Assembly: GCF_004343075.1 (NCBI RefSeq)
Contig: NZ_SLXP01000014.1
Span: forward strand, 1 to 64,000
Direction of reading: 5' to 3'
DNA length: 64,000 nt
Origin: Rhodovulum marinum
GTDB taxonomy: Bacteria > Pseudomonadota > Alphaproteobacteria > Rhodobacterales > Rhodobacteraceae
Shown here: one piece after another, positions 1-64,000 of the stretch
How positions within the stretch are numbered: position 1 is the stretch's first letter
Layout: each line of letters starts with the position of its first letter
The notes under the pieces: generated by a model
Database searches by the model: none
The model's input: the letters and a program-made list of their open reading frames with translations, nothing else
What the model was told of the DNA's origin: nothing
Program-made: the position numbers and the translations under genes

Positions 1-30
1 CTCTTCGGGCTTGTGCTTCTTCTGGGGCAT
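1..30 (-). CDS. IS3-family transposase OrfA, N-terminal end only
   Basis: Only the first ten codons are inside the window; they read MPQKKHKPEE. This start is typical of the small helix-turn-helix protein (OrfA) of IS3-family elements, which binds the element ends. A very strong ribosome binding site (GGAGGACGAAGGA) directly precedes the ATG at 30. The rest of the gene and OrfB would lie to the left of the window. The call rests on ten residues plus the neighbouring element end, so family is likely but subgroup is not known. Confidence 0.7.
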   Translation of the reverse strand, partial: MPQKKHKPEE

Positions 31-95
31 TCCTTCGTCCTCCATCTGGCTCGAAAGCCTACTTCAGGGAGGACCACTTTTCAGGGGGCAGGCCA
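1..95 (-). mobile_element. Terminus of an IS3-family insertion sequence
   Basis: Upstream of the OrfA start, reading leftwards from position 95, the sequence begins TGGCCTGCCCCCTGAAAAG. IS3-family ends commonly start with TG and have a run of C like this. The outer border is therefore placed at about 95. The opposite end is outside the window, so the inverted repeat and the 3 to 4 bp target duplication cannot be checked here. Confidence 0.6.
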
Positions 96-374
96 GAAAC
101 ACTGTGGAAGCAAGAGGGGCCGAACTCCTTCATATCGTCGCGTAAACTTACTCAGAACACCTGTCTCCACGACCTGAAGCACTGTACGCTTGCGCTGCAA
201 GCAATCCATCTATCGCAAACTTCGAGAGCGGTCTTGGCGATCAGAAACTGACCTTCATTCGCCCAACAGCTAAGGTTTCTCGGGTGTGGTTGATCATCCG
301 CATCTGGCGCACGCATCCGGCGCTCTGTAGGGTATGAGGGAAATCTAATACCCAACGGAGAGCGGCAAAGCGCT
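96..374. other. Non-coding spacer before the SIR2-like gene
   Basis: About 280 bases between the IS end and the first intact gene. I see no convincing gene, RNA or promoter of consensus type. Base composition is lower in GC than the flagellar region, like the two genes that follow, so this is probably part of the same acquired segment. Confidence 0.5.
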
Positions 375-3300
375 GTGCCAAACTCCGAGTTCGTCGAAGG
401 GCATTCGCAGCACATGCAAGGACTTGCAGCAGAACTTCTTCTCAACGCCGTCCGCGAAGAGAAACCAATTGTGCTTGTAGCTGGACAGGACTTTGCGGTT
501 CCTCCTGCGCCATCGAATGTGCTGACGCTCTTCAAGAAACGAATAGCCCATTCTGGTGAACGCTTCGGCTGGCGCCAAGTGCTCGACCATCAGCTCAACG
601 ACGAAGACAAGGAATTTCTTGCGGAGCGCTTCGACCGCATGGCCCCAAATTCCATTGCGTTGCGCGCAATTGAGCTTCCATGGAGCGCTGTCTTTACCTC
701 GTCCATCGATCCGCGATTTGCCAGTCGATTTTCAACTCGCGGCCGGCAACCAGAGGCAGTGCTATCGCGCAATCACTACGCCCGGGTTTCGCGGAGCAAA
801 TCACGACCTCCAGTTTACCACCTGTTTGGACGCTTGAGCGAGGTCGCACCCGAGGCTCGAATTCCAAGCTCAAGAATTGAACTTGCGCTGCGCAAGCAGA
901 CCCACGCTAGCGAGTTACTCAACCGCGTCGCGGACACTGCGACGGCTCACGGTCTCGTTATCATCGATGGTGTTGATGTGCACGGAGACTGGCTCGGAAT
1001 CGACGATCTGTTCGCTGCGCTGCTAAGTCAGCCAGGTATGCAGGTGCTTTGGTTTCAGGCTCCACAGATACTGTCGACAGACCTGTCGCTCGCGATGCAA
1101 GAAACAGGCGCACTTGTCACGACGGAAGTCTCCCTCGGGTCTTGTGTCGCGACGCTGGAGGCAGAGGGTCTTCTTGATCTTTCAGAAGTATCCGCCCCGG
1201 AAGATCCTGCACGCATAACCACTGCAGATGGTGCAATCGATATCTCGCCGCAGCTGCGTCTTCGTGTCGAGGCTTCAGCCAATATCGTTGATGACACTTG
1301 GACGGCGCAACCACCCGCGCTCGATGGAGATCAACTCGCCGAGGCGTTCCGGGTGTTCCACGGTGATCTCGGGGGGTTCCGGAACCTCGTCGAAGGCATC
1401 GAACGCGGCTTTGCTATTGAACGGGGGTTTGAACGGGACCTCTTGGGCTTGCTCGAGAGAGCCGTGCGTAGGGCCGATAAATCGGACGGTCTCGTGGTTC
1501 TCCACGGACAATCTGCAACGGGAAAAAGCATTGCCCTTGCTCGGCTCACTTGGCTGATACGCACGCGGCTCCGCTTACCGGTGCTGATATGTCTCAATCG
1601 GCTTCCCAGCTTCGCGGATATTGATGCTTTTTGCGTCGAGGCGGAGCAGGCGGGGGCTCCGACAACTGTTCTAGTCTGCGACGCGAACCTGCCGATACAC
1701 CGCTACCGCGAGTTGACCTCTGCTTTGCAGAGCCGAGGCAGGAAAGTCACTACCGTGGGTACAACTTATCGGATTGAGGATAGATATCTTCAGGGTCAAG
1801 ATTTTGCGGTTGAAGCGCCTGTCGAGCTGTCGCCGGAGGAGACCGCCGCGCTTGGCGAGTTGATCGCGCAGATGGCTCCAGGCGAGGTAGTTGTAGGCAC
1901 AGTGCCAGACGGCTGGAACATGCTTGCTTGGGTGTATCGCAAGCTATCCTGGGGACGCTCGCGCGTCGCTCACGGAATTGGCGCCGAAGCACGACGTGCG
2001 GAAGCCCTTATTCGCGAGCGGGCGCGAACGACGCCGCGACCCGCAAACACCTCGAAACTCGCCGAGCAACTCCTGCAGGTTGGGTTTGCCGGCGAATCTT
2101 TCTCAATCTTCGATGAAGACACACAAGGGGCAGAGCTTGGCGAAGATGTCGCCGGACGACTTATCGATCTTGTGATGGTAACCGGTCGCTTAGGCGTACC
2201 GGTGCCAATCAACCTCTTGATACGAGTGCTCAGCAGTCAAGTAGGTCACTTGGACTACACTACGGTTGGTCACCTATTTGAAAATCTTGATCTATTTCGT
2301 TGGCGAACGGCCGATGCCGAAGGCTCTGACCTGCTGATCTCTCCACGGCTGCAGCTTGAGGCTGAGCTGATTTGCCGTCGGCGCCTAGCTGGTACCGACC
2401 GGGAAATCGAATGCGTCGTCGATCTTATCCGCGGGGTGCAGTTCGAGGGTATTGAGCAGGCGCACGAGCGTTCTTTCCTTATCGATCTTCTCCAGAAACT
2501 GGATCGTGATGGACCGCGCGGGCAAGCCTACAAGCAGGGCTACCTCCGTTTTGCTGATGCGCTTCGCTATCTCAGGGAGCAACGTGGAATATGTGATGCG
2601 TCTCTCATGCTCAGGGAGTGCGTGTTTTACCGACAGGCCATCTTTTCGCAGGATGGGCCGGACTCTCCCGACCAAATGCCAGAGGAAGAACGCCTAAGGG
2701 TTCTCGACACAGCTAGAAGCGTCATTGAGGAAGCCATAAGACTGGCTGCGTCGGGTGAGATGCATGTCGGTAAGCGCAATAGATTGAACCTTAGCGTCGA
2801 GCGAGCCTCGATCTACGGTTACCTCGCTGTACAAAGAGCGCGGACCGGCGATCCTACGATGTGGTCGGAGTATGAAGCCGCACGCCAGGCGGGCCTGCGG
2901 GCCACTGCGTTGACCGATGATTACCATCCGATCGACGTTGCGTTGTGGACAGCGCTAGACGTGCTCGAGGGCGAGAGTACGGATTTACACAAGGCCCAAC
3001 TGGTTGCTGATCTCTATTCTACACTCGATCTGGCCGAAACCATTAATCTGCGGCCAGAACAGAGGGTTCGCTACCAGCAGCGTCGGCACAAGGTCGCGAG
3101 CATTCTTGAGGATAAAGCTTTGGGCGAGGACGCATTGACGAGTCTTGATGCCGTTGCTCCTGCGACTGCCGCTTTTCTGCGCGCCCGCCAGCTTGCACCA
3201 GACGTCTCTGACGGTGAGCTAGCCACTGAAAATCAAGTTTCAAAAGCCCTGCAGGCTGCCCGAATTCTTGAAAAAGACATGGAAGCAATGCGCGATGTTC

Positions 3301-3806
3301 GTTGCCTTCGGCTACTCGTTCGCATGCGCTGGTTAGTCGCAACTAGACAACGATTGTTTCGTGGAGAACGAGGGCGCACCCCCTCGGATGCCACAATGGC
3401 CAGTCAGCTATACGACCTGGTAGCGACGCAGAACGAGCGACTTGGCGATGCTGTTCGCAACCAGGATAGATACTTGGAGGCCGTGCTCGCATTCTTGTCA
3501 GGAGATACCCGCGGTGCAGCGGATCTTTTTCGTGACCTCGCGAGGGACACCGAATTCGAGGATCGCTCGCGTGTTATCAGAAAGTTGATCTCAACAGGTA
3601 TCAACGGACGGCCAATCGACTATTCAGGACGCGTGCGCCGACACTTAGGCGGAGATCGCTGGCTTGTCGATGTTGATGGCCTGGAAGCGCAGATCGGACT
3701 GCTTGAACACGAGTTCCGGTCAGAACAGATCAGTCCCGGGCGTCAGCTCAACCGCTTCTGGATCGCCTTCAACTACATTGGACCGGTCGCCGAATACCCG
3801 AGATGA
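375..3806 (+). CDS. SIR2-like (degenerate) / P-loop STAND-type NTPase with helical repeat C-terminus; putative defence protein
   Basis: A 1143-residue protein. Residues about 30-215 resemble a SIR2-type Rossmann domain: IVLVAGQDF (32-40) where SIR2 proteins have a GAG motif, PWSAVFTSS near 102-110 where they have the TTNYD motif, and VYHLFGRL (147-154) where the catalytic LHG motif is expected. The histidine appears to be Phe and the TTN motif is altered, so the fold may have lost NADase activity. A P-loop NTPase follows: Walker A GQSATGKS (378-385), Walker-B-like TVLVCDA (431-437). From about residue 600 the protein is mostly helical and TPR-like, with a small beta-rich tail. This layout recalls STAND/Avs-type antiviral ATPases. 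It overlaps the next gene by ATGA, so the pair is probably co-translated. The start is GTG at 375; ATG at 414 is an alternative. Function is inferred, not established. Confidence 0.6.
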   Translation: MPNSEFVEGHSQHMQGLAAELLLNAVREEKPIVLVAGQDFAVPPAPSNVLTLFKKRIAHSGERFGWRQVLDHQLNDEDKEFLAERFDRMAPNSIALRAIELPWSAVFTSSIDPRFASRFSTRGRQPEAVLSRNHYARVSRSKSRPPVYHLFGRLSEVAPEARIPSSRIELALRKQTHASELLNRVADTATAHGLVIIDGVDVHGDWLGIDDLFAALLSQPGMQVLWFQAPQILSTDLSLAMQETGALVTTEVSLGSCVATLEAEGLLDLSEVSAPEDPARITTADGAIDISPQLRLRVEASANIVDDTWTAQPPALDGDQLAEAFRVFHGDLGGFRNLVEGIERGFAIERGFERDLLGLLERAVRRADKSDGLVVLHGQSATGKSIALARLTWLIRTRLRLPVLICLNRLPSFADIDAFCVEAEQAGAPTTVLVCDANLPIHRYRELTSALQSRGRKVTTVGTTYRIEDRYLQGQDFAVEAPVELSPEETAALGELIAQMAPGEVVVGTVPDGWNMLAWVYRKLSWGRSRVAHGIGAEARRAEALIRERARTTPRPANTSKLAEQLLQVGFAGESFSIFDEDTQGAELGEDVAGRLIDLVMVTGRLGVPVPINLLIRVLSSQVGHLDYTTVGHLFENLDLFRWRTADAEGSDLLISPRLQLEAELICRRRLAGTDREIECVVDLIRGVQFEGIEQAHERSFLIDLLQKLDRDGPRGQAYKQGYLRFADALRYLREQRGICDASLMLRECVFYRQAIFSQDGPDSPDQMPEEERLRVLDTARSVIEEAIRLAASGEMHVGKRNRLNLSVERASIYGYLAVQRARTGDPTMWSEYEAARQAGLRATALTDDYHPIDVALWTALDVLEGESTDLHKAQLVADLYSTLDLAETINLRPEQRVRYQQRRHKVASILEDKALGEDALTSLDAVAPATAAFLRARQLAPDVSDGELATENQVSKALQAARILEKDMEAMRDVRCLRLLVRMRWLVATRQRLFRGERGRTPSDATMASQLYDLVATQNERLGDAVRNQDRYLEAVLAFLSGDTRGAADLFRDLARDTEFEDRSRVIRKLISTGINGRPIDYSGRVRRHLGGDRWLVDVDGLEAQIGLLEHEFRSEQISPGRQLNRFWIAFNYIGPVAEYPR

Positions 3807-4690
3807 GCACGACTTCGCCGATTGACCTGTCTGACCTGTACGCGACGCTGAGAAGGCGACTTGCTGTGCACGTCTCTGAAGGTTGTGATGAGATTACGCT
3901 CCGCCTTCCGCAAGCATTCGATGGAGAGTTGGCATTCTACAGGCTAGTGAATTGGGCGTATGCATTGGTGAATGAAGCAGCCCGCATTCCGCTACCATAC
4001 CTTGCGAACCTGCCGCCATTACGCGCCAACGATATTTACAAGCGCGAGATCGGTTTTCTGCGAACCTATCTGAGCCACAATCTGGGAAACAGTAAGCGCG
4101 ACCTTCAAACGGCGGCGGGTGCCGCTAGGTGGTTCGGGCAAGCCTGCGGTAAGGGATCTCCGAGAGAACCCGAGCACTATGCCGCCGCTTGCCATTTTCT
4201 CGCTGATCGGCTTCGGACAACTTTAGAAGGAGCTATCGATGCATGTGATCTGCTAGATGACCCAATCGACGGTCCAGCGCTCGTTTCTAATCTACATCTG
4301 CAGGTCAGCCAAACATGGGAAGCACATCGGTTCGATCCTATTGTACAGGACTGCGCAGAGAAGATCGGAAATCCAGGAATTGATCTTCTGAAGTTTCGCA
4401 GTCGAAGATTGGACATCTGGCGGGCAGTGGTAAAGAATGCTGAGGCGGCAGCAGTAGAAACTGCTGTGAAGCGTCAGATTGAAGCGGATCTCCTTAGTGA
4501 GATCGATACAAGGCTTCCGATAGGTGCTCGGGAAGCCAAAGAGCATCTTTGCGTTTCAGGCAAGGATGCTGTCGTTGCCGCCCTCCTACTGCTGCGAGAT
4601 GCCCGGTCCAAAGGCAATTTATCAGTTCCAGACATACTCGTTCACGTGAACAAATCAAATCAAGGCTCTTCGGACCGATCTGAGTCTTAA
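3803..4690 (+). CDS. Helical partner protein with an Rx4H (HEPN-like) motif, unknown function
   Basis: A 295-residue protein whose ATG overlaps the stop of the SIR2-like gene (ATGA). I recognise no named family. It appears almost entirely alpha-helical. Residues 87-92 read RTYLSH followed by Asn, matching the Rx4-6H motif of HEPN ribonucleases found in many toxins and antiviral effectors. The tail from about residue 280 is Ser/Asn rich. If the HEPN reading is right, this could be the effector and the NTPase the sensor. A simple regulatory subunit is equally possible. GC is lower than in the core genes nearby, which suggests transfer with its partner. Confidence 0.5.
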   Translation: MSTTSPIDLSDLYATLRRRLAVHVSEGCDEITLRLPQAFDGELAFYRLVNWAYALVNEAARIPLPYLANLPPLRANDIYKREIGFLRTYLSHNLGNSKRDLQTAAGAARWFGQACGKGSPREPEHYAAACHFLADRLRTTLEGAIDACDLLDDPIDGPALVSNLHLQVSQTWEAHRFDPIVQDCAEKIGNPGIDLLKFRSRRLDIWRAVVKNAEAAAVETAVKRQIEADLLSEIDTRLPIGAREAKEHLCVSGKDAVVAALLLLRDARSKGNLSVPDILVHVNKSNQGSSDRSES

Positions 4691-4760
4691 GGCCTCGTCG
4701 ATTTTCCGTATTCGCAAAACGGGCAATTGAGTAAATGAGAGCAGTTCGGACACGGCAACT

Positions 4761-6757
4761 CTAAAGTTCGTGTACATAAGGCTGGACATCGCAAACTTCC
4801 TTGGCGATCTCGACGACATGGCGGTGATGAGTCAGGTAGATCGCTTGACCGCTCCGGCCGATCCGTTCCATGAGACGGCAGGCGGCACGCGTTCGGTCCT
4901 CATCGAAGGTCTCGAAAACGTCGTCACAAAAGAAGGGTAGCTGAACGCCCTGTGCTACCATTTGTTCGTAGGCCGCTGCGCGCAGCGCCAGATAGAGTTG
5001 GAACCTCGTTCCCTTCGACATGTCGCCGATCTGCTTGGCGGTGCCGCTCGCATCGACCGCCAACAAGATTTCAGCACCACCGTCCGGTTGCGTCAGCAGC
5101 TTCTGATAGGCGCCGTTCGTGAGCTCCGCAAAGGCGCGCTCTGTGGATGCCATCATGTCGCTCCGATGCCTGTCGCGATAGCGGCGGATGGCATCTTCGG
5201 CGAGGCGTAGACCGAAGTCCAACTCCAGATAGTCAAGAACCGCCTCTTCGATCTGAATCTGCAACGTGGCGCGCCGCTCGACCAGGTCGGCGATCTCTGC
5301 GCCGCCGGTAACACTGCCGAGGTCCCGCTCGGCATTGGCTCGGGCCACGGTGGCGGTGGACATCCGCTCTTCCGCGAGGTTGAGATCGGTGTCTAGGGAC
5401 TTCGCTTTCGCCTCGAGCGTTGTAGCGGTTTCATCGGCAAGTAGCTGGCGGGCTTCCTCCACTTTCCTCAGCGAGAGGTCGTCGAGGATCTGCCGTTCGA
5501 GCTCGGCGACCCGTTCTCTTTTTGCGATGATGTCGAGGCCCTTGCCCACAGCGACCCGAAGGGCGTCGATTGTGCTGGTGTCCACCGTCTCCGGGAACAC
5601 CGCACCAAGTTCCGCCACTTTCCTGTCGATGTCTTCGAGCTTCGCCTCGAGTTCAGTTCGCCGTTTTTCACCGTCTTCAAGCTTAGTACCGAGCTTCTCG
5701 TGCTGTGACTTGTCAGCCTGCGCTTGCTCTGCGAGCTCCCGCAGGCGCCGGAATGTGTCGAGAGGGTCGCTCTCCCCGATGCCGAAACGTGCACCAAGGG
5801 CGCCAGAGGCTTCCGTGAACCGGCGTTGATCGTCCTTCATCGTGTTAACCTGACGTTCGGCTTGTCGCCGCTTCTCGTTGTGTTCGCGTAGTTCGCGCAG
5901 CTGCCCGAGACCGGCGGCAAGTTGGTCGGGTGAGAGCATCTCGCCGAAAAGTTCGTGTACCTTTGCGCTCCAGGCCGCAGCAGTCCTCTCGGCGGTGTCC
6001 TCAAGGACTCCCTGTTCGCCTTGCCGGCGTTCGAGATCCTCCTCGAGGGCGGTGGTCTTGTCTGAGGCGGCCCGCACCTCTTCCTGGTGGCGCCGTTCGT
6101 TTTCGGCAAGACGTCGCGCGGCGAGCAACGCTGCATCCAATGTCGGGGTCTCCAAAGCGACGAGGGGCGTGAGCGCCTGACGAAGCTGCTCTGCCCGATC
6201 CAGCGTCTCCCGGTGGTGTTCGACAAACCTGTTCCGTTGCCGCTCAGCGGTTATGGCTTTGCTGTGTAGCGCAACCCAGTCCGAAAAAGCCGAAGGGGAA
6301 AGCGCCGGAAGTCCGATCTGCGAACATAGACCGTGGACTTGTCTCTCGAGCTCTCGTGCCTGCTCGGCGAGCCCATCGCGCTGTTCCCGGGTCGTCGTCG
6401 CGCGTGCTTCCGCGTCCGCCAGATCCTGCAGGAGCTTTCGCAGTTCGCCGAGCTCGCTCGCGTGGGCGAGACGCGCGGCGTTGATGTCGTCCACCGTTTT
6501 CATCGACGGTGCAAAGCTGTCCGCGCTCTCTGATGTCAGGGTTTCACGATGTGCTTGCCAAAGGGCGTCACGTCGGGTCCGCGCCGCCTGTTCCTCTTCG
6601 TCGCTTGCAATCCTAGCGTCTTCCGAGAGCCGGGTGATTTTCGCCTTCACGGCGGCGATGTCCTCGTCCAAACGCTCCAACCTGTCGTCAAAGCGTCCGA
6701 GCTTCTCCGCCAGATCGGCATGGCGTTGGGCAGTGTCTGCTGCTGTCGATGGATCGA
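4761..6757 (-). pseudogene. YhaN-type SMC-like ATPase, C-terminal two thirds (N-terminus lost)
   Basis: About 665 codons of a long coiled-coil protein ending in an ABC/SMC-type ATP-binding half. Visible are a signature-like MSKGTRFQLYLALRAA, a Walker-B-like LPFFCDDVFETFDED and an H-loop in YLTHHRHVV near the end. This matches the C-terminus of YhaN/AAA proteins that pair with the YhaO nuclease in DNA repair. The N-terminal Walker A half is missing. At about 6757 the sequence switches to an unrelated phage gene in the opposite orientation. The frame stays open upstream through that DNA as far as 7691, giving a formal 976-codon frame, but the upstream part is antisense and integrase sequence. 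No yhaO is adjacent. A broken gene is most likely. Confidence 0.7.
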
Positions 6758-7151
6758 CCGGGCAGACCGGGAGGGGCAGTATCTCTGGCTGATGCTCGAC
6801 GTCCTCGAGGGGCCGCAGCAGGGCCGCAAGGTCTTCGACCAGCTGAACCTGGTGAACGCCAACCCGACCACGGTCGAGATCGCGCAGCGCACGCTGTCGG
6901 CGATCTGCCACGCCACGGGCAAGCTGCAGGTGAACGACAGCGAGGAGCTGCACCTGATCCCGATGACGATCCAGGTCGGCGTGAAGCCCCCGAAGGACGG
7001 CTACGGCGAGCGCAACACGATCCGTTACATGGTGCCCGAGGCCCCGGCGCAGACGATCCCGCACAAGCCCGCCGCGACGCAGCCGGCCAGCGCGCCCGCG
7101 CAGTCGGCGCCCGCCCGCCCGGCCACCGCGCCCTGGAACCGCAAGAGCTGA
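6758..7151 (+). pseudogene. DUF669 phage/ICE protein, C-terminal fragment
   Basis: From about 6758 the forward strand encodes GQYLWLMLDVLEGPQQGRK followed by an NLVNANP and an AQRTLSAICHATG segment, then a Pro/Ala-rich tail and TGA at 7149. These are the hallmark central and C-terminal blocks of DUF669 proteins found in phage and integrative-element replication or recombination operons. The N-terminal part is gone; the sequence left of the junction belongs to the reverse-strand YhaN remnant. The breakpoint is placed by where homologous wording starts and is good to about ten bases. Confidence 0.65.
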
Positions 7152-7218
7152 CGCCCTCGGCCGCCGCGGGCGGATAGCTCGCGGCGGCCCGGACATCGCC
7201 AGACCCGAGAGACCGACC

Positions 7219-7316
7219 ATGACCAACACCCCCGACGCGGCCTGCGCGGCCGCGAACGCCCCCGGCTTGCCTGACGACACCCGGCGCCTGATCGAGATCG
7301 AGGACGCAATCGCGAA
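7219..7316 (+). pseudogene. Start of the phage gene downstream of DUF669, truncated
   Basis: An ATG at 7219, 67 bases after the DUF669 stop and in the same direction, opens a frame beginning MTNTPDAACAAANAPG and reaching IEDAIAKR before the sequence changes at about 7316 to integrase sequence on the other strand. It is probably the head of the next gene of the same phage operon. I cannot name the product from some 30 codons. Confidence 0.35.
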
Positions 7317-7317
7317 G

Positions 7318-7484
7318 AGACTGATCCTCCGCGACCGGCGTCCGGCGCGATACTGCACCACGTAGCCCTTCCGCCCGCTCGGCAGCACGCGCAGCCCGAA
7401 GCCAGGGATCTGGCTGTCCCAGACAAAGTATTCGGCGGAGCGGGCTTCGGCGGCGTCGACGAGGCGTTTGGTGATCTTGGGCAT
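7318..7484 (-). pseudogene. Tyrosine recombinase (phage-type integrase), N-terminal fragment
   Basis: Starting at ATG 7484 the reverse strand reads MPKITKRLVDAAEAR and then WDSQIPGFGLRVLPSGRKGY, ending near RRSRRISL. This is the DUF4102-like N-terminal domain of P4/phage-type tyrosine integrases. Only about 55 codons are left. The catalytic domain (R-H-R-Y) is absent because the sequence passes into the phage fragment at about 7317. It can no longer recombine DNA. Confidence 0.65.
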
Positions 7485-7585
7485 GGCGTTCTTCGGTGGG
7501 CCGCGCTGCAGCATGGATCGATACCGCCTGACGACGGCTTTGGGCCGTTTTCGCTGTGATCGGTTAAGCGGTTTTCTCTGTCCAA

Positions 7586-7652
7586 TCCAGCGGCGTTTCG
7601 CCAGGCGGCGCTTTCGGTGCCCCTTAGGCGCAATTGCAAAAGTGCCGCTGGA
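7586..7652. repeat. 9-bp inverted repeat upstream of the integrase fragment
   Basis: TCCAGCGGC at 7586-7594 and its exact complement GCCGCTGGA at 7644-7652 are separated by 49 bases. They lie just upstream of the integrase remnant, where attachment-site and excisionase-binding repeats often occur. No tRNA end is present. The arms are short and could be chance in GC-rich DNA. Confidence 0.3.
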
Positions 7653-7687
7653 CCGGGGAAAGCGAAATCTCGCATAAATCGTCAAAG

Positions 7688-8167
7688 TCATTCTTCATCT
7701 GCTCCGGCGACTTTCGCGGCCTCGAAAGCCAGCAGCAAGGACGCGAGAGAGGCGATCGTGTCACCAGTCGCGGCTTCCAGATCGCAAGCGGCGCCACGGG
7801 TGACGGTAAGGCACCCATCCGCCCCTCTTGCGACCCATCCTTTTTCTTGCAACGTGACCACCTTCCGCCGCACCGTCTCTCTCGGAATGCCCGAGTACTC
7901 GGCCACCGACTGTATATTGATCGGAAGCTGCCTGGTTTCCGTGTCGTCCAGTCGGGTCATCTGGGTTAATTCGTCCAGCGCCGGCACCCATCGCTCAGGC
8001 AGCGTCCTGCTGCCGATTACGGCCAGGACCAGAACAAGGTCGAGGTCGCCGTCGAAACGTTTCCGCAACTGCACAAGCAGGCGGGTGAACCCCGCCAGGT
8101 GGACGGGCCAGACCGTCCCGAAACTGGATTTGATGAACGCGCCTTGCGCGGTATCGCGTGACGGCAT
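7688..8167 (-). CDS. Winged helix-turn-helix transcriptional regulator
   Basis: A 159-residue protein starting at ATG 8167. That start has an excellent site, GGAGGAG, eight bases ahead; a start at 8239 would be longer but has none. Residues about 90-135 carry a winged-helix motif: SVAEYSGIPRETVRRKVV followed by LQEKGWVAR. The N-terminal part has a hydrophobic helix with VLVLAVIG. It is divergent from the outer-membrane-protein gene at 8270, with two short palindromes between them, so it probably regulates itself and that pair. The ligand is unknown and I cannot assign a narrower family. Confidence 0.65.
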   Translation of the reverse strand: MPSRDTAQGAFIKSSFGTVWPVHLAGFTRLLVQLRKRFDGDLDLVLVLAVIGSRTLPERWVPALDELTQMTRLDDTETRQLPINIQSVAEYSGIPRETVRRKVVTLQEKGWVARGADGCLTVTRGAACDLEAATGDTIASLASLLLAFEAAKVAGADEE

Positions 8168-8269
8168 CGCGCATGCTCCTCCAGCTTTGCCCATTTTGGG
8201 CGAAGAAAGTCTTCTCATGCAATTAGACTTAGTCAACACTCCGCTTGGAACATCATTGGGCGGACGTTC
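8168..8269. promoter_or_regulatory. Divergent control region with two palindromes
   Basis: Between the divergent regulator and porin-like genes lie two perfect inverted repeats next to each other: GCCC-ATTTT-GGGC at 8189-8201 and GAAGA-AAG-TCTTC at 8202-8214. Their place, about 20 to 50 bases before the regulator start, fits operators for the adjacent winged-helix protein. I see no strong sigma70 hexamers. Confidence 0.4.
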
Positions 8270-9775
8270 ATGGCGTCGAAATCTTCATTGCCCGCGCGGG
8301 CTCAATCTCGCGACGACGCGGCGCGCCGTGCGGTCGTCTTTGTGCAGAAGCACATGACCAGAATTTGTGCCGGTACCCTGATCCTCGCGCATGTCGCAGT
8401 GCTGCCGGCACAGGCGCAAGAGCGCGATCCGATGCTGCTCTACGAACAAGACGGCCTGACCCTGCGCGGGCATCTCCAATTCGGTGTGAATGCCGTTGCC
8501 GAGCGCAACCTGTTTTGGGATTTGGCGGCGACGACCAACCCGGGCAGTGGCTTCGACCCGGATACCAACTGGCTGGAAGGCTACATCAAGCCCGGCATCA
8601 GCTTCGAGTACCAACTGGACACGGGCGCCGTGTTCTACGGAAAGTTCTCTGCCGTGTCGTCTTACACCTGGGGAACCGACGCGTTCGACACGGGCGATAC
8701 CGGAGCCACCACTCTCGAAGAGGCCTATCTCGCCATCCGTGGCGACCTTGGTCCAGACCTGTCGTACGACCTGTCGCTGGGGCCGCGTGAGTTGACCCTC
8801 GGCACTGGCATGCTGATCGCGAACGGCGCGACCAGCGGGTTCGAACGTGGCGCCCTCAAGTTCGGCCCGCGCAAGGCCTGGGAAATGGCGGTGATTGGCC
8901 GCCTCTCCTTCGGGGACATCACTGGAACGGCATTTTACCTCGACCCGAACGAGTTGCCTTCTACCGACGGGAACAACGAACTGGCAGGTTTCGATCTGCG
9001 CTACGACGACCCGCGAGGGGGCTATCTCGGGGCGACATTCGTGAATGTGCTCGAGTCCGACTCGCCCTATCCGCAGGCTGCGCCGGGCGGCGTGGGCGCG
9101 CCCACGGTTACACCGGGCGCGCGCGATGGAACCAACACGGTGAGTGTTTACGCCAAGACGAACCCGTTCGCGGGCGCCTTGGAGAATTGGGTCTTCACCG
9201 CAGACTTTGCCCGCCAGTGGAATGACCGTATCGATCTGGACGCCTGGGCCGGGCGGGTAACAGCCGGATACACGTTCGCTAATGTGCCCTGGTCGCCGAA
9301 CTTGACCCTCGGTTACCAGACATTTTCCGGGGACGATCCGAACACGACGGCCCTGGAACGGTTCGACCCGCTCTACTATCAGGGAAGTCCGAGTGCCTGG
9401 GCGACGGGATCGAAGTCCGCCTCGACCTTCATCAATTCAAACGTGAACGCGCTGACCCTTGCGCTTCGGGTTCAGCCGACCCGGCAAGACACCTGGACGC
9501 TTCGGTATGCCCATATCCGGGCGAACGAGTTGAACAGCCCCGTCCAGTTCGGCCAGGCAACCCGCGTCGATTTGAACGGGAACGTGGTCTCGGGTGTCAC
9601 CGACGCCCATCTCGCCGACGACCTGTTCCTGGAATACAGCCGTATCATCAACCGCAACACGTTCCTGACGGCTGGCGTCTCGGTCTCCTTTCCGGGAGAC
9701 GGCATCGACAATGTCGTGGGCGGGAGCGCAGATCCATGGACAGGAGGCTTCGTGAATGTCGTCATCAACTTCTGA
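8270..9775 (+). CDS. Outer membrane beta-barrel protein, alginate-export-like
   Basis: A 501-residue protein. A signal peptide is clear if translation begins at the in-frame Met at 8354 (MTRICAGTLILAHVAVLPAQ, cleavage after AQA). The first ATG at 8270 would add 28 residues. The mature part is made of alternating strands rich in Tyr, Trp, Gly and Asp, and the protein ends FVNVVINF with a C-terminal Phe, as outer membrane barrels do. Overall wording resembles the AlgE/alginate-export porin family. It may carry a substrate or product across the outer membrane for the downstream hydrolase. The last 20 bases overlap that gene. Substrate is unknown. Confidence 0.65.
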   Translation: MASKSSLPARAQSRDDAARRAVVFVQKHMTRICAGTLILAHVAVLPAQAQERDPMLLYEQDGLTLRGHLQFGVNAVAERNLFWDLAATTNPGSGFDPDTNWLEGYIKPGISFEYQLDTGAVFYGKFSAVSSYTWGTDAFDTGDTGATTLEEAYLAIRGDLGPDLSYDLSLGPRELTLGTGMLIANGATSGFERGALKFGPRKAWEMAVIGRLSFGDITGTAFYLDPNELPSTDGNNELAGFDLRYDDPRGGYLGATFVNVLESDSPYPQAAPGGVGAPTVTPGARDGTNTVSVYAKTNPFAGALENWVFTADFARQWNDRIDLDAWAGRVTAGYTFANVPWSPNLTLGYQTFSGDDPNTTALERFDPLYYQGSPSAWATGSKSASTFINSNVNALTLALRVQPTRQDTWTLRYAHIRANELNSPVQFGQATRVDLNGNVVSGVTDAHLADDLFLEYSRIINRNTFLTAGVSVSFPGDGIDNVVGGSADPWTGGFVNVVINF

Positions 9776-11096
9776 TATGATCGCATTGGCCGCAGGAGTT
9801 GCCATGGCATTCGCGATGTCAACCGGTGCGGATGCGCAGGCGGTGCCGCTCACGGCGCAGGACTCCGACCCTAACGCGATGGGCTGGATGCAAGGCTTTC
9901 CACCGCCGCCCGACAAGTTGATCACGCAGCCCGATTCCAACTACTTCAGCTTTCCGAAGCTTCGTTGGTCAGTCTGTCACCTTCGCGAGTTCCTTCCCAC
10001 CGAAGAGATCAGCCGCGGGCTCGGCGCGCCGGTCCCGCTGGACTACCCCACACCGGCAGAGTTCGCGGACCTGCGGTCCGAGATCGACAATCTGACATTC
10101 ATGCCGGTGAACGGCGATCAGGCCATGACGTGGGAAGAGTCGCTTTATGCCAACTACACCGATGGCATGCTCATCATCCACAAGGGACAGGTCGTATACG
10201 AGCGCTATTTCGGTTGTCTCGAAGAGAGCGGCAAGCACGCCATCATGTCGATGACGAAGTCGATCACCGGACTCCTGGGCGAGATCTTGGTTCAGGAGGG
10301 CGCGCTGGACGAAACGCTTCTGGTGCGTGACGTGATCCCCGAAATCGGCGACAGCGCCTTCGCCACCGCCACGGTGCGCGAGGTCATGGATATGACCACA
10401 GGCGTTCGATATTCCGAGGACTACTCTGATCCAAACGCGGACATCTGGCTGTATTCCGCCGCGGCAAGCCCGCTGCCCAAGCCGGAGGGGTACGAGGGAC
10501 CCAACGGGTATTGGGAGTACCTTCAGCAGGTTCAGCCCGATGGCGAGCACGGGATCTCCTTCCACTACAAGACCATCAATTCCGACATGCTTGGCTGGAT
10601 CATCTCCCGTGTGACCGGCAAAGCCGTGACCGAGCTTGCCTCAGAGCGGCTCTGGACTCGCATGGGTGCCGAGCAGGATGCCTACCAGACGGTCGACGGC
10701 AAGGGTGTGCCCTTTGCCGGTGGTGGCGTGACGGCCGGCCTGCGTGACCTGGGTCGGCTGGGGCTGTTGATGCTGAACGGCGGCGTGATCAATGGCGAGC
10801 GCCTGTTCCCGGCAGAGGTCGTAGAAAGCATTGCAGCCGGGGGCGACCAGTCCAAGTTCGCCGGTTTCCCGACGATCCCGAACGGCAGCTACACCAGCCA
10901 ATGGTGGGTGTTCCACAACGATCACGGCGCCTATGCCGCGCGCGGCGTGCACGGCCAGACGATCTACGTCGATCCCACCGCCGAGATGGTGCTGGTCCGC
11001 CTGGCCTCGTTCCCGCGCGCACAAAACGGCTTCATCGACCCGACCTCGCTGCCCGCCTACCAGGCCGTGGCTGAGTTCCTTATGGCGCGAAACTGA
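9756..11096 (+). CDS. Exported serine hydrolase, class C beta-lactamase / NylB-like
   Basis: A 446-residue protein of the beta-lactamase/penicillin-binding-protein fold. The nucleophile motif SMTK is at 165-168 within HAIMSMTKSITG, and a likely catalytic Tyr is at 271 in FHYKTINSDMLG. A GVHGQ segment stands where beta-lactamases have KTG. This set resembles 6-aminohexanoate-dimer hydrolase and related esterases or amidases more than true beta-lactamases. The N-terminus MIALAAGVAMAFAM looks like a signal peptide. Start 9756 is chosen because AGGAGG lies eight bases ahead. It overlaps the barrel gene, so the two are translationally coupled and probably serve one substrate. Confidence 0.7.
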   Translation: MSSSTSDMIALAAGVAMAFAMSTGADAQAVPLTAQDSDPNAMGWMQGFPPPPDKLITQPDSNYFSFPKLRWSVCHLREFLPTEEISRGLGAPVPLDYPTPAEFADLRSEIDNLTFMPVNGDQAMTWEESLYANYTDGMLIIHKGQVVYERYFGCLEESGKHAIMSMTKSITGLLGEILVQEGALDETLLVRDVIPEIGDSAFATATVREVMDMTTGVRYSEDYSDPNADIWLYSAAASPLPKPEGYEGPNGYWEYLQQVQPDGEHGISFHYKTINSDMLGWIISRVTGKAVTELASERLWTRMGAEQDAYQTVDGKGVPFAGGGVTAGLRDLGRLGLLMLNGGVINGERLFPAEVVESIAAGGDQSKFAGFPTIPNGSYTSQWWVFHNDHGAYAARGVHGQTIYVDPTAEMVLVRLASFPRAQNGFIDPTSLPAYQAVAEFLMARN

Positions 11097-11295
11097 AACC
11101 GGAAATCCAATAGCGATATCCAGAGCTCCGGGAAGGTCATCTTCCAGACCTGACACATGGCGAGCGAGGACACGCAGCCAATGACCGCTTCCCGCCCACC
11201 TCTTCCATGGGAGGTGAAGGCCGGTGCTGCGCCATATACGCCGCACGGCAATGGACTGGGTGCACGCGAAGCCTCACCCTCCTGCATTCACCTTT

Positions 11296-11351
11296 CTGCC
11301 GTCCGCCCTGTCCGCCCGCGAAGCCCTGTTGAATATGGCGGCGGACGGCAG
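11296..11351. repeat. 12-bp perfect inverted repeat in the spacer before the IS66 remnant
   Basis: CTGCCGTCCGCC at 11296-11307 and GGCGGACGGCAG at 11340-11351 are exact complements with 32 bases between. The 11097-11354 spacer otherwise holds no gene I can support. The repeat abuts the broken left side of the IS66 remnant and may belong to another element or be a hairpin. Confidence 0.35.
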
Positions 11352-11354
11352 GCG

Positions 11355-11965
11355 GACATGCGAGGCGCAAGCTGAAAGAGGTCTTCGACCGCGACGGCTC
11401 CGAGATCGCCGCCGTTCGCCATTGTGCTTGAACCAATGGCGCACCAATGGCTCGCCCTGCGCCGGATCGCCGAACTCTACGCGATCGAGAAAGACATCCG
11501 CGGCTGCGCCCCCGGCCAGCGCCTGTCGGCCCGTCGGGCCCGGTCCGCACCTCTGGTCACCGCCTTCGGCGAGTGGCTGCAAGCGCAACGCCTGCGCGTC
11601 TCCGCCAAGTCCCGCCTCGGCGAAAAGCTCGCCTATATCCATGACCATTGGGACGGGCTGCAGACCTTCCTGACCGACGGCCGCGTCGAGATCGACTCCA
11701 ACGCCGTCGAAAATCTGGTTCGTCCGATTGCCCTGAATCGCAAGAATGCACTCTTCGCCGGTCATGACGAGGGCGGCAGGACCTGGGGCCGCATCGCCTC
11801 GCTGATCGAGACCTGCAAGATCAACGGCGTGGAGCCCTTCGCCTATCTCAAGGCCACCCTCGAGGCCATCGCGAACGGCCATCCCCAAAGCCGGCTCGAC
11901 GACCTGCTCCCGTGGAACTTCCAGCCGTCAAACTGAAAACCGGGTGACCGTCAGACGACGCTTAC
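11355..11965 (+). mobile_element. IS66-family element, right-hand remnant
   Basis: The remnant carries the C-terminal part of the IS66 transposase and an intact right end. The reverse complement of 11937-11965 begins GTAAGCGTCGTCTGACGG, matching the GTAAGCG start of IS66 inverted repeats. The left end, tnpA, tnpB and most of tnpC are missing. The eight bases beyond the border (GCAGGAGC, 11966-11973) would be one copy of the target duplication, but its partner is lost. Confidence 0.7.
11357..11936 (+). pseudogene. IS66 transposase TnpC, frameshifted C-terminal fragment
   Basis: A first short piece reads HARRKLKEVFDRDGSEIAA and runs into a stop. After about 40 unrelated bases a second frame resumes at LRRIAELYAIEKDIRG and continues through GRVEIDSNAVENLVRPIALN and a typical IS66 tail to TGA at 11934. 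The catalytic DDE N-terminal half is absent. Both the deletion and the shift make it non-functional. Confidence 0.7.
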
Positions 11966-12632
11966 GCAGGAGCGGTGCGATGCGCCGAAGGCGGCGGGCT
12001 TGCGCGGGAAGCCGTCGGCTGCGTCGGTCAGGGCCGGGTAGCAGTGCCTTAGATGGGCGATCCAGTCCGTGGCGGTGCCTTTCCGAGATGGTCGGCAACG
12101 TCAGGGCAATTGCCCGGTCGGCCAGGTCGGCGCGTTCCGACAGGTCGGGAATGCCGTTCAGGATGCAGGGGCGCGTCGCGTCGACCAGCACCTCGTCGGC
12201 ATCGCTGTGCAGCTTGCGCGTGGCGAATCCGCCCCCGGTGGCCAGGCGGCACAGCGCATCGGCCATGCTGGGCTTGATCCGCGAGAGGTTGTCGAAGACC
12301 AGGACATGCGCGCCCTGGGCCGCGATCACCAGGCCGCGTTCGTCGCCGGGAAAGCTCCGGGTTTCGAGGGTGGACGGATCGACCAAGGCCCGCAGAACCT
12401 TCGACGTGGTGCTCTTGGCGCTGCCCTGTTCACCGGTCAGGATCAGGAGTGGGTAAGGGCCGCTCGGCCGCAGGCAGCCCAGGAGCCAGCTCACCATGAG
12501 CCGGAAGTCCCGATCGGTGCCGACATTCACGAAGGCCCGCAGGGCGTCCAGATCGCCGCTTCCCGCGATGGGAACGGGCAGCGCGGCCATGCTGGGCGCG
12601 CGCTTGAAGCGCGGTTCCTTCGCCTGGCGCAT
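11966..12632 (-). pseudogene. Phage/ICE P-loop ATPase (primase-helicase type), broken by IS66
   Basis: Reverse-strand frame with Walker A GEQGSAKSTTS, a hydrophobic strand ending HVLVFDNLS, then CRLATGGGFATRKL and RPCILNGIPDLSERADLADR. These blocks match large ATPases carried by prophages and integrative elements of Rhodobacteraceae. After LTLPTISE the reading frame turns to Arg-rich nonsense, and the gene then stops at the IS66 right end. The N-terminal part upstream of 12632 is also missing. It is a remnant in opposite orientation to motB. Confidence 0.6.
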
Positions 12633-13072
12633 GCGCCAGGCTCCGATTCTGCGCCCTCGTTGATCGCGAGGTGCGGATACAGGGCTTCAATGGTCAAGGT
12701 CGTCCCTCGTTTCCTGCGCTGAACGCGCATAGATCGACAAGTTGCTCGAAGGCCTCGACTCAAATATGGTCGAGGCGATGACCTGGGTCGAGGATGTGCG
12801 CGGCTGGGAGAATACCGGATCCCGAAGTGGGGCGCGGGCACTGGCAGGGGTGTTGTCGCCCTACCCCTCGGAGATCCGGGTCGAGACCGCCGCAATCCCT
12901 GCGATCGTCCACGCCTGTATCGGCGAACGGCAACCGATACACCGATGACAGTGATCGCGGAAAAGGCCGCAGATCTGCGCCTTGGCGCCTGAATTCCGCC
13001 GTTTTTCACCGTTACCACCATGCCGTTGGCCGCTCACCAGAACCGGGGTGGGGTGAATACGAAGGTGGTGCT
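12633..13072. other. Non-coding spacer between accessory region and motB, with one palindrome
   Basis: About 440 bases without a supportable gene. It contains a perfect 8-bp inverted repeat, GCCTCGAC at 12752-12759 and GTCGAGGC at 12769-12776, around an AT-rich loop. This could be an operator or stem-loop. A GAAGGTGG site at 13061-13068 serves motB. The junction between accessory and flagellar DNA must lie in this stretch. Confidence 0.5.
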
Positions 13073-13933
13073 ATGGCGCATGCAGACAGCGCGCCAGTCA
13101 TCATCAAGCGTAAGAAGGTAGTGGGCGGCGGCGGACACCACGGTGGGGCGTGGAAAGTCGCATATGCCGACTTCGTGACCGCCATGATGGCCTTCTTCAT
13201 GCTGATGTGGCTGCTGAACGCGACGACGGAAAAACAACGCAAGGGGATTGCGGACTATTTCAATCCCACGATCCCGGTGAACCGGGTGTCCGGGGGCGGC
13301 GAGGGCGCCTTTGGCGGTGAAAGCGTGTTTTCGGAACGGATCCTTGCCCAGACCGGCACGGGGGCCGCGCAACCCAGCCCCACGCCCGAACGCCAGGCGC
13401 GCGGCACCGTCGGTGCGCAGGAGTCGGCGGACAAGAAGGACGACGCCCAGGCCCAGGCCGAGGCGCAGGCCCTGCGCGAGATCGAGGAGTTGCTGAACGG
13501 CAAAAGCGGCGAGACCGTGTTCAGCGAACAATTGCTGCGCCACATCATCACCCGGCTGACCGACGAGGGTCTCATCGTCGAGATTTTCGACCTCGACGAG
13601 GCGCCCCTGTTCTCCGCGGACGGGACCGAGGCCATGCCGGTTCTGGACGAGTTGATCGCGGTGATCGGCGAAGCCTTCGCCATCGTCAAGAACGAGGTGT
13701 CGGTCTCGGGCTATGTCAGCGCGCGGCCCGTCGTCCTGGCCGAAAACCCGGTCTGGGACCTGTCCACCGCGCGGGCGCATGCGGTGCGCCGCATGCTCGA
13801 GGCGGCGGGCCTGTCCTCCGACCGGTTCGAACGGATCAGCGGCTATGCCGACCGCAAACCCGCGGTCTCGACGCCGATGGCACCGCGCAACAACCGGCTC
13901 GAACTGGTGCTGCTGCGCTCGGACACGTCGTAA
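13073..13933 (+). CDS. motB: Flagellar motor stator protein MotB
   Basis: A 286-residue protein. MotB anchors the stator to peptidoglycan and forms the ion channel with MotA. After a basic, Gly/His-rich N-terminus comes one membrane helix around residues 29-50 (YADFVTAMMAFFMLMWLL) with Asp33 in the place of the proton-carrying Asp of MotB. The C-terminal 150 residues are an OmpA-like domain with ARPVVLAENPVWDLSTARAH. The start at 13073 is set by the GAAGGTGG site; frames further upstream do not look like protein. motA lies 11 kb away. Confidence 0.93.
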   Translation: MAHADSAPVIIKRKKVVGGGGHHGGAWKVAYADFVTAMMAFFMLMWLLNATTEKQRKGIADYFNPTIPVNRVSGGGEGAFGGESVFSERILAQTGTGAAQPSPTPERQARGTVGAQESADKKDDAQAQAEAQALREIEELLNGKSGETVFSEQLLRHIITRLTDEGLIVEIFDLDEAPLFSADGTEAMPVLDELIAVIGEAFAIVKNEVSVSGYVSARPVVLAENPVWDLSTARAHAVRRMLEAAGLSSDRFERISGYADRKPAVSTPMAPRNNRLELVLLRSDTS

Positions 13934-13951
13934 TGGGGCGGATTTTAGATA

Positions 13952-13966
13952 TTAGGGCCACGTTAA
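13952..13966 (+). promoter_or_regulatory. CtrA-like box before flgE
   Basis: TTAG-GGCCACG-TTAA, one mismatch from the CtrA consensus TTAA-N7-TTAA. It lies 57 bases ahead of the flgE ATG, in a short AT-rich gap between motB and flgE. CtrA controls flagellar genes in several Rhodobacterales; binding here is inferred. Confidence 0.5.
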
Positions 13967-14022
13967 ATGTCGGGATGTAACGGTGCTGTCGGCTGGGGAC
14001 CAAGCAGCAGAAAGGTGCTTCC

Positions 14023-15348
14023 ATGACGATTTCCTCCTCGCTTAATGCCGGTGTTGCGGGCCTTGCGGCCAACGCCAACCGGCTGGCGACCATTTCCGAC
14101 AACATCGCCAACTCGTCGACCTACGGCTACAAGCGGGCCCAGGCGGATTTCCATTCCATGGTCATCGACAGCACGCGCGGCACCTACTCCGCGGGCGGCG
14201 TGCGGATCACGACCTCGCGGCTGATCGACGAGGCCGGGGCGCTGGAAACCACGAACAACGCGACCGACCTTGCGGTGCGTGGCCGCGGGTTCCTTCCGGT
14301 GACCTCGGAAACGGCGCTGATCTCGGATACCGACGACTACCCGATGTACCTGGCCACCACCGGTTCGTTCCGCACCGATGCCGACGGCATCCTGCGCACC
14401 TCGACGGGCCTCGTGCTGATGGGGTGGCCGGCCAATGCCGATGGCACGATCCCGACCTATCCGCGCGATACCTCCGACGGTCTCAGCCCGGTGCAGATCC
14501 AGACCAACCAGTTCGCGGCCGAGCCGACGACGGAAATCACCCTTGGCGTGAACCTGCCCGCGACCGAAACCATCGCCGGGGCCGCCGATACGCCGCTGAC
14601 CCTGTCGGTTGAATATTTCGACAACCTGGGCACGTCGCAAAGCATCGGCGTCACCTATGATCCGGTCGTCCCCGGGACCGGCGCGTCCAACCAGTGGATC
14701 ATGACGCTGACCGACAGCGCCTTGGGCGGCGCGGTCATCGGCGAATACACGCTGACCTTCGATGACACCCAGGGCAATGGCGGCACGCTCGACACGGTGG
14801 CCCTGACCGCGGCCGGCACGGCGGCCGGGGCGGGCGCTTGGGATTCCGGCACCGGCGTCCTGACCGTGAATGTCGGTGCCAATGGCGACGCGATGGAAAT
14901 CAATATCGGCGCTGCGGGCACGGGCAGCATCATGACCCAGCTCTCCGACAGCTTCGCACCCACCGCGATCAGCAAGAACGGCTTTCCGGTCGGCAACATG
15001 ACCTCGATCGAGGTGGACGGGAACGGCTTCGTCAAGGCGAACTTCGACACCGGCATCACCCGCACGATCTACCAGATCCCGATGATCGACGTGCCCAACC
15101 CGAACGGTCTCGTCGCGCTGGACAACCAGATCTACACGCTGTCGGACACCAGCGGGTCGTTCTTCCTGTGGGATGCCGGCGACGGGCCCACCGGTGACGT
15201 CATCAGCTACGCACTCGAGGAATCCTCGACCGACGTGGCCAACGAACTGACCGAATTGATCCAGACCCAGCGGGCCTACTCGTCGAACGCCAAGGTGATC
15301 CAGACCGTGGACGAGATGCTCCAGGAGACGACGAACATCAAGCGCTAG
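14023..15348 (+). CDS. flgE: Flagellar hook protein FlgE
   Basis: A 441-residue protein that polymerises into the hook joining the basal body to the filament. The N-terminus MTISSSLNAGVAGLAANAN with DNIANSSTYGYKR is the rod/hook/HAP signature. The C-terminus ELTELIQTQRAYSSNAKVI with VDEMLQETTNIKR is the matching coiled-coil partner. The middle 300 residues are the variable surface domain, rich in Thr and Gly. First gene of flgE-flgK-flgL-flgI, with an AAAGG site nine bases ahead. Confidence 0.92.
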   Translation: MTISSSLNAGVAGLAANANRLATISDNIANSSTYGYKRAQADFHSMVIDSTRGTYSAGGVRITTSRLIDEAGALETTNNATDLAVRGRGFLPVTSETALISDTDDYPMYLATTGSFRTDADGILRTSTGLVLMGWPANADGTIPTYPRDTSDGLSPVQIQTNQFAAEPTTEITLGVNLPATETIAGAADTPLTLSVEYFDNLGTSQSIGVTYDPVVPGTGASNQWIMTLTDSALGGAVIGEYTLTFDDTQGNGGTLDTVALTAAGTAAGAGAWDSGTGVLTVNVGANGDAMEINIGAAGTGSIMTQLSDSFAPTAISKNGFPVGNMTSIEVDGNGFVKANFDTGITRTIYQIPMIDVPNPNGLVALDNQIYTLSDTSGSFFLWDAGDGPTGDVISYALEESSTDVANELTELIQTQRAYSSNAKVIQTVDEMLQETTNIKR

Positions 15349-15386
15349 GCCGCGATGTCGCGGCCGGCGTGAAAGCGAGGTGAGAG

Positions 15387-16844
15387 ATGAGCCTGAGCAC
15401 AAGCCTTTCCAATGCCCTGTCCGGCCTCAATGCCGCGTCTCGGGGCGCCCAGGTCGTATCGTCGAACATCTCCAACGCGCTCACCGAAGGGTATGGTCGC
15501 CGCGTCCTCGAGACGTCGGCGGCCGTCAATGGCGGGCAAAGCGGGGGCGTGCGGGTCGACGGCGTGCGCCGCGACACGAACCTCGTGCTGATTTCCGACC
15601 GCCGCCTCTCCGAGGCCGAAACCGGCCAGGCCGAGACACGCGCCGACGCGCTGTCGCGGATCGAGGCGGCGCTGGGTACGCCCGATGACGCCGACTCCAT
15701 CGCCGCGCGGATCGCGGCGCTGGAATCCAGCCTCGTCTCCGCGGCCAGCCGGCCCGACAGCACCACCCGGCTCGCCGATGTCCTGTCGGCCGCCCAGGGG
15801 GTCGCCGGCACCATCCAGGCCGCCGCCAGCGACATCCAGTCCGTCCGGATGGATGCCGAGAACGCGATTTCCCAGGATGTCGAAACGCTCAACAGCTCGC
15901 TTGCCCGCATCGCCGAACTGAACGTCGAAATCCGCAGTCATGCCGGAAGCAATGTCGACACCAGCGCGCTGTTCGATCAACGCCAGATCCTCGTCGACCG
16001 GATCGCCGAGATCGTGCCGTTGCGCCAGATCGCCCGCGATGGCGGCACCATCGCCCTGTATACCGAAACCGGCGCCGCGCTGGTTGACGCCCAGGCCTCG
16101 GAATTCGCGTTCAAGCCCGCCGGGATGATCGTCGCCGACATGACCATCGAAAGCGGCGCGCTGTCCGGCCTGACCATGAACGGCGAGCCGGTCAAGGCAA
16201 CCGGCGGGTTCGCGCCGATGGGCGGCGGCCGCCTCGGTGCCCTGTTCGAAACGCGCGACGTGACCGCCCCCTCGGCCCAGGCCGATCTCGATGCGCTGGC
16301 CCGTGACCTGGTCGAACGTTTCTCCGGCCCCTCGCTTGACGCGAGCCTTGCGCCCGGGGCTGCGGGCCTGTTCACCGACCGCGGCGCGGCCTTCGATCCG
16401 CTCGACGAACTGGGTTTGTCCGAACGCATCGCCGTGAACGCCGCCGTCGATCCGGCCGAGGGCGGCGCGGTTTGGCGCCTGCGCGACGGTCTCGGGGCGG
16501 CCGGCGTGGGCGAGGTCGGCAATTCGACCCTTCTGACCGCCTTTGCCGATGCCCTCACCACCGGGCGGACGGCGGTGTCCGGGCCGTTTTCCGGCCAGGT
16601 CTTCTCGGCCGCCGGTCTCGCCTCCGAGACGGTGTCGCGCATTTCCGTCCAGGCCCAGAACGCGATCGAGGGCGAGAGTTTCTCGCTCGCCCGCACCAAT
16701 GCGCTCAAGGAGGCCGAGTTGGCGGGCGGGGTCGATACCGATGCCGAGCTGCAGGACCTGATGCTGTTCGAACAGGCCTATGCCGCCAACGCCAAGGTCA
16801 TGCAGGCGGTCGACCAGATGATGCAGACGTTGATGGAGATCTGA
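15387..16844 (+). CDS. flgK: Hook-filament junction protein FlgK (HAP1)
   Basis: A 485-residue protein that forms the first junction ring between hook and filament. Its N-terminus has NALSGLNAASRGAQVVSSNI and its C-terminus LMLFEQAYAANAKVMQAVDQ, the paired D0 segments of HAP1. A long alpha-helical and Thr-poor middle follows the QSGGVRVDGVRRDTN block. It lies 38 bases after flgE with a GAGGTGAGAG site and is followed three bases later by flgL. Confidence 0.9.
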   Translation: MSLSTSLSNALSGLNAASRGAQVVSSNISNALTEGYGRRVLETSAAVNGGQSGGVRVDGVRRDTNLVLISDRRLSEAETGQAETRADALSRIEAALGTPDDADSIAARIAALESSLVSAASRPDSTTRLADVLSAAQGVAGTIQAAASDIQSVRMDAENAISQDVETLNSSLARIAELNVEIRSHAGSNVDTSALFDQRQILVDRIAEIVPLRQIARDGGTIALYTETGAALVDAQASEFAFKPAGMIVADMTIESGALSGLTMNGEPVKATGGFAPMGGGRLGALFETRDVTAPSAQADLDALARDLVERFSGPSLDASLAPGAAGLFTDRGAAFDPLDELGLSERIAVNAAVDPAEGGAVWRLRDGLGAAGVGEVGNSTLLTAFADALTTGRTAVSGPFSGQVFSAAGLASETVSRISVQAQNAIEGESFSLARTNALKEAELAGGVDTDAELQDLMLFEQAYAANAKVMQAVDQMMQTLMEI

Positions 16845-16847
16845 GCC

Positions 16848-17858
16848 ATGTCCTTTGTTTCCATAGGCGATCTGTCCCGCGGTTTCGCGATGCGCACCCA
16901 GAATGCCGAGATCAAGGCGCGCCTCAGCCGCCTGGGCGAAGAGGTCACGACCGGCGTCACCGCCAATCCGGCCGAACGGCTGCGCGGCGATTTCCGCGCT
17001 CTTGGCGCGATCGAGCGCAGCCTCGCGGTGATGGACTCCTACGACCTGGCCACCAAGGAGGCCGCGCTGACCACCGACGCGATGCAGACCGCGCTGTCGC
17101 GGTTGTACGACACCGGGCAGACCCTCAGTGGCAGCATGCTGAACGCATCCACCATGCACGATGCGCGCACCGTCAATGCGCTGGGGCGCGAATCCAAGGA
17201 ACGGCTCGACCTTACGGTGGCGACGCTGAACATCCAGGTCGGCGGCCGCAGCCTGTTCGCGGGGGCCGCCACCGACAGCGCGGCGCTCGCCTCGGGGGCG
17301 GATATTCTGGCCGAGGTGCAGACCGCGATTGCCGGCCTGACCACGGCCAACGACGTGGTTGCGGCCATCGACGCCTGGTTCGACACGCCGGGCGGCGGGT
17401 TCGAAACGGTCGGCTATATCGGGTCCGACAACCCCGCCGGCCCGGTGCGCCTGAACGAGGGCAACAGCATGACCCTGGACGTCACCGCGTCCGACCCGGT
17501 GATCCGCGACGTTCTGAAGGGGCTGGTGGCCGGGGCGCTTCTGTCCGATGAAAACCTGTTCTCGGGCGATCTCGACGAGCGTGCCGAACTGCTTGGGGCG
17601 GCGGGGGAACAGCTGCTGACCAACACCGCCGAGCTTGTCTCCTTGCAAGGTGAAATCGGCGTCGCCCAGGCCCGCATCGAAACCATCGGAACCGAAAACG
17701 CCGCCAGCCGCCAAATGCTCGACCTTGCCCGCCTCGACATGCTTTCGGTCGATCCCTACGACGCGGCGACCGAATTCCAGGCCGTCGAGGCCCAGCTCGA
17801 GACGGTCTATACCATCACCGCGCGCCTGTCGCGCCTCAGCCTTGCGGATTACATCTGA
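16848..17858 (+). CDS. flgL: Hook-filament junction protein FlgL (HAP3)
   Basis: A 336-residue flagellin-like protein that makes the second junction layer. The N-terminal helix has LSRLGEEVTTGVTANPAERL and the C-terminal helix DAATEFQAVEAQLETVYTI, as in flagellin-type D0/D1 domains. It starts three bases after flgK, and its stop overlaps the flgI start by one base, so flgK, flgL and flgI are one operon. Placement beside flgK supports FlgL over flagellin. Confidence 0.85.
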   Translation: MSFVSIGDLSRGFAMRTQNAEIKARLSRLGEEVTTGVTANPAERLRGDFRALGAIERSLAVMDSYDLATKEAALTTDAMQTALSRLYDTGQTLSGSMLNASTMHDARTVNALGRESKERLDLTVATLNIQVGGRSLFAGAATDSAALASGADILAEVQTAIAGLTTANDVVAAIDAWFDTPGGGFETVGYIGSDNPAGPVRLNEGNSMTLDVTASDPVIRDVLKGLVAGALLSDENLFSGDLDERAELLGAAGEQLLTNTAELVSLQGEIGVAQARIETIGTENAASRQMLDLARLDMLSVDPYDAATEFQAVEAQLETVYTITARLSRLSLADYI

Positions 17859-18961
17859 TGCTACGCCGGCTATTCCTTGCCCTTCTCGCCGTCGTGCTGG
17901 CCCTGCCGGCCGGTGCCACCCCGATCCGCATAAAGGATCTTGTCGAGTTCGACGGGGTGCGGGGCAACGATCTTGTCGGCTACGGCCTTGTCGTGGGTCT
18001 GAACGGCACCGGCGACGGCATCCGCAACGCGCCCTTCACCGAAGAGATCATGTCCAACATTCTCGAACGGCTGGGCGTTAACGTTACCGGCGAACAATTC
18101 CGGCCCAAGAACGTGGCCGCGGTCTTCGTCACCGCGACCCTGCCGCCCTTCTCGCGCGCGGGGTCGCAGATCGACATCACCGTGTCGGCCATCGGCGACG
18201 CCAAAAGCCTGCTGGGCGGCACGCTGGTGATGACCCCGCTGAATGCCGCCGATGGCCAGATCTATGCCGTCGCCCAGGGCACCGTGATCGCCGGGGGCGC
18301 CTCGGCCGAGGGCGATGGGGCGTCCGTCGTCCAGGGCGTTCCGACCGCGGGCGTGATCCCCTCCGGCGCGCGGGTCGAGCGCGAGATCGATTTCGATTTC
18401 AGCACGCTGACCTCGCTGCGGCTGGCGCTGCGCAGCCCCGATTTCACCACCGCCGGCCGGATCGAAGCGGCGATCAACAACAGCTATGGCCGCGGCGTCG
18501 CCCGCATGATCGACGCGGGCACCGTCCTGCTGGATATCGGGGCGACGCGGGCACCGTCGCCGGCCCACGCCCTGCAGCGGATCGAGGCCATCACCGTCGA
18601 ACCCCAGCGCAAGGCGCGCGTGGTCGTCGATCAGCGGTCGGGCACCATCGTTATGGGCGAGGACGTGCGGATTTCCCGCGTCGCGGTGTCCCAGGGCAAC
18701 CTGACCCTGCGGATCGAGGAAGAGCCGCTGGTCGTGCAGCCCAACCCGTTTTCGCAGGGCCAGTCCGTCGTGGTGCCGCGCACCAATGCCACCATCCAGG
18801 AAGAGCCTGGGATCGGCCTGGCCGAGATCGACGAGGGCGCCTCGCTGTCCGAGGTTGTCGCGGGGCTGAATGCGCTGGGCGTGTCGCCGCGCGACATGAT
18901 CGACATCCTGAAAAGCATCAAGGCCGCGGGCGCGCTTCACGCCGAATTCGTGGTGCGCTGA
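17858..18961 (+). CDS. flgI: Flagellar P-ring protein FlgI
   Basis: A 367-residue periplasmic protein that assembles into the P ring in the peptidoglycan. The signal peptide LFLALLAVVLALPAGATP is followed by the family hallmarks IKDLVEFDGVRGNDLVGYGL, VVGLNGTGDG and later LRIEEEPLVVQPNPFS. The C-terminal LNALGVSPRDMIDILKSIK is also typical. Last gene of the flgE operon; 540 non-coding bases follow. Confidence 0.95.
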   Translation: MLRRLFLALLAVVLALPAGATPIRIKDLVEFDGVRGNDLVGYGLVVGLNGTGDGIRNAPFTEEIMSNILERLGVNVTGEQFRPKNVAAVFVTATLPPFSRAGSQIDITVSAIGDAKSLLGGTLVMTPLNAADGQIYAVAQGTVIAGGASAEGDGASVVQGVPTAGVIPSGARVEREIDFDFSTLTSLRLALRSPDFTTAGRIEAAINNSYGRGVARMIDAGTVLLDIGATRAPSPAHALQRIEAITVEPQRKARVVVDQRSGTIVMGEDVRISRVAVSQGNLTLRIEEEPLVVQPNPFSQGQSVVVPRTNATIQEEPGIGLAEIDEGASLSEVVAGLNALGVSPRDMIDILKSIKAAGALHAEFVVR

Positions 18962-19504
18962 GGCACGTCCGCGCGGCGCGGCGGTCGGTTGACCCGGGGC
19001 AGTCCTTTCGCGGCTGTTGCGATCTACCTTCATTCCGTTTGGCAAGTGCGCGTCGTGTTCCGCCCCCAGAACCGCGCGTTACCATTCCGCGCGGACACCG
19101 GCAGGGGCGTTTCCGCTGCGGTTCTTCGTGTCGCCGGCGCAAGGAACTCCGCTTCCACAGCCCGTTGCCTTTCATGGCGTCTGGTGTGTTCGGTAGATGC
19201 CCGCCAAGGGTGGACTCCGCATGACGCCTTGGAAGATCGCGACCGACTGCGCTTGCGCGCATACCCAGCCGCCGGTGTGGCCGCGGGGTCGTGACCCCGG
19301 CCAGCCCTCTGCCTGACCCGGCCGCTCGCCCGGGCCATGGGCCGAAAACCGGCAGGCGCGTCAGCCGGGCTGTGCCGTCGATCGCGGCAAGTGGCGACCG
19401 GCCCGTCCCGTGGGCGGATCGGGAAACGCAGTGGGAAACAAGGGGGCGCCTCGCGCTGTCGCGCGGTGCGGCCGGAAAGGCCAATTCGCGGCGCGAAGGC
19501 GGGT
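18962..19504. other. 540-bp gap between convergent flgI and fliP; one hairpin
   Basis: No frame here looks like protein. A perfect stem, CGGGGTC (19284-19290) and GACCCCG (19293-19299), has a two-base spacing and no U run, so at most it is a weak bidirectional stop. The gap is unusually long for this dense cluster and may hold a decayed gene or small RNA, but I see no direct support. Confidence 0.5.
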
Positions 19505-20242
19505 CTAGCCGGACGGGAAGTAGCCGCGCACCAGCGCTTCGGAGATCAGGCTCCAGCCATCGGCCACCACAAAAAAGGCCAGCTTGAACGGCATCGCCAC
19601 CACCGCCGGCGGCACCATCATCATGCCCATCGACATCAGGATCGCGGCGACCACCAGGTCGATGATCAGGAACGGCAGGAAGATCAGGAAGCCGATCTCG
19701 AAGGCGCGGCCGATCTCGCTGAGCAGGAAAGAGGGTACGAGGACGGCGAGCGGCGCCTCCTCGATCGGGACGGTGAGATCGGCCTCGGGGCGCAGCGAGG
19801 CCAGCGAAACGAAGGTGTCGGCCTCGGCGCGCGCGGCCATGAAGGCGCGGAACGGGTCGATGATGCGCGGGATCGCCTGTTCGATGGGCAGGGTTTCCTC
19901 GACCAGTGGCGTCACGCCGTCCTGCCAGGCCTGGGTGAAGGTCGGCTCCATCACGAAATAGGTCAGGAACAGCGCAAGGCTGACGATCAGCATGTTGGGC
20001 GGCGATTGCTGCAGCCCGATCGCCTGGCGCAGGATTGCCAGAACCGTCACGATGAACGGGAAACAGGTGACCATGATCGCCAGGCCCGGCGCCAGGCTGA
20101 GCACGGTCACCAGCAGGATCAGCTGCACCCCCCGGCCCGCCAGCGACCCACCCTCGCCCAGCGAAACCGAAATCTCCTGGGCGCCGGCCGGCAGCGCAAG
20201 CGCGGCCAGCAGGGCGGCGGCGAGGATCAGGGGCGTGCGCAT
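19505..20242 (-). CDS. fliP: Flagellar export apparatus protein FliP
   Basis: A 245-residue membrane protein of the type III export gate, which sits in the MS ring with FliQ and FliR. It has a cleavable signal (LILAAALLAALALPAGAQ), then PGLAIMVTCFPFIVTVLAIL, a QSPPNMLIVSLALFLTYF block and a C-terminal DLVVAAILMSMGMMMVPP, all FliP signatures. It is the last gene of fliF-fliH-fliN-fliP. No FliO was found. Confidence 0.95.
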   Translation of the reverse strand: MRTPLILAAALLAALALPAGAQEISVSLGEGGSLAGRGVQLILLVTVLSLAPGLAIMVTCFPFIVTVLAILRQAIGLQQSPPNMLIVSLALFLTYFVMEPTFTQAWQDGVTPLVEETLPIEQAIPRIIDPFRAFMAARAEADTFVSLASLRPEADLTVPIEEAPLAVLVPSFLLSEIGRAFEIGFLIFLPFLIIDLVVAAILMSMGMMMVPPAVVAMPFKLAFFVVADGWSLISEALVRGYFPSG

Positions 20243-20245
20243 GTC

Positions 20246-20539
20246 TCAGCCGCCTTTCACGGTGTCGATCACCTCGGTCAGGCGCACCGCGATCTGGCCG
20301 GGCTGTGCGCCCTCGACCTCTTGCAGCTCGCCGCGGGCGATCAGCCGGTCGCCGATATAAAGTTCGACCGGGTCATCGATGCGCCGGTCCAGCGGCAGCA
20401 CGCCGCCGCGGTCGATCCGCAGCAGGTCGCGCAACAGCGGCCGGGCCTTGCCGACCGAAACGGTGATCTCGATCGGGACCTGGTCCAGCAGTTTTGCACC
20501 CAGCGCCTCGGCCGGGCCGTCGGAAATGGACTCAGCCAT
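20246..20539 (-). CDS. fliN: Flagellar motor switch protein FliN
   Basis: A 97-residue SpoA-domain protein of the C ring. IEITVSVGKARPLLRDLL and then DDPVELYIGDRLIARGELQ are the typical FliN strands. It overlaps fliH by eight bases and precedes fliP by three, so it is cotranscribed with the MS-ring gene. Its natural partners FliG and FliM are not in the window. Confidence 0.9.
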   Translation of the reverse strand: MAESISDGPAEALGAKLLDQVPIEITVSVGKARPLLRDLLRIDRGGVLPLDRRIDDPVELYIGDRLIARGELQEVEGAQPGQIAVRLTEVIDTVKGG

Positions 20540-21140
20540 GGTGGCGTGCCTCCTTTTGGGTTGTCAGGAATTCGTCAAGTGCGGTCTGGATCGCCGACAG
20601 CATCCCGTCGATATCGATCTCGCGTTCGGCCTCGCCCGCCGAGACAAGCGCCTGGCCGGGGCCCAGCGTGTCGTCCGCGACGATGACCACGGGCATGCCG
20701 GGATCGGCGCCGACCAGGTCTTCCAGCGCGGCGCGGTTCTCGGGGCAGACCCGCATCCGAACCGGGCGGTCGGCCTGGGCCTCGGCAAGCTGCATCGCGG
20801 TTTCGACCACGGTGCGGGCAAAGCCGGCGGCGGCCAGCTGCGGCATCACGCGTTCCACCATCGCGGTCAGCAACGGGCCAAGCGCGCCCAGGACATGGGC
20901 GCGGGCCTCGTGATAGCTGAACGACATTTCCTGCAGTGTCTTGGCGAAGTCCGCCGCGATCCGTTCGCGGCCCTGGGTTTCGGCGGCCGTGGCGTCGTCC
21001 CAGCCGGCCTTGTAGCCGTCCTCGAAGGCGTTCAGCCGGACATCCTGGGTCTCCGCGGTCTCGACCGGCTCGGCGGGCCGGGCGGCCGGGGCCTCTGTCA
21101 CGTGGCGGGCCGAGAAATCCTCTAGGTTCAGGCGGCTCAT
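20532..21140 (-). CDS. fliH: FliH-like flagellar export regulator
   Basis: A 202-residue soluble protein between fliF and fliN, the usual place of fliH, which holds the FliI ATPase near the export gate. Residues about 35-110 (AFEDGYKAGWDDATAAE) form the helical region typical of FliH, followed by a mixed alpha/beta C-terminal part with VRMRVCPENRAALEDLV. The ATG at 21140 is preferred over the GTG at 21143 because AGGAG then lies eight bases ahead. Sequence similarity is weak in this family, so order supports the call. Confidence 0.75.
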   Translation of the reverse strand: MSRLNLEDFSARHVTEAPAARPAEPVETAETQDVRLNAFEDGYKAGWDDATAAETQGRERIAADFAKTLQEMSFSYHEARAHVLGALGPLLTAMVERVMPQLAAAGFARTVVETAMQLAEAQADRPVRMRVCPENRAALEDLVGADPGMPVVIVADDTLGPGQALVSAGEAEREIDIDGMLSAIQTALDEFLTTQKEARHHG

Positions 21141-22759
21141 CACGCGTTCTCCTGCCGTTCTTCCATCCAGCCGCGCAGGATCGCGACCGATTCCTCGCGC
21201 CGGCTTTCGATCAGCTCGCGCAGCCGTTCGACCGGGTCGGCATCGGCCCCGCCGAACCCGGTATCGGTGAACTCGGACGGATCGAGCGTGTTCATCGCCA
21301 TCGTCGCCATCGGCAGGCCGGCCGGCCCGTCATCGGGGTCGATCTCGCCATCCAGCCAGGTCGGTTCGTCGCCGGCGGCCATCGGAGCCGGAAGGCTGGC
21401 GGGCGGGCCGGCGCGGCCCGATCCGGCCAGGATCGGGCGGACCACGAACAGCCCCAGGATCAACGCGACCACCGCCAGGACACCCAGCTGGATCAGGGTC
21501 AGCGGGTCCAGCGAGACCTCGGCGAACAGGCTGCTTTCAGGGCCGGTGCCAAGGGCGTCGACCGGTTCGAACGGCATGGATTTCAGCGTGATGACATCGC
21601 CGCGCGCCTCGTCATAGCCGGCTGCCGACGCGACCAGTTCGCGCAGTGCTTCAAGCTCGGTATCGGGCAGGGGCTGCCAGGTCTCGTTGCCGGCATCGTC
21701 GGTTGCGCTGACCCCGTCGACCAGCACCGCGACGCTCAGCCGCTTGATCGCGCCGGGGGCGCGCAGGATTTCCCGCTCGGTCTGCGACACCTCGTAATTC
21801 ACGCGTTCATGCGTTTCGGTTTCCTTGCGCTGGGCCTGGCGGTTGGTCGAGCCGTCGCCCTCGGGCAGGTTCGAGGCCACGGTGACGGCCGCCCCGCCCG
21901 AATCGCTGGAACTGGTCGAGCGTTCCTCGTTCTCCGAGCTGATGGCGATGCGGGAATCCGGGTCGATCCGCCGCTCGCGGATCGATTCGCTTTGCATCTC
22001 GGTTTCCAGGCTGACCTCGACCACGGCGCGGCCGGGGCCAAGCCGCGCGGCCAACAGCCGTTCCAGACGGGCCTTCAGCGCCTCGGCACGGTCTTCGGTA
22101 TCGCCGCCGAAGCCCGGCATCGCGTCGTCGACCACCACGGTGCCGGTATTGGCGTCGATCACCGAGACGTTTTCGGGCGACAGGCCGGCGACACTGGACG
22201 CCACCAGATAGCGCAGCGCCTTGGCCTGGGCGGGTGCCAGCGCGCCGCCCGCGCCGCCCACGGTGACCGCGGCCGAGGCGGTCACGTTCCGCGCAAAGGG
22301 TCGAGCGGACGGCGTTGCGATATGCACCCGCGCGCTGCGGAACTGCGGGTTGGCCAGGATCGTGCGGGCCAGTTCCCCCTCTTTCGCGCGCCAGTAGGCC
22401 GCGTCGAACATCTGCGACGTGGTGCCGAATCCCGACAGCCCGTCCAGCAACTCGTAGCCCGCCGCGCCGTTCGCCGGCAGGCCTTCGCTGGCCAGCGTCA
22501 TGCGCAGCGAGTCGCGGTGGCGGGCGTCGACATAGATCGCGGGGCCATTCACTTCGTAGGCGACACCGCTTTGATCGAGCGAGCGGATCACATCCCCCGC
22601 CGCCGAGGCGTCGAGCCCGGAATACAGCAATGCCATGCGGGGCGTCGTGGCCACGCGGGACAGGGCAAGGACAGCGGCGAACATGGCGAGCGTGGCGAGA
22701 ATCACGATCATCCGGCGGCGCGGGGTCAGCCCGGTCCATATGGCCATCAGCTGCGGCAA
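21140..22759 (-). CDS. fliF: Flagellar MS-ring protein FliF
   Basis: A protein of 539 residues from the preferred start. FliF builds the MS ring in the inner membrane. A first membrane helix (MIVILATLAMFAAVLAL) is followed by the YscJ/FliF domain with LLYSGLDASAAGDVI, GYELLDGL and RVHIATPSARPF, and a second helix near residue 430 (VVALILGLFVVRPIL). TTG at 22759 is chosen as start: GGGAG lies seven bases ahead, and a longer start at 22807 would leave only 17 bases to the CtrA box. First gene of its reverse operon. Confidence 0.9.
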   Translation of the reverse strand: MPQLMAIWTGLTPRRRMIVILATLAMFAAVLALSRVATTPRMALLYSGLDASAAGDVIRSLDQSGVAYEVNGPAIYVDARHRDSLRMTLASEGLPANGAAGYELLDGLSGFGTTSQMFDAAYWRAKEGELARTILANPQFRSARVHIATPSARPFARNVTASAAVTVGGAGGALAPAQAKALRYLVASSVAGLSPENVSVIDANTGTVVVDDAMPGFGGDTEDRAEALKARLERLLAARLGPGRAVVEVSLETEMQSESIRERRIDPDSRIAISSENEERSTSSSDSGGAAVTVASNLPEGDGSTNRQAQRKETETHERVNYEVSQTEREILRAPGAIKRLSVAVLVDGVSATDDAGNETWQPLPDTELEALRELVASAAGYDEARGDVITLKSMPFEPVDALGTGPESSLFAEVSLDPLTLIQLGVLAVVALILGLFVVRPILAGSGRAGPPASLPAPMAAGDEPTWLDGEIDPDDGPAGLPMATMAMNTLDPSEFTDTGFGGADADPVERLRELIESRREESVAILRGWMEERQENA

Positions 22760-22823
22760 GATTGGTCTCCCGATCCTGGGGGCTTCTGCCCCGTTTCTGC
22801 CGCACATCCTTCGCAGGACGGGC

Positions 22824-22838
22824 TTAACAATCGGTTAG
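22824..22838. promoter_or_regulatory. CtrA-like box between fliF and fliL
   Basis: TTAA-CAATCGG-TTAG, nearly a full CtrA site (TTAA-N7-TTAA). It lies 46 bases before the fliL ATG and about 65 before the fliF start, in the middle of a divergent promoter region, so one site could serve both operons. Confidence 0.6.
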
Positions 22839-22884
22839 CCCTCCTGCGGCTATAGAGGGCGGGAGACGAAAGGAGGCCGAACCC

Positions 22885-23394
22885 ATGGCCGACACCGAGG
22901 AAGACGAGGCAGAAGCCTCTGGCAAGAAGTCCAAGAAGCCCCTGATCCTGGGGCTGGTCGGCGCGCTGGTTCTGGGCGGCGGGGCCTTCTTTGCGCTGTA
23001 TTCGGGCCTGATTCTGGGCGGTGACAACAATGCGGCGGCCCATGGCGACGCGGGCCATGGCGACGGCGCGCATGGCGGCGAATCGGCGTTGGGCAATGTG
23101 GCCTTCGTCGCGGTCGACCCGCTGATCATCACGCTCGATCCCCAGGCCCAAAGCCGGCATCTGCGCTTCCAGGCCCAGCTCGAGGTGACGCCCGCCTATG
23201 AACAGGAGGTGACGCTGTTGATGCCGCGGGTTCTCGACGTGCTGAACAGCTATCTGCGCGCGGTCGAGGCGGCCGAACTGGAAAAGCCCACCGCGCTGAT
23301 CACCCTGCGCGCGCAGATGCTGCGCCGGGTCCAGCTGGTGACCGGGCAGGACCGGGTGCGCGACCTGCTGATCACCGAATTCGTGCTGAACTGA
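22885..23394 (+). CDS. fliL: Flagellar basal-body-associated protein FliL (copy 1)
   Basis: A 169-residue membrane protein. FliL rings surround and stabilise the stator units. An acidic and lysine-rich start is followed by one membrane helix (LILGLVGALVLGGGAFFALY, about 19-38), a His/Gly/Asp-rich linker and a periplasmic domain with LRFQAQLEVTPAYEQEV and a C-terminal RVRDLLITEFVLN. A strong AGGAGG precedes it. It leads the operon to motA. A second FliL is encoded at 32137-32649. Confidence 0.88.
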   Translation: MADTEEDEAEASGKKSKKPLILGLVGALVLGGGAFFALYSGLILGGDNNAAAHGDAGHGDGAHGGESALGNVAFVAVDPLIITLDPQAQSRHLRFQAQLEVTPAYEQEVTLLMPRVLDVLNSYLRAVEAAELEKPTALITLRAQMLRRVQLVTGQDRVRDLLITEFVLN

Positions 23395-23404
23395 GGAGGG
23401 ACCG

Positions 23405-23851
23405 ATGGCATTGATCGCGGATATCCTGCTGATCGCCGGCGCGCTGGGCGCCACGCTGTACTGCCATGTCCTTGCCCGGCGGCTGCGGCGGTTCAACGAC
23501 CTGGAAAAGGGCATGGGCGGTGCGATCGCCGTGCTGTCGGCCCAGGTCGACGACATGACCCGCGCGCTGCAGGGGGCACAGACATCGGCGCGGCACTCGA
23601 CCGACGGCCTGGAATCGCTGACCGGCCGGGCCGAGGACGTGGCCCGGCGGCTGGAACTGCTGGTCGCCGCGATGCACGACCTGCCCGACGAGGCGCGCAC
23701 CCCCGCGGCGCGTGGCGCCCCCGCCCCGCAGGCCGCCGCGCCCGTGCCCGAACCGGCCCCCGCCGCCGAACCGCCCCGCGAGGCCCCGCCGCCCGAGGCC
23801 GCGCCGATGGTTCTGTTCCGCCGCCGCCAGATCCAGGAGGCCGCCGAATGA
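23405..23851 (+). CDS. DUF6468-like flagellar-cluster membrane protein
   Basis: A 148-residue protein with an N-terminal membrane helix (IADILLIAGALGATLYCHVL), a helical middle predicted as coiled coil (LEKGMGGAIAVLSAQVDDMT) and a Pro/Ala-rich tail. It recalls the DUF6468 family found in alphaproteobacterial flagellar clusters; role not known to me. It sits between fliL and the motE-like gene and overlaps the latter by four bases, so a job at the stator is a fair guess. Confidence 0.6.
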   Translation: MALIADILLIAGALGATLYCHVLARRLRRFNDLEKGMGGAIAVLSAQVDDMTRALQGAQTSARHSTDGLESLTGRAEDVARRLELLVAAMHDLPDEARTPAARGAPAPQAAAPVPEPAPAAEPPREAPPPEAAPMVLFRRRQIQEAAE

Positions 23852-24453
23852 CCCGCAAGCTTCCGTCCCTTCCCGGCGGCGGCGCCGTGCTGCCGGTGAT
23901 CGCCGGGCTGTTTCTGGCCTCGGGGCTGATCCGGTTCGGCGGCGGCACCGCCCAGGCCCTCACCGAAGAGATCCGCGGCCTTGCCGCCCCCGCGCATGAC
24001 AGCCGCGACAGCCACGATCCCGCGGCCGAACCCTGCCCGCCGCCGCCCGACATCGCCGAGGTGCTGTCCGCGCTGCAGGCCCGCGAGGCCGAGATCGCCG
24101 CGCTCGAGGCCGAACTCGACGAACGCGCCGCCACGCTTGAAATCGCGGGAGAGGAGATCGCCCGCCAGATGGCCGCGCTCGAGGCGGCCGAGGCGGCGCT
24201 GGAATCCACCATCGCCATCGCCGACGACGCGGCCGAATCCGACATCGCGCGCCTGACCGCCGTCTATGAGAACATGAAGGCCGAAGAGGCCGCCGCCCTG
24301 TTCGCCGAGATGGACCCGGATTTCGCGGCGGGGTTCCTGGGCCGGATGCGGGCGGATGCGGCCGCCGCGGTCATGGCCGGGCTCGACCCGCCGGTCGCCT
24401 ATTCGATCAGCGTGATCCTCGCCGGGCGCAACGCGCGCGCGCCCAGGGAATGA
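23848..24453 (+). CDS. MotE-like / MgtE N-domain-like flagellar protein
   Basis: A 201-residue protein with an N-terminal membrane segment (VLPVIAGLFLASGLIRF), a long coiled coil rich in Ala/Glu (about 70-135) and a C-terminal MgtE-intracellular-type block: EEAAALFAEMDPDFAAGFLGR then MRADAAAAVMAGLDPP. MotE of rhizobia, which helps fold periplasmic motor proteins, has this layout. The four-base overlap with the previous gene and position before motA fit a motor accessory role. Confidence 0.7.
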   Translation: MTRKLPSLPGGGAVLPVIAGLFLASGLIRFGGGTAQALTEEIRGLAAPAHDSRDSHDPAAEPCPPPPDIAEVLSALQAREAEIAALEAELDERAATLEIAGEEIARQMAALEAAEAALESTIAIADDAAESDIARLTAVYENMKAEEAAALFAEMDPDFAAGFLGRMRADAAAAVMAGLDPPVAYSISVILAGRNARAPRE

Positions 24454-24518
24454 TCAGCCTTTCTTAACGCCGGGCTGCCACAGTTCGCGTCGACACATTT
24501 TTCAACGGAGCGCCGTCC

Positions 24519-25388
24519 ATGATCGGCATCGTCGGTATCGTTATCATTTTCGCGATGGTGTTCGGGGGCTATATGGCCGCCGGCGGCAAGCTTGGCATCA
24601 TCCTGAAATCGCTGCCCTACGAGATGATGATGATCGGCGGCGCGGCCGTCGGGGCCTTTGTCATCAGCAACGACATGGCCGCGATCAAGCACACCGCCAA
24701 GGATGTGGGCAAGGTCTTCAAGGGCCCGAAATGGAAGCCCGACGATTACCGCGACCTGCTGTGCCTGCTGTTCGAGATGATCCGCGTCGCGCGCCAGAAC
24801 CCGCTGGAACTGGAAAGCCATATCGAGGCGCCGTCCGATTCCCCGATCTTCGGCCGCTATCCCAAGATCGCCGCCGATCACGAAGCGGTGGACCTGATCT
24901 GCGATACCCTGCGCGCGGCCAGCATGAACTACGACGATCCCCATCAGGTCGAAGAGGTTCTGGAAAAGCGGCTGGAGGCGCACATGCACCACGCGATGCA
25001 TTCCAGCCATGCGCTCCAGACCATCGCCGACGGCCTGCCCGCCCTGGGCATCGTCGCCGCCGTTCTGGGCGTCATCAAGACGATGGGGTCGATCGACCAG
25101 CCGCCCGAGATCCTCGGCAAGATGATCGGCGGGGCGCTTGTCGGCACCTTTCTCGGCGTGTTCCTGGCCTATGGTTTCGTCGGCCCGTTCTCGACCAAGG
25201 TAAAGGCCGTGACCGAGGAAGACGCGCATTTCTACCACCTGATCCGCGAGGTCCTGGTGGCCAACCTGCACAACCACCCGCCCACCATCTGCATCGAGGT
25301 GGGCCGGCAGAACACGCCCGGCGCCATGCGTCCCAGCTTCTCGGAGCTGGAAGAGGCGCTGAAGGCCGCCAAGCAGGAGGCCGCATGA
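24519..25388 (+). CDS. motA: Flagellar motor stator protein MotA
   Basis: A 289-residue inner membrane protein that pairs with MotB to convert ion flow to torque. Four hydrophobic stretches are visible: IGIVGIVIIFAMVFGGYM, MMMIGGAAVGAFVIS, GLPALGIVAAVLGVIKTMG and GGALVGTFLGVFLAYGF. The large cytoplasmic loop has the charged LLFEMIRVARQNPLELE region that contacts FliG. The spacer before it has a TTAAC half site only. The stop overlaps the next start (ATGA). Confidence 0.95.
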   Translation: MIGIVGIVIIFAMVFGGYMAAGGKLGIILKSLPYEMMMIGGAAVGAFVISNDMAAIKHTAKDVGKVFKGPKWKPDDYRDLLCLLFEMIRVARQNPLELESHIEAPSDSPIFGRYPKIAADHEAVDLICDTLRAASMNYDDPHQVEEVLEKRLEAHMHHAMHSSHALQTIADGLPALGIVAAVLGVIKTMGSIDQPPEILGKMIGGALVGTFLGVFLAYGFVGPFSTKVKAVTEEDAHFYHLIREVLVANLHNHPPTICIEVGRQNTPGAMRPSFSELEEALKAAKQEAA

Positions 25389-27652
25389 TCCTTCGCGCGG
25401 TCCTGCTGGTTGTCTTTCTGTTACCCGGCCTGCCGGCGCTGGCCCAGGCCGTCGCGATCCGGTCGGGCGAGCATGCCGATTTCTCGCGCCTGGTGTTCGA
25501 GGTGCCGGCGGGCGTGTCCTGGTCCCTGGGGCGCGGCGCGGAAGGCTACCTCCTGGAATTCGACGATCCCGATCTCGACTTCACCTTTGCGGGCGTGTTC
25601 GACCTTATCCCCCGGACCCGCCTGACCGCGATCGCGCTGGACGCCCCGGGCCGGCTGTCGCTCGGCGTGGCCGAGGACGTCCATGCCGAGGCCTTCACCC
25701 TGCGCCCGGGTCTGGTGGTGCTGGATCTGCGCAACGGCCCGGCGCCCGCGGATTCTCCGTTCGAGGCGCCGTTGCAGGCCCAGGCACCGCAGCAGGCCGA
25801 ACCGCGCCGCACCGCGCAGCCGCCCGTGCCCAAGGTTCGCTTGCCGATGGATGCCGGCCGGATGCGCCCCGCGCCGGTCATCGGCCGCTTCCTGCCGCCG
25901 ACACCGCCGTCGGCGACGGTCGCGGCGCCGGCCGATCCCCGGGTTGCCGCGGCGCGTTCGGAACTTGCCAAGCAGATCGGCCGGGCCGCGGCGCAGGGCC
26001 TGCTTGAACCCGCCGATATCCGCCGCGCCCGCGAAGACGACGACCCGCCGCCCGACCCCGCGCCGCCCGAAACCGCCGAGGACGACCCCGGGCCCGAGCC
26101 CGCGTTGCCCGGGCTGGCCGACCGGCCCAACATGCATGTCGAAACCTCGATCGACCGGGGGTTCGGCCCCCAGGCCAGCGGGCGCACCCAGTCCGCGCTT
26201 GGCGATCCGTGCTTTCCCGACAGCTATTTCGATCTCTCCGGCTGGCTGGGCGAGGATCCGCCGGCCGCCTTGATCGCGGCCGGGCGTTCGGCGTTGCTGA
26301 ACATGCGCGACGCCCCCGATCCCGCGGGTGCCCAGGCCCTGGTCCGCAGCTATCTGGCGCTGGGTTTCGGGGCCGAGGCGCGCGCGGTGATCGACACCGT
26401 CGCGCTGGACAGTGCGCCCGCCCCGGTCTGGCGCGAGATGGGCGCCATCCTGGACGAGGGGCGGGCGGAAAACCCCGATCTTTTCGACGGCCAGCTTTCC
26501 TGTCCGTCCCGCGCCGCACTTTGGGCGACGCTTGCCCGGCCCGACATACCGTCGACCACCGAGGTGGACGAGGCGGCCGTGATCCGCAGTTTTTCGGAAC
26601 TTCCGCTGCACCTGCGGCGGCACCTGGGTCCGACCCTTGCGGAACGGTTCCTCGCAGCCGGCGATACCGCCGCCGCGACGCGGGTGCGCAATGCCGTGGC
26701 GCGCGCCGGGGAGATGACGCAGTCGGGCGACCTGACCCTGGTCGAGGCGCGTCTGGATCTGTCGCATGGGCAGATCGAAACCGCCGAGGCCCGGATCGAC
26801 GAAGTTCTTGCCGAAGGTGGCCTGTCCTCGCCCCAGGCGCTGGTGCTTCGGCTCGAGACCGAACTTGACGCGGGCCAGGCGCCCGCCGCCGATGCGCTTG
26901 CGCTGGCCGAGGCGCTGGCCTTCGAGCGCCGGGGCACGGCGCTGGGCACGCAATTGCTGGCCTTGTCGATCCGGGGCCATGGGGCGAACGGGAATTTCCA
27001 GACGGCCTTCGGCATGCTGATGCACAACGGCCTGGAAAGTGACGGCGTCCTCGTGTCCGACCTTGTCCGGGCGCTGGCGCGGGATGGCCGCGATGCCGAT
27101 CTGCTGCGCGAGGCGTTCTCGGGGGTGCTGACCCGGCCCGACATCGCCATCGCCGACAATGCCCGGCTGGCGGTCGCCGATCGTCTTCTGACGCTGGGCT
27201 TCCCGGCGCGGGCTGCGGAAATCGTGTCGGATATCCCGCCCAGGGGAACGCCGCAGGAACGGCAGGTGCGGGCGCGGCTGGCGCTGGCCATCGGGCAGCC
27301 GGGCCAGGCGATGCAGTATCTGTCGGGCCTCGACTCGCCCCAGGCCGACATCCTGCGGGCCGAGGCCGCGCGTGCGCTGGGCGATCTGGCCACCGCCGCG
27401 CGCTATTACGGTGCGGCGGGCGATACCGAACGGCAGGCCGCCCTGGCCTGGCGTGACCGCAACTGGCAGACCGTGCGCACCGCCGGCCCCGACGACCAGC
27501 GCGGCTATGCCGACCTGCGCGAGGAAACCCCGGCCGGGGCCTTCGACCCGGCCGCCGCGCCCAGCCTGTCGGGGGCACGATCCCTGCTGGATGGCAGCAG
27601 CGCGATGCGCGCGCGGCTGGCCGATCTGCTGGCCCCCCCCGCAAACCGCTGA
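25385..27652 (+). CDS. Periplasmic AMIN-like / helical-repeat protein of the flagellar operon
   Basis: A 755-residue protein with no name I can give. A signal peptide (LRAVLLVVFLLPGLPALAQ) is followed by a beta-rich N-terminal domain (about 20-120, with ADFSRLVFEVPAGVSW) resembling AMIN domains that bind the cell wall. Next come a Pro-rich hinge (about 125-250) and some 450 residues of TPR-like helices. It overlaps motA by ATGA and precedes flhA. By place and type it may do the work of MotC of rhizobia, a periplasmic chaperone for MotB, but this is inference. Confidence 0.6.
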   Translation: MILRAVLLVVFLLPGLPALAQAVAIRSGEHADFSRLVFEVPAGVSWSLGRGAEGYLLEFDDPDLDFTFAGVFDLIPRTRLTAIALDAPGRLSLGVAEDVHAEAFTLRPGLVVLDLRNGPAPADSPFEAPLQAQAPQQAEPRRTAQPPVPKVRLPMDAGRMRPAPVIGRFLPPTPPSATVAAPADPRVAAARSELAKQIGRAAAQGLLEPADIRRAREDDDPPPDPAPPETAEDDPGPEPALPGLADRPNMHVETSIDRGFGPQASGRTQSALGDPCFPDSYFDLSGWLGEDPPAALIAAGRSALLNMRDAPDPAGAQALVRSYLALGFGAEARAVIDTVALDSAPAPVWREMGAILDEGRAENPDLFDGQLSCPSRAALWATLARPDIPSTTEVDEAAVIRSFSELPLHLRRHLGPTLAERFLAAGDTAAATRVRNAVARAGEMTQSGDLTLVEARLDLSHGQIETAEARIDEVLAEGGLSSPQALVLRLETELDAGQAPAADALALAEALAFERRGTALGTQLLALSIRGHGANGNFQTAFGMLMHNGLESDGVLVSDLVRALARDGRDADLLREAFSGVLTRPDIAIADNARLAVADRLLTLGFPARAAEIVSDIPPRGTPQERQVRARLALAIGQPGQAMQYLSGLDSPQADILRAEAARALGDLATAARYYGAAGDTERQAALAWRDRNWQTVRTAGPDDQRGYADLREETPAGAFDPAAAPSLSGARSLLDGSSAMRARLADLLAPPANR

Positions 27653-27829
27653 CACGCGCGGCGATTCAGTCTTTGTCAACCGTGCCGGCCTAGTCTGCCG
27701 GACGAGTGGACAGAACCGGGCAGGCCAGAATGGCATATCACCCAGATCCCCGCGCCACGGGCCCCGTGCCCCACCGCGCCGCGTCGTCGCCATTGACGGG
27801 CCGCCCGCGTTGGCGCGCCGCGCAACCGC

Positions 27830-29941
27830 ATGGCGGGGGATAGCCCCGTGCCCCAGATCACCCTGAAGGACCTGTACAACCCCACCATCCTGCTGGCGCT
27901 CGCGCTGATGGCGGTCATCGTGATGATGATCCTGCCGATGCCGGCCTGGGTGCTGGATATCGGGCTGGCCGCCTCTTTCGCGCTGGCGATCCTGATCTTC
28001 ACCGTGACGCTGTTCATCGAACGGCCGCTGGATTTCTCGGCCTTCCCGACCATCCTTCTGGCCACGCTGATGCTGCGGCTGTCGCTGAACGTGTCCTCGA
28101 CCAAGCTGATCATCGGCCAGGGCCATACCGGCACCGGGGCGGCGGGCGACGTGATCGAGGGATTCGCGATGTTCGTCATGGGCGGCAGCGTGTTCCTGGG
28201 GCTTGTCGTGTTCGGCGTCCTGATGATCGTGAACTTCATCGTCATCACCAAGGGCGCGGGCCGCATGGCCGAGGTGGGCGCGCGGTTCGCCCTGGACGGG
28301 ATGCCGGGCAAGCAGCTGGCCATCGACAGCGACATGGCCGCGGGCGCCATCGACCATGCCGAGGCCAAGGCCCGGCGCGAGCGCGAACAGGCGGAAACGA
28401 CCTTCTTCGGCTCGCTTGACGGCGCGTCGAAATTCGTCAAGGGCGACGCGGTGGCGGGCCTGCTGATCACCCTTCTGAACCTGGTGATGGGCCTGGCGAT
28501 CGGTGTCATCCTGCACGGCATGCCGCTGGGCCGCGCGTTCGAAACCTATGCCATCCTGACCGTGGGCGACGGGCTGGTCAGCCAGATCCCCGCGGTCATC
28601 ATCTCGATCGCGGCGGCGCTCTTGCTGTCGCGCGGGGGCACCACCGGCACCGCCGATTTCGCCGTGCTCAGCCAGCTGGGCCGCCACCCCGCCGCGCTGG
28701 GCACCGTCGCCGTCCTGCTGGGGCTGTTCGCGCTGGTGCCGGGCCTGCCGTTCCTTCCCTTCATGGCCGGCGCGGTGGCGCTGGGCGTCGCGGCCGAGGC
28801 GATGCGCCGCAAGGCCCTGCGCGAGGCCGAGGCGGCCGCGCAACCCAAGCCCGCCGAGGGCGCGGGCGAAAAGACCGAAAGCCGGCTTGGCGATCTTTTG
28901 GACCTGGACGACATTCACCTGGAATTCGCGCCCGACCTGGTGGGCATGGTGCTCGACCCCTCGACCGGGATCGAGGCGCGGATCACGTCCATGCGGCGCC
29001 ACGTGGCCGAGACTTTCGGGTTGATCCTGCCCGAGATCCGGCTGACCGATAACGGCGCGCTGACGCCCGGCACCTACGTGATGCGCATCCAGGGCGTCGA
29101 ACAGGCGCGCGACCGGTTGCGCCCCGACCAGGTGCTGGCGCTGCAGGCCGATGACGCCACCATCCTGCCACCGGGCGAGGACGTGCGCGAACCGGTCTAC
29201 GGCGCGCCCGCCCGCTGGGTGCCGGCCGACCGGCGCGAGGATCTGGCGCTGCTCGGGGTGACGGTGGTCAACGCCTCCGAGGTTTTGGCCACCCACCTGC
29301 TCGAGGTGGTCAAGCGCAACTTCTCGCGGCTGTTGACCAACAAGGCGCTGCGCCGCCTGCTGGACGAAATGACGAACCTGTCCGACACCGGCCGCGCCGC
29401 CGCCAACCGCCGCATGCTGGACGAGCTGGTGCCCGACAAGGTGCCGACCGACCTGCTGCTGGCCGTGTTGCGCCTGCTGCTTGAGGAACGGGTGTCGATC
29501 CGCAACCTGCCCCTCATCCTCGAGGCGATCGCCGAGGCGCGGCCCTCGCACGCCAGTGCCGAATCGATCTGCGAACATGTCCGCCGGCGCCTGGGGTTCC
29601 AGCTGGTGGCCGATCACCGGCGCGAGGACGGCACGCTGCCGTTGCTGCAGCTGGCCCCCGAATGGGAGGAACGCTTTACCGCCTACCAGGTGCCCAACGA
29701 TCACGGCCCGCCCGACGTCGCGCTGCCCCCCGACGAGTTCAACCGCCTGGCCGGCGCCGTGTCCGAGCGGCTGGCGCGGGCGGGCGAGACCGGCGTTTTC
29801 CCGGTGATCGCCACCTCGGGGCGGCGGCGGCGCTTCGTGCAGACGGCGCTGTCGGCCAAGGGGATCGCCGTCCCCGTTCTGTCCTTCGAAGAGATCGGGA
29901 CAAATTCGCGCCCGGCGCTGGTGGGCATGGTGGCGGCATGA
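27830..29941 (+). CDS. flhA: Flagellar export gate protein FlhA
   Basis: A 703-residue core component of the export gate. The first 320 residues hold about eight membrane helices with the FHIPEP-family block PTILLATLMLRLSLNVSSTK and the RMAEVGARFALDGMPGKQ loop. The soluble C-terminal half, with SRLLTNKALRRLLDEM and LPDEFNRL-like segments, docks export chaperones. Start at ATG 27830; a GTG at 27848 has a better GGGGGA site, so the true N-terminus may be six residues shorter. Its stop overlaps fliR by four bases. Confidence 0.95.
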   Translation: MAGDSPVPQITLKDLYNPTILLALALMAVIVMMILPMPAWVLDIGLAASFALAILIFTVTLFIERPLDFSAFPTILLATLMLRLSLNVSSTKLIIGQGHTGTGAAGDVIEGFAMFVMGGSVFLGLVVFGVLMIVNFIVITKGAGRMAEVGARFALDGMPGKQLAIDSDMAAGAIDHAEAKARREREQAETTFFGSLDGASKFVKGDAVAGLLITLLNLVMGLAIGVILHGMPLGRAFETYAILTVGDGLVSQIPAVIISIAAALLLSRGGTTGTADFAVLSQLGRHPAALGTVAVLLGLFALVPGLPFLPFMAGAVALGVAAEAMRRKALREAEAAAQPKPAEGAGEKTESRLGDLLDLDDIHLEFAPDLVGMVLDPSTGIEARITSMRRHVAETFGLILPEIRLTDNGALTPGTYVMRIQGVEQARDRLRPDQVLALQADDATILPPGEDVREPVYGAPARWVPADRREDLALLGVTVVNASEVLATHLLEVVKRNFSRLLTNKALRRLLDEMTNLSDTGRAAANRRMLDELVPDKVPTDLLLAVLRLLLEERVSIRNLPLILEAIAEARPSHASAESICEHVRRRLGFQLVADHRREDGTLPLLQLAPEWEERFTAYQVPNDHGPPDVALPPDEFNRLAGAVSERLARAGETGVFPVIATSGRRRRFVQTALSAKGIAVPVLSFEEIGTNSRPALVGMVAA

Positions 29942-30708
29942 CCTATGATCTCGCCGCCCTGACCGAGGCCTGGCAGCCGCTGATCTGGGCGGCCTGGCTG
30001 GTGTTTCTCAGGGTCGGCGCGGTGATGGCGATGCTGCCGGCCTTTGGCGAACGGGCGGTGCCGACGCGGGTGCGGCTGGGCCTTGCGCTGGCGTTTACCG
30101 CGGTGGTGGCGCCCGCGGTCGCGCCGGGGCTGGACGTGGCGCCAGGGCCGCTGGGCCTTGCGGTGGCGACCGAAACGGTGATCGGGCTGGCGCTGGGCCT
30201 GGTGCTGCGGCTGATGATCCTGGCGCTTCAGATGGCGGGCGAGATCGCCGCGCAGGCGACCTCTCTGGCGCAAATCCTTGGGTCGAACACGATGGACCCG
30301 CAACCCGCCATGGGGCGGCTGATGATGGTCGCGGGACTTGCGCTGGCGGTGATGTCGGGGCTGCACGTGCGCGCGGCCGAGACGATGATCCTGTCCTATG
30401 ACCTGTTGCCCGCCGGGCGGTTTCCCGATGCCGCGGAACTGGCCGACTGGGGCATCCTCAGCATCGCGCGGGGTTTCGGGCTGGCGGCGACGCTGGCCAT
30501 GCCCTTCGTGATCGCGGCGCTGATCTACAACCTCGCGCTCGGCGTCATCAACAAGGCGATGCCGCAGCTGATGGTCGCCTTCGTCGGTGCGCCCGCGTTG
30601 ACGGCGGGCGGGCTTCTGCTTCTGCTGCTGGCGCTGCCGCCGATGCTGGTGCTGTGGCAGGGCCGTCTGCTCGAGCTCTTCGCCGCCCCGTTCGGAGTTG
30701 GCGGATGA
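29938..30708 (+). CDS. fliR: Flagellar export apparatus protein FliR
   Basis: A 256-residue membrane protein of the FliP-FliQ-FliR pore. Strong hydrophobic stretches throughout, with FLRVGAVMAMLPAFGERAVP, LALQMAGEIAAQATSLAQIL and PFVIAALIYNLALGVINKAMP, all FliR-family blocks. It overlaps flhA and flhB by ATGA at both ends, so these three gate genes are translationally coupled. Confidence 0.92.
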   Translation: MTYDLAALTEAWQPLIWAAWLVFLRVGAVMAMLPAFGERAVPTRVRLGLALAFTAVVAPAVAPGLDVAPGPLGLAVATETVIGLALGLVLRLMILALQMAGEIAAQATSLAQILGSNTMDPQPAMGRLMMVAGLALAVMSGLHVRAAETMILSYDLLPAGRFPDAAELADWGILSIARGFGLAATLAMPFVIAALIYNLALGVINKAMPQLMVAFVGAPALTAGGLLLLLLALPPMLVLWQGRLLELFAAPFGVGG

Positions 30709-31784
30709 GCGACGAGAATCCCGACGACAAGCAGTACGAGCCGACACAGAAAAAGCTCGATGATGCCCGCAAGAAGGGTGAATTGGCGCGGTCCACCGAC
30801 CTGAACACCGCCGCCGCCTATGCCGGGTTTTCCCTGACCGCGCTGGGGCTGGGGGCGGCCAGCCTGACCGCGCTGGGCGAGATCGGCGCGGGGCTGATCG
30901 GCCAGGCCGACCGCATCGCGCCGCTGGTGCTGCACGGTCACGGCACGGCGCCGATCGGCGGGTTGATGGGCAGTACGGCGCTGGCCGCGCTGCCCTGGCT
31001 GACCCTGCCCGGGCTGGCGGCGCTGGCCTCGATCCTCGCGCAGAAAAGCTTCGTGGTCGCGCCCGACCGGATCCAGCCCAAGCTGTCGCGGCTGTCGATC
31101 CTGTCGAACGCCAAGAACAAGTTCGGCCGCGCCGGCCTGTTCGAATTCGCCAAAAGCGCGGTCAAGCTGACGCTCTACACGATCCTGCTGGGGGTCTACC
31201 TTTCGGCTCATATCGAGGAAATGCTGGGCACGATGCACCTGTCGCCGGGGATGGCGGCCGCGAAACTGGGCAGGATGTCGGCCGAGTTCATGGCCGTCGT
31301 CGTGGCGATCGCGGGCGGTATCGCCGCGGTCGACTACCTGTGGCAGGTCGTGGAACACCGGCGCAAGAACCGGATGTCGCACGAGGAAATGAAGGAAGAG
31401 ATCAAGCAATCCGACGGCGACCCGCACGTCAAGCAGCAGCGTCGCCAAAAGGGGATCGACATCGCGACCAACCGCATGATGACCGACGTGCCCCAGGCCG
31501 ATGTGGTGATCGTGAACCCGACCCATTACGCGGTCGCGCTGAAATGGGACCGGGCGACACCCGGCGCGCCGATCTGCGTGGCCAAGGGCGTGGACGAGGT
31601 CGCCGCCCGCATCCGCGAGGTCGCCGCCGCCTCGGGCGTGCCGATGCGGCGCGACCCGCCGACCGCGCGGGCGCTCTATGCCACCGTCGAGATCGGCGAC
31701 GAGATCCACCCCGAACATTACCGCGCCGTGGCCGCCGCGATCCGCTTCGCCGAAGAGATGCGCGCCCGCGCCCGGGGCCGCTGA
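30705..31784 (+). CDS. flhB: Flagellar export switch protein FlhB
   Basis: A 359-residue protein that switches export from hook to filament subunits. Four membrane helices lie in the first 215 residues; the cytoplasmic domain contains the self-cleavage motif NPTH in VIVNPTHYAVALKW. The N-terminus DKQYEPTQKKLDDARKKGE is also typical. The stop overlaps the next start by one base. Confidence 0.95.
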   Translation: MSDENPDDKQYEPTQKKLDDARKKGELARSTDLNTAAAYAGFSLTALGLGAASLTALGEIGAGLIGQADRIAPLVLHGHGTAPIGGLMGSTALAALPWLTLPGLAALASILAQKSFVVAPDRIQPKLSRLSILSNAKNKFGRAGLFEFAKSAVKLTLYTILLGVYLSAHIEEMLGTMHLSPGMAAAKLGRMSAEFMAVVVAIAGGIAAVDYLWQVVEHRRKNRMSHEEMKEEIKQSDGDPHVKQQRRQKGIDIATNRMMTDVPQADVVIVNPTHYAVALKWDRATPGAPICVAKGVDEVAARIREVAAASGVPMRRDPPTARALYATVEIGDEIHPEHYRAVAAAIRFAEEMRARARGR

Positions 31785-32131
31785 TGGGCGGCGCCGACGA
31801 CAGGCTGAAACGGCTGGCCGAGGTGGGCACCATCCTGCGCGACGCGGCCCTGGCCCGGCTGCGCGCCGCCGCGCAGGAATGCCGCCGGATCGAGGCCGAG
31901 ATCGCCGCCCTGGACGCCGAGCGTCGCGCCTTCGACGACGAGACCGACCCGGCCGTCCGCGCGTTGATGGGCGACAGCCGCGAGCGGTGGTATCTTCGGC
32001 GCCGCGCCGCGCTGAATGGGGCGCTGGCCCGCGCGCGCGTCGAAGAGGCGATGCAGATGAAGCAAGCCGCCCGGGCCTTTGGCCGGGACGACGCGCTGGG
32101 CCGACTGATGCGCCGGGCCGAGGATGGCTGA
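31784..32131 (+). CDS. Small coiled-coil protein, possibly FliJ-like
   Basis: A 115-residue charged, helical protein (about 25% Ala, many Arg and Glu) directly coupled to flhB. Segments such as LRAAAQECRRIEAEIAALD look like coiled coil. FliJ, the stalk of the export ATPase, is similar in size and type and is otherwise missing here, but there is no decisive motif. It meets fliL2 tail to tail with five bases between. Confidence 0.5.
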   Translation: MGGADDRLKRLAEVGTILRDAALARLRAAAQECRRIEAEIAALDAERRAFDDETDPAVRALMGDSRERWYLRRRAALNGALARARVEEAMQMKQAARAFGRDDALGRLMRRAEDG

Positions 32132-32136
32132 GCCGT

Positions 32137-32649
32137 TCAGGCGTCCTGGCGGACGATGTCGATGATCAGGACGTCGCGCACCTTGTCGCCCAGCACCTGA
32201 TGCGCGACCTCCAGCAGGGCGCGGCGCAGCATCGTCATGTTGCCGCTTTCGGTGAACGCGCCGTCGAAGCCGCCGGCATTCGCATGGTCGAACATCACCT
32301 GCAGAAAGCTGTCGCGCAGCTTGGGTTCGCGGTCATAGACCAGCTCGTTGCCCCCGGTCGTCACCTCCAGGCTCAGCGACAGCACGACCAGCGATGCCAC
32401 CCTGCCGGTGCGCACCACCGGGATCACGAACTGGTTGTTCATCTTGACGAAATCGCTGGTCGCGCCGTCTTCGCCATGGCCGTCATCCGCGGCATGCGCG
32501 TCGGTGCCATGGCCGTCATCGCCGGCGTGATCGCCCTCGGCGGCATGATCGGCGGCGGCCGGATCGGGGGCGGGGCGCAGGAAAAAGCCCGCCCCGGCCC
32601 CCAGCAGGAGGCCGACGACGGCGATGATGACCGGAAGAAGCTTGCCCAT
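32137..32649 (-). CDS. FliL-like basal body protein (copy 2)
   Basis: A 170-residue protein with one membrane helix (LLPVIIAVVGLLLGAGAGFFL), a His/Asp/Gly-rich linker and a FliL-type periplasmic domain (VVLSLSLEVTTGGNEL and VLGDKVRDVLIIDIV). It differs clearly from the FliL at 22885, so the two are paralogues and not a recent duplication. It lies after flgH at the 3' end of the flgB-to-flgH operon. Confidence 0.8.
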   Translation of the reverse strand: MGKLLPVIIAVVGLLLGAGAGFFLRPAPDPAAADHAAEGDHAGDDGHGTDAHAADDGHGEDGATSDFVKMNNQFVIPVVRTGRVASLVVLSLSLEVTTGGNELVYDREPKLRDSFLQVMFDHANAGGFDGAFTESGNMTMLRRALLEVAHQVLGDKVRDVLIIDIVRQDA

Positions 32650-32657
32650 GTCGGTCC

Positions 32658-33395
32658 TCAGAACGGCAGCAGGATATCCGCGACCTGCTGGCCATAGCGC
32701 GGCTGTTGCACGTCGGTGATCTGGCCGCGCCCGCCATAGGAAATGCGCGCCGAGGCGATCTTGTCATAGGTGATCTCGTTCTGGCGCGAGATGTCCTCGG
32801 GGCGGACATAGCCGGTGACGATCAGCTCGCGCATCTCGAAATTCACCCGCACCTCCTGGCTGCCCTGGATCCGGAGGATGCCGTTCTGCAGCACCTCGGT
32901 GACGGTGGCGGCGACGCGCAGCGTCATCTTCTCGTTGCGCCGCACCGACCCGTCGCCCGAATGGCTGGAGCTGGAATTGGCGTCCGCGGCATTGGCCATC
33001 GAGGCGCCATCGGGCAACCGCCGGTCGAGGATCTGCGGAAGGCCCAGCATCTGCGGGATGCCCAGCGATTCCGATCCGCTGCGGCTGCGCGCGGTCGAGT
33101 TGGAAATCTCGGCCTTGTCGTCGATCTCGATCACCACGGTCATGATGTCGCCGCGCCGCCCCGCGCGCCGGTCGCCCAGAAGCGATTTGCGCCCGCCCGC
33201 CCAAAGCGACGCGCTGTCGGCCGGATAGCGCCGGTCGGCGGCCTCGGGCAGGCTGCCGGGCGCGGTCATCGCGAAATACTCGTTGCTGCCCTCGACGGGG
33301 TTGAAGGCCGGCGCCTTGCCGACGTTTTCCAGGCGGGAACAGGCGGTCGGAAGGACCAGCGCCGCGGCGCAGGCAAGAAGGGTCAGGCGGGTCAT
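32658..33395 (-). CDS. flgH: Flagellar L-ring lipoprotein FlgH
   Basis: A 245-residue outer membrane lipoprotein forming the L ring. The lipobox LPTAC places the lipidated Cys at 18. Family blocks SLWAGGRKSLLGDRRAGRRG, DIMTVVIEIDDKAEISN, LRIQGSQEVRVNFEMREL and the C-terminal GRGQITDVQQPRYGQQ are present. It lies between fliL2 and flgA. Confidence 0.95.
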   Translation of the reverse strand: MTRLTLLACAAALVLPTACSRLENVGKAPAFNPVEGSNEYFAMTAPGSLPEAADRRYPADSASLWAGGRKSLLGDRRAGRRGDIMTVVIEIDDKAEISNSTARSRSGSESLGIPQMLGLPQILDRRLPDGASMANAADANSSSSHSGDGSVRRNEKMTLRVAATVTEVLQNGILRIQGSQEVRVNFEMRELIVTGYVRPEDISRQNEITYDKIASARISYGGRGQITDVQQPRYGQQVADILLPF

Positions 33396-33409
33396 GGCAG
33401 CAGGTCTCC

Positions 33410-33844
33410 TCAGGGTTTGGTCGAGGCCCCGACGGTCACTGTGCCGTCGGGCGCGACGAATCCGATCACGGTGGTGCGCGAGGCGAGGTTCATCACCTTG
33501 AGCGCGTCGCCGATGCCCGCGCGGTCAAGCGCGCGCGCGTCGGCGGCGATGTTCACGGGGCCGTTGCGGTAGATCAGGGTCACGATCTGGTTGCGTTCGA
33601 TGATCGCGGGCGGGCCGATATCGCCCGCGCCGATCGGGCGGCCGGCATACAGGTTGACGCGCGCCTCCTGGCCGATGGCCTCGGCCGGGTCGGTCAGCGC
33701 GCCGGGCATGGTCCCCTCGGCCACCGCGATATCGCCCGGCCCCAGGATCGTCTGGCCGCGGATCGTGCGCGTGGCGACCAGCATCTCGGCCGGGGCGGGC
33801 GCGGCGGCACACAGCGCCGCAAGGAGGAGCAGCGCGCGGGTCAT
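33410..33844 (-). CDS. flgA: P-ring assembly chaperone FlgA
   Basis: A 144-residue periplasmic protein that helps FlgI assemble. A signal peptide (LLLLAALCAAAPAPAE) precedes a SAF-type domain with TRTIRGQTILGPGDIAV and VNLYAGRPIGAGDIGPP. It is short for the family, as in other Rhodobacteraceae: the N-terminal extra domain is missing. Overlaps flgG by ATGA. Confidence 0.88.
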   Translation of the reverse strand: MTRALLLLAALCAAAPAPAEMLVATRTIRGQTILGPGDIAVAEGTMPGALTDPAEAIGQEARVNLYAGRPIGAGDIGPPAIIERNQIVTLIYRNGPVNIAADARALDRAGIGDALKVMNLASRTTVIGFVAPDGTVTVGASTKP

Positions 33845-34626
33845 CGGATCTGCGTCGTCGCGCCAAGCATCTGGTCGGCCGCCGTGATCACCTTGGAGTT
33901 CAGCTCATAGCCGCGCTGCGCCTCGATCAGTTCGGTGATCTCGCGCACCGCGTCGACCGAGCTGTCCTCCAGGTAACCCTGGCGCAGCGTGCCATAGCCG
34001 ACATCCCCGGGCGTGCCCGCGATCGGCGCGCCCGAGGCCTCGGTCTCGGTGAACAGGTTCGAGCCGATCGCCTCCAGCCCCTTTTCGTTGGTAAAGATCG
34101 TCAGGGTCATCTGGCCCAGAAGCTGCGCTTCGACCTGGTCGGTGAAATAGGCGTAGACCTCGCCCTCGGAATTGATCGAGATGCTGCGGGCGTCGTCGGG
34201 AATGGTGATGCCGGGCGCCACCTCGTAGCCGTCCGAGGTCACGATCAGCCCGTCGCCCGTGCGTTTCAGCGACCCGTCGCGGGTATAGGCGGGGTTGCCG
34301 TCGGGCAGCGTCACTTCCAGGTAACCGCGCCCCTCGACCGCGACGTCCAGGTCGTTGCCGGTCTGCGACAGCGCCCCCTGCGCAAGGTTCACCGTGACCG
34401 AGGCCGGCCGCACGCCCAGGCCCAGTTGCACGCCCGTGGGCACCACCGTGCCGTCGGACGCGTTGATCGTGCCGGGCCGGGTGACCTGCTGGTAATGCAG
34501 GTCGGCGAATTCGGCGCGGCGGGCGTCATAGCCGGTGGTGTTCATGTTGGCGAGGTTGTTGGAAATCGTCTCGACCCGCATCTGCTGGGCCGACATGCCG
34601 GTGGCGGCGATCTGTAGGGCGCGCAT
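33841..34626 (-). CDS. flgG: Distal rod protein FlgG
   Basis: A 261-residue rod subunit. The N-terminal MRALQIAATGMSAQQMRVE with ISNNLANMNTTGYDARRAEF and the C-terminal YLEDSSVDAVREITELIEAQ followed by RGYELNSKVI are FlgG signatures. It follows flgF in the operon flgB-flgC-fliE-fliQ-flgF-flgG-flgA-flgH-fliL2. Confidence 0.95.
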   Translation of the reverse strand: MRALQIAATGMSAQQMRVETISNNLANMNTTGYDARRAEFADLHYQQVTRPGTINASDGTVVPTGVQLGLGVRPASVTVNLAQGALSQTGNDLDVAVEGRGYLEVTLPDGNPAYTRDGSLKRTGDGLIVTSDGYEVAPGITIPDDARSISINSEGEVYAYFTDQVEAQLLGQMTLTIFTNEKGLEAIGSNLFTETEASGAPIAGTPGDVGYGTLRQGYLEDSSVDAVREITELIEAQRGYELNSKVITAADQMLGATTQIR

Positions 34627-34644
34627 GGGTCAGTCCTTTCCGGT

Positions 34645-35367
34645 CTAGCTGCTGCCGCTGAGGGTGCGGACGGCGGCGCGAATTCGTTCGTCTTCCTGGG
34701 TCAGGAAGTTCTGGCCAAGTTCGTAGGCGCGCTGGACCTCGATCATCCGGGTGATCTCTGCCACGGCGTCGACATTCGACTGTTCGACGAAACCCTGCAG
34801 GATGGTCCCTTCGAGAAGCGGCTCGGGCGCCCCGCCCGGATCGAACAGCGTGCCGGCCACATGGGTCATCGCGTTGCGGTCGGCGGGCATGTACAGCCCG
34901 ATCTGCGTCAGCGGCTGTCCGTCCGCGCTCAGCGTGCCATCGGCGGCCAGCGAGACCGAGGTGGCATCGGGCGGAACGAACACCGCCGCGCCGCCCGCAT
35001 CCAGCAGGCGATGGCCCTCGGGCGTCGACAGTTCGCCCGCGGCGTTCGGGGTGAAGGCGCCCGCCCGGGTCAGGCGTTCGCCCTGTGGCGTCTCGACCAG
35101 GAAGAACCCCTCGCCCTCGATCGCGAAATCGAAGGTGCCGTTGGTCTGCGTCAGCGGCGCCTGGGACAGGTCGATCTCGCGCGCATGGGCGTTCGCCATC
35201 GACAGTGACCCGGCCGGCCCGTCCAGCGCCGCGATATGTTCGGAAAAGACCACGCCTTCGCGCCGAAAACCCGCCGTCGCCGCGTTGGCGATGTTATGCG
35301 CGACGCTCTGCATCTCGCGCATCAGCCCGACCTGGCGGGTCAGCGTGCCGTAGGATGTGCTGTCCAT
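34645..35367 (-). CDS. flgF: Proximal rod protein FlgF
   Basis: A 240-residue rod subunit with the N-terminal QVGLMREMQSVAHNIANAA plus TAGFRREGVVF and the C-terminal VEQSNVDAVAEITRMIEVQ. It is shorter than FlgG and lies between fliQ and flgG, which distinguishes it from FlgG. Confidence 0.92.
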   Translation of the reverse strand: MDSTSYGTLTRQVGLMREMQSVAHNIANAATAGFRREGVVFSEHIAALDGPAGSLSMANAHAREIDLSQAPLTQTNGTFDFAIEGEGFFLVETPQGERLTRAGAFTPNAAGELSTPEGHRLLDAGGAAVFVPPDATSVSLAADGTLSADGQPLTQIGLYMPADRNAMTHVAGTLFDPGGAPEPLLEGTILQGFVEQSNVDAVAEITRMIEVQRAYELGQNFLTQEDERIRAAVRTLSGSS

Positions 35368-35370
35368 CGC

Positions 35371-35637
35371 TCAGACCCCCGCGATCATCGGCACCAGCCG
35401 GTCGGTGAAGAACCCGGTCAGCGTTTCGGTCATGAACCCCATCGACATCCAGAACACGACCAGGATCGCCGCCAGCTTGGGCACGAAGGTCAGCGTCATT
35501 TCCTGGATCGAGGTCAGCGCCTGGAACAGGCCGATGGCCACACCGGTCACCAGGGCCGCCGTCAGGATCGGGATCGAGATGATTACCGCGATCCACAGCC
35601 CCTGGCGCAACGTGTCGTAGAAGACGAATTCGGTCAT
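35371..35637 (-). CDS. fliQ: Flagellar export apparatus protein FliQ
   Basis: An 88-residue protein with two membrane helices (GLWIAVIISIPILTAALVTG and FVPKLAAILVVFWMSMGF) and the conserved ALTSIQEMTLTFVPK turn. It is part of the FliPQR pore. It lies three bases from fliE and three from flgF. Confidence 0.93.
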   Translation of the reverse strand: MTEFVFYDTLRQGLWIAVIISIPILTAALVTGVAIGLFQALTSIQEMTLTFVPKLAAILVVFWMSMGFMTETLTGFFTDRLVPMIAGV

Positions 35638-35640
35638 GGG

Positions 35641-35931
35641 TTACACCGGCATCCGCAGGATTTCCTGGTAGGCCTCGACCACCTTGTCGCGGACGGTGAC
35701 GGCGGTCTCGATGGCCAGCTCGGTCTGGGCCAGCGCCTGGACCAGCGCGTGCGGATCGGCACTGCCCGACATCGCGGCCATCGCCGTCTGTTCGCCGCTC
35801 TGCAGGGTCTGGGCGAATTTCTGCGCCGCGTCGGCAAAGGCGCCGGTGCCCTGGGTGTCGGGTTTCTGCGGCTGGGTCGCCGGTTTCGCGGTGGCATAGG
35901 CCTGTGCGGCGATGCTGGATCTTATGTCCAT
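35641..35931 (-). CDS. fliE: MS-ring to rod junction protein FliE
   Basis: A 96-residue protein that joins the MS ring to the rod. The C-terminal half, DPHALVQALAQTELAIETAV followed by TVRDKVVEAYQEILRMPV, is the FliE signature. The N-terminus is variable and Ala/Gln-rich. Spacing of three bases to fliQ and eleven to flgC shows one operon. Confidence 0.92.
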   Translation of the reverse strand: MDIRSSIAAQAYATAKPATQPQKPDTQGTGAFADAAQKFAQTLQSGEQTAMAAMSGSADPHALVQALAQTELAIETAVTVRDKVVEAYQEILRMPV

Positions 35932-35942
35932 TCGAATTCCTC

Positions 35943-36335
35943 CTATCGACGGAGCAGGTCGAGCAGCCCGCGCGACATCTGCCGGGCCTGGTCGAAAAGT
36001 TTCAGGTTGGCCTCATAGCTGCGCTGCGCCTCGCGGGCGTCGGCGATCTCGATCACCAGGTCGACATTCGAGCCGTCGTAATAGCCGGTGGCGTCGGCCA
36101 TCGGGTGCGAGGGGTCATAGACCCGCGGCAGCTCGCGCTGGTCCAGCCGCACCGGCCCGGTCTTGACCGCGCCCTCGGGGCCCTTGGGGGCCAGTTCCGC
36201 CTCGAAGCTGGTCAGCTTGCGCCGATAGCCGGGCGTGTCGACATTGGCGATGTTTTCCGACACGTGGCGCAACCGCGCCGCCTGGGCGCGTAACCCGCTG
36301 GCCGAAAGGCCGCGACTATCGCTGAGATCAGCCAT
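35943..36335 (-). CDS. flgC: Proximal rod protein FlgC
   Basis: A 130-residue rod subunit. LSASGLRAQAARLRHVSENI with VDTPGYRRKLTSFE and the C-terminal IADAREAQRSYEANLKLFDQ match FlgC. It contains the DPSHPMADATGYYDGSNVD segment normal for the family. It lies nine bases after flgB. Confidence 0.93.
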   Translation of the reverse strand: MADLSDSRGLSASGLRAQAARLRHVSENIANVDTPGYRRKLTSFEAELAPKGPEGAVKTGPVRLDQRELPRVYDPSHPMADATGYYDGSNVDLVIEIADAREAQRSYEANLKLFDQARQMSRGLLDLLRR

Positions 36336-36344
36336 TCATGCCTC

Positions 36345-36737
36345 CTATCTTGCCCGGCCCAGGCTGGTGCGCAGGATGCCCAGCGAACTGCGGTAGACGG
36401 CGATCGCCAGGTCGTGCTTGCTCTTGGTTTCGGCGGCCTTCAGCATCTCCTCTTCAAGCGAGACAGAGTTGCCGTTGGGTTCGCTCGGGACGTCGTCCTC
36501 GCGGATCGCCGCGGCGCGCAGGCCCGTTTCGGCGTCCGGCAAATGGCCGGCCCGCGTGGTGCGCAGGCGCATGTCGTCCCCGGTCTTGCGATAGGTGTCG
36601 GCGAAATCCGCGATGTCCTGGGCGCGGTAGCCCGGTGTATCGGCATTCGCCACGTTGCGGGCGATGACGGCCTGGCGCGTGCCGGCATGCACTGCCAGCC
36701 CCTGCGCCATCCTGAAGATTTCCAACTTGTCGAACAT
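36345..36737 (-). CDS. flgB: Proximal rod protein FlgB
   Basis: A 130-residue rod subunit and first gene of its operon. LAVHAGTRQAVIARNVANAD with TPGYRAQDI is the FlgB start, and KHDLAIAVYRSSLGILRTSL the end. The start at 36737 is chosen because GAGGGAGAA lies just ahead; an upstream Met at 36764 lacks a site and adds nine residues not usual for the family. Confidence 0.9.
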   Translation of the reverse strand: MFDKLEIFRMAQGLAVHAGTRQAVIARNVANADTPGYRAQDIADFADTYRKTGDDMRLRTTRAGHLPDAETGLRAAAIREDDVPSEPNGNSVSLEEEMLKAAETKSKHDLAIAVYRSSLGILRTSLGRAR

Positions 36738-36756
36738 CGGGGATTCTCCCTCGGTT

Positions 36757-36771
36757 TCAATCAAGGCTTAA
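36757..36771. promoter_or_regulatory. Possible CtrA-like box between flgB and fliI
   Basis: TCAA-TCAAGGC-TTAA, one mismatch from TTAA-N7-TTAA. It sits in the 83-base divergent gap between flgB and fliI, 20 bases before flgB and 50 before fliI. Weaker than the fliL/fliF site and close to the flgB start. Confidence 0.4.
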
Positions 36772-36820
36772 GGATGATTCCTTTAGAAACGGTAAGTGTT
36801 GACCCGGCCGGAGAATCCGA

Positions 36821-38212
36821 ATGCCCGACAGTCCCTTCGCCGCGCTTCTGAACCGCATCACCGCGTTGGCGCCGATCCGGCCCGTGGGGCGTGTGACCGC
36901 CGCGGGCAGCGGCACGGTGACCGTCTCCGGCCTGTCCGAAGAGGCGGGGCTGGGCGATCTGGTCGAGATCCGGCATGGCCGCGGCGTGCGCCGCCGGGGC
37001 GAGGTTCTGGCGCTGGCCCAGGGTGCGGTCACGGTGTTGCCCGACGGCACGCCCGAGGGGTTGTCGGTGGGTGATCGCGTCGTCCTGATGGGGCCCGGCC
37101 AGATCGCGCCGCACAAGGGGTGGCTGGGGCGCATCGTCGACCCGTTCGGTCAGCCGCTGGATGGCCGCCCGCTGATGCCCGGGGCAGAACCGCGGCCCTT
37201 GCGCGCCGCGCCGCCGCCCGCGACCGAACGGCGGGGCCTCGGGCCGCGGCTGGGCACGGGGCTGGCCGCTTTCGACACGCTCTTGCCGATCGTGCGCGGC
37301 CAGCGCATCGGCCTGTTCGCGGGTTCGGGCGTGGGCAAGTCGAACCTGCTGGCCAAGTTCGCCCGCGGCGTGCAGGCCGACATGGCGGTGATCGCGCTGG
37401 TCGGCGAACGTGGCCGCGAGGTGGGCGAATTCGTGTCCCATGTGCTGGGCCCCGAGGGCATGGCCCGCTCGGTGATCGTCGCCGCGACCTCGGACCAGTC
37501 GCCGATGGTGCGCCGGCGCGCGGCCTGGGCCGCCATGGCCGTGGCCGAACATTTCCGCGACGAGGGCAACCACGTTCTGTTCCTCGCCGATTCCGTGACC
37601 CGTTTCGCCGAGGCGCATCGCGAACTGGCGCTTGCCGTGAACGAACCCGCGGCACTTCGGGGGTATCCGCCCTCGACCGCGCAGGCGGTGATGGCGCTGG
37701 CCGAACGCGCCGGGCCGGGGGTCGAGGGGATGGGCGACATCACCGCCATCTTCTCGGTGCTGGTCGCGGGTTCGGACATGGAGGAACCCGTGGCCGACAT
37801 CCTGCGCGGCGTGCTCGACGGCCATGTCGTTCTGGATCGCCGCATCGCCGAGCGCGGGCGCTTTCCGGCGGTCGACCTGTTGCGGTCCGTCTCGCGCAGC
37901 CTGCCGCGTGCGGCCAGCGGGCCGGAAAACGCGCTGATCGCCCGCGCGCGCAAGCTGTTGGGCGCCTATGACCGGGCGGAAATGATGATCCAGGCCGGGC
38001 TTTACGCCGCCGGGTCCGATCCCGAGATCGACGCCGCGATCCGGGTCTGGCCCGGTCTCGACGGGTTCCTGTCCGAGAACGCGCCGGGCGGTGTCCCGGA
38101 AAGCTTTGCGCGCCTGGCCCAGATCCTCGAGGAAGCCAGCGCGGGCCCCGGACCCGGCCCCGGCAAGGGCGCGGCGCCCGGCAGGGGGGCTGCGGCGGCG
38201 GCCGGCGGGTGA
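36821..38212 (+). CDS. fliI: Flagellar export ATPase FliI
   Basis: A 463-residue F1-ATPase-beta-like enzyme that powers export. Walker A GSGVGKS at 168-174, Walker B in HVLFLADSVTRFAEAHRE, and the ATPase signature PPSTAQAVMALAERAG. The C-terminal 25 residues are Gly/Pro/Ala-rich and probably disordered. It stands alone and divergent from flgB, and faces the DUF1217 gene across 34 bases. Confidence 0.95.
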   Translation: MPDSPFAALLNRITALAPIRPVGRVTAAGSGTVTVSGLSEEAGLGDLVEIRHGRGVRRRGEVLALAQGAVTVLPDGTPEGLSVGDRVVLMGPGQIAPHKGWLGRIVDPFGQPLDGRPLMPGAEPRPLRAAPPPATERRGLGPRLGTGLAAFDTLLPIVRGQRIGLFAGSGVGKSNLLAKFARGVQADMAVIALVGERGREVGEFVSHVLGPEGMARSVIVAATSDQSPMVRRRAAWAAMAVAEHFRDEGNHVLFLADSVTRFAEAHRELALAVNEPAALRGYPPSTAQAVMALAERAGPGVEGMGDITAIFSVLVAGSDMEEPVADILRGVLDGHVVLDRRIAERGRFPAVDLLRSVSRSLPRAASGPENALIARARKLLGAYDRAEMMIQAGLYAAGSDPEIDAAIRVWPGLDGFLSENAPGGVPESFARLAQILEEASAGPGPGPGKGAAPGRGAAAAAGG

Positions 38213-38246
38213 TCGCGGCCGTCTGTGGCGCCCGGCCGGGCCGTGC

Positions 38247-39038
38247 TTAGCCGCCAAGCAATGTCAGGGCCGTCTGGGCCGGGCTATAGCCCGCGAAACC
38301 CGAACTGATCTCGGAGCGGATCAGGAACAGTTTGACCAGTTCCTCGCGCTTTTCGGGGTCGGCGAACTGGTCAAGCTCCGAATCCCCGAAGATGGCCTCG
38401 GCCTTGTCGCGATAGACCTCCAGCTGCTTGTCGAGGTCGAGCGCGGCAAAGGAATCGGGCAGGCCGAAGGCGGTGTCGAAGACCGCGCGCATCGGTTCCG
38501 ATCCCATGACCGAAAACCACTTGGCATCGCCGCTCGAACTGCCCTCGGCCAGCGGCGCCAACTCGCGCTCCAGGTTCAGGGCAAGCCGCATGTCGTCGTT
38601 CTGTTCGCCGACCGCGATCTCGAAACTGCGGGTGCGATAGGCCTCGGCGATCGTGTCGGCGAACCCTTCGTCGCGGGTGTTGGGCAGGCCAAGCTCGCCG
38701 AAACCGAAGGCCTCGGCGAGCTTGAAATAGCTTTTGTCGGCCAGCTTGTTGGCCAGTGCGTCATCGGCCGTCGTTCCCTCGGACAGGATCTTGCGGATGA
38801 AGAACTTGTTGCCGATGTCGTCCTGCAGCCCGAACGCCCCCAGCGCGACCTTGAGCAGGCGGTAATCGCCGACCAGGTCCTCGGCGGTGCGCACATCGCC
38901 GATCTTCTCGGCGAAATAGTCCAGGTCGCGCTGCATGACGGTGCTCTGGTTGAACACCTCCTGCTGGCGCTCCATCGTGCGTTCGAGAAAGCGCCAGCCG
39001 GCATAGCCGCCGATGGGAACGACGGGCTGAAAGCTCAT
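38247..39038 (-). CDS. DUF1217 flagellar-cluster protein
   Basis: A 263-residue protein of the DUF1217 family, which is tied to alphaproteobacterial flagellar clusters but has no settled function. Repeated helical blocks such as DYFAEKIGDVRTAEDLVGDY and LANKLADKSYFKLAEAFGFG are visible. Its ATG overlaps the flbT stop (ATGA), so it is the last gene of flaF-flbT-DUF1217 and may act in flagellin control or hook assembly. Confidence 0.75.
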   Translation of the reverse strand: MSFQPVVPIGGYAGWRFLERTMERQQEVFNQSTVMQRDLDYFAEKIGDVRTAEDLVGDYRLLKVALGAFGLQDDIGNKFFIRKILSEGTTADDALANKLADKSYFKLAEAFGFGELGLPNTRDEGFADTIAEAYRTRSFEIAVGEQNDDMRLALNLERELAPLAEGSSSGDAKWFSVMGSEPMRAVFDTAFGLPDSFAALDLDKQLEVYRDKAEAIFGDSELDQFADPEKREELVKLFLIRSEISSGFAGYSPAQTALTLLGG

Positions 39039-39445
39039 GACGGCCTCGTACCCGCCAGCAGCCGTTCTTCGCGGGGCAGCAGGCTGCGCAGCGCCTTGAG
39101 CACCTGGTAGTACTGCTCTTCGATGACCGCCTCGGTGGCCAGCGTCAGCTGCCGCCGGCTGTCATGGTCGGTCAGCACCTGGCTCAGCTGTTCGATCCCG
39201 CGCAACAGCTGCGTCCGCGACTCCTCGGGGGTCGTGTCACCCGACAGCACCAGCTGGGCGATATAGCAGACCCGGCGGACGGGCGTGTTCGCCTCTTCGG
39301 GGTGGATCGCGTCGCGCAGGCGCAGGATGTTGGCGTTGGGCGTCTTGATCGACAGCCGGGTGCGGCGGTCGCCGTTCTCGATCACGGCGCCGTTGACGAG
39401 GACCCGTTCCTTGGGGCCCAGTTTCAGGACGAGACCGCTCATCAC
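39035..39445 (-). CDS. flbT: Flagellin synthesis repressor FlbT
   Basis: A 136-residue protein. FlbT in Caulobacter binds flagellin mRNA and blocks its translation until the hook is complete. GLVLKLGPKERVLVNGAVIE and RDAIHPEEANTPVRRVCYIA are typical. Overlaps with flaF and with the DUF1217 gene show coupling. Confidence 0.92.
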   Translation of the reverse strand: MMSGLVLKLGPKERVLVNGAVIENGDRRTRLSIKTPNANILRLRDAIHPEEANTPVRRVCYIAQLVLSGDTTPEESRTQLLRGIEQLSQVLTDHDSRRQLTLATEAVIEEQYYQVLKALRSLLPREERLLAGTRPS

Positions 39446-39819
39446 ACCGCCTCCGGTTTGTCGAGCCCGCGCATGACCGCGGTGTTGATTTCGATCAGGT
39501 CATCCGCCTTGGCGCGACCGGCCAGGACCTCCTGGCTGAGGAAATCGGTGAATTCGTAAAGATAGAAGATGCGGGCGCGCAGGTCGGCCGGCAGGGCATT
39601 GTCGGGTTGGGCAACGTCGCACGCGAGCAGGCGCCAAAGCCTGCGGTTTTCGGTCAGCGCCGAGGCGAGAGCGGGAAATGCGGTCTTTCCACCGCTGGCG
39701 GCCTCTTTGAGGCGTGCCGTGACACGGGCAAAGGCCGCGTATTCGGTGGCGCGCGGGGTCCGCATCGTGGTCTGATTGGGGGCGGAATAGGCCGATCTGG
39801 CCATGTGCAGGGCGTTCAT
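39442..39819 (-). CDS. flaF: Flagellin regulator FlaF
   Basis: A 125-residue protein that with FlbT controls flagellin secretion and translation. The N-terminus MNALHMARSAYSAPNQ and the C-terminal ARIFYLYEFTDFLSQEVL are the FlaF pattern. The start at 39819 has GGAG nine bases ahead. It follows flagellin after the strong stem-loop at 39864-39886. Confidence 0.9.
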   Translation of the reverse strand: MNALHMARSAYSAPNQTTMRTPRATEYAAFARVTARLKEAASGGKTAFPALASALTENRRLWRLLACDVAQPDNALPADLRARIFYLYEFTDFLSQEVLAGRAKADDLIEINTAVMRGLDKPEAV

Positions 39820-39863
39820 GTTCTGTCACTCCATTCTGAAAGTGGGCCAAGGCATCAGGGGAA

Positions 39864-39886
39864 GGGCCGGGGATTTTCCCCGGCCC
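39864..39886 (-). terminator. Strong stem-loop after the flagellin gene
   Basis: GGGCCGGGGA (39864-39873) and TCCCCGGCCC (39877-39886) form a 10-bp perfect stem with a three-base loop, starting ten bases after the flagellin stop. The U run is poor, so it may slow decay of the abundant flagellin mRNA as well as end it. Confidence 0.65.
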
Positions 39887-39896
39887 GGCCGATGTC

Positions 39897-41117
39897 TTAG
39901 CGGAAGAGCGACAGCAGGTTCTGCGGCGACTGGTTCGCGATCGACAGCGCCTGGGTGCCCAGCTGCTGCTGCACCTGCAGGGCCTGCAGACGGGCCGAGG
40001 CGGCCTCCATGTCGGCGTCGACCAGCGCCCCGATGCCGGACTTCAGGGCATCGGTCAGGTTCGAGACGAAGTTCGACTGGGTTTCCAGGCGCGACTCGAT
40101 CGACCCGAAGGCGGCGGCCGCGTCGATCGACGTCGAGATCATCGACTCGATGTCCGCCAGCGCCGTGGCCGAGGTCACGTCCAACCGTGTGGACACGCCA
40201 TCGCCCAGGCCGGACAGGCCGCCGGTGCCCGCCGCACTGACGCGCACGGTGATGGCCGTATCTGCCGCACCCGTGCCCGCGTTGTTGAACGACAGGACGC
40301 CGGGGGATGCCGGGTCGTAGTCGGCCGTCAGGCCGGTGATGCCAGCGGCATTGATCTGGCTGCGGATATTGGTCAGCGCGATATCGTTGGCATCGTTGCC
40401 CGCCGCAGCGTCGTCAGCCGTCACCGTATAGCTGAAGTTCTGATCGCCGATGGTGACCCGAACCGTTTCGCCTTCCGCAATCGCGTCGAGATCGATCGCG
40501 GCATCCCCGCCAGCCAGGGCTACGACGCTTGCGGCGTCGTCAGCAGTCGTGCCGACGGTGAAGGTCTGCGTTCCGCCGCCATCGGCAAGCGTCGCCGTCG
40601 CAGCCGCCGCGGGCGCGGTGTCAAGGTTTTGGGCCGCCACGGTGATCGTCGCGGCGGTCACATCGCCGTTGCTGCGGTTCAGCGAGCCCAGCACGCTTTG
40701 GTCGGTGCCGTTGTTGATCAGGTTCACGCCGTTGAACTGGGCGGCGTCGAGGATCGAGTTCACCTGCTGGATCAGCTGGTCCGTCTCGTTCTGCAGCTTG
40801 CCGGTGTCGGCCGAGGGGTCCTGTGCGGCGACGACCTTGGTCTTGATGCTATCGAGCAGGTCGGTGATCGATTCGGTCGCAGTGCGCGCAACGCCGACCA
40901 TCGCCTGACCGGTGGCCAGGCTGTCGGATACCGAGTTGAAGCCGCTCACGTCGCTTTCCATGACCTTCGAGATGGCCCAGACGGCGGAGTTATCCTTGGC
41001 GGTGGCGACGCTTTTGCCGGTCGAGATTTCGCCCTGGGTTCTCTCGAGGCTGGAGTTGATGCTTTTCAGGGTCTGCAGCGCGGTCATGGCGCTGGTGTTC
41101 GTCAGAATGCTGGACAT
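39897..41117 (-). CDS. fliC: Flagellin
   Basis: A 406-residue filament subunit. The N-terminal D0/D1 has ALQTLKSINSSLERTQGEIS and TGKSVATAKDNSAVWAIS; the C-terminal D1/D0 has FGSIESRLETQSNFVSNLTD and LGTQALSIANQSPQNLLSLF. The middle (about 150-310) is Ala/Thr/Asp-rich and variable. It ends in Arg rather than the more usual Gly or Arg mix and has no Cys. A CtrA-like box lies 155 bases upstream. It is the only flagellin in the window. Confidence 0.93.
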   Translation of the reverse strand: MSSILTNTSAMTALQTLKSINSSLERTQGEISTGKSVATAKDNSAVWAISKVMESDVSGFNSVSDSLATGQAMVGVARTATESITDLLDSIKTKVVAAQDPSADTGKLQNETDQLIQQVNSILDAAQFNGVNLINNGTDQSVLGSLNRSNGDVTAATITVAAQNLDTAPAAAATATLADGGGTQTFTVGTTADDAASVVALAGGDAAIDLDAIAEGETVRVTIGDQNFSYTVTADDAAAGNDANDIALTNIRSQINAAGITGLTADYDPASPGVLSFNNAGTGAADTAITVRVSAAGTGGLSGLGDGVSTRLDVTSATALADIESMISTSIDAAAAFGSIESRLETQSNFVSNLTDALKSGIGALVDADMEAASARLQALQVQQQLGTQALSIANQSPQNLLSLFR

Positions 41118-41271
41118 GGGTTGGTCCTTCCTTTTCGTATGGCGCTTTGCGCCACGGGTTGCTGCCGCCGTGGGACGACGATCGAAGGTGTTCTCACCCG
41201 TACGGCTTTGGAGGGGGTCCGTGCCGTGCCACCCATGTTCCGGGCGCGGTCCCGAGCATTTCAGCTGCGGG

Positions 41272-41286
41272 TTAAACGACGGCTAA
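41272..41286. promoter_or_regulatory. CtrA-like box upstream of flagellin
   Basis: TTAA-ACGACGG-CTAA on the forward strand, which is TTAG-N7-TTAA towards flagellin. It lies about 155 bases ahead of the flagellin ATG in a 210-base gap. A further ATTAG follows 14 bases on. The long leader leaves room for the FlbT-controlled 5' UTR known in Caulobacter. Confidence 0.5.
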
Positions 41287-41327
41287 TGGAAAAAGGTATT
41301 AGCGGGGCCTTTTGTCGAAAATGGGGC

Positions 41328-41666
41328 CTAGGCGCGGCGGGTCAGCGACCCTTGCGTGGCGCCGATGCGCGAGGATTTGCCGCTCTGGTCATAGGTGGTC
41401 AGCGCCTCGGCGGGTTGGCGGGCGCGGCGCAGGGTGGCCACCGCGCTTTCGACGCCGCGCTGCACGGCCTGCATCAGGCGGGCGTTGCCCTCGGCCAGCT
41501 CGCGCAGCCGGGCCAGCGCCGCGGCGTCGGGGACCGGGCGCGCGGACAGGTCGGCCACCAGGCGTTCCTTTTCCTCGGCCAGGTCCTGCAGCGCGGGGAA
41601 ATCGGCGCGGCGCAGCGCGTCGCGTTCGCGCAGGAGCAGGGCCTCGATCGGGTCATCCAGCGTCAT
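41328..41666 (-). CDS. FlgN-like flagellar chaperone
   Basis: A 112-residue helical protein. FlgN escorts FlgK and FlgL to the export gate. IEALLLRERDALRRADFPAL and then LAEEKERLVADL fit the FlgN N-terminal helices. It overlaps the rod-binding gene by 14 bases. Motifs in this family are weak, so the flagellar setting supports the call. Confidence 0.65.
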   Translation of the reverse strand: MTLDDPIEALLLRERDALRRADFPALQDLAEEKERLVADLSARPVPDAAALARLRELAEGNARLMQAVQRGVESAVATLRRARQPAEALTTYDQSGKSSRIGATQGSLTRRA

Positions 41667-41940
41667 CGATTCGCTCCTTCAGGGCTTCGAACAGGGTTTC
41701 GGCCAGGCCGATTCCGCCGGCGCGGACCATTTCCCCGGCCTGGGCCTCGCGCAGGAAAGAGGCGAATTGTTCCTCGCCGATGCCGCCGCTGAATTCGCCG
41801 CCGGTTTCCCCCAGCCCGGCATGTTTCAGCATCTCGGCCAGGAACTGCGCCTCGAGTTTCTGGGCGGCCGCGCGCAGGCGCGTATCGCTGGCGGTCGGGG
41901 CGGGCGTGGGCGCGGTCGGGGCCGTGATCGGGGGAAGCAT
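41653..41940 (-). CDS. Rod-binding protein (FlgJ N-domain type)
   Basis: A 95-residue protein equal to the N-terminal rod-binding half of FlgJ, with no muramidase half, as is usual in alphaproteobacteria. LRAAAQKLEAQFLAEMLKHA and FASFLREAQAGEMVRAGGIG followed by LAETLFEAL are the signature. Start at ATG 41940 after a Pro/Thr-rich lead. Coupled to the FlgN-like gene. Confidence 0.8.
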   Translation of the reverse strand: MLPPITAPTAPTPAPTASDTRLRAAAQKLEAQFLAEMLKHAGLGETGGEFSGGIGEEQFASFLREAQAGEMVRAGGIGLAETLFEALKERIDDAG

Positions 41941-41987
41941 GGCGGTTTCCCTAAATTGCGAGTCGTTTTTCCGTGTATGACGCGCAT

Positions 41988-42005
41988 CCGGTAAAGAACC
42001 GGTAA
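41988..42005 (+). promoter_or_regulatory. Direct repeat upstream of fliK, possible weak CtrA box
   Basis: CCGGTAA occurs twice with an 11-base period (41988-41994 and 41999-42005). The pair can be read as GTAA-N7-GTAA, two mismatches from the CtrA consensus. It lies 52 bases before the fliK ATG. Confidence 0.3.
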
Positions 42006-42056
42006 CCGCTTGCGGCCAATCTGCTCCCGACCAGTGGCAGAAGTCCGGCGAAACGC

Positions 42057-43856
42057 ATGCAGTATGTTCATCTCTTCGAGTCCGCGGCTGTCCCCGCACC
42101 GGCACAGGGCGACGGTGTCCGCGCGGCATCGCCTTCCCCGACGGGGCCGGGCGCGTTTCAGGCCGCGTTCACGCTTGGGCCTGGGGGCGCGCCGCAGGGG
42201 GACGGTGCCCCGTCGTCCGCGCCCGTGCGCCTGGTCAGCCGCTTTGCCCAGCTCGACCTGCCCGGTGAGGGCGACTCGACCGACCTGACCGGTCTCGAGG
42301 GCTGGATCGCACCCGGGCTGGCCGTCACAGGCGAGGTGCCGCAGGGTCCCGCCGGGGCAGGGCGGTCTGCCGAGGGTGCGCCGGAAGTGGCGCTGGCCGG
42401 TCCCGCGGCGGGCGATGCGACGCCGGATATGTCCCTCGCGGTCCAGGTGCCCGCCCAGCCGCAGACCGCCGCCCAGCCGCAGCGGCCAGACGCGGCGCAG
42501 ACCGCCGCCCAAGCGCAGACCGCCGCCCAGGGCGTCTCCGCCGCCGCGTCCCCCCCCGCGACGGGGCCGCGCCCCGGCCAGGCGGCGGCGTCCGAGGCCG
42601 GCACACCGGCGCCCGGTGCTGCACGCCCGCCGCTGCCGAACGCGGCGGATCCCGCGGCGCCCGACGCGGCGCGCCCGGCCGCATCGCGCCGCGGCCCGGA
42701 GACAATCCCGCTCCCCTTCCCCGCCCCGGCCGACCCGGCCACCGGACAGACCGCCGCCCGGGCCCTGCCCGAAACGGGCGAGGCGCCGCGCGCGCCGCGG
42801 CCCGGTCCCTTGCCCGGCGGCCCGGCCGACACGCCCCCGGCGCCCCGGCCCCATGCCGCCGCAGATCGCCCCGCGGACGCGGCCCTTCCTGCCCGGTCAT
42901 CGCCCCCCCCGGCGGCGGATGGGCCCGCCTTGGGCAGCCCGGCCGCCGCGTCGCCCGCGCCCATGCCCGCGCCGGTGCCCGCCGGTGCCGCGCCCGCCCA
43001 GGACCCGGCCGTCCCCGCCCCGTCCGGCGCCGCCCCCGCGCAACCGGCGGCCACCGATACCCCGCCGCCGGCCGATCCCCGCGGGCAGGCCGACCCGGCC
43101 GCGCCGGTGCGCCAGGCGGCGAACGGACCGCGTGCCGCGGCCCTGCCCGGTCAGGGGCCGGTCGACGCCCCGGCCGATGCCGCGGCTGCCGACCCGGACC
43201 CCCGCGCCGCGCCCGGCGATACCCCGCCCCCGGCCGACCGCCCCGGGCCGGCCACGCCGCCCGACAGCCGCCGCCCGGTGCACCCGTCGGCCGCGCCGGT
43301 CCAGGCCACCGATGGCCCGGCCCAGCCCGACACGGCCCGCGCGACCCCCACCATGGCCGAGACCGCCCCGGCCGATCCGACCGCGCGCACCGAACTGGCC
43401 GGTCCCGACCGCCCGGCCCAGGACACGCCCCGCCCCGCCCAGCCGGCGCCGCGGCTGGCCGACGCGCCGCGCCCGGCGATGCGCACCATGGCCGAGGCGT
43501 TGCACCGCGCCTCTGACGGGTCGGTCGAACTGACCCTCAGCCCCGAGGAGCTTGGCCGCGTGCGGCTGACCCTCAACCCCGGCGATGGCGCGATCACCGT
43601 CACGATCAACGCCGAGCGTGGCGAGACGATGGACCTGATGCGCCGCCATGCCGACCTGCTGAACAGCGCGATGCGCGAGCTGGGCTATGGCGAGGTGGTG
43701 CTGGATTTCGCGGGCAAGGGCACCGGCCAGGGTCAGACCCCGCAGGCCGATCCCGCGGCGCCCGCGCCCGGCGATGACCCCGCGCTGGCGCCCGCTGCGG
43801 TGCCCGGCCCCCGATCCCGCCTTGCCGCCGATGGCGGTCTTGACCTGCGCCTGTGA
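42057..43856 (+). CDS. fliK: Hook-length control protein FliK
   Basis: A 599-residue protein, the ruler for hook length. Only the C-terminal domain is recognisable: LHRASDGSVELTLSPEELGR followed by VRLTLNPGDGAITVTINAE, the Flg_hook motif that contacts FlhB. Residues about 100-470 are extremely rich in Pro and Ala with short QTAAQ-type repeats and must be disordered. It lies 13 bases before flgD. Confidence 0.85.
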   Translation: MQYVHLFESAAVPAPAQGDGVRAASPSPTGPGAFQAAFTLGPGGAPQGDGAPSSAPVRLVSRFAQLDLPGEGDSTDLTGLEGWIAPGLAVTGEVPQGPAGAGRSAEGAPEVALAGPAAGDATPDMSLAVQVPAQPQTAAQPQRPDAAQTAAQAQTAAQGVSAAASPPATGPRPGQAAASEAGTPAPGAARPPLPNAADPAAPDAARPAASRRGPETIPLPFPAPADPATGQTAARALPETGEAPRAPRPGPLPGGPADTPPAPRPHAAADRPADAALPARSSPPPAADGPALGSPAAASPAPMPAPVPAGAAPAQDPAVPAPSGAAPAQPAATDTPPPADPRGQADPAAPVRQAANGPRAAALPGQGPVDAPADAAAADPDPRAAPGDTPPPADRPGPATPPDSRRPVHPSAAPVQATDGPAQPDTARATPTMAETAPADPTARTELAGPDRPAQDTPRPAQPAPRLADAPRPAMRTMAEALHRASDGSVELTLSPEELGRVRLTLNPGDGAITVTINAERGETMDLMRRHADLLNSAMRELGYGEVVLDFAGKGTGQGQTPQADPAAPAPGDDPALAPAAVPGPRSRLAADGGLDLRL

Positions 43857-43869
43857 AAGGACCGACCCG

Positions 43870-44535
43870 ATGGACAGCGTAACCTCTGCCACCACCACGG
43901 CGACGACGGCCACGGCCGCCGCCGAGACCAAGACCGGCAATGCCGCGATCAGCAGCGATTTCGAGACGTTCCTCAAGATGCTGACGGTCCAGATGACCAA
44001 CCAGGACCCGCTGAACCCGATCGAATCGTCGGATTACGCCGTGCAGCTCGCGACCTTTTCGGGGGTCGAACAGCAGGTGCAGACCAACGATTTGCTGAAG
44101 ACGCTGACCGAAACCCTGGGCGGCGCGGGGTTGTCGCAATATGGCGACTGGGTCGGGATGGAGGGGCGCGCCAAGGTGCCCGCCGTGTTTGACGGATCGC
44201 CGATCACCGTGCTGCCCAAACCCTCGACCGAGGCGGACGCCGCACAGCTTGTCGTGCGTGACGCCAACGGGACCGAGGTGCAGCGCCAGTCGATCGGCAC
44301 CAGCGCGGCGGCGATCGAGTGGACAGGCACCGGCGTCAACGGCGCGGCCTTGGCCGAGGGCACCTACAGTTTCGTGGTCGAAAGCTTTCTCGATGGCGCC
44401 CGCATCGCCGAAAGCGCGGCCGAGGTCTACGTTCCCATCACCGAGGTGCGCAGCGATGCCAGCGGCGTGACCCTGGTGTTCGAAGGCGGCGGCGAGGCGT
44501 CGGCCTCGTCGGTGTCGGCGCTGCGCCAGCCCTAG
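43870..44535 (+). CDS. flgD: Hook cap protein FlgD
   Basis: A 221-residue scaffolding protein for hook assembly. FETFLKMLTVQMTNQDPLNP with IESSDYAVQLATFSGVEQQ is the FlgD N-terminal signature, and the C-terminal part has FlgD Ig/Tudor-like strands (GTGVNGAALAEGTYSFVVES). It follows fliK and ends 16 bases from the convergent ubiB. Confidence 0.92.
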   Translation: MDSVTSATTTATTATAAAETKTGNAAISSDFETFLKMLTVQMTNQDPLNPIESSDYAVQLATFSGVEQQVQTNDLLKTLTETLGGAGLSQYGDWVGMEGRAKVPAVFDGSPITVLPKPSTEADAAQLVVRDANGTEVQRQSIGTSAAAIEWTGTGVNGAALAEGTYSFVVESFLDGARIAESAAEVYVPITEVRSDASGVTLVFEGGGEASASSVSALRQP

Positions 44536-44551
44536 GGGGCCGGCGCCGCCC

Positions 44552-46081
44552 TCAGACCAGAATCGCCAGCGCCACCAGCGCGCCGCCCAGCGCCGCGCCC
44601 GTGCCCATCCACAGCGCGGCGTGCCGCGTTGTCGGGCGCGGGTGGTCGGGCGCGGTCTGCGACTGGCGGATCAGCGCCGCCTCGGCCATCTGCGGCAGTT
44701 GCGGGCCGAACCGCGACAGCACCCGCACCGTGCGCACCAGGTCGCGCGCCAGCGCCTTGGGCCCGATGTTTTCCTTGATGTAGGATTCCACGATGGGCCG
44801 GGCGACTTCCCAGATGTTGATCGACGGGTTGAGCGACCGCGACACCCCCTCGACCACCACCATCGTCCGCTGCAACAGGATCAGCTCGGTCCGCGTGGCC
44901 ATGCCGAACCGTTCCGTCACCTCGAACAGGTAGGCCAGCAGCTTGGCCATCGAGATATGCGTGGCGTCCATCCCGAAGATCGGCTCGCCCACCGACCGCA
45001 GCGCCTGCGCGAACTCGTCGATATCCTGGTCGGCGGGGACATAGCCCGCCTCGAAATGCACCTCGGCGACGCGGCGGTAATCGCGGCGGATGAACCCGTA
45101 CAGGATCTCGGCATAGACGCGGCGGGTGTATTCGTCGATCCGCCCCATGATGCCGAAATCGAACACCAGGATGTCGCCGTTCGGGCCGACCTTCATGTTG
45201 CCCTGGTGCATGTCGGCATGGAAGAACCCGTCGCGCAGCGCGTGGCTGAGGAACATCGACAGCACCCGCTCGCCCAGCGCGCGCCGGTCGTGGCCGGCGG
45301 CGTCGATCGCGGCGTTGTCGCCCAGCGGTACGCCCTCGCACCAGCCCAGCGTCATCACCCGCTTGCCCGACAGGGGCCAGATCACCCGCGGCACCGCAAA
45401 GCCCGGGTCGTTCTCGGTGTTGGCGGCGTATTCCGCCGCGGCCGAGGTCTCGATCCGCAGGTCCAGCTCGCCCGTCACCACCCCGTCGAAATGGGCGATC
45501 ACGTCGGTCGGGCGCAGCCGCCGCGAGAACGGCGCCAACAGCTCGATGGTCGAGGCGGCGAAATAGAACGCGTCGATATCGCGGCGGAAGTTGCGCTCGA
45601 CATTCGGGCGCAGCACCTTGACCGCGACCTGCTGGCCGGTCTCGCGGATCCGCGCCTTGTGCACCTGCGCGATCGAGGCCGCGGCGATCGGTTCCGAGAA
45701 TTCCGAGAACAGCTCGTCGGCGGGCCGGCCCAGCTCCTGGGCGACGGTCTCCTTGGCGACCTCGATCGGGAAGGGCGGCAGCTTGTCCTGCAGCACGCGC
45801 AGCTGCACCGCCAGCTCGTCGCCGACCACGTCGGGCCGCGTCGACAGGATCTGGCCGAACTTGATATAGGCCGGGCCCAGCGCCGACAGCGCGCGGGTCA
45901 CCGGGGGCTGCGTCTCGTCGCCCTTTTCGCCCAGCCACTTGAACGGCCAGCCGAGGATGCGCGCCGCCGCCCGCACGCTGGCCGGGGCTTCCATCGCCTC
46001 CAGCACGAAACGGTTCGCGCCGGTGCGTTCGAACGTGGCCAGCGTCTGCACCAGCCGGACGATGTTGTGAGGACCGCGCAC
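44552..46081 (-). CDS. ubiB: UbiB, ABC1-family kinase-like ubiquinone synthesis protein
   Basis: A 509-residue protein needed for coenzyme Q synthesis, an atypical kinase with a membrane anchor. Visible are the KxGQ motif in AYIKFGQILSTRPD, an Ala-rich nucleotide loop in ASIAQVHKARI, catalytic ADMHQGN and the DFG in LVFDFGIMGRID. Two hydrophobic helices end the protein. Translation starts with GTG at 46081, immediately after the ubiE stop. Confidence 0.93.
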   Translation of the reverse strand: MRGPHNIVRLVQTLATFERTGANRFVLEAMEAPASVRAAARILGWPFKWLGEKGDETQPPVTRALSALGPAYIKFGQILSTRPDVVGDELAVQLRVLQDKLPPFPIEVAKETVAQELGRPADELFSEFSEPIAAASIAQVHKARIRETGQQVAVKVLRPNVERNFRRDIDAFYFAASTIELLAPFSRRLRPTDVIAHFDGVVTGELDLRIETSAAAEYAANTENDPGFAVPRVIWPLSGKRVMTLGWCEGVPLGDNAAIDAAGHDRRALGERVLSMFLSHALRDGFFHADMHQGNMKVGPNGDILVFDFGIMGRIDEYTRRVYAEILYGFIRRDYRRVAEVHFEAGYVPADQDIDEFAQALRSVGEPIFGMDATHISMAKLLAYLFEVTERFGMATRTELILLQRTMVVVEGVSRSLNPSINIWEVARPIVESYIKENIGPKALARDLVRTVRVLSRFGPQLPQMAEAALIRQSQTAPDHPRPTTRHAALWMGTGAALGGALVALAILV

Positions 46082-46834
46082 CTAGAGCTTCCACCCCGAA
46101 TGCAGCGCCGCGATGCCCATCGACAGGTTGCGGTATTTCACCTGCCCGAACCCGGCCTTGCGGATCATGCCCGCAAATGTCTCCTGGTCGGGGAACTTGC
46201 GGATCGATTCCACCAGGTATTGATAGGATGCCCGGTCATTCGCCACGATCTGCCCCATCACCGGGATCACGTTGAACGAATAGCGGTCATAGGCCCATTG
46301 CATCGCGGGGTTCGGCAGCTGGCTGAACTCCAGGATCATCAGCCGCCCGCCCGGTTTCAGCACCCGGAATGCCTCGTCCAGCCAGTCCTGGATGCGGGTG
46401 ATGTTCCGCGTGCCGAAGGCGTTGGTGACCACGTCAAAGGAATTGTCCGCGAACGGGAGCGCCATCGCATCGCCCGTCACCCAGTCCAGGCTGTCGGCCA
46501 GCGCCGCGGCATCGGCCCGCTTGCGCCCCTCGACCAGCATCGATTCCGTCATGTCGCAGACCACCGCCTGCGCCCCCGGCGCGCGTTTCAGGAACCGGAA
46601 CGAAATGTCGCCGGTGCCCCCCGCCACGTCCAGCAGACGTTGCCAGGGCTGCGGCGCCAGCCAGTCCATCATCGCGTCTTTCCACACGCGGTGGATGCCG
46701 CCCGACATCAGGTCGTTCATCAGGTCATAGCGCGAGGCCACGCGGGTAAAGACCCCGTGGACCATCCCTGCCTTTTCCTCTTCGGCGACCGTCTGGAAAC
46801 CGAAATGGGTGGTGTTCTGGGCTTGCTCTGTCAT
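46082..46834 (-). CDS. ubiE: UbiE, ubiquinone/menaquinone C-methyltransferase
   Basis: A 250-residue SAM-dependent enzyme that methylates the quinone ring. [18 protein letters not shown] is the SAM-binding loop; [20 protein letters not shown] and [14 protein letters not shown] are UbiE family blocks. It begins a reverse two-gene unit with ubiB and is divergent from mutM with an 86-base gap. Confidence 0.95.
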
Positions 46835-46920
46835 GGGGCCTTGCCGTTGATCTTTCGCGCCCTTCTTATAAGGCGCCCTGCGGGGGTTACAATGCGCAGC
46901 CGATCACAAGGAAGGGCACG

Positions 46921-47772
46921 ATGCCCGAATTGCCAGAGGTAGAGACAGTGCGTCGCGGTCTGGCCCCCGCGGTGGAAGGCGACGTGATCGCCCGGGCACG
47001 CGTGAATCGCCCCGACCTGCGCTGGCCCTTCCCCGACCGGATGGCCGAACGGCTGACCGGGGCGCGGGTGATCCGGCTGGGGCGGCGGTCGAAATACCTG
47101 CTGGCCGATCTGTCCACCGGCGAAACGCTGGTCTGGCACCTGGGCATGTCGGGGCGGGTGCTGGTCTCGGGGCGGATGCTGGGCGATTATGTCCACGACC
47201 ACCCCGCGCCCGCGAAACACGATCACGTCGTGTTCGACATGGGGCGCGGCGCGCGCATCACCTTCAACGACGCCCGCCGCTTCGGCGCGATGGACCTGGT
47301 CGCGACGGATCGGGTCGAGTCGCACTGGCTGCTGGCGGGGCTGGGGCCCGAACCCTTGGGCAACGCCTTCGACGAACCCTATCTGGTGGCCCGGCTGCGC
47401 GGCCGGATGACCCCGATCAAGGCCGCGCTGCTGGACCAGCGCGTGGTGGCGGGGCTGGGCAATATCTATGTCTGCGAGGCGCTGCACCGCGCGGGCATCT
47501 CGCCCCGGCGCAAGGCGGGCCGTATTGCCGCACCCCGTGTCGCCGGGCTTGTCCCGGTGATCCGCCAGGTCCTGGCCGAGGCGATCGAGGCGGGCGGGTC
47601 GTCCCTGCGCGATTACCGCCAGGCCGATGGCGAACTTGGCTATTTCCAGCACGCCTTCCGGGCCTATGGCCGCGAGGGTGCGCCGTGCCCGGCGGACGGG
47701 TGCACCGGCACGATCGCCCGCATCGTGCAGTCGGGGCGGTCCACCTTCTACTGCCCGCAATGCCAAAGATAG
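46921..47772 (+). CDS. mutM: Formamidopyrimidine-DNA glycosylase MutM
   Basis: A 283-residue enzyme that removes oxidised purines such as 8-oxoguanine and cuts the backbone. The catalytic N-terminus [14 protein letters not shown] has the Pro and Glu used as nucleophile and acid. [16 protein letters not shown] is the H2TH region. The C-terminal zinc finger has four Cys: CPADGC and CPQC. Confidence 0.96.
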
Positions 47773-47834
47773 CTTGAACGCCGGGGCCAGACTGCTAAGG
47801 ACTCGGGTTCGAACGGAACGGAGGCAAGGCCCCC

Positions 47835-48611
47835 ATGGCTTACAAGACGCTGATCGTCGAGATCGAGGACCACGTGGCGCTGATCCGGTTGAACCGGCCC
47901 GACGCGCTGAACGCCCTGAACGCCGAACTGATGGGCGAACTGGCCGATGCCGTGTCCCAGGCCGACGCCAACGACAAGGTGCGCGTGATCGTGCTGACCG
48001 GCTCGGAAAAGGCATTCGCCGCCGGGGCCGACGTGCGCGAGATGAGCACCAAGAGTTTCGTGGACGTGTTCGGGGGCGACCTGTTCACGCCCGAGACCGA
48101 GAAATTCCTGGCCTGCCGCAAGCCGATCATCGCCGCGGTGTCCGGCTATGCGCTGGGCGGGGGCTGCGAACTGGCGATGATGTGCGATTTCATCATCGCC
48201 GCCGACACCGCCAAGTTCGGCCAGCCTGAAATCAACCTGGGCGTGGTGGCCGGCATCGGCGGCACCCAGCGCCTGACCCGCATCGTGGGCAAGTCCAAGG
48301 CGATGGACATGCACCTGACAGGCCGGTTCATGGACGCCGAAGAGGCCGAGCGCGCCGGGCTGGTGTCCCGCGTCGTGCCCGCCAAGAAGCTGATGGAAGA
48401 GGCGATGGCCGCGGCCAGCAAGATCGCCGAGAAATCCGCGCTGACGGTGATGGCGGTCAAGGAATGCGTGAACCGCAGCTATGAAACCACGCTGCGCGAG
48501 GGGCTGCTGTTCGAGCGGCGGATGTTCCACATGATGTTCGCCACCGAGGACCAGTCCGAGGGCATGCAGGCCTTCGTCGAAAAGCGCGAGCCGCAATTCC
48601 GCGACAAGTGA
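47835..48611 (+). CDS. Enoyl-CoA hydratase
   Basis: A 258-residue crotonase-fold enzyme that adds water to trans-2-enoyl-CoA in beta-oxidation. The oxyanion-hole regions [11 protein letters not shown] and [18 protein letters not shown] and the acidic [19 protein letters not shown] are present. It follows mutM by 62 bases in the same direction. The exact chain-length preference is not visible. Confidence 0.88.
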
Positions 48612-48636
48612 TCGGCCGCGCGGGGTCCGAAAAGAG

Positions 48637-48680
48637 TCATATGGATTTCATATGCGATTCATATGGAATTCATATCGCGA
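48637..48680 (+). repeat. Four tandem 11-bp repeats (TCATATG core), AT-rich
   Basis: Units TCATATGGATT, TCATATGCGAT, TCATATGGAAT and TCATATCGCGA follow each other with no gap, one per DNA helix turn. Surrounding DNA is GC-rich, so this 44-base stretch stands out. It lies 160 bases before rpsT and 1 kb before dnaA. It could be a multi-copy protein binding site, an rpsT promoter element or part of a replication origin. Confidence 0.85.
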
Positions 48681-48842
48681 TTTTCCGGGTTCCCTTGCGC
48701 GCCGTTCTGCCCTATACGCCGGGGCCTACATGCGCGTGAGGCCCGCTCTGGCCGGAATCAGCCGGTTGTCTGGAACCCGGCCCGGGGCTCGTTGCGCGAC
48801 AGATTTTGACCGAACGAACCCGGACCGAAGGACCTGAAGACA

Positions 48843-49109
48843 ATGGCAAATTCGCCCCAAGCCAAGAAACGCGCCCGCCAGGCCGAGCGCCGCACCGCGA
48901 TCAACAAGGCGCGCCGCTCGCGCATCCGCACCTTCCTGCGCAAGGTCGAAGAGGCCATCGCCTCCGGCGACCAGGAAGCCGCCACCGCCGCCCTCCGCCA
49001 GGCCCAGCCCGAACTGATGCGCGGCGTCACCAAAGGCGTTCTTCACAAGAACACCGTGGCACGCAAAATGTCGCGCCTGTCGGCCCGGGTGAAGGCGCTC
49101 GGCGCCTGA
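48843..49109 (+). CDS. rpsT: 30S ribosomal protein S20
   Basis: An 88-residue basic protein of the small ribosomal subunit that binds 16S r[38 protein letters not shown] and [19 protein letters not shown] are characteristic. It lies between an enoyl-CoA hydratase and dnaA and ends at a clear terminator. Confidence 0.97.
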
Positions 49110-49133
49110 TCGGCCATAAAAACAAGGCTTTTG

Positions 49134-49167
49134 AAGGGCGTGGCACTGGCCGCGCCCTTTTGTTTTC
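49134..49167 (+). terminator. Rho-independent terminator of rpsT
   Basis: AAGGGCG (49135-49141) pairs with CGCCCTT (49154-49160), followed by TTGTTTT. It lies 25 bases after the rpsT stop, so dnaA needs its own promoter. Confidence 0.8.
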
Positions 49168-49691
49168 GGGGCGCGAAATCGGGTCGCGTGGCGGCTCTGC
49201 CACGGGGCCCGGATTCGTTCCCGGCAAAGCCCAAGTCAAGGTCTAAGTTCTGTTGCGCCTGTCTCGAGGGGCGGGCTACCGTCTTGAGGCGATTCACATC
49301 GACTTGGGGGGACATGACGCACGCGGTCCCCCGGGACCGTTCCGCTGGCCTGGTGGTGCATGGCCTGGAACGCTCGCGGGGGCAGGATTCGGATTTCGCG
49401 ACGATTGGGGGATCGGCGAAAATTCGGACGCGATTGCAGGCCCTTGCCGGAACTGGCTTCCGGCGTTCCGGCCTCATGTCCAAGGTTGCCCGCGCGGAAG
49501 CGGAGCAGGAGAAATGGGAACCGGCGCCTGTCCGACAGGTTTGGCCGGGGTCGATCTCTTTTGCTCCTTGGTCCGTTCGCGTGGCGCCGCCCGCCGGGTC
49601 TTTGGGGACGCCGGGGGCGGTGGTCCGTGGCCGGAACGGCACGATGATCCCGTCTGCCAGATGATCAGGGACGGAGCGAAAGCGGGCAAAA
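49168..49691 (+). other. Non-coding region before dnaA
   Basis: About 520 bases without a supportable gene; an open frame at 49131-49664 has no protein-like pattern. It must carry the dnaA promoter. I see no TTATCCACA-type DnaA boxes and no clear consensus hexamers. GGGACGGAGCG lies near the dnaA start. Confidence 0.5.
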
Positions 49692-51056
49692 ATGACAGAC
49701 GACACCTGGGGACGAATTTGCGATGACCTTGAGCGGACGATCGGGAAAAACAACTTTGTAACCTGGATTGCACCGCTCGAGTTCCGGGCCCTGGAAAACG
49801 GGGTCGCGCGGTTCGGCGTGCCGACCAACTTCGTCGGCGAATGGGTGAACCGGAACTTCGGCGACAAGATCATCGAACAGCTGACGCGCAACGGCGTTGC
49901 CGTCGACCGCCTGGAATTCGCCGTCTCGGCCACGAAACCCGCCGCGGCCCGCGCCGCGCCACGGGCTGCGGCGCCTGCGTCGGCGTCGGGGACGGCGCCG
50001 CAGGCGGAAAACGATCTGCCCGGCGCGCCGCTGGATGCGCGGTTCACCTTCGACACCTTCGTGACCGGCAAGCCGAACGAACTGGCCCATGCCGCCGCGC
50101 GCCGCGTGGCCGAGGGGGGCAACGTCACCTTCAACCCGCTGTTCCTGTATGGCGGCGTTGGGCTGGGCAAGACCCACCTGATGCACGCCATCGCCTGGGA
50201 CCTGCGCGAACGCGCCCCCGAAAAGCGCGTGGTCTACCTGTCGGCGGAACAGTTCATGTACCGGTTCGTCCAGGCGCTGCGCGAACGCGACATGATGGGG
50301 TTCAAGTCGCTGTTCCGCTCGGTCGATGTGCTGATGGTGGACGATGTGCAGTTCATCGCCGGCAAGGATTCGACGCAGGAAGAATTCTTCCACACGTTCA
50401 ACGCGCTGGTCGACCAGAACAAGCAGATCGTGATTTCCGCAGACCGTGCGCCGGGCGAAATCAAGGACTTGGAAGACCGCATCAAGAGCCGCCTGCAATG
50501 CGGGCTGGTCGTGGACCTGCATCCCACCGATTACGAATTGCGGCTGGGCATCCTGCAGCAGAAGGTCGACCTGTATCGCCAGCAATATCCGGGTCTTGTG
50601 ATTGCCGACGGGGTGCTGGAATTCCTCGCCCACCGGATTTCCACGAATGTCCGGGTTCTGGAGGGTGCGCTGACGCGGTTGTTCGCCTTTGCCTCTTTGG
50701 TGGGCAAGGAAATCTCGTTGGAACTGGCGCAGGATTGCCTGGCCGACATCCTGCGCGCGACCGACCGCAAGGTGACGATCGAGGAGATCCAGCGCAAGGT
50801 CAGCGAGCATTTCAACATGCGCCTGGCCGACATGGTGGGCCCCAAGCGGCACCGCACGATCGCACGGCCGCGGCAGATCGCGATGTGGCTGGCCAAGCAA
50901 CTGACCCAGCGCAGCCTGCCCGAGATCGGACGGCGGTTCGGCGGGCGCGACCACACCACCGTGATGCACGCGGTCCGGCGGATCGACGATCTTCGGACCA
51001 GCGATCCGCAGATCGCCGAGGATCTTGAGTTGCTGCGCCGCATGCTGGAGGCCTGA
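49692..51056 (+). CDS. dnaA: Chromosomal replication initiator DnaA
   Basis: A 454-residue AAA+ protein that binds DnaA boxes and opens oriC. Domain I (1-80) precedes an Ala-rich linker (about 81-112). Walker A GGVGLGKT is at 154-161; the Walker B region reads VLMVDDVQFI. The C-terminal DNA-binding helix has GGRDHTTVMHAVRRI. First of dnaA-dnaN-recF. Confidence 0.97.
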   Translation: MTDDTWGRICDDLERTIGKNNFVTWIAPLEFRALENGVARFGVPTNFVGEWVNRNFGDKIIEQLTRNGVAVDRLEFAVSATKPAAARAAPRAAAPASASGTAPQAENDLPGAPLDARFTFDTFVTGKPNELAHAAARRVAEGGNVTFNPLFLYGGVGLGKTHLMHAIAWDLRERAPEKRVVYLSAEQFMYRFVQALRERDMMGFKSLFRSVDVLMVDDVQFIAGKDSTQEEFFHTFNALVDQNKQIVISADRAPGEIKDLEDRIKSRLQCGLVVDLHPTDYELRLGILQQKVDLYRQQYPGLVIADGVLEFLAHRISTNVRVLEGALTRLFAFASLVGKEISLELAQDCLADILRATDRKVTIEEIQRKVSEHFNMRLADMVGPKRHRTIARPRQIAMWLAKQLTQRSLPEIGRRFGGRDHTTVMHAVRRIDDLRTSDPQIAEDLELLRRMLEA

Positions 51057-51171
51057 GGGCGGCGGCTACGGCCTTGACGCCCCTGCGAAAGTCTCGGACA
51101 GTCCAGAAAACGCTTGAGCCGGGGGGCGGAACCGCTAGGGTTCGCCTCCCGCCGGCATGAGGAGCGAGGGC

Positions 51172-52290
51172 ATGAAATTCAGCATCGAACGCGGCACCCT
51201 TCTACGGGCGGTCGGTCAGGCACAATCGGTGGTCGAGCGGCGCAACACGATCCCGATCCTTGCCAATGTGCTGATCGAGGCCGAGGGCGATACCGTCAGC
51301 TTCCGCGCGACCGACCTGGATATCGAGGTGGTCGACAAGGTTTCCGCCCAGGTCGAACGCGCGGGTGCGACCACGGTGCCCGCGGTCACCCTGCACGAGA
51401 TCGTGCGCAAGCTGCCCGATGGCGCGCTGGTCGAGATGTCCGATGACGGTGCCTCGGGTCGGCTGACGGTACGCGCGGGGCGGTCGCATTTCACGCTTGC
51501 CACGTTGCCCAAGGAAGATTTCCCGGTGATGGCCTCGTCGGAATACACGTCGAATTTCACCGCCGCGGCGCCGGTGCTGCGGCGGCTGTTCGACAAGTCG
51601 AAATTCGCGATCTCGACAGAAGAGACGCGGTATTACCTGAACGGCGTCTACATGCATGTCGCCGAGGGTGAGGGCGGCAAGGTGCTGCGCTGTGTCGCGA
51701 CCGATGGCCACCGGCTGGCGCGGATCGACGCCGAGCTGCCGCCGGGCGCCGAGACGATGCCCGGCGTGATCGTGCCGCGCAAGACCGTGGGCGAGCTGCG
51801 CAAGCTGCTGGAAGACGACGATGCGCAGATCGCGGTGTCGGTGTCCGAGACCAAGGTGCGCTTCGCCACGCCCGAGATCACCCTGACGTCGAAGGTGATC
51901 GACGGCACTTTCCCCGATTACAGCCGGGTCATCCCGACCGGCAATTCGCGCCGGCTGGAGGTCGATGCCGCCGAGTTCGCGCAGGCCGTCGACCGGGTGG
52001 CCACCGTCAGTTCGGAACGCTCGCGCGCGGTCAAGCTGGCGCTGGACGAGGATCGGCTGACCCTGTCGGTGAACGCGCCCGACAGTGGCGCCGCCGAAGA
52101 GGAACTGGCCGTGGCCTATGGCGACGAGAAGCTGGAGATCGGGTTCAACGCGAAATACCTGTTGGAAATCGCCAGCCAGGTGGACCGCGAGAATGCGGTG
52201 TTCCTGTTCAATTCCTCGGGCGACCCGACCCTGATGCGCGAGGGAAATGACAGTTCGGCCGTCTATGTCGTGATGCCGATGCGGGTCTAG
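51172..52290 (+). CDS. dnaN: DNA polymerase III beta clamp
   Basis: A 372-residue sliding clamp that tethers the polymerase to DNA. Starts MKFSIERGTLLRAVGQAQSV and ends in VYVVMPMRV as usual for DnaN. ATG at 51172 is chosen over an in-frame ATG at 51157 on family length. It lies 115 bases after dnaA. Confidence 0.96.
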   Translation: MKFSIERGTLLRAVGQAQSVVERRNTIPILANVLIEAEGDTVSFRATDLDIEVVDKVSAQVERAGATTVPAVTLHEIVRKLPDGALVEMSDDGASGRLTVRAGRSHFTLATLPKEDFPVMASSEYTSNFTAAAPVLRRLFDKSKFAISTEETRYYLNGVYMHVAEGEGGKVLRCVATDGHRLARIDAELPPGAETMPGVIVPRKTVGELRKLLEDDDAQIAVSVSETKVRFATPEITLTSKVIDGTFPDYSRVIPTGNSRRLEVDAAEFAQAVDRVATVSSERSRAVKLALDEDRLTLSVNAPDSGAAEEELAVAYGDEKLEIGFNAKYLLEIASQVDRENAVFLFNSSGDPTLMREGNDSSAVYVVMPMRV

Positions 52291-52307
52291 CCCGGCTTTG
52301 CCGGGCT
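52289..52307 (+). terminator. Perfect stem-loop after dnaN
   Basis: AGCCCGGC (52289-52296) and GCCGGGCT (52300-52307) form an 8-bp stem with a TTT loop that includes the last bases of the dnaN stop. No U run follows; instead the sequence GCCTCCGGCGGGGATATTTC begins, so it may be the head of a repeat rather than a simple terminator. Confidence 0.5.
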
Positions 52308-52341
52308 GCCTCCGGCGGGGATATTTCTGACCAGAAGAAGG
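52308..52341 (+). repeat. Candidate interspersed Rhodobacteraceae repeat between dnaN and recF
   Basis: The 30 bases starting GCCTCCGGCGGGGATATTTC and continuing to an AGAAGAAG end closely resemble a short motif I recall from many intergenic regions of Rhodobacteraceae genomes. Only one copy is in this window, so its repeated nature cannot be shown here. It may be joined to the preceding stem-loop. Confidence 0.45.
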
Positions 52342-52348
52342 GCGGGGG

Positions 52349-53461
52349 ATGCCCAGGCTGGCCCTGAAAGAGCTGACGCTCGCCCAGTTCCGCTCTCACG
52401 AACGCGCGCGGCTGGCCCTGGACGGGCGGCCGGTGGCGATTTTCGGTGCGAACGGGGCGGGCAAGACCAATCTGCTGGAGGCGGTTTCCCTGCTGTCGCC
52501 GGGGCGGGGCTTGCGGCGGGCCGCGGCCGAGGAAATGGCACGCGCCCCGGGCGGGCTGGGCTGGAAGGTCGCCGCGGTGCTCGAGTCGCTTTGGCAGGTG
52601 CACGAGGTCGAGACCTGGGCCGAACCCGGCGGCACGCGGCAGGTGCGGATCGACGGCAAGGCGGCGGCGCAGGTCGCACTGGGCCGGATCGCGCGGGTGC
52701 TGTGGCTGGTGCCGTCGATGGATCGGCTGTGGATCGAGGGCGCCGAGGGGCGGCGGCGGTTCTTGGACCGGATCGCGATGAGTTTTGAGCCCGGCCATGC
52801 CGAGGCGGTTCTGGCCTATGAAAAGGCGATGCGCGAGCGCAACCGCCTGCTGAAGGACGACGTCCGCGACGCCCATTGGTTTGCCGCGCTCGAGGGGCAG
52901 ATGGCCGAGGCCGGGGCCGCGATCGGCGCGAACCGGCGGGCGGCGCTGACCCGGCTGGAGGTCGCGCAGGCGCAGGGCGAGACGGCGTTTCCGCAGGCCG
53001 GGTTGGCCTTGGTCGGGCCGGAGGGTGCCGATCCCGAAACGCCCGAGGCGCTGGCCGAGGCGCTGGCCGAGGGGCGAGGGCGCGACCGGATGGCGGGGCG
53101 CACGCTGGCCGGGCCGCACCGGGTGGACCTGGACGCCGTGTTCGCCGCCAAGGGTGTGCCCGCCCGGCAAAGTTCGACCGGGGAGCAGAAGGCGTTGCTG
53201 ATTTCGCTGATCCTGGCCAATGCTCGTGCGCTGGCCGAGGATTTCGGGGCGCCGCCCTTGCTGTTGCTGGATGAGGTGGCCGCGCATCTGGATGCCGGGC
53301 GGCGCGCGGCGCTGTTCGACGAGATCTGCGTGCTGGGGGCGCAGGCCTGGATGACCGGCACCGGGGCGGAGTTGTTCGAGGCGTTGGGCGAGCGGGCGCA
53401 ATACCTGGAAGTGACCGAAACCGGCGGGACAAGCGCCGTTGTGGTAAGGGATACACCGTGA
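52349..53461 (+). CDS. recF: DNA repair protein RecF
   Basis: A 370-residue SMC-like ATPase that loads RecA at gaps. Walker A GANGAGKT at 33-40, signature STGEQKALLISLILANARAL, Walker B in LLLLDEVAAHLDAGRR. N-terminal LKELTLAQFRSHERARL is typical. Its TGA overlaps the next GTG start. Confidence 0.95.
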   Translation: MPRLALKELTLAQFRSHERARLALDGRPVAIFGANGAGKTNLLEAVSLLSPGRGLRRAAAEEMARAPGGLGWKVAAVLESLWQVHEVETWAEPGGTRQVRIDGKAAAQVALGRIARVLWLVPSMDRLWIEGAEGRRRFLDRIAMSFEPGHAEAVLAYEKAMRERNRLLKDDVRDAHWFAALEGQMAEAGAAIGANRRAALTRLEVAQAQGETAFPQAGLALVGPEGADPETPEALAEALAEGRGRDRMAGRTLAGPHRVDLDAVFAAKGVPARQSSTGEQKALLISLILANARALAEDFGAPPLLLLDEVAAHLDAGRRAALFDEICVLGAQAWMTGTGAELFEALGERAQYLEVTETGGTSAVVVRDTP

Positions 53462-54078
53462 CCGTGACACCGGGTGACCTGGCCCTTTACGCAGGTGCAT
53501 TGTTCGTCTTGTTCCTGACGCCCGGGCCGGTCTGGGTGGCGCTGACCGCGCGCGCCTTGTCGGGCGGCTTCAACGCGGCCTGGCCGCTGGCGCTGGGCGT
53601 GGTGGTGGGCGATGCGCTTTGGCCGCTTCTGGCGATCCTGGGCGTCAGCTGGGTGGTGTCGGTGTTCGACGGGTTTCTCGTGGTGCTGCGCTATGTGGCC
53701 AGCGCCGTCTTCCTGGCAATGGGCGTTTTGCTGATCCGGCATCCGGGCGCCTCGATCGCCGAGGACAGCCGGCTGACGCGGCCGGGCATGTGGGCGGGGT
53801 TCGTGGCGGGGCTTGCCGTGATCTTGGGCAACCCCAAGGCGATCCTGTTCTACATGGGGGTGTTGCCCGGGTTCTTTGACCTGTCGGGGATCGGGGCGCC
53901 CGACATCGCGGCCATCGTGGCGATTTCGATGGGCGTGCCGCTGATCGGGAACCTGTGTTTCGCGCTGTTCATCGACCGGGCGCGGCGTATCCTGACCTCG
54001 CCCAAGGCATTGAGGCGCACCAACCGGGTGGCGGGTGGTCTGCTGATCCTGGTCGGGCTGGTCATACCCTTTACCTGA
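53458..54078 (+). CDS. LysE/RhtB-family exporter
   Basis: A 206-residue membrane protein with about six hydrophobic stretches. LYAGALFVLFLTPGPVWVAL near the N-terminus with the TPGP motif, and FVAGLAVILGNPKAILFYMG, are the LysE/RhtB family marks; members export amino acids. Starts with GTG overlapping the recF stop (GTGA). The substrate is unknown. It sits between recF and gyrB, normally replication genes only. Confidence 0.85.
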   Translation: MTVTPGDLALYAGALFVLFLTPGPVWVALTARALSGGFNAAWPLALGVVVGDALWPLLAILGVSWVVSVFDGFLVVLRYVASAVFLAMGVLLIRHPGASIAEDSRLTRPGMWAGFVAGLAVILGNPKAILFYMGVLPGFFDLSGIGAPDIAAIVAISMGVPLIGNLCFALFIDRARRILTSPKALRRTNRVAGGLLILVGLVIPFT

Positions 54079-56574
<2,496 letters not shown>

Positions 56575-56612
56575 GCGCGGCTCGGACGGTTCCAATTTTA
56601 GCCATTCTTCAC

Positions 56613-56631
56613 GCGGCGCACCCGGCGCCGC
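56613..56631 (+). terminator. Stem-loop after gyrB
   Basis: GCGGCGC (56613-56619) and GCGCCGC (56625-56631) with a five-base loop, followed by GCGATTTTC. About 40 bases after the gyrB stop. The T run is short, so strength is uncertain. Confidence 0.5.
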
Positions 56632-56724
56632 GCGATTTTCGCCGGAATTCGGGCGGAACGATGGGGGCATGGACGTCCGGCACAGGACGGTGCCGGGCGT
56701 GATCGCAACCAGCGAGGACACGAC

Positions 56725-57003
56725 ATGGCCTGGACAATTCGCAAACCCTGCACCCGTGCCGAGGACGGCACGCTTCATTGCGGCGACAACGTCGCGATCG
56801 CTGTGATCGCGACGATCCTGATGGGACCGTTCGGAATGTTCTATTCCACGAAGACCGGGGCCATCGTGATGATCGTCCTGACCTTCCTTGTGGCGCTGCC
56901 GACGCTTGGTTTCGGTGTGCTGCTGACCCTGCCCCTCTGCGTTCTTTGGGCCGCGCTTGCCGCGCTGCGGAACGCGCCGCGCCAGCTTGTGCTTGCTGCC
57001 TGA
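56725..57003 (+). CDS. Small membrane protein, unknown function
   Basis: A 92-residue protein with a GAGGA site seven bases ahead. Two hydrophobic helices (VAIAVIATILMGPFGMFY and IVMIVLTFLVALPTLGFGVL, the second long enough to include a third turn) follow a Cys-containing N-terminus (KPCTRAEDGTLHCGD). I do not recognise the family. It lies between gyrB and the DUF808 gene. Confidence 0.6.
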   Translation: MAWTIRKPCTRAEDGTLHCGDNVAIAVIATILMGPFGMFYSTKTGAIVMIVLTFLVALPTLGFGVLLTLPLCVLWAALAALRNAPRQLVLAA

Positions 57004-57095
57004 CCCAGGCCCGCGCGCAGGCCGGGGCCGAAGCGCGTTGCTCCGGGCCGCCTAACGGGTATCTTGGGCCGAGGCTTGGCAACGGGGGACGGGAC

Positions 57096-58061
57096 ATGAG
57101 CGGACTTCTGGCGCTGCTCGACGACGTGGCGGCCATCGCCAAGGTGGCGGCGGCTTCGGTCGACGACGTGGTAGGCCAGGCCGTCAAGGCCTCGTCCAAG
57201 GCTGCCGGCGCGGTGATCGACGATGCCGCGGTCACGCCCAAATACGTGCACGGCTTTGCCGCCGACCGCGAAATTCCCATCGTCTGGAGCATCGCGCGCG
57301 GCTCGCTGTTCAACAAACTGGTGGTTTTGCTGCCGCTGGCGCTGTTGTTGTCGATCTTCGCGCCCTGGGCGATTGCGCCGCTTCTGATGTTGGGGGGGGC
57401 ATACCTGTGTTTCGAGGGGGCCGAGAAGGTTTGGCATGCGCTGTACCCGGCCGATCACCATGACGAAGACCTGTACCGCGAGAAACTGGCCGATGCGCAT
57501 CTCGAGGAGAAAAAGGTCAAGGGGGCGATCAAGACCGATTTCATCCTGTCGGCCGAGATCATGACGATCACCTTGTCCGCCCTGCCGACGGACCTGCCGT
57601 TCTGGATGGTGGCCGCGGCGCTGGCCCTGGCGGGCGTCATCATCACGGTCGCGGTTTACGGCGCCGTGGGCGTGATCGTGAAGGCCGATGACGCGGGCCT
57701 TGCCATGGCCGCAAAGGGCCGCCTGGCGGTCACGCGCAAGCTGGGCGTCGGGATCGTGCGCGGCATGCCCGGCTTCCTGAAGCTTCTGGTCGTCGTGGGG
57801 ACGGCGGCGATGATCTGGGTGGGCGGTTCGATCATCGTGCATGGGCTTTATGAGCTGGGTCTGAAAGCCCCCTATTCGGCGATCCATGATCTTGCTGTTG
57901 CCGTCGCCAACCGGGTGCCCGCCGCGGCCCGGGACGCCGTGGAATTGTGTGTGACGGCAGGGATCGACGGGCTGATCGGCCTGGCGCTGGGTGCGGTGCT
58001 GATCCCGGTGGTGAAATATGCAATCCTGCCGATAGCAGGGCTTTTCGCGCGCAAGGCGTGA
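57096..58061 (+). CDS. DUF808 family inner membrane protein (YedI-like)
   Basis: A 321-residue membrane protein. GLLALLDDVAAIAKVAAASV and SKAAGAVIDDAAVTPKYVHG at the N-terminus are the DUF808 hallmark; several membrane helices follow (LLPLALLLSIFAPWAIAPLL and others). Function is not known for the family. ATG at 57096 is the natural start; frames upstream are not protein-like. Confidence 0.88.
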   Translation: MSGLLALLDDVAAIAKVAAASVDDVVGQAVKASSKAAGAVIDDAAVTPKYVHGFAADREIPIVWSIARGSLFNKLVVLLPLALLLSIFAPWAIAPLLMLGGAYLCFEGAEKVWHALYPADHHDEDLYREKLADAHLEEKKVKGAIKTDFILSAEIMTITLSALPTDLPFWMVAAALALAGVIITVAVYGAVGVIVKADDAGLAMAAKGRLAVTRKLGVGIVRGMPGFLKLLVVVGTAAMIWVGGSIIVHGLYELGLKAPYSAIHDLAVAVANRVPAAARDAVELCVTAGIDGLIGLALGAVLIPVVKYAILPIAGLFARKA

Positions 58062-58231
58062 CGGCGTCAAGAGCCGGGCCGTGGCAGCGCACGGCGCGGC
58101 AACAAGTCGTTGTCCCAACTTCTATAGAGTGGTTGGCGTAGAACGATTTTTTGCAGCTTGACCTGTTCGGCACAGGCCGCCCGCTGCAACCGGGACCAGT
58201 GCCTTCCATGCCGCGCAAAAGGCGTTTCCCA

Positions 58232-58708
58232 ATGGCCCATCGCAACAGATCCCGATCCGGTACCAAGATGGCCGCGTTTCCCCTGCGCTGGAGCGCAGAT
58301 GGTGCGCTTCATGTTCTGCTGGTCTCGCCGCGCGGGTCGCGGCGTTGGTTGATGCCACGGGGCTGGTGGATGGACGAGCAAAAGTCCTGGAAGCTGGCCG
58401 AAATCGAGGCGCTGGAGCGAGCCGGGGCCATCGGTCATGTGGGGACCAACCCGATCGGCCGCTATTGCTATGACAAGGTGACGGCCCAGGGGGCCATCGT
58501 CGTCGTCGAGGTCGAAGTTTTCCCGATGGTGGTCGAACGGCTGCGCCGTGACTGGAAGAACCGCCGCACCCGCAAACGGCGTTGGTTCCACGTGCTCGAC
58601 GCGGCGGAGCATGTGCGCGAAGGCGATCTGGCCGAACTGTTGCGCAGTCTTGCCCCGAAACCTGCGCCGCGTACCGCGCTGGGGCGGCTTTTCTCGTGGT
58701 TCGACTGA
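58232..58708 (+). CDS. NUDIX hydrolase-like protein with altered box
   Basis: A 158-residue protein from ATG 58232, which has AAAAGG nine bases ahead. HVLLVSPRGSRRWLMPRGWW with MDEQKSWKLAEIEALERAGA corresponds to the NUDIX box region of the DIPP-type family that trims diphosphoinositol or diadenosine polyphosphates. The usual REUxEE reads IEALER: the first Arg and last Glu are replaced, so metal binding may be weakened. Basic C-terminal half (WKNRRTRKRRWF). Faces idi tail to tail. Confidence 0.65.
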   Translation: MAHRNRSRSGTKMAAFPLRWSADGALHVLLVSPRGSRRWLMPRGWWMDEQKSWKLAEIEALERAGAIGHVGTNPIGRYCYDKVTAQGAIVVVEVEVFPMVVERLRRDWKNRRTRKRRWFHVLDAAEHVREGDLAELLRSLAPKPAPRTALGRLFSWFD

Positions 58709-58774
58709 GCTACGGCCCACAGCCACCCGCGGCCGGGCCGGGCGACGGTTGGGCCGCCCGGCGGGGTTGTCGGC

Positions 58775-59305
58775 TTATGCCGGTGAAAGCGATCCGAAGA
58801 TGCGTTCGCGGTGCTGGTCGAGATAGATCCGCAGCCAGGGCGTATAGGCGTCGGGCTCGGCCTTTACCGCGCGGGCGAGGTCGTGCAGGTCGACCCATTT
58901 CACATCCATCACCTCGTCGGGGTTCAGGTCGATGCCCAGGTCGGGCCCGGCCGGGGCGACGAAAATGTCCACCACCTCGTGCTCGATCAGTCCGTTGCCG
59001 ACATCGGCGCGGTATTCCACCTGGTCGCGGTGGTCGAGCGTCAGTCCGGTGATCCCCAGTTCCTCGCGCAGCCGACGGGCGGCACAGGCTTCTTGCGGCT
59101 CGTCCCAGTGCGGATGCGTGCAGCAGGTGTTCGCCCACAGACCCGGCGTGTGATACTTGCCCAGCGCCCGGCGCTGCAGCAGCACCCGGTCGCCATCCAT
59201 CACGAACACCGAGATCGCCTTGTGGCGAAGGCCCTTCTGGTGGGCCTCAAGCTTTTCGACGGGGGTCAGTTCGCCGTTCACCCAGGCCGGGATCATCTCG
59301 CTCAT
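58775..59305 (-). CDS. idi: Isopentenyl-diphosphate delta-isomerase, type I
   Basis: A 176-residue enzyme that interconverts IPP and DMAPP, the precursors for the bacteriochlorophyll tail, carotenoids and quinones. WANTCCTHPHW holds the catalytic Cys (61 or 62), ARRLREELGI is the NUDIX helix and LIEHEVVDIF carries the catalytic Glu. It ends the photosynthesis operon and overlaps bchP by ATGA; the same place and length as in Rhodobacter capsulatus (ORF176). Confidence 0.95.
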   Translation of the reverse strand: MSEMIPAWVNGELTPVEKLEAHQKGLRHKAISVFVMDGDRVLLQRRALGKYHTPGLWANTCCTHPHWDEPQEACAARRLREELGITGLTLDHRDQVEYRADVGNGLIEHEVVDIFVAPAGPDLGIDLNPDEVMDVKWVDLHDLARAVKAEPDAYTPWLRIYLDQHRERIFGSLSPA

Positions 59306-60483
59306 GTGAACTGCGGCGAGACGAGGCCGGTCAGGTGCGCGACGTTCTTGATGCCGATCTTGAGATGGGCGAGCGGGCGCTTCTTCGTCAGCTTCTTGTT
59401 CATGTAGCTTTCGAAGGTCAGCGTCTGCACGTCCACGTCATGGCAGAGCGACACGAAGCGTTCGCGCCGTTCGTCGCTGTGGTAATAGGCGTCCTGCATG
59501 CTTTGCAGCGCGCGGAAGGTCATCTTGTGATCCTTCATGAACATCTGGCGCGCCAGCTTGAGGTCGGAGGCGCGCCCCGATGCCAGCGCCGCCGAGACCG
59601 CCATCGCGCCGATGCGCCCGCCATACATGGCGTAGTAGATGCCTTCGCCCGAACTCGGCGCCACGGTGCCCGCGGCGTCGCCCACCACGACCACGTCGCG
59701 GCCATTGTCCCACTTGTCCATGGGTTTCAGCGGGATCGGCGCGCCTTCTTTGCGGATCGTTTCGGCCTGGTCGAGGCCGGCCATCTTGCGCAGGTCGGCG
59801 GTGGCCTGTTTCAGGTCGAACCCGTCGACGCCCGTGCCCATGCCGACCGAGCAGGTATGCCCGTGCGGGAACACCCAGCCGTAGAAATCGGGGCTGATGC
59901 GCCCGTCATAGATCACGTCACAGCGGTTGGGCTGGTAATTGCCAACGGCCATCGGCGCGTCGATGATCTCGTGATAGGCGATCACATAGGGGATCTTGTC
60001 GCCGCCCGGCACCTCGGCGCGGGCCACGTCGGATCGTGCCCCGTCGGCGCCGATCACGAATTTCGTCTGAAGCCGCACCTCTTCCTTGGACTGCTTGTCG
60101 CGGAACACGAGGAAGGTCTTTTCTTCTTCGCGCTCGATCCGAAGGAAGGTGCCGGTGAACCGCGTGGCCCCGGCACGTTCGGCGCGGGCGCGCAGGAAGG
60201 GGTCGAAATCCTTGCGGTCGACCATGCCGACGAAGCCGTTCTCGATCGGGATGTCGACGAAGCGGCCCGAGGGCGAGATCATGCGCGCGGTGTCGATCTT
60301 GGCCACGAGTTGCTGGTCCTGGATGTCGAAATCCTTCATCAGGCGGGGCGGGATCGCGCCGCCGCAGGGCTTGATCCGCCCCTCGCGGTCGATCATGGCG
60401 ACCTTCTTGCCCGACCGGGCGAGGTCCTCGGCTGCCGTGGCCCCGGCGGGGCCGCCTCCAACGACGACGACGTCATAGATCAT
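59302..60483 (-). CDS. bchP: Geranylgeranyl reductase BchP
   Basis: A 393-residue FAD enzyme that reduces the geranylgeranyl tail of bacteriochlorophyll to phytyl. The dinucleotide fold VVVVGGGPAGATAAEDLA starts the protein; CGGAIPPRLMKDFDI and GDAAGTVAPSSGEGIYYAM are family blocks. ATG 60483 is preferred over GTG 60492 because GGGGGAG then lies eight bases ahead and the length matches known BchP. Confidence 0.94.
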   Translation of the reverse strand: MIYDVVVVGGGPAGATAAEDLARSGKKVAMIDREGRIKPCGGAIPPRLMKDFDIQDQQLVAKIDTARMISPSGRFVDIPIENGFVGMVDRKDFDPFLRARAERAGATRFTGTFLRIEREEEKTFLVFRDKQSKEEVRLQTKFVIGADGARSDVARAEVPGGDKIPYVIAYHEIIDAPMAVGNYQPNRCDVIYDGRISPDFYGWVFPHGHTCSVGMGTGVDGFDLKQATADLRKMAGLDQAETIRKEGAPIPLKPMDKWDNGRDVVVVGDAAGTVAPSSGEGIYYAMYGGRIGAMAVSAALASGRASDLKLARQMFMKDHKMTFRALQSMQDAYYHSDERRERFVSLCHDVDVQTLTFESYMNKKLTKKRPLAHLKIGIKNVAHLTGLVSPQFT

Positions 60484-60488
60484 GTGCT

Positions 60489-61778
60489 TCACTCCCCCGG
60501 GACAAGGCCCGCGTTCTCTGTTGTTGGTCGGTTGGAATCCATGATCCTCAGCGCCATCCAGGCGGACAGCACGAAGAGGATCGCCTCGGTCAGGAACACC
60601 GCGCCGAAGGCCGGTGCGTCGTCAATCATGGTGCGCATTGTGTCGGCCGCGGCCGCGCCCAGCAGGCCGCCGAACCCGGCGGCAATCGCCTGCGCCGCGC
60701 CCCAAAGGCCCATGCGCGTGCCCTCGCGTTCGCCGCGGCCTTCGCCGGCCAGCGCCATCATTGCGCTGATGGCCGCCACGGTGAACATGCCGTTGAAAAA
60801 GCCCATCAGGATCACCGCGGGCGTGAGCGGCAGGTGCGCGCCGTAATTGCCCATGGCGGCGATGGTGACCAGCGCCGTGGCCGAGCCCAGGCAACCCACT
60901 ATCACCCACGACCGAAGCGCGCCGATCCGCAACACGGAACTGCCGATGCCGACCACGATCATGCCCAGGAACACACCGCCATGCTGCGCCCCCGAAAGCT
61001 GGGTGGACTGGCCGGGCGTGAAGTCGAAGACCAGGCCGGAATAGGGCTCCAGGATCAGCTCCTGCATGAAATAGGCGGACATCGACAGGAACACGAACAG
61101 CGTGAAGATGCGCGCGCGGCGTTCGGCCCAGACCTCCTTGAAACCCTCCCAGAACGGCATCTCGTCGGGTTCGCGCCGGGCGACGACGCGTTTTTCCACG
61201 CCCCAGACGGCCAGCGTGGTCACGATCACCGCGCCGATGGTGACGGTGGCGACGATCTTCAGCAGCAGGGCGGGCGTATACGGGTCGAGGAAGGCGCCGA
61301 CCGTCCCGGCGGTGATCGCGATGCCCGCAATCATCATCAGCCAGGTGATGGTCGCCGCCGCCGCGCGCCGGTCGGGCGCGGTCGCCGTGGCCAGAAGCGC
61401 CAGCAGCGACGTGCCCGAGGCCGCGACGCCCACCCCGATCAGCGCATAGGCAAGGATCGAGATCGCGAGGCCGGCGAGGTGGTTGCCCTCCATCACCACG
61501 ACGCCCAGCGCGGCCGAGAAGCCGCCCAGCGCCAGAATGGCCATGCCGCCGATGATGAACCGGGTGCGCTGGCCCTTGGTGTCGGACAGAAAGCCCCAGC
61601 TGGGCCGGGTGATCTGGATCGCATAGTGCAGCCCGACCAGCAGGCCCGGCAGGATCGCGGGCAGCGCCAGTTCTACCACCATCAGCCGGTTCAGCGTCGA
61701 CGAGGTCAGCACCACGATGGCGCCAAGGCACATCTGCACCAGGCCAAGCCGGACGATCTGCAGCCAGGACAGGGTCAT
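60489..61778 (-). CDS. PucC/LhaA-family MFS protein (bch2-type, ORF428)
   Basis: A 429-residue membrane protein with about twelve hydrophobic segments. RPSWGFLSDTKGQRTRFIIG is the MFS loop 2-3 type motif. PucC/BCH2 proteins help assemble light-harvesting complexes or move pigment; gene order between bchG and bchP equals ORF428 of Rhodobacter. It overlaps bchG by ATGA and abuts bchP. Confidence 0.9.
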   Translation of the reverse strand: MTLSWLQIVRLGLVQMCLGAIVVLTSSTLNRLMVVELALPAILPGLLVGLHYAIQITRPSWGFLSDTKGQRTRFIIGGMAILALGGFSAALGVVVMEGNHLAGLAISILAYALIGVGVAASGTSLLALLATATAPDRRAAAATITWLMMIAGIAITAGTVGAFLDPYTPALLLKIVATVTIGAVIVTTLAVWGVEKRVVARREPDEMPFWEGFKEVWAERRARIFTLFVFLSMSAYFMQELILEPYSGLVFDFTPGQSTQLSGAQHGGVFLGMIVVGIGSSVLRIGALRSWVIVGCLGSATALVTIAAMGNYGAHLPLTPAVILMGFFNGMFTVAAISAMMALAGEGRGEREGTRMGLWGAAQAIAAGFGGLLGAAAADTMRTMIDDAPAFGAVFLTEAILFVLSAWMALRIMDSNRPTTENAGLVPGE

Positions 61779-62683
61779 CCGCCGGCCCCCAGCGTGCGGA
61801 TCGCGAAGGCCGAGATCATCATGCCCGAAACATACAGGACCACGCCGACGCCGTTATACCAGGGCGCCTTGCCCTTGGGATCCTTCATCATCACCGACAT
61901 GGCCCAGAACTGCACCAGCAGCACGGCCGCAACGCCCACCGCGTGGAACGGCCGGTCCCACAGCCAGAGCAGCGCGATCACGACCACCTGCGGCACTGCC
62001 ATCACGATGGAGGCCACCCACGCGGCCTTTTCGGGGCCAAGCGTGACAGGCAGGGAATTCACGCCGGTCTGCCGGTCTCCCTCCAGCGCCTTGAAATCGT
62101 TCAGTGTCATGATGCCATGCGCGCCGATGCCGTAAAGCAGCGCGATGACGACGACATAGATCGAGGGGGCACCCGCCGACAGCACCGCCGCGCCGGTGAA
62201 CCAGGGCAGCGATTCATAGGACAGGCCCACCAGCCCCGGCCCCCACCAGCCCGATTTTTTCAGGCGCACGGGTTCGGCCGAATAGGCCCAGGCCGCGGCG
62301 ACGCCGAGGATCGTGGCGACAAACCCCCAGGGGCCCAGTTGCCAGCCGACGAACAGCGCCAGAACGGACATGAACAATGCCTGGTACAGGCCCCAACGCC
62401 CCGGGATGCGGCCCGAGGGGATCGGCCGGTCGGGTTCGTTGATCGCGTCCACGTGGCGATCGCACCAGTCGTTCGCCGCCTGGCTCATGCCGCAGACGAT
62501 GGGGCCGGCCAGCACGATGCCCAGGATCACCAGGCCCGGCTTTTCCAGCGGCGACACGCCCGAGGACACGGTGCCGCACAGATAGGCCCACATCGGTGGG
62601 AACCATGTCACCGGATGCAGCACCGACAGCATGGCCGCAGGTTCCGGCAGCCGCCTTTGGGGAAGGTTCGAAATTTCCGTCAT
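61775..62683 (-). CDS. bchG: Bacteriochlorophyll synthase BchG
   Basis: A 302-residue UbiA-type prenyltransferase that esterifies bacteriochlorophyllide a with the C20 alcohol. The first Asp-rich motif lies in NDWCDRHVDAINEPDRPIPS and the second in LNDFKALEGDRQTG. Eight or nine membrane helices. ATG 62683 is taken as start on family alignment; ATG 62710 adds nine residues and has no ribosome site. First gene of bchG-ORF428-bchP-idi. Confidence 0.94.
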   Translation of the reverse strand: MTEISNLPQRRLPEPAAMLSVLHPVTWFPPMWAYLCGTVSSGVSPLEKPGLVILGIVLAGPIVCGMSQAANDWCDRHVDAINEPDRPIPSGRIPGRWGLYQALFMSVLALFVGWQLGPWGFVATILGVAAAWAYSAEPVRLKKSGWWGPGLVGLSYESLPWFTGAAVLSAGAPSIYVVVIALLYGIGAHGIMTLNDFKALEGDRQTGVNSLPVTLGPEKAAWVASIVMAVPQVVVIALLWLWDRPFHAVGVAAVLLVQFWAMSVMMKDPKGKAPWYNGVGVVLYVSGMMISAFAIRTLGAGG

Positions 62684-62743
62684 GTCTTCCGCATGCTCTC
62701 CTGTGCCCATCGCGGGGCGCGCGTTTCCACCCTGACCGGGGAC

Positions 62744-64000
62744 CTAGTCCCCGCTCCCGTCTCTGCTGAGAAGCCCGTATTTGCGAAGCTTCACGTACAG
62801 GCTCTGCCGCGAGAGCCCCAGCATCTCGGCCGCGGCCACCCGGTTATTCCGGGTCAACTCCACCGCTGTCTCGATGCACATCTTTTCCACAACGTCCGTC
62901 GTTTCGGCCACGATGTCCTTCAACGTGGCCGAACCGACCAGTTCCATGACCGACCGCATCGCATCGTCGGACACCGCCACGCCGGGCCGGCGCACGCCTT
63001 CCAGGCGGCTGGCGTCGCGGATCACGAACACGATCGACGGATGGGCCTGGTCCGACAGGTAGGTGGCCGAGATCTCGACCGAAATCTGCGCCCCATATTC
63101 CCCGGCCAGCTTGGTCGCGAACATCCGCATCTGGCCGCTGCGCGTGGCGTTCTCGACCAGCACACGCAGATCGACTCCGCCCCGCACCAGGTAATCGCCC
63201 AGCGACCGGCCCTTGACCGACGACACCTGCGGCGCGTCGGCGAGGCCGAGGAAGCTTTCGTTCGCGGTCAGGATCACGCCATCGGGATCGGTAAACACGA
63301 TCGCATCGACGCCTTCGTTGAAGAACGCGGTCAGTGTCTCGCTCATGCCGCTGCCGACGCTCTCGCCGGTTTCGGTGGGGTCGATGCGGCACAGGATCAG
63401 CGGTTCGCCGGCGGCGCGGAACGCGGTCGGCACGATCTTGACCGGCGTTCGGCTGCGCCGGGCCTCGGCTTGGATCGGTTCGCTGGTGTCGTCCAGGGCG
63501 CGGGCGTTCAGCGCCTCGACGAATTCGGCCCGGCGCCGGCCCTCGAATTCCTGCGCGATCGGACTGCCCATCAGGTCGTTGCGGCTGGCACCCAAAAGTG
63601 CGCAGGCGGCCGGGTTCACGTCGACCACGCGGCCCGACCGGGTGCCGACGAACACGAAGGCGTCGCGGGTCGCCTCGCTGAGGACACGATAACGCGTGTC
63701 GTATTCGCGCTGGGTCTCGTAGTCCCGTTCCAGCGCCATCTGCGCCTCGATCAACTGCATCTGCATCTCGGCGATGGGGCGCAGATCGCGCCCCAGCATC
63801 AGCAGAACGCGGCCGTCAGGCCCGATCCGGTGGAACGAATAGCGGACCGGGAAATCCCAGTTCTCGCCGTCGGAGTGATTCAGCTCGACCGGCTTGGCGC
63901 TTTCGCTGCCGCCAGCGAAAAGCGTCAGCTTGGCCTCCAGCTTGGGCTGGCTGTCCTCGGTCAGCACGTCGCGGATGTCGCGGCCTTCCCAATGGTCCAG
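62744..64000 (-). CDS. ppsR: Transcriptional repressor PpsR/CrtJ, 5' end outside the window
   Basis: At least 418 codons, open across the window edge; the family is about 465 residues, so some 45 are missing. PpsR represses photosynthesis genes in air. Two PAS domains are visible (RVLSEATRDAFVFVGTRSGR and FNEGVDAIVFTDPDGVILTA), then a Fis-type helix-turn-helix: NRVAAAEMLGLSRQSLYVKL. Cys codons at 63389-63391 and 62876-62878 stand near the places of the two redox Cys of Rhodobacter PpsR. Confidence 0.93.
   Translation of the reverse strand: MDHWEGRDIRDVLTEDSQPKLEAKLTLFAGGSESAKPVELNHSDGENWDFPVRYSFHRIGPDGRVLLMLGRDLRPIAEMQMQLIEAQMALERDYETQREYDTRYRVLSEATRDAFVFVGTRSGRVVDVNPAACALLGASRNDLMGSPIAQEFEGRRRAEFVEALNARALDDTSEPIQAEARRSRTPVKIVPTAFRAAGEPLILCRIDPTETGESVGSGMSETLTAFFNEGVDAIVFTDPDGVILTANESFLGLADAPQVSSVKGRSLGDYLVRGGVDLRVLVENATRSGQMRMFATKLAGEYGAQISVEISATYLSDQAHPSIVFVIRDASRLEGVRRPGVAVSDDAMRSVMELVGSATLKDIVAETTDVVEKMCIETAVELTRNNRVAAAEMLGLSRQSLYVKLRKYGLLSRDGSGD

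Follow-up and report, generated by a model that had tools for sequence, protein, structure and literature searches.

A pair of adjoining genes at the start of a 64,000-nt stretch of Rhodovulum marinum DNA (NZ_SLXP01000014.1, hereafter the window) encodes a large SIR2-like STAND protein (p1) and a small helical partner (p2). We read this pair, with moderate confidence, as a two-subunit antiviral system carried as mobile cargo, in which a sensor with a dead SIR2-like domain (p1) would drive a HEPN-type RNase (p2). Base 1 of the window is base 1 of contig C14, and thus the sequence upstream of the pair is limited to 374 bases. The two-gene arrangement with ATGA coupling given in the preliminary description was confirmed: p1 is an open frame of 1143 aa with a GTG start, p2 is an open frame of 295 aa with an ATG start, and their junction is an ATGA overlap. 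The close homologues L079 and L081 start at p1 residue 14, so the true start of p1 is perhaps the ATG at 414. The GC contents of p1 and p2 (56.8% and 52.6%) are indeed lower than that of the whole window (66.6%). The features are as follows.

1..95, no strand assigned: terminal repeat, presumably an insertion sequence end, with identical copies at other contig ends
375..3806, + strand: p1, with SIR2-like domain, nSTAND5-type NTPase, TPR-like helices and C-terminal beta domain; start possibly at 414
471..1100, + strand: SIR2-like domain, spanning p1 residues ~33-242 (HHalign, motif columns)
1398..1760, + strand: nSTAND_NTPase5-like P-loop domain of p1 (Pfam, Walker motifs)
2472..3548, + strand: TPR-like helical repeat region of p1, about residues 700-1058 (AF2, Foldseek)
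3624..3803, + strand: small C-terminal beta domain, spanning p1 residues ~1084-1143, tentatively OB/S1-like
3803..4690, + strand: p2, helical partner and candidate HEPN RNase, with R87, H92, N93, E42 and E58 invariant

The surroundings of the pair were partly as described before. The sequence at 1-95 recurs with 100% identity in five further contigs of this genome, at their extreme ends, in agreement with an adjoining IS end, an identity that was read by eye; no transposase was found in the window at this repeat. Repeats at contig ends are the pattern expected of repeats that break assemblies. The downstream neighbour of the pair is a chimeric ORF of 976 aa at 4761-7691 (- strand) that contains an integrase arm-domain fragment (Pfam E of 1.2e-4, below cut-off) and, in its second half, weak SMC/SbcC-like Pfam matches; PADLOC models matched it only as LmuB (E of 0.006) and JetC (E of 0.14). 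The phage debris claimed for this region comes down to weak traces, namely this integrase fragment and, at 11928-12632, a truncated AAA ORF whose matches all fall below cut-off. Beyond the chimeric ORF lie ordinary genes and, from ~12.8 kb, a flagellar cluster, which was mostly identified by reading translations (MotB by Pfam).

Seven complete and distinct pairs were collected (the window, L058, L075, L076, L077, L079 and L081). Six of them lie beyond the window: five come from viral contigs of IMG/VR, and the sixth belongs to a different genus (G858), where p1 (36% identity) and p2 (28% identity) adjoin each other. The co-occurrence that had been proposed as a check was found throughout, with p2 directly downstream of p1 in all seven pairs. 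The genes overlap by 4 nt (ATGA or GTGA) in five pairs and by 1 nt in L077; in L058 they are 2 nt apart, assuming that p2 starts at the first ATG past the p1 stop. Retrieval was reciprocal, searches with p1 having found p2 and searches with p2 having found p1. The pattern AVFTSSIDP, a conserved stretch of p1, matched nine viral contigs, three of them with p1 homologues; these were re-cut with wider flanks as L075, L076 and L077, the earlier cuts of which were L062, L068 and L063, respectively. A scan with the p2 profile returned six loci on six contigs, three known via p1 and three new (L079, L080 and L081), and p1 lay directly upstream of p2 in all six, the L080 copy being cut by the contig start. 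L080 was left out of the seven pairs for this truncation, and its printed protein stretches are identical to those of L076.

Identities between members range from 31 to 87% for p1 and from 23 to 79% for p2. The dN/dS between L079 and L081 was 0.04 for p1 and 0.09 for p2, at high dS (1.7 and 1.4), and that between L075 and L076 was 0.10 for p2, with p1 saturated in dS and its ratio not calculable. Purifying selection thus acts on the pair in these relatives. A decayed gene was rejected as an account of the window copy, in which both frames are open; the selection figures come from relatives only. A genome with a mere remnant, G1305, carries 390 bp of p1 (~130 codons, 91.8% identical as DNA), and p2 was not found in it at E up to 0.01. 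This remnant adjoins ORFs that by eye resemble an IS3-type transposase, and Pfam gave no match for the one such ORF searched.

The pair is rare and patchily distributed. Across genome samples that overlap one another, p1 was found in its own genome alone among 385 genomes of the class sample, 394 of the family and 16 of the genus. Four of 390 genomes in the order sample matched p1 at E up to 0.01, at full length only its own genome and G858, the other two matches being short and at chance level. In the genus of G858, p1 matched in 2 of 121 genomes, one match being a mere fragment, and in the class of G475 the single match among 151 genomes was confined to the NTPase region and judged generic. 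For p2 the count was 1 of 61 relatives, again its own genome.

Wider searches returned no further relatives. In plasmids, tblastn with p1 or p2 gave no match at 1e-5 and, at E up to 10, only matches of E 5 or worse, and the best match of p1 among phages had an E of 0.2. The p1 of L068 found nothing in phages or plasmids, or as DNA in E. coli genomes. Pattern scans of genome contigs with the single proteins led to 0 confirmed of 35 and 14 stretches, the first viral scans to 0 confirmed of 2, 239 and 9, and the pattern WEAHxFDP matched two stretches with no relative among them. Two leads, H8 (an Enterobacter plasmid) and H7, were dropped at a best E of 0.05 to the p2 profile. A search with PF25199, the nSTAND5 family, matched 272 of 299 genomes at E up to 1e-4, 14 of them above cut-off. 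Of 14 loci inspected, many proved to be other STAND architectures, and none of the loci compared by phmmer was a p1 relative. L056, L057 and L078 gave short matches in the NTPase region (E of 0.003, 0.005 and 5e-6) and were dropped as generic P-loop matches.

Phage genes lie within ~6 kb of the pair in all five viral contigs. L075 has genes for an integrase and for replication initiation, L076 for central tail fibre J and for a tail fibre, L077 and L079 each for a tail protein and an endolysin, and L081 for an integrase. L077 and L079 belong to related prophages, in which the pair sits just beyond the endolysin region. Hotspots of anti-phage systems have been reported in P2-like phages and in P4-like satellites, with SIR2, HEPN and STAND proteins named for the P4 one (PMC9122126). 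Because phage genes lie near the pair in the five viral contigs, a defence role is favoured, and we regard the antiviral function of the pair as putative. At E up to 1, PADLOC (2023) matched neither p1 nor p2 of the window, and a scan of both with NCBIfam was likewise empty. Across the seven p1 members, PADLOC yielded weak single-member matches only, the best being PDC-M54A at an E of 0.002. The pair would thus be a defence candidate missed by the scanned PADLOC library.

The degenerate SIR2-like domain that had been described for p1 was upheld by profile comparison. HHalign of the seven-member p1 N-terminus against a profile of 15 SIR2 sequences gave a Prob of 94.6, a P of 7.1e-8 and a score of 59.9 over window p1 residues 69-239, compared to a best score of 20.1 and a best P of 0.066 in 100 column shuffles and a P of 0.4 for the reversed profile. 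Of the sequences in the SIR2 profile, 14 came from the same bacterial family and one, L034, from elsewhere. Picking required GAGxS-type and HG-type strings, which left 10 of 27 loci unused, and three of the 17 picked sequences were omitted before alignment: L098 and L109, which seemed mispicked, and L115, which seemed plausible and was omitted without test. A two-sequence SIR2 profile matched p1 more weakly (Prob of 63). In a ranking against 325 single proteins, seven of them members, L034 came third of the non-members (P of 0.01), and the SIR2-STAND protein L054 was outside the top 25. HMMER scans against Pfam and profile scans of the PDB found no SIR2 in p1, and a PF13289 genome search did not pick it. 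Homology of the p1 N-terminus to SIR2 (SIR2_2, PF13289-like) is supported at the level of sequence profiles.

The motifs of NAD-cleaving SIR2 domains have been lost in p1. The GAGxS motif is replaced by GQDFA in window p1 and by GQxx[AG] across the seven members, GAGxS and GQ[DESN]xx being aligned only by the weaker two-sequence profile comparison. The TTNxD position reads T[S/T]S[I/V]D in all seven (TSSID in the window) and the HG position reads FG in all seven; D112 is retained, whereas the Asn of TTNxD and the His of HG are replaced throughout. In Avs5, defence was abolished by the mutations N110A and D112A and by changing the NG position to Ala or Gln, and was partly retained with His there (PMC12931631). 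Since two NADase residues are gone, even with D112 kept, hydrolysis of NAD by p1 through the Avs5 mechanism appears unlikely from the aligned motifs. D112, S110 and G37 are invariant, which shows constraint on part of the SIR2 pocket, so p1 may still bind a nucleotide. In contrast to p1, L054 (contig C29 of the same genome) is an intact SIR2-nSTAND5 protein with GAGAS, TTNYD and LHG.

The P-loop of p1 (GQSATGKS) had been assigned to a STAND-type NTPase, and this held up. Pfam matched window p1, at E up to 1, with nSTAND_NTPase5 (E of 5e-6) and two generic AAA families. All seven p1 members matched nSTAND5 (PF25199) at E up to 1, the best at 4e-8; window p1 and L058 scored 26.9 and 33.4 bits, short of the 34 bits set as curated cut-off. 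The Walker A motif (residues 378-385) is canonical, the Walker B Asp is D436, and GQS[AG]xGK[ST] followed by a later hydrophobic strand ending in D is present in all seven, with the Walker A Lys and the Walker B Asp invariant. A STAND-type NTPase with nSTAND5 as its best match is therefore supported by these profile and motif matches. The long helical repeat region claimed for p1 was also recovered. The AF2 model of p1, built from four sequences, had a mean pLDDT of 52.7, with block means mostly of 60-88 in the helical stretch at 700-1050. The top Foldseek match of this model in the PDB was human SAMD9 (9zjs; E of 2.8e-5, prob of 0.99, 1172 columns) in poor geometry (TM of 0.14, rmsd of 30), and the next ranks were mostly helical-repeat proteins, Tom70 and LGN (TPR domain) among them. 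An implausible top match in the viral library reached an E of 5e-4, and these Foldseek values, from a model of pLDDT 53, should be read with that caution. The C-terminal domain of p1 has three strands in the model, at very low confidence (block pLDDT of 24-35), and has W1096, N1133, G1136 and P1137 as invariants; Pfam gave no OB match for it, and we infer that it may be OB/S1-like.

The sequence RTYLSHN occupies p2 residues 87-93. The R and H of the Rx4H motif, which had been called HEPN-type, are invariant in all seven members, as are N and L; the residue after R87 is Thr in six and Ala in one. In total, p2 has 25 invariant columns, including E42, E58, R87, H92 and N93, and an Rx4H among the p2 invariants arose by chance in about 3% of trials with random placement and 7% with label permutation. 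In HEPN proteins, Rx4-6H lies at the end of helix-3, with a polar residue following the R, and an acidic residue lies in helix-2, and HEPN families show little conservation outside the motifs (PMC3710099). The AF2 model of p2 was all-helical with a mean pLDDT of 54 (~39-46 over residues 71-100) and placed E42 and E58 on helix 42-58, R87 near the end of helix 80-90 and H92 in the loop just after, a placement that agrees with HEPN RNases in this low-confidence model. No HEPN match to p2 was found in Pfam or among PDB sequences, Pfam at E up to 1 gave nothing for window p2, and Foldseek gave no usable fold match with so poor a model. Of the earlier HEPN assignment, the Rx4H motif stood, its R and H being invariant, and the fold is putative. 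Structure prediction, proposed earlier as a check, gave partial answers for both proteins, p1 leading to SAMD9 at a poor TM and p2 to helices alone. p2 may be a HEPN-type RNase, and the strongest outside support for this comes from HEPN domains on record as fused to STAND, TPR and S1. The interpretation in the preliminary description is, overall, partly supported.

Comparison with known systems showed that the parts of the pair are known already. Avs5 and p1 share a SIR2-like domain, a STAND NTPase and helical repeats in the same order, and L054 provides an intact SIR2-STAND cousin in the same genome (nSTAND5 E of 9e-29). However, Avs5 keeps GAGxS, TTNxD and HG or NG and depends on NAD hydrolysis (PMC12931631), whereas p1 is without the Asn and the His/Asn in all seven members and always occurs with p2. 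In the accessible text on Avs5, no partner gene is described, the word HEPN is absent and the NTPase is called nSTAND3 (PMC12931631), as opposed to nSTAND5 as the best match of window p1. An ordinary Avs5 was rejected on the loss of the catalytic residues in seven of seven members.

The SAMD9 family combines AlbA, a variant SIR2, STAND, TPR and OB, has a Gly in place of the Walker A Lys and includes bacterial members, many of which have a kinase present and AlbA absent; AlbA loss affects part of the family, many bacterial members included (PMC5445408). p1 resembles it in the variant SIR2-like domain, the STAND, the TPR and a putative OB, in an order that fits, but has the Walker A Lys and is without an AlbA or SAM part; only ~30 residues precede its SIR2-like domain, and no Pfam AlbA match was found. 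Among the 19 matches of p1 to PDB sequences at E up to 10 there was no SAMD9 chain, in a copy that may hold none. Avs5 too resembles SAMD9 by Foldseek (PMC12931631), and the likeness of p1 to SAMD9 is therefore one of shared architecture and not proof of membership. Membership in the SAMD9 family was rejected as a claim on the missing AlbA, the different Walker A, the lack of a sequence match and the Avs5 likeness. The HEPN-STAND-TPR-S1 fusion proteins on record (Anantharaman 2013, PMC3710099), likened here by description only, resemble the pair in joining a HEPN effector to a STAND, TPR and S1/OB sensor. These fusions hold the parts in one protein, whereas in the present pair the candidate HEPN has a gene of its own downstream, and a dead SIR2-like domain is part of the large protein. 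The two-gene split was not described in the open literature searched, with most subscription papers and preprints outside its scope; the split SIR2-STAND plus candidate HEPN arrangement is what appears new.

We propose that the pair, as cargo of prophages and other mobile DNA, probably acts by abortive infection. p1 would serve as sensor and switch, with its TPR-like C-terminal half detecting something phage-made or phage-disturbed and its NTPase domain then powering a shape change or oligomerisation. The SIR2-like domain of Avs5-type relatives is a NAD-cleaving effector (PMC12931631); that of p1, with its catalytic residues lost, may be a scaffold or docking surface. p2, which translational coupling could keep at a fixed ratio to p1, would be the effector, a metal-independent RNase of the HEPN type using R87 and H92, with help from an acidic residue on the helix before. 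p1 would hold or activate it, and its cutting of cellular RNA, perhaps tRNA, would stop translation.

Other readings of the same data deserve weight. p1 alone may be the defence protein, its diverged SIR2 pocket acting on a nucleotide, with p2 a helical adaptor, chaperone or inhibitor whose Rx4H is coincidental. The constrained pocket, with D112, G37 and S110 invariant, fits this account, and so does the tolerance of Avs5 for NG in place of HG (PMC12931631). Rx4H has a chance rate of 3-7%, and further p2 invariants (W172, A174, F177, D178, R199, W206 and R207) lie outside the presumed HEPN core, which suggests a binding surface. However, Asn-to-Ala kills Avs5 (PMC12931631) and the corresponding Asn, together with the HG His, is replaced in every member; all seven likewise keep the p2 motif residues (R, H, N, L) as well as a pair of Glu at the preceding helix. 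We consider this account unlikely, though worth keeping in mind.

It is more improbable that the pair is a toxin-antitoxin-like addiction module, selected for the stability of the mobile element and not for defence, with p2 as the toxic RNase and p1 as a large ATP-dependent inhibitor. HEPN plus MNT is an abundant two-gene module of this kind (PMC7641770), and the fixed pairing, gene overlap and mobile setting observed here speak for one. Against this, p1 has the architecture of a sensor (SIR2/STAND/TPR), stands first and is better conserved than p2. Usual antitoxins are far smaller than 1143 aa, and p1 would be oversized for one. We give still less credence to a prophage or host regulatory pair without a defence role: neither p1 nor p2 of the window matched the defence database, and STAND proteins also do signalling, as bacterial P-loop NTPase-TPR proteins can (PMC5445408), but the rare, patchy distribution and the phage-cargo positions suit defence better than housekeeping.

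A bolder version of the two-subunit antiviral reading, which we advance tentatively and as somewhat unlikely, is that the pair is a phage-carried bacterial counterpart of SAMD9 with sensor (dead SIR2, STAND, TPR, OB) and RNA-cutting effector as separate subunits. The NADase would have been exchanged for an RNase in trans, placing the pair between Avs5 and the SAMD9/HEPN-STAND fusions, and activation would lead to cleavage of tRNA or other RNA and thereby halt translation. Should the two-subunit antiviral reading itself be right, a SIR2-STAND sensor would have survived the loss of its NADase by recruiting an RNase encoded by the neighbouring gene, and a modular route would run between NAD-depleting (Avs5) and translation-stopping (SAMD9) immunity. 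SAMD9-like sensing, and the reason for the variant SIR2 domain, would then become addressable with phages in bacteria.

A second, intact SIR2-nSTAND5 protein, with the motifs GAGAS, TTNYD and LHG, is encoded in the same Rhodovulum marinum genome at 1386-4517 of contig C29 (locus L054). This contig is 6.6 kb long, and one of its ends is the same repeat as at bases 1-95 of the window. Because of this, the second gene may lie near the pair of p1 (SIR2-like STAND protein) and p2 (candidate HEPN RNase), though the repeat end is common to six contigs of the genome, these two included.

Two ORFs of the window are chimeric or truncated:

4761-7691, minus strand: chimeric ORF of 976 aa
11928-12632, minus strand: truncated AAA ATPase ORF, immediately before the flagellar cluster

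The former carries an integrase arm-domain fragment close to the N-terminus and weak SMC/SbcC-like matches farther along, among them PADLOC LmuB (E 0.006); it looks like a rearrangement scar. The latter, judged by eye, resembles a phage or plasmid primase-helicase remnant. In another genus, approximately 130 codons of p1 are left (L074, 5291-6069; 390 bp, DNA 91.8% identical). The adjoining ORFs were IS3-like by eye, with no Pfam match for the one scanned, and p2 was not found in that genome at E up to 0.01.

On the viral contig L081, a further gene lies ~2 kb upstream of the p1-p2 pair:

1383-2627: PIN-domain protein (PF16289), flanked by integrase and p1

Its product is a possible second toxin or defence protein.

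In the SIR2-nSTAND5 protein of L034 (6841-9297), LHG is replaced by LNG. The Avs5 report (PMC12931631) likewise records NG in place of HG in that SIR2-STAND defence protein. Furthermore, the nSTAND5 proteins of loci L035 to L037 have an N-terminus of another kind, and an ORF of 270-301 aa lies immediately upstream of each (4-nt overlap, 12-nt gap and 1-nt overlap, respectively). These genes possibly constitute another coupled STAND pair.
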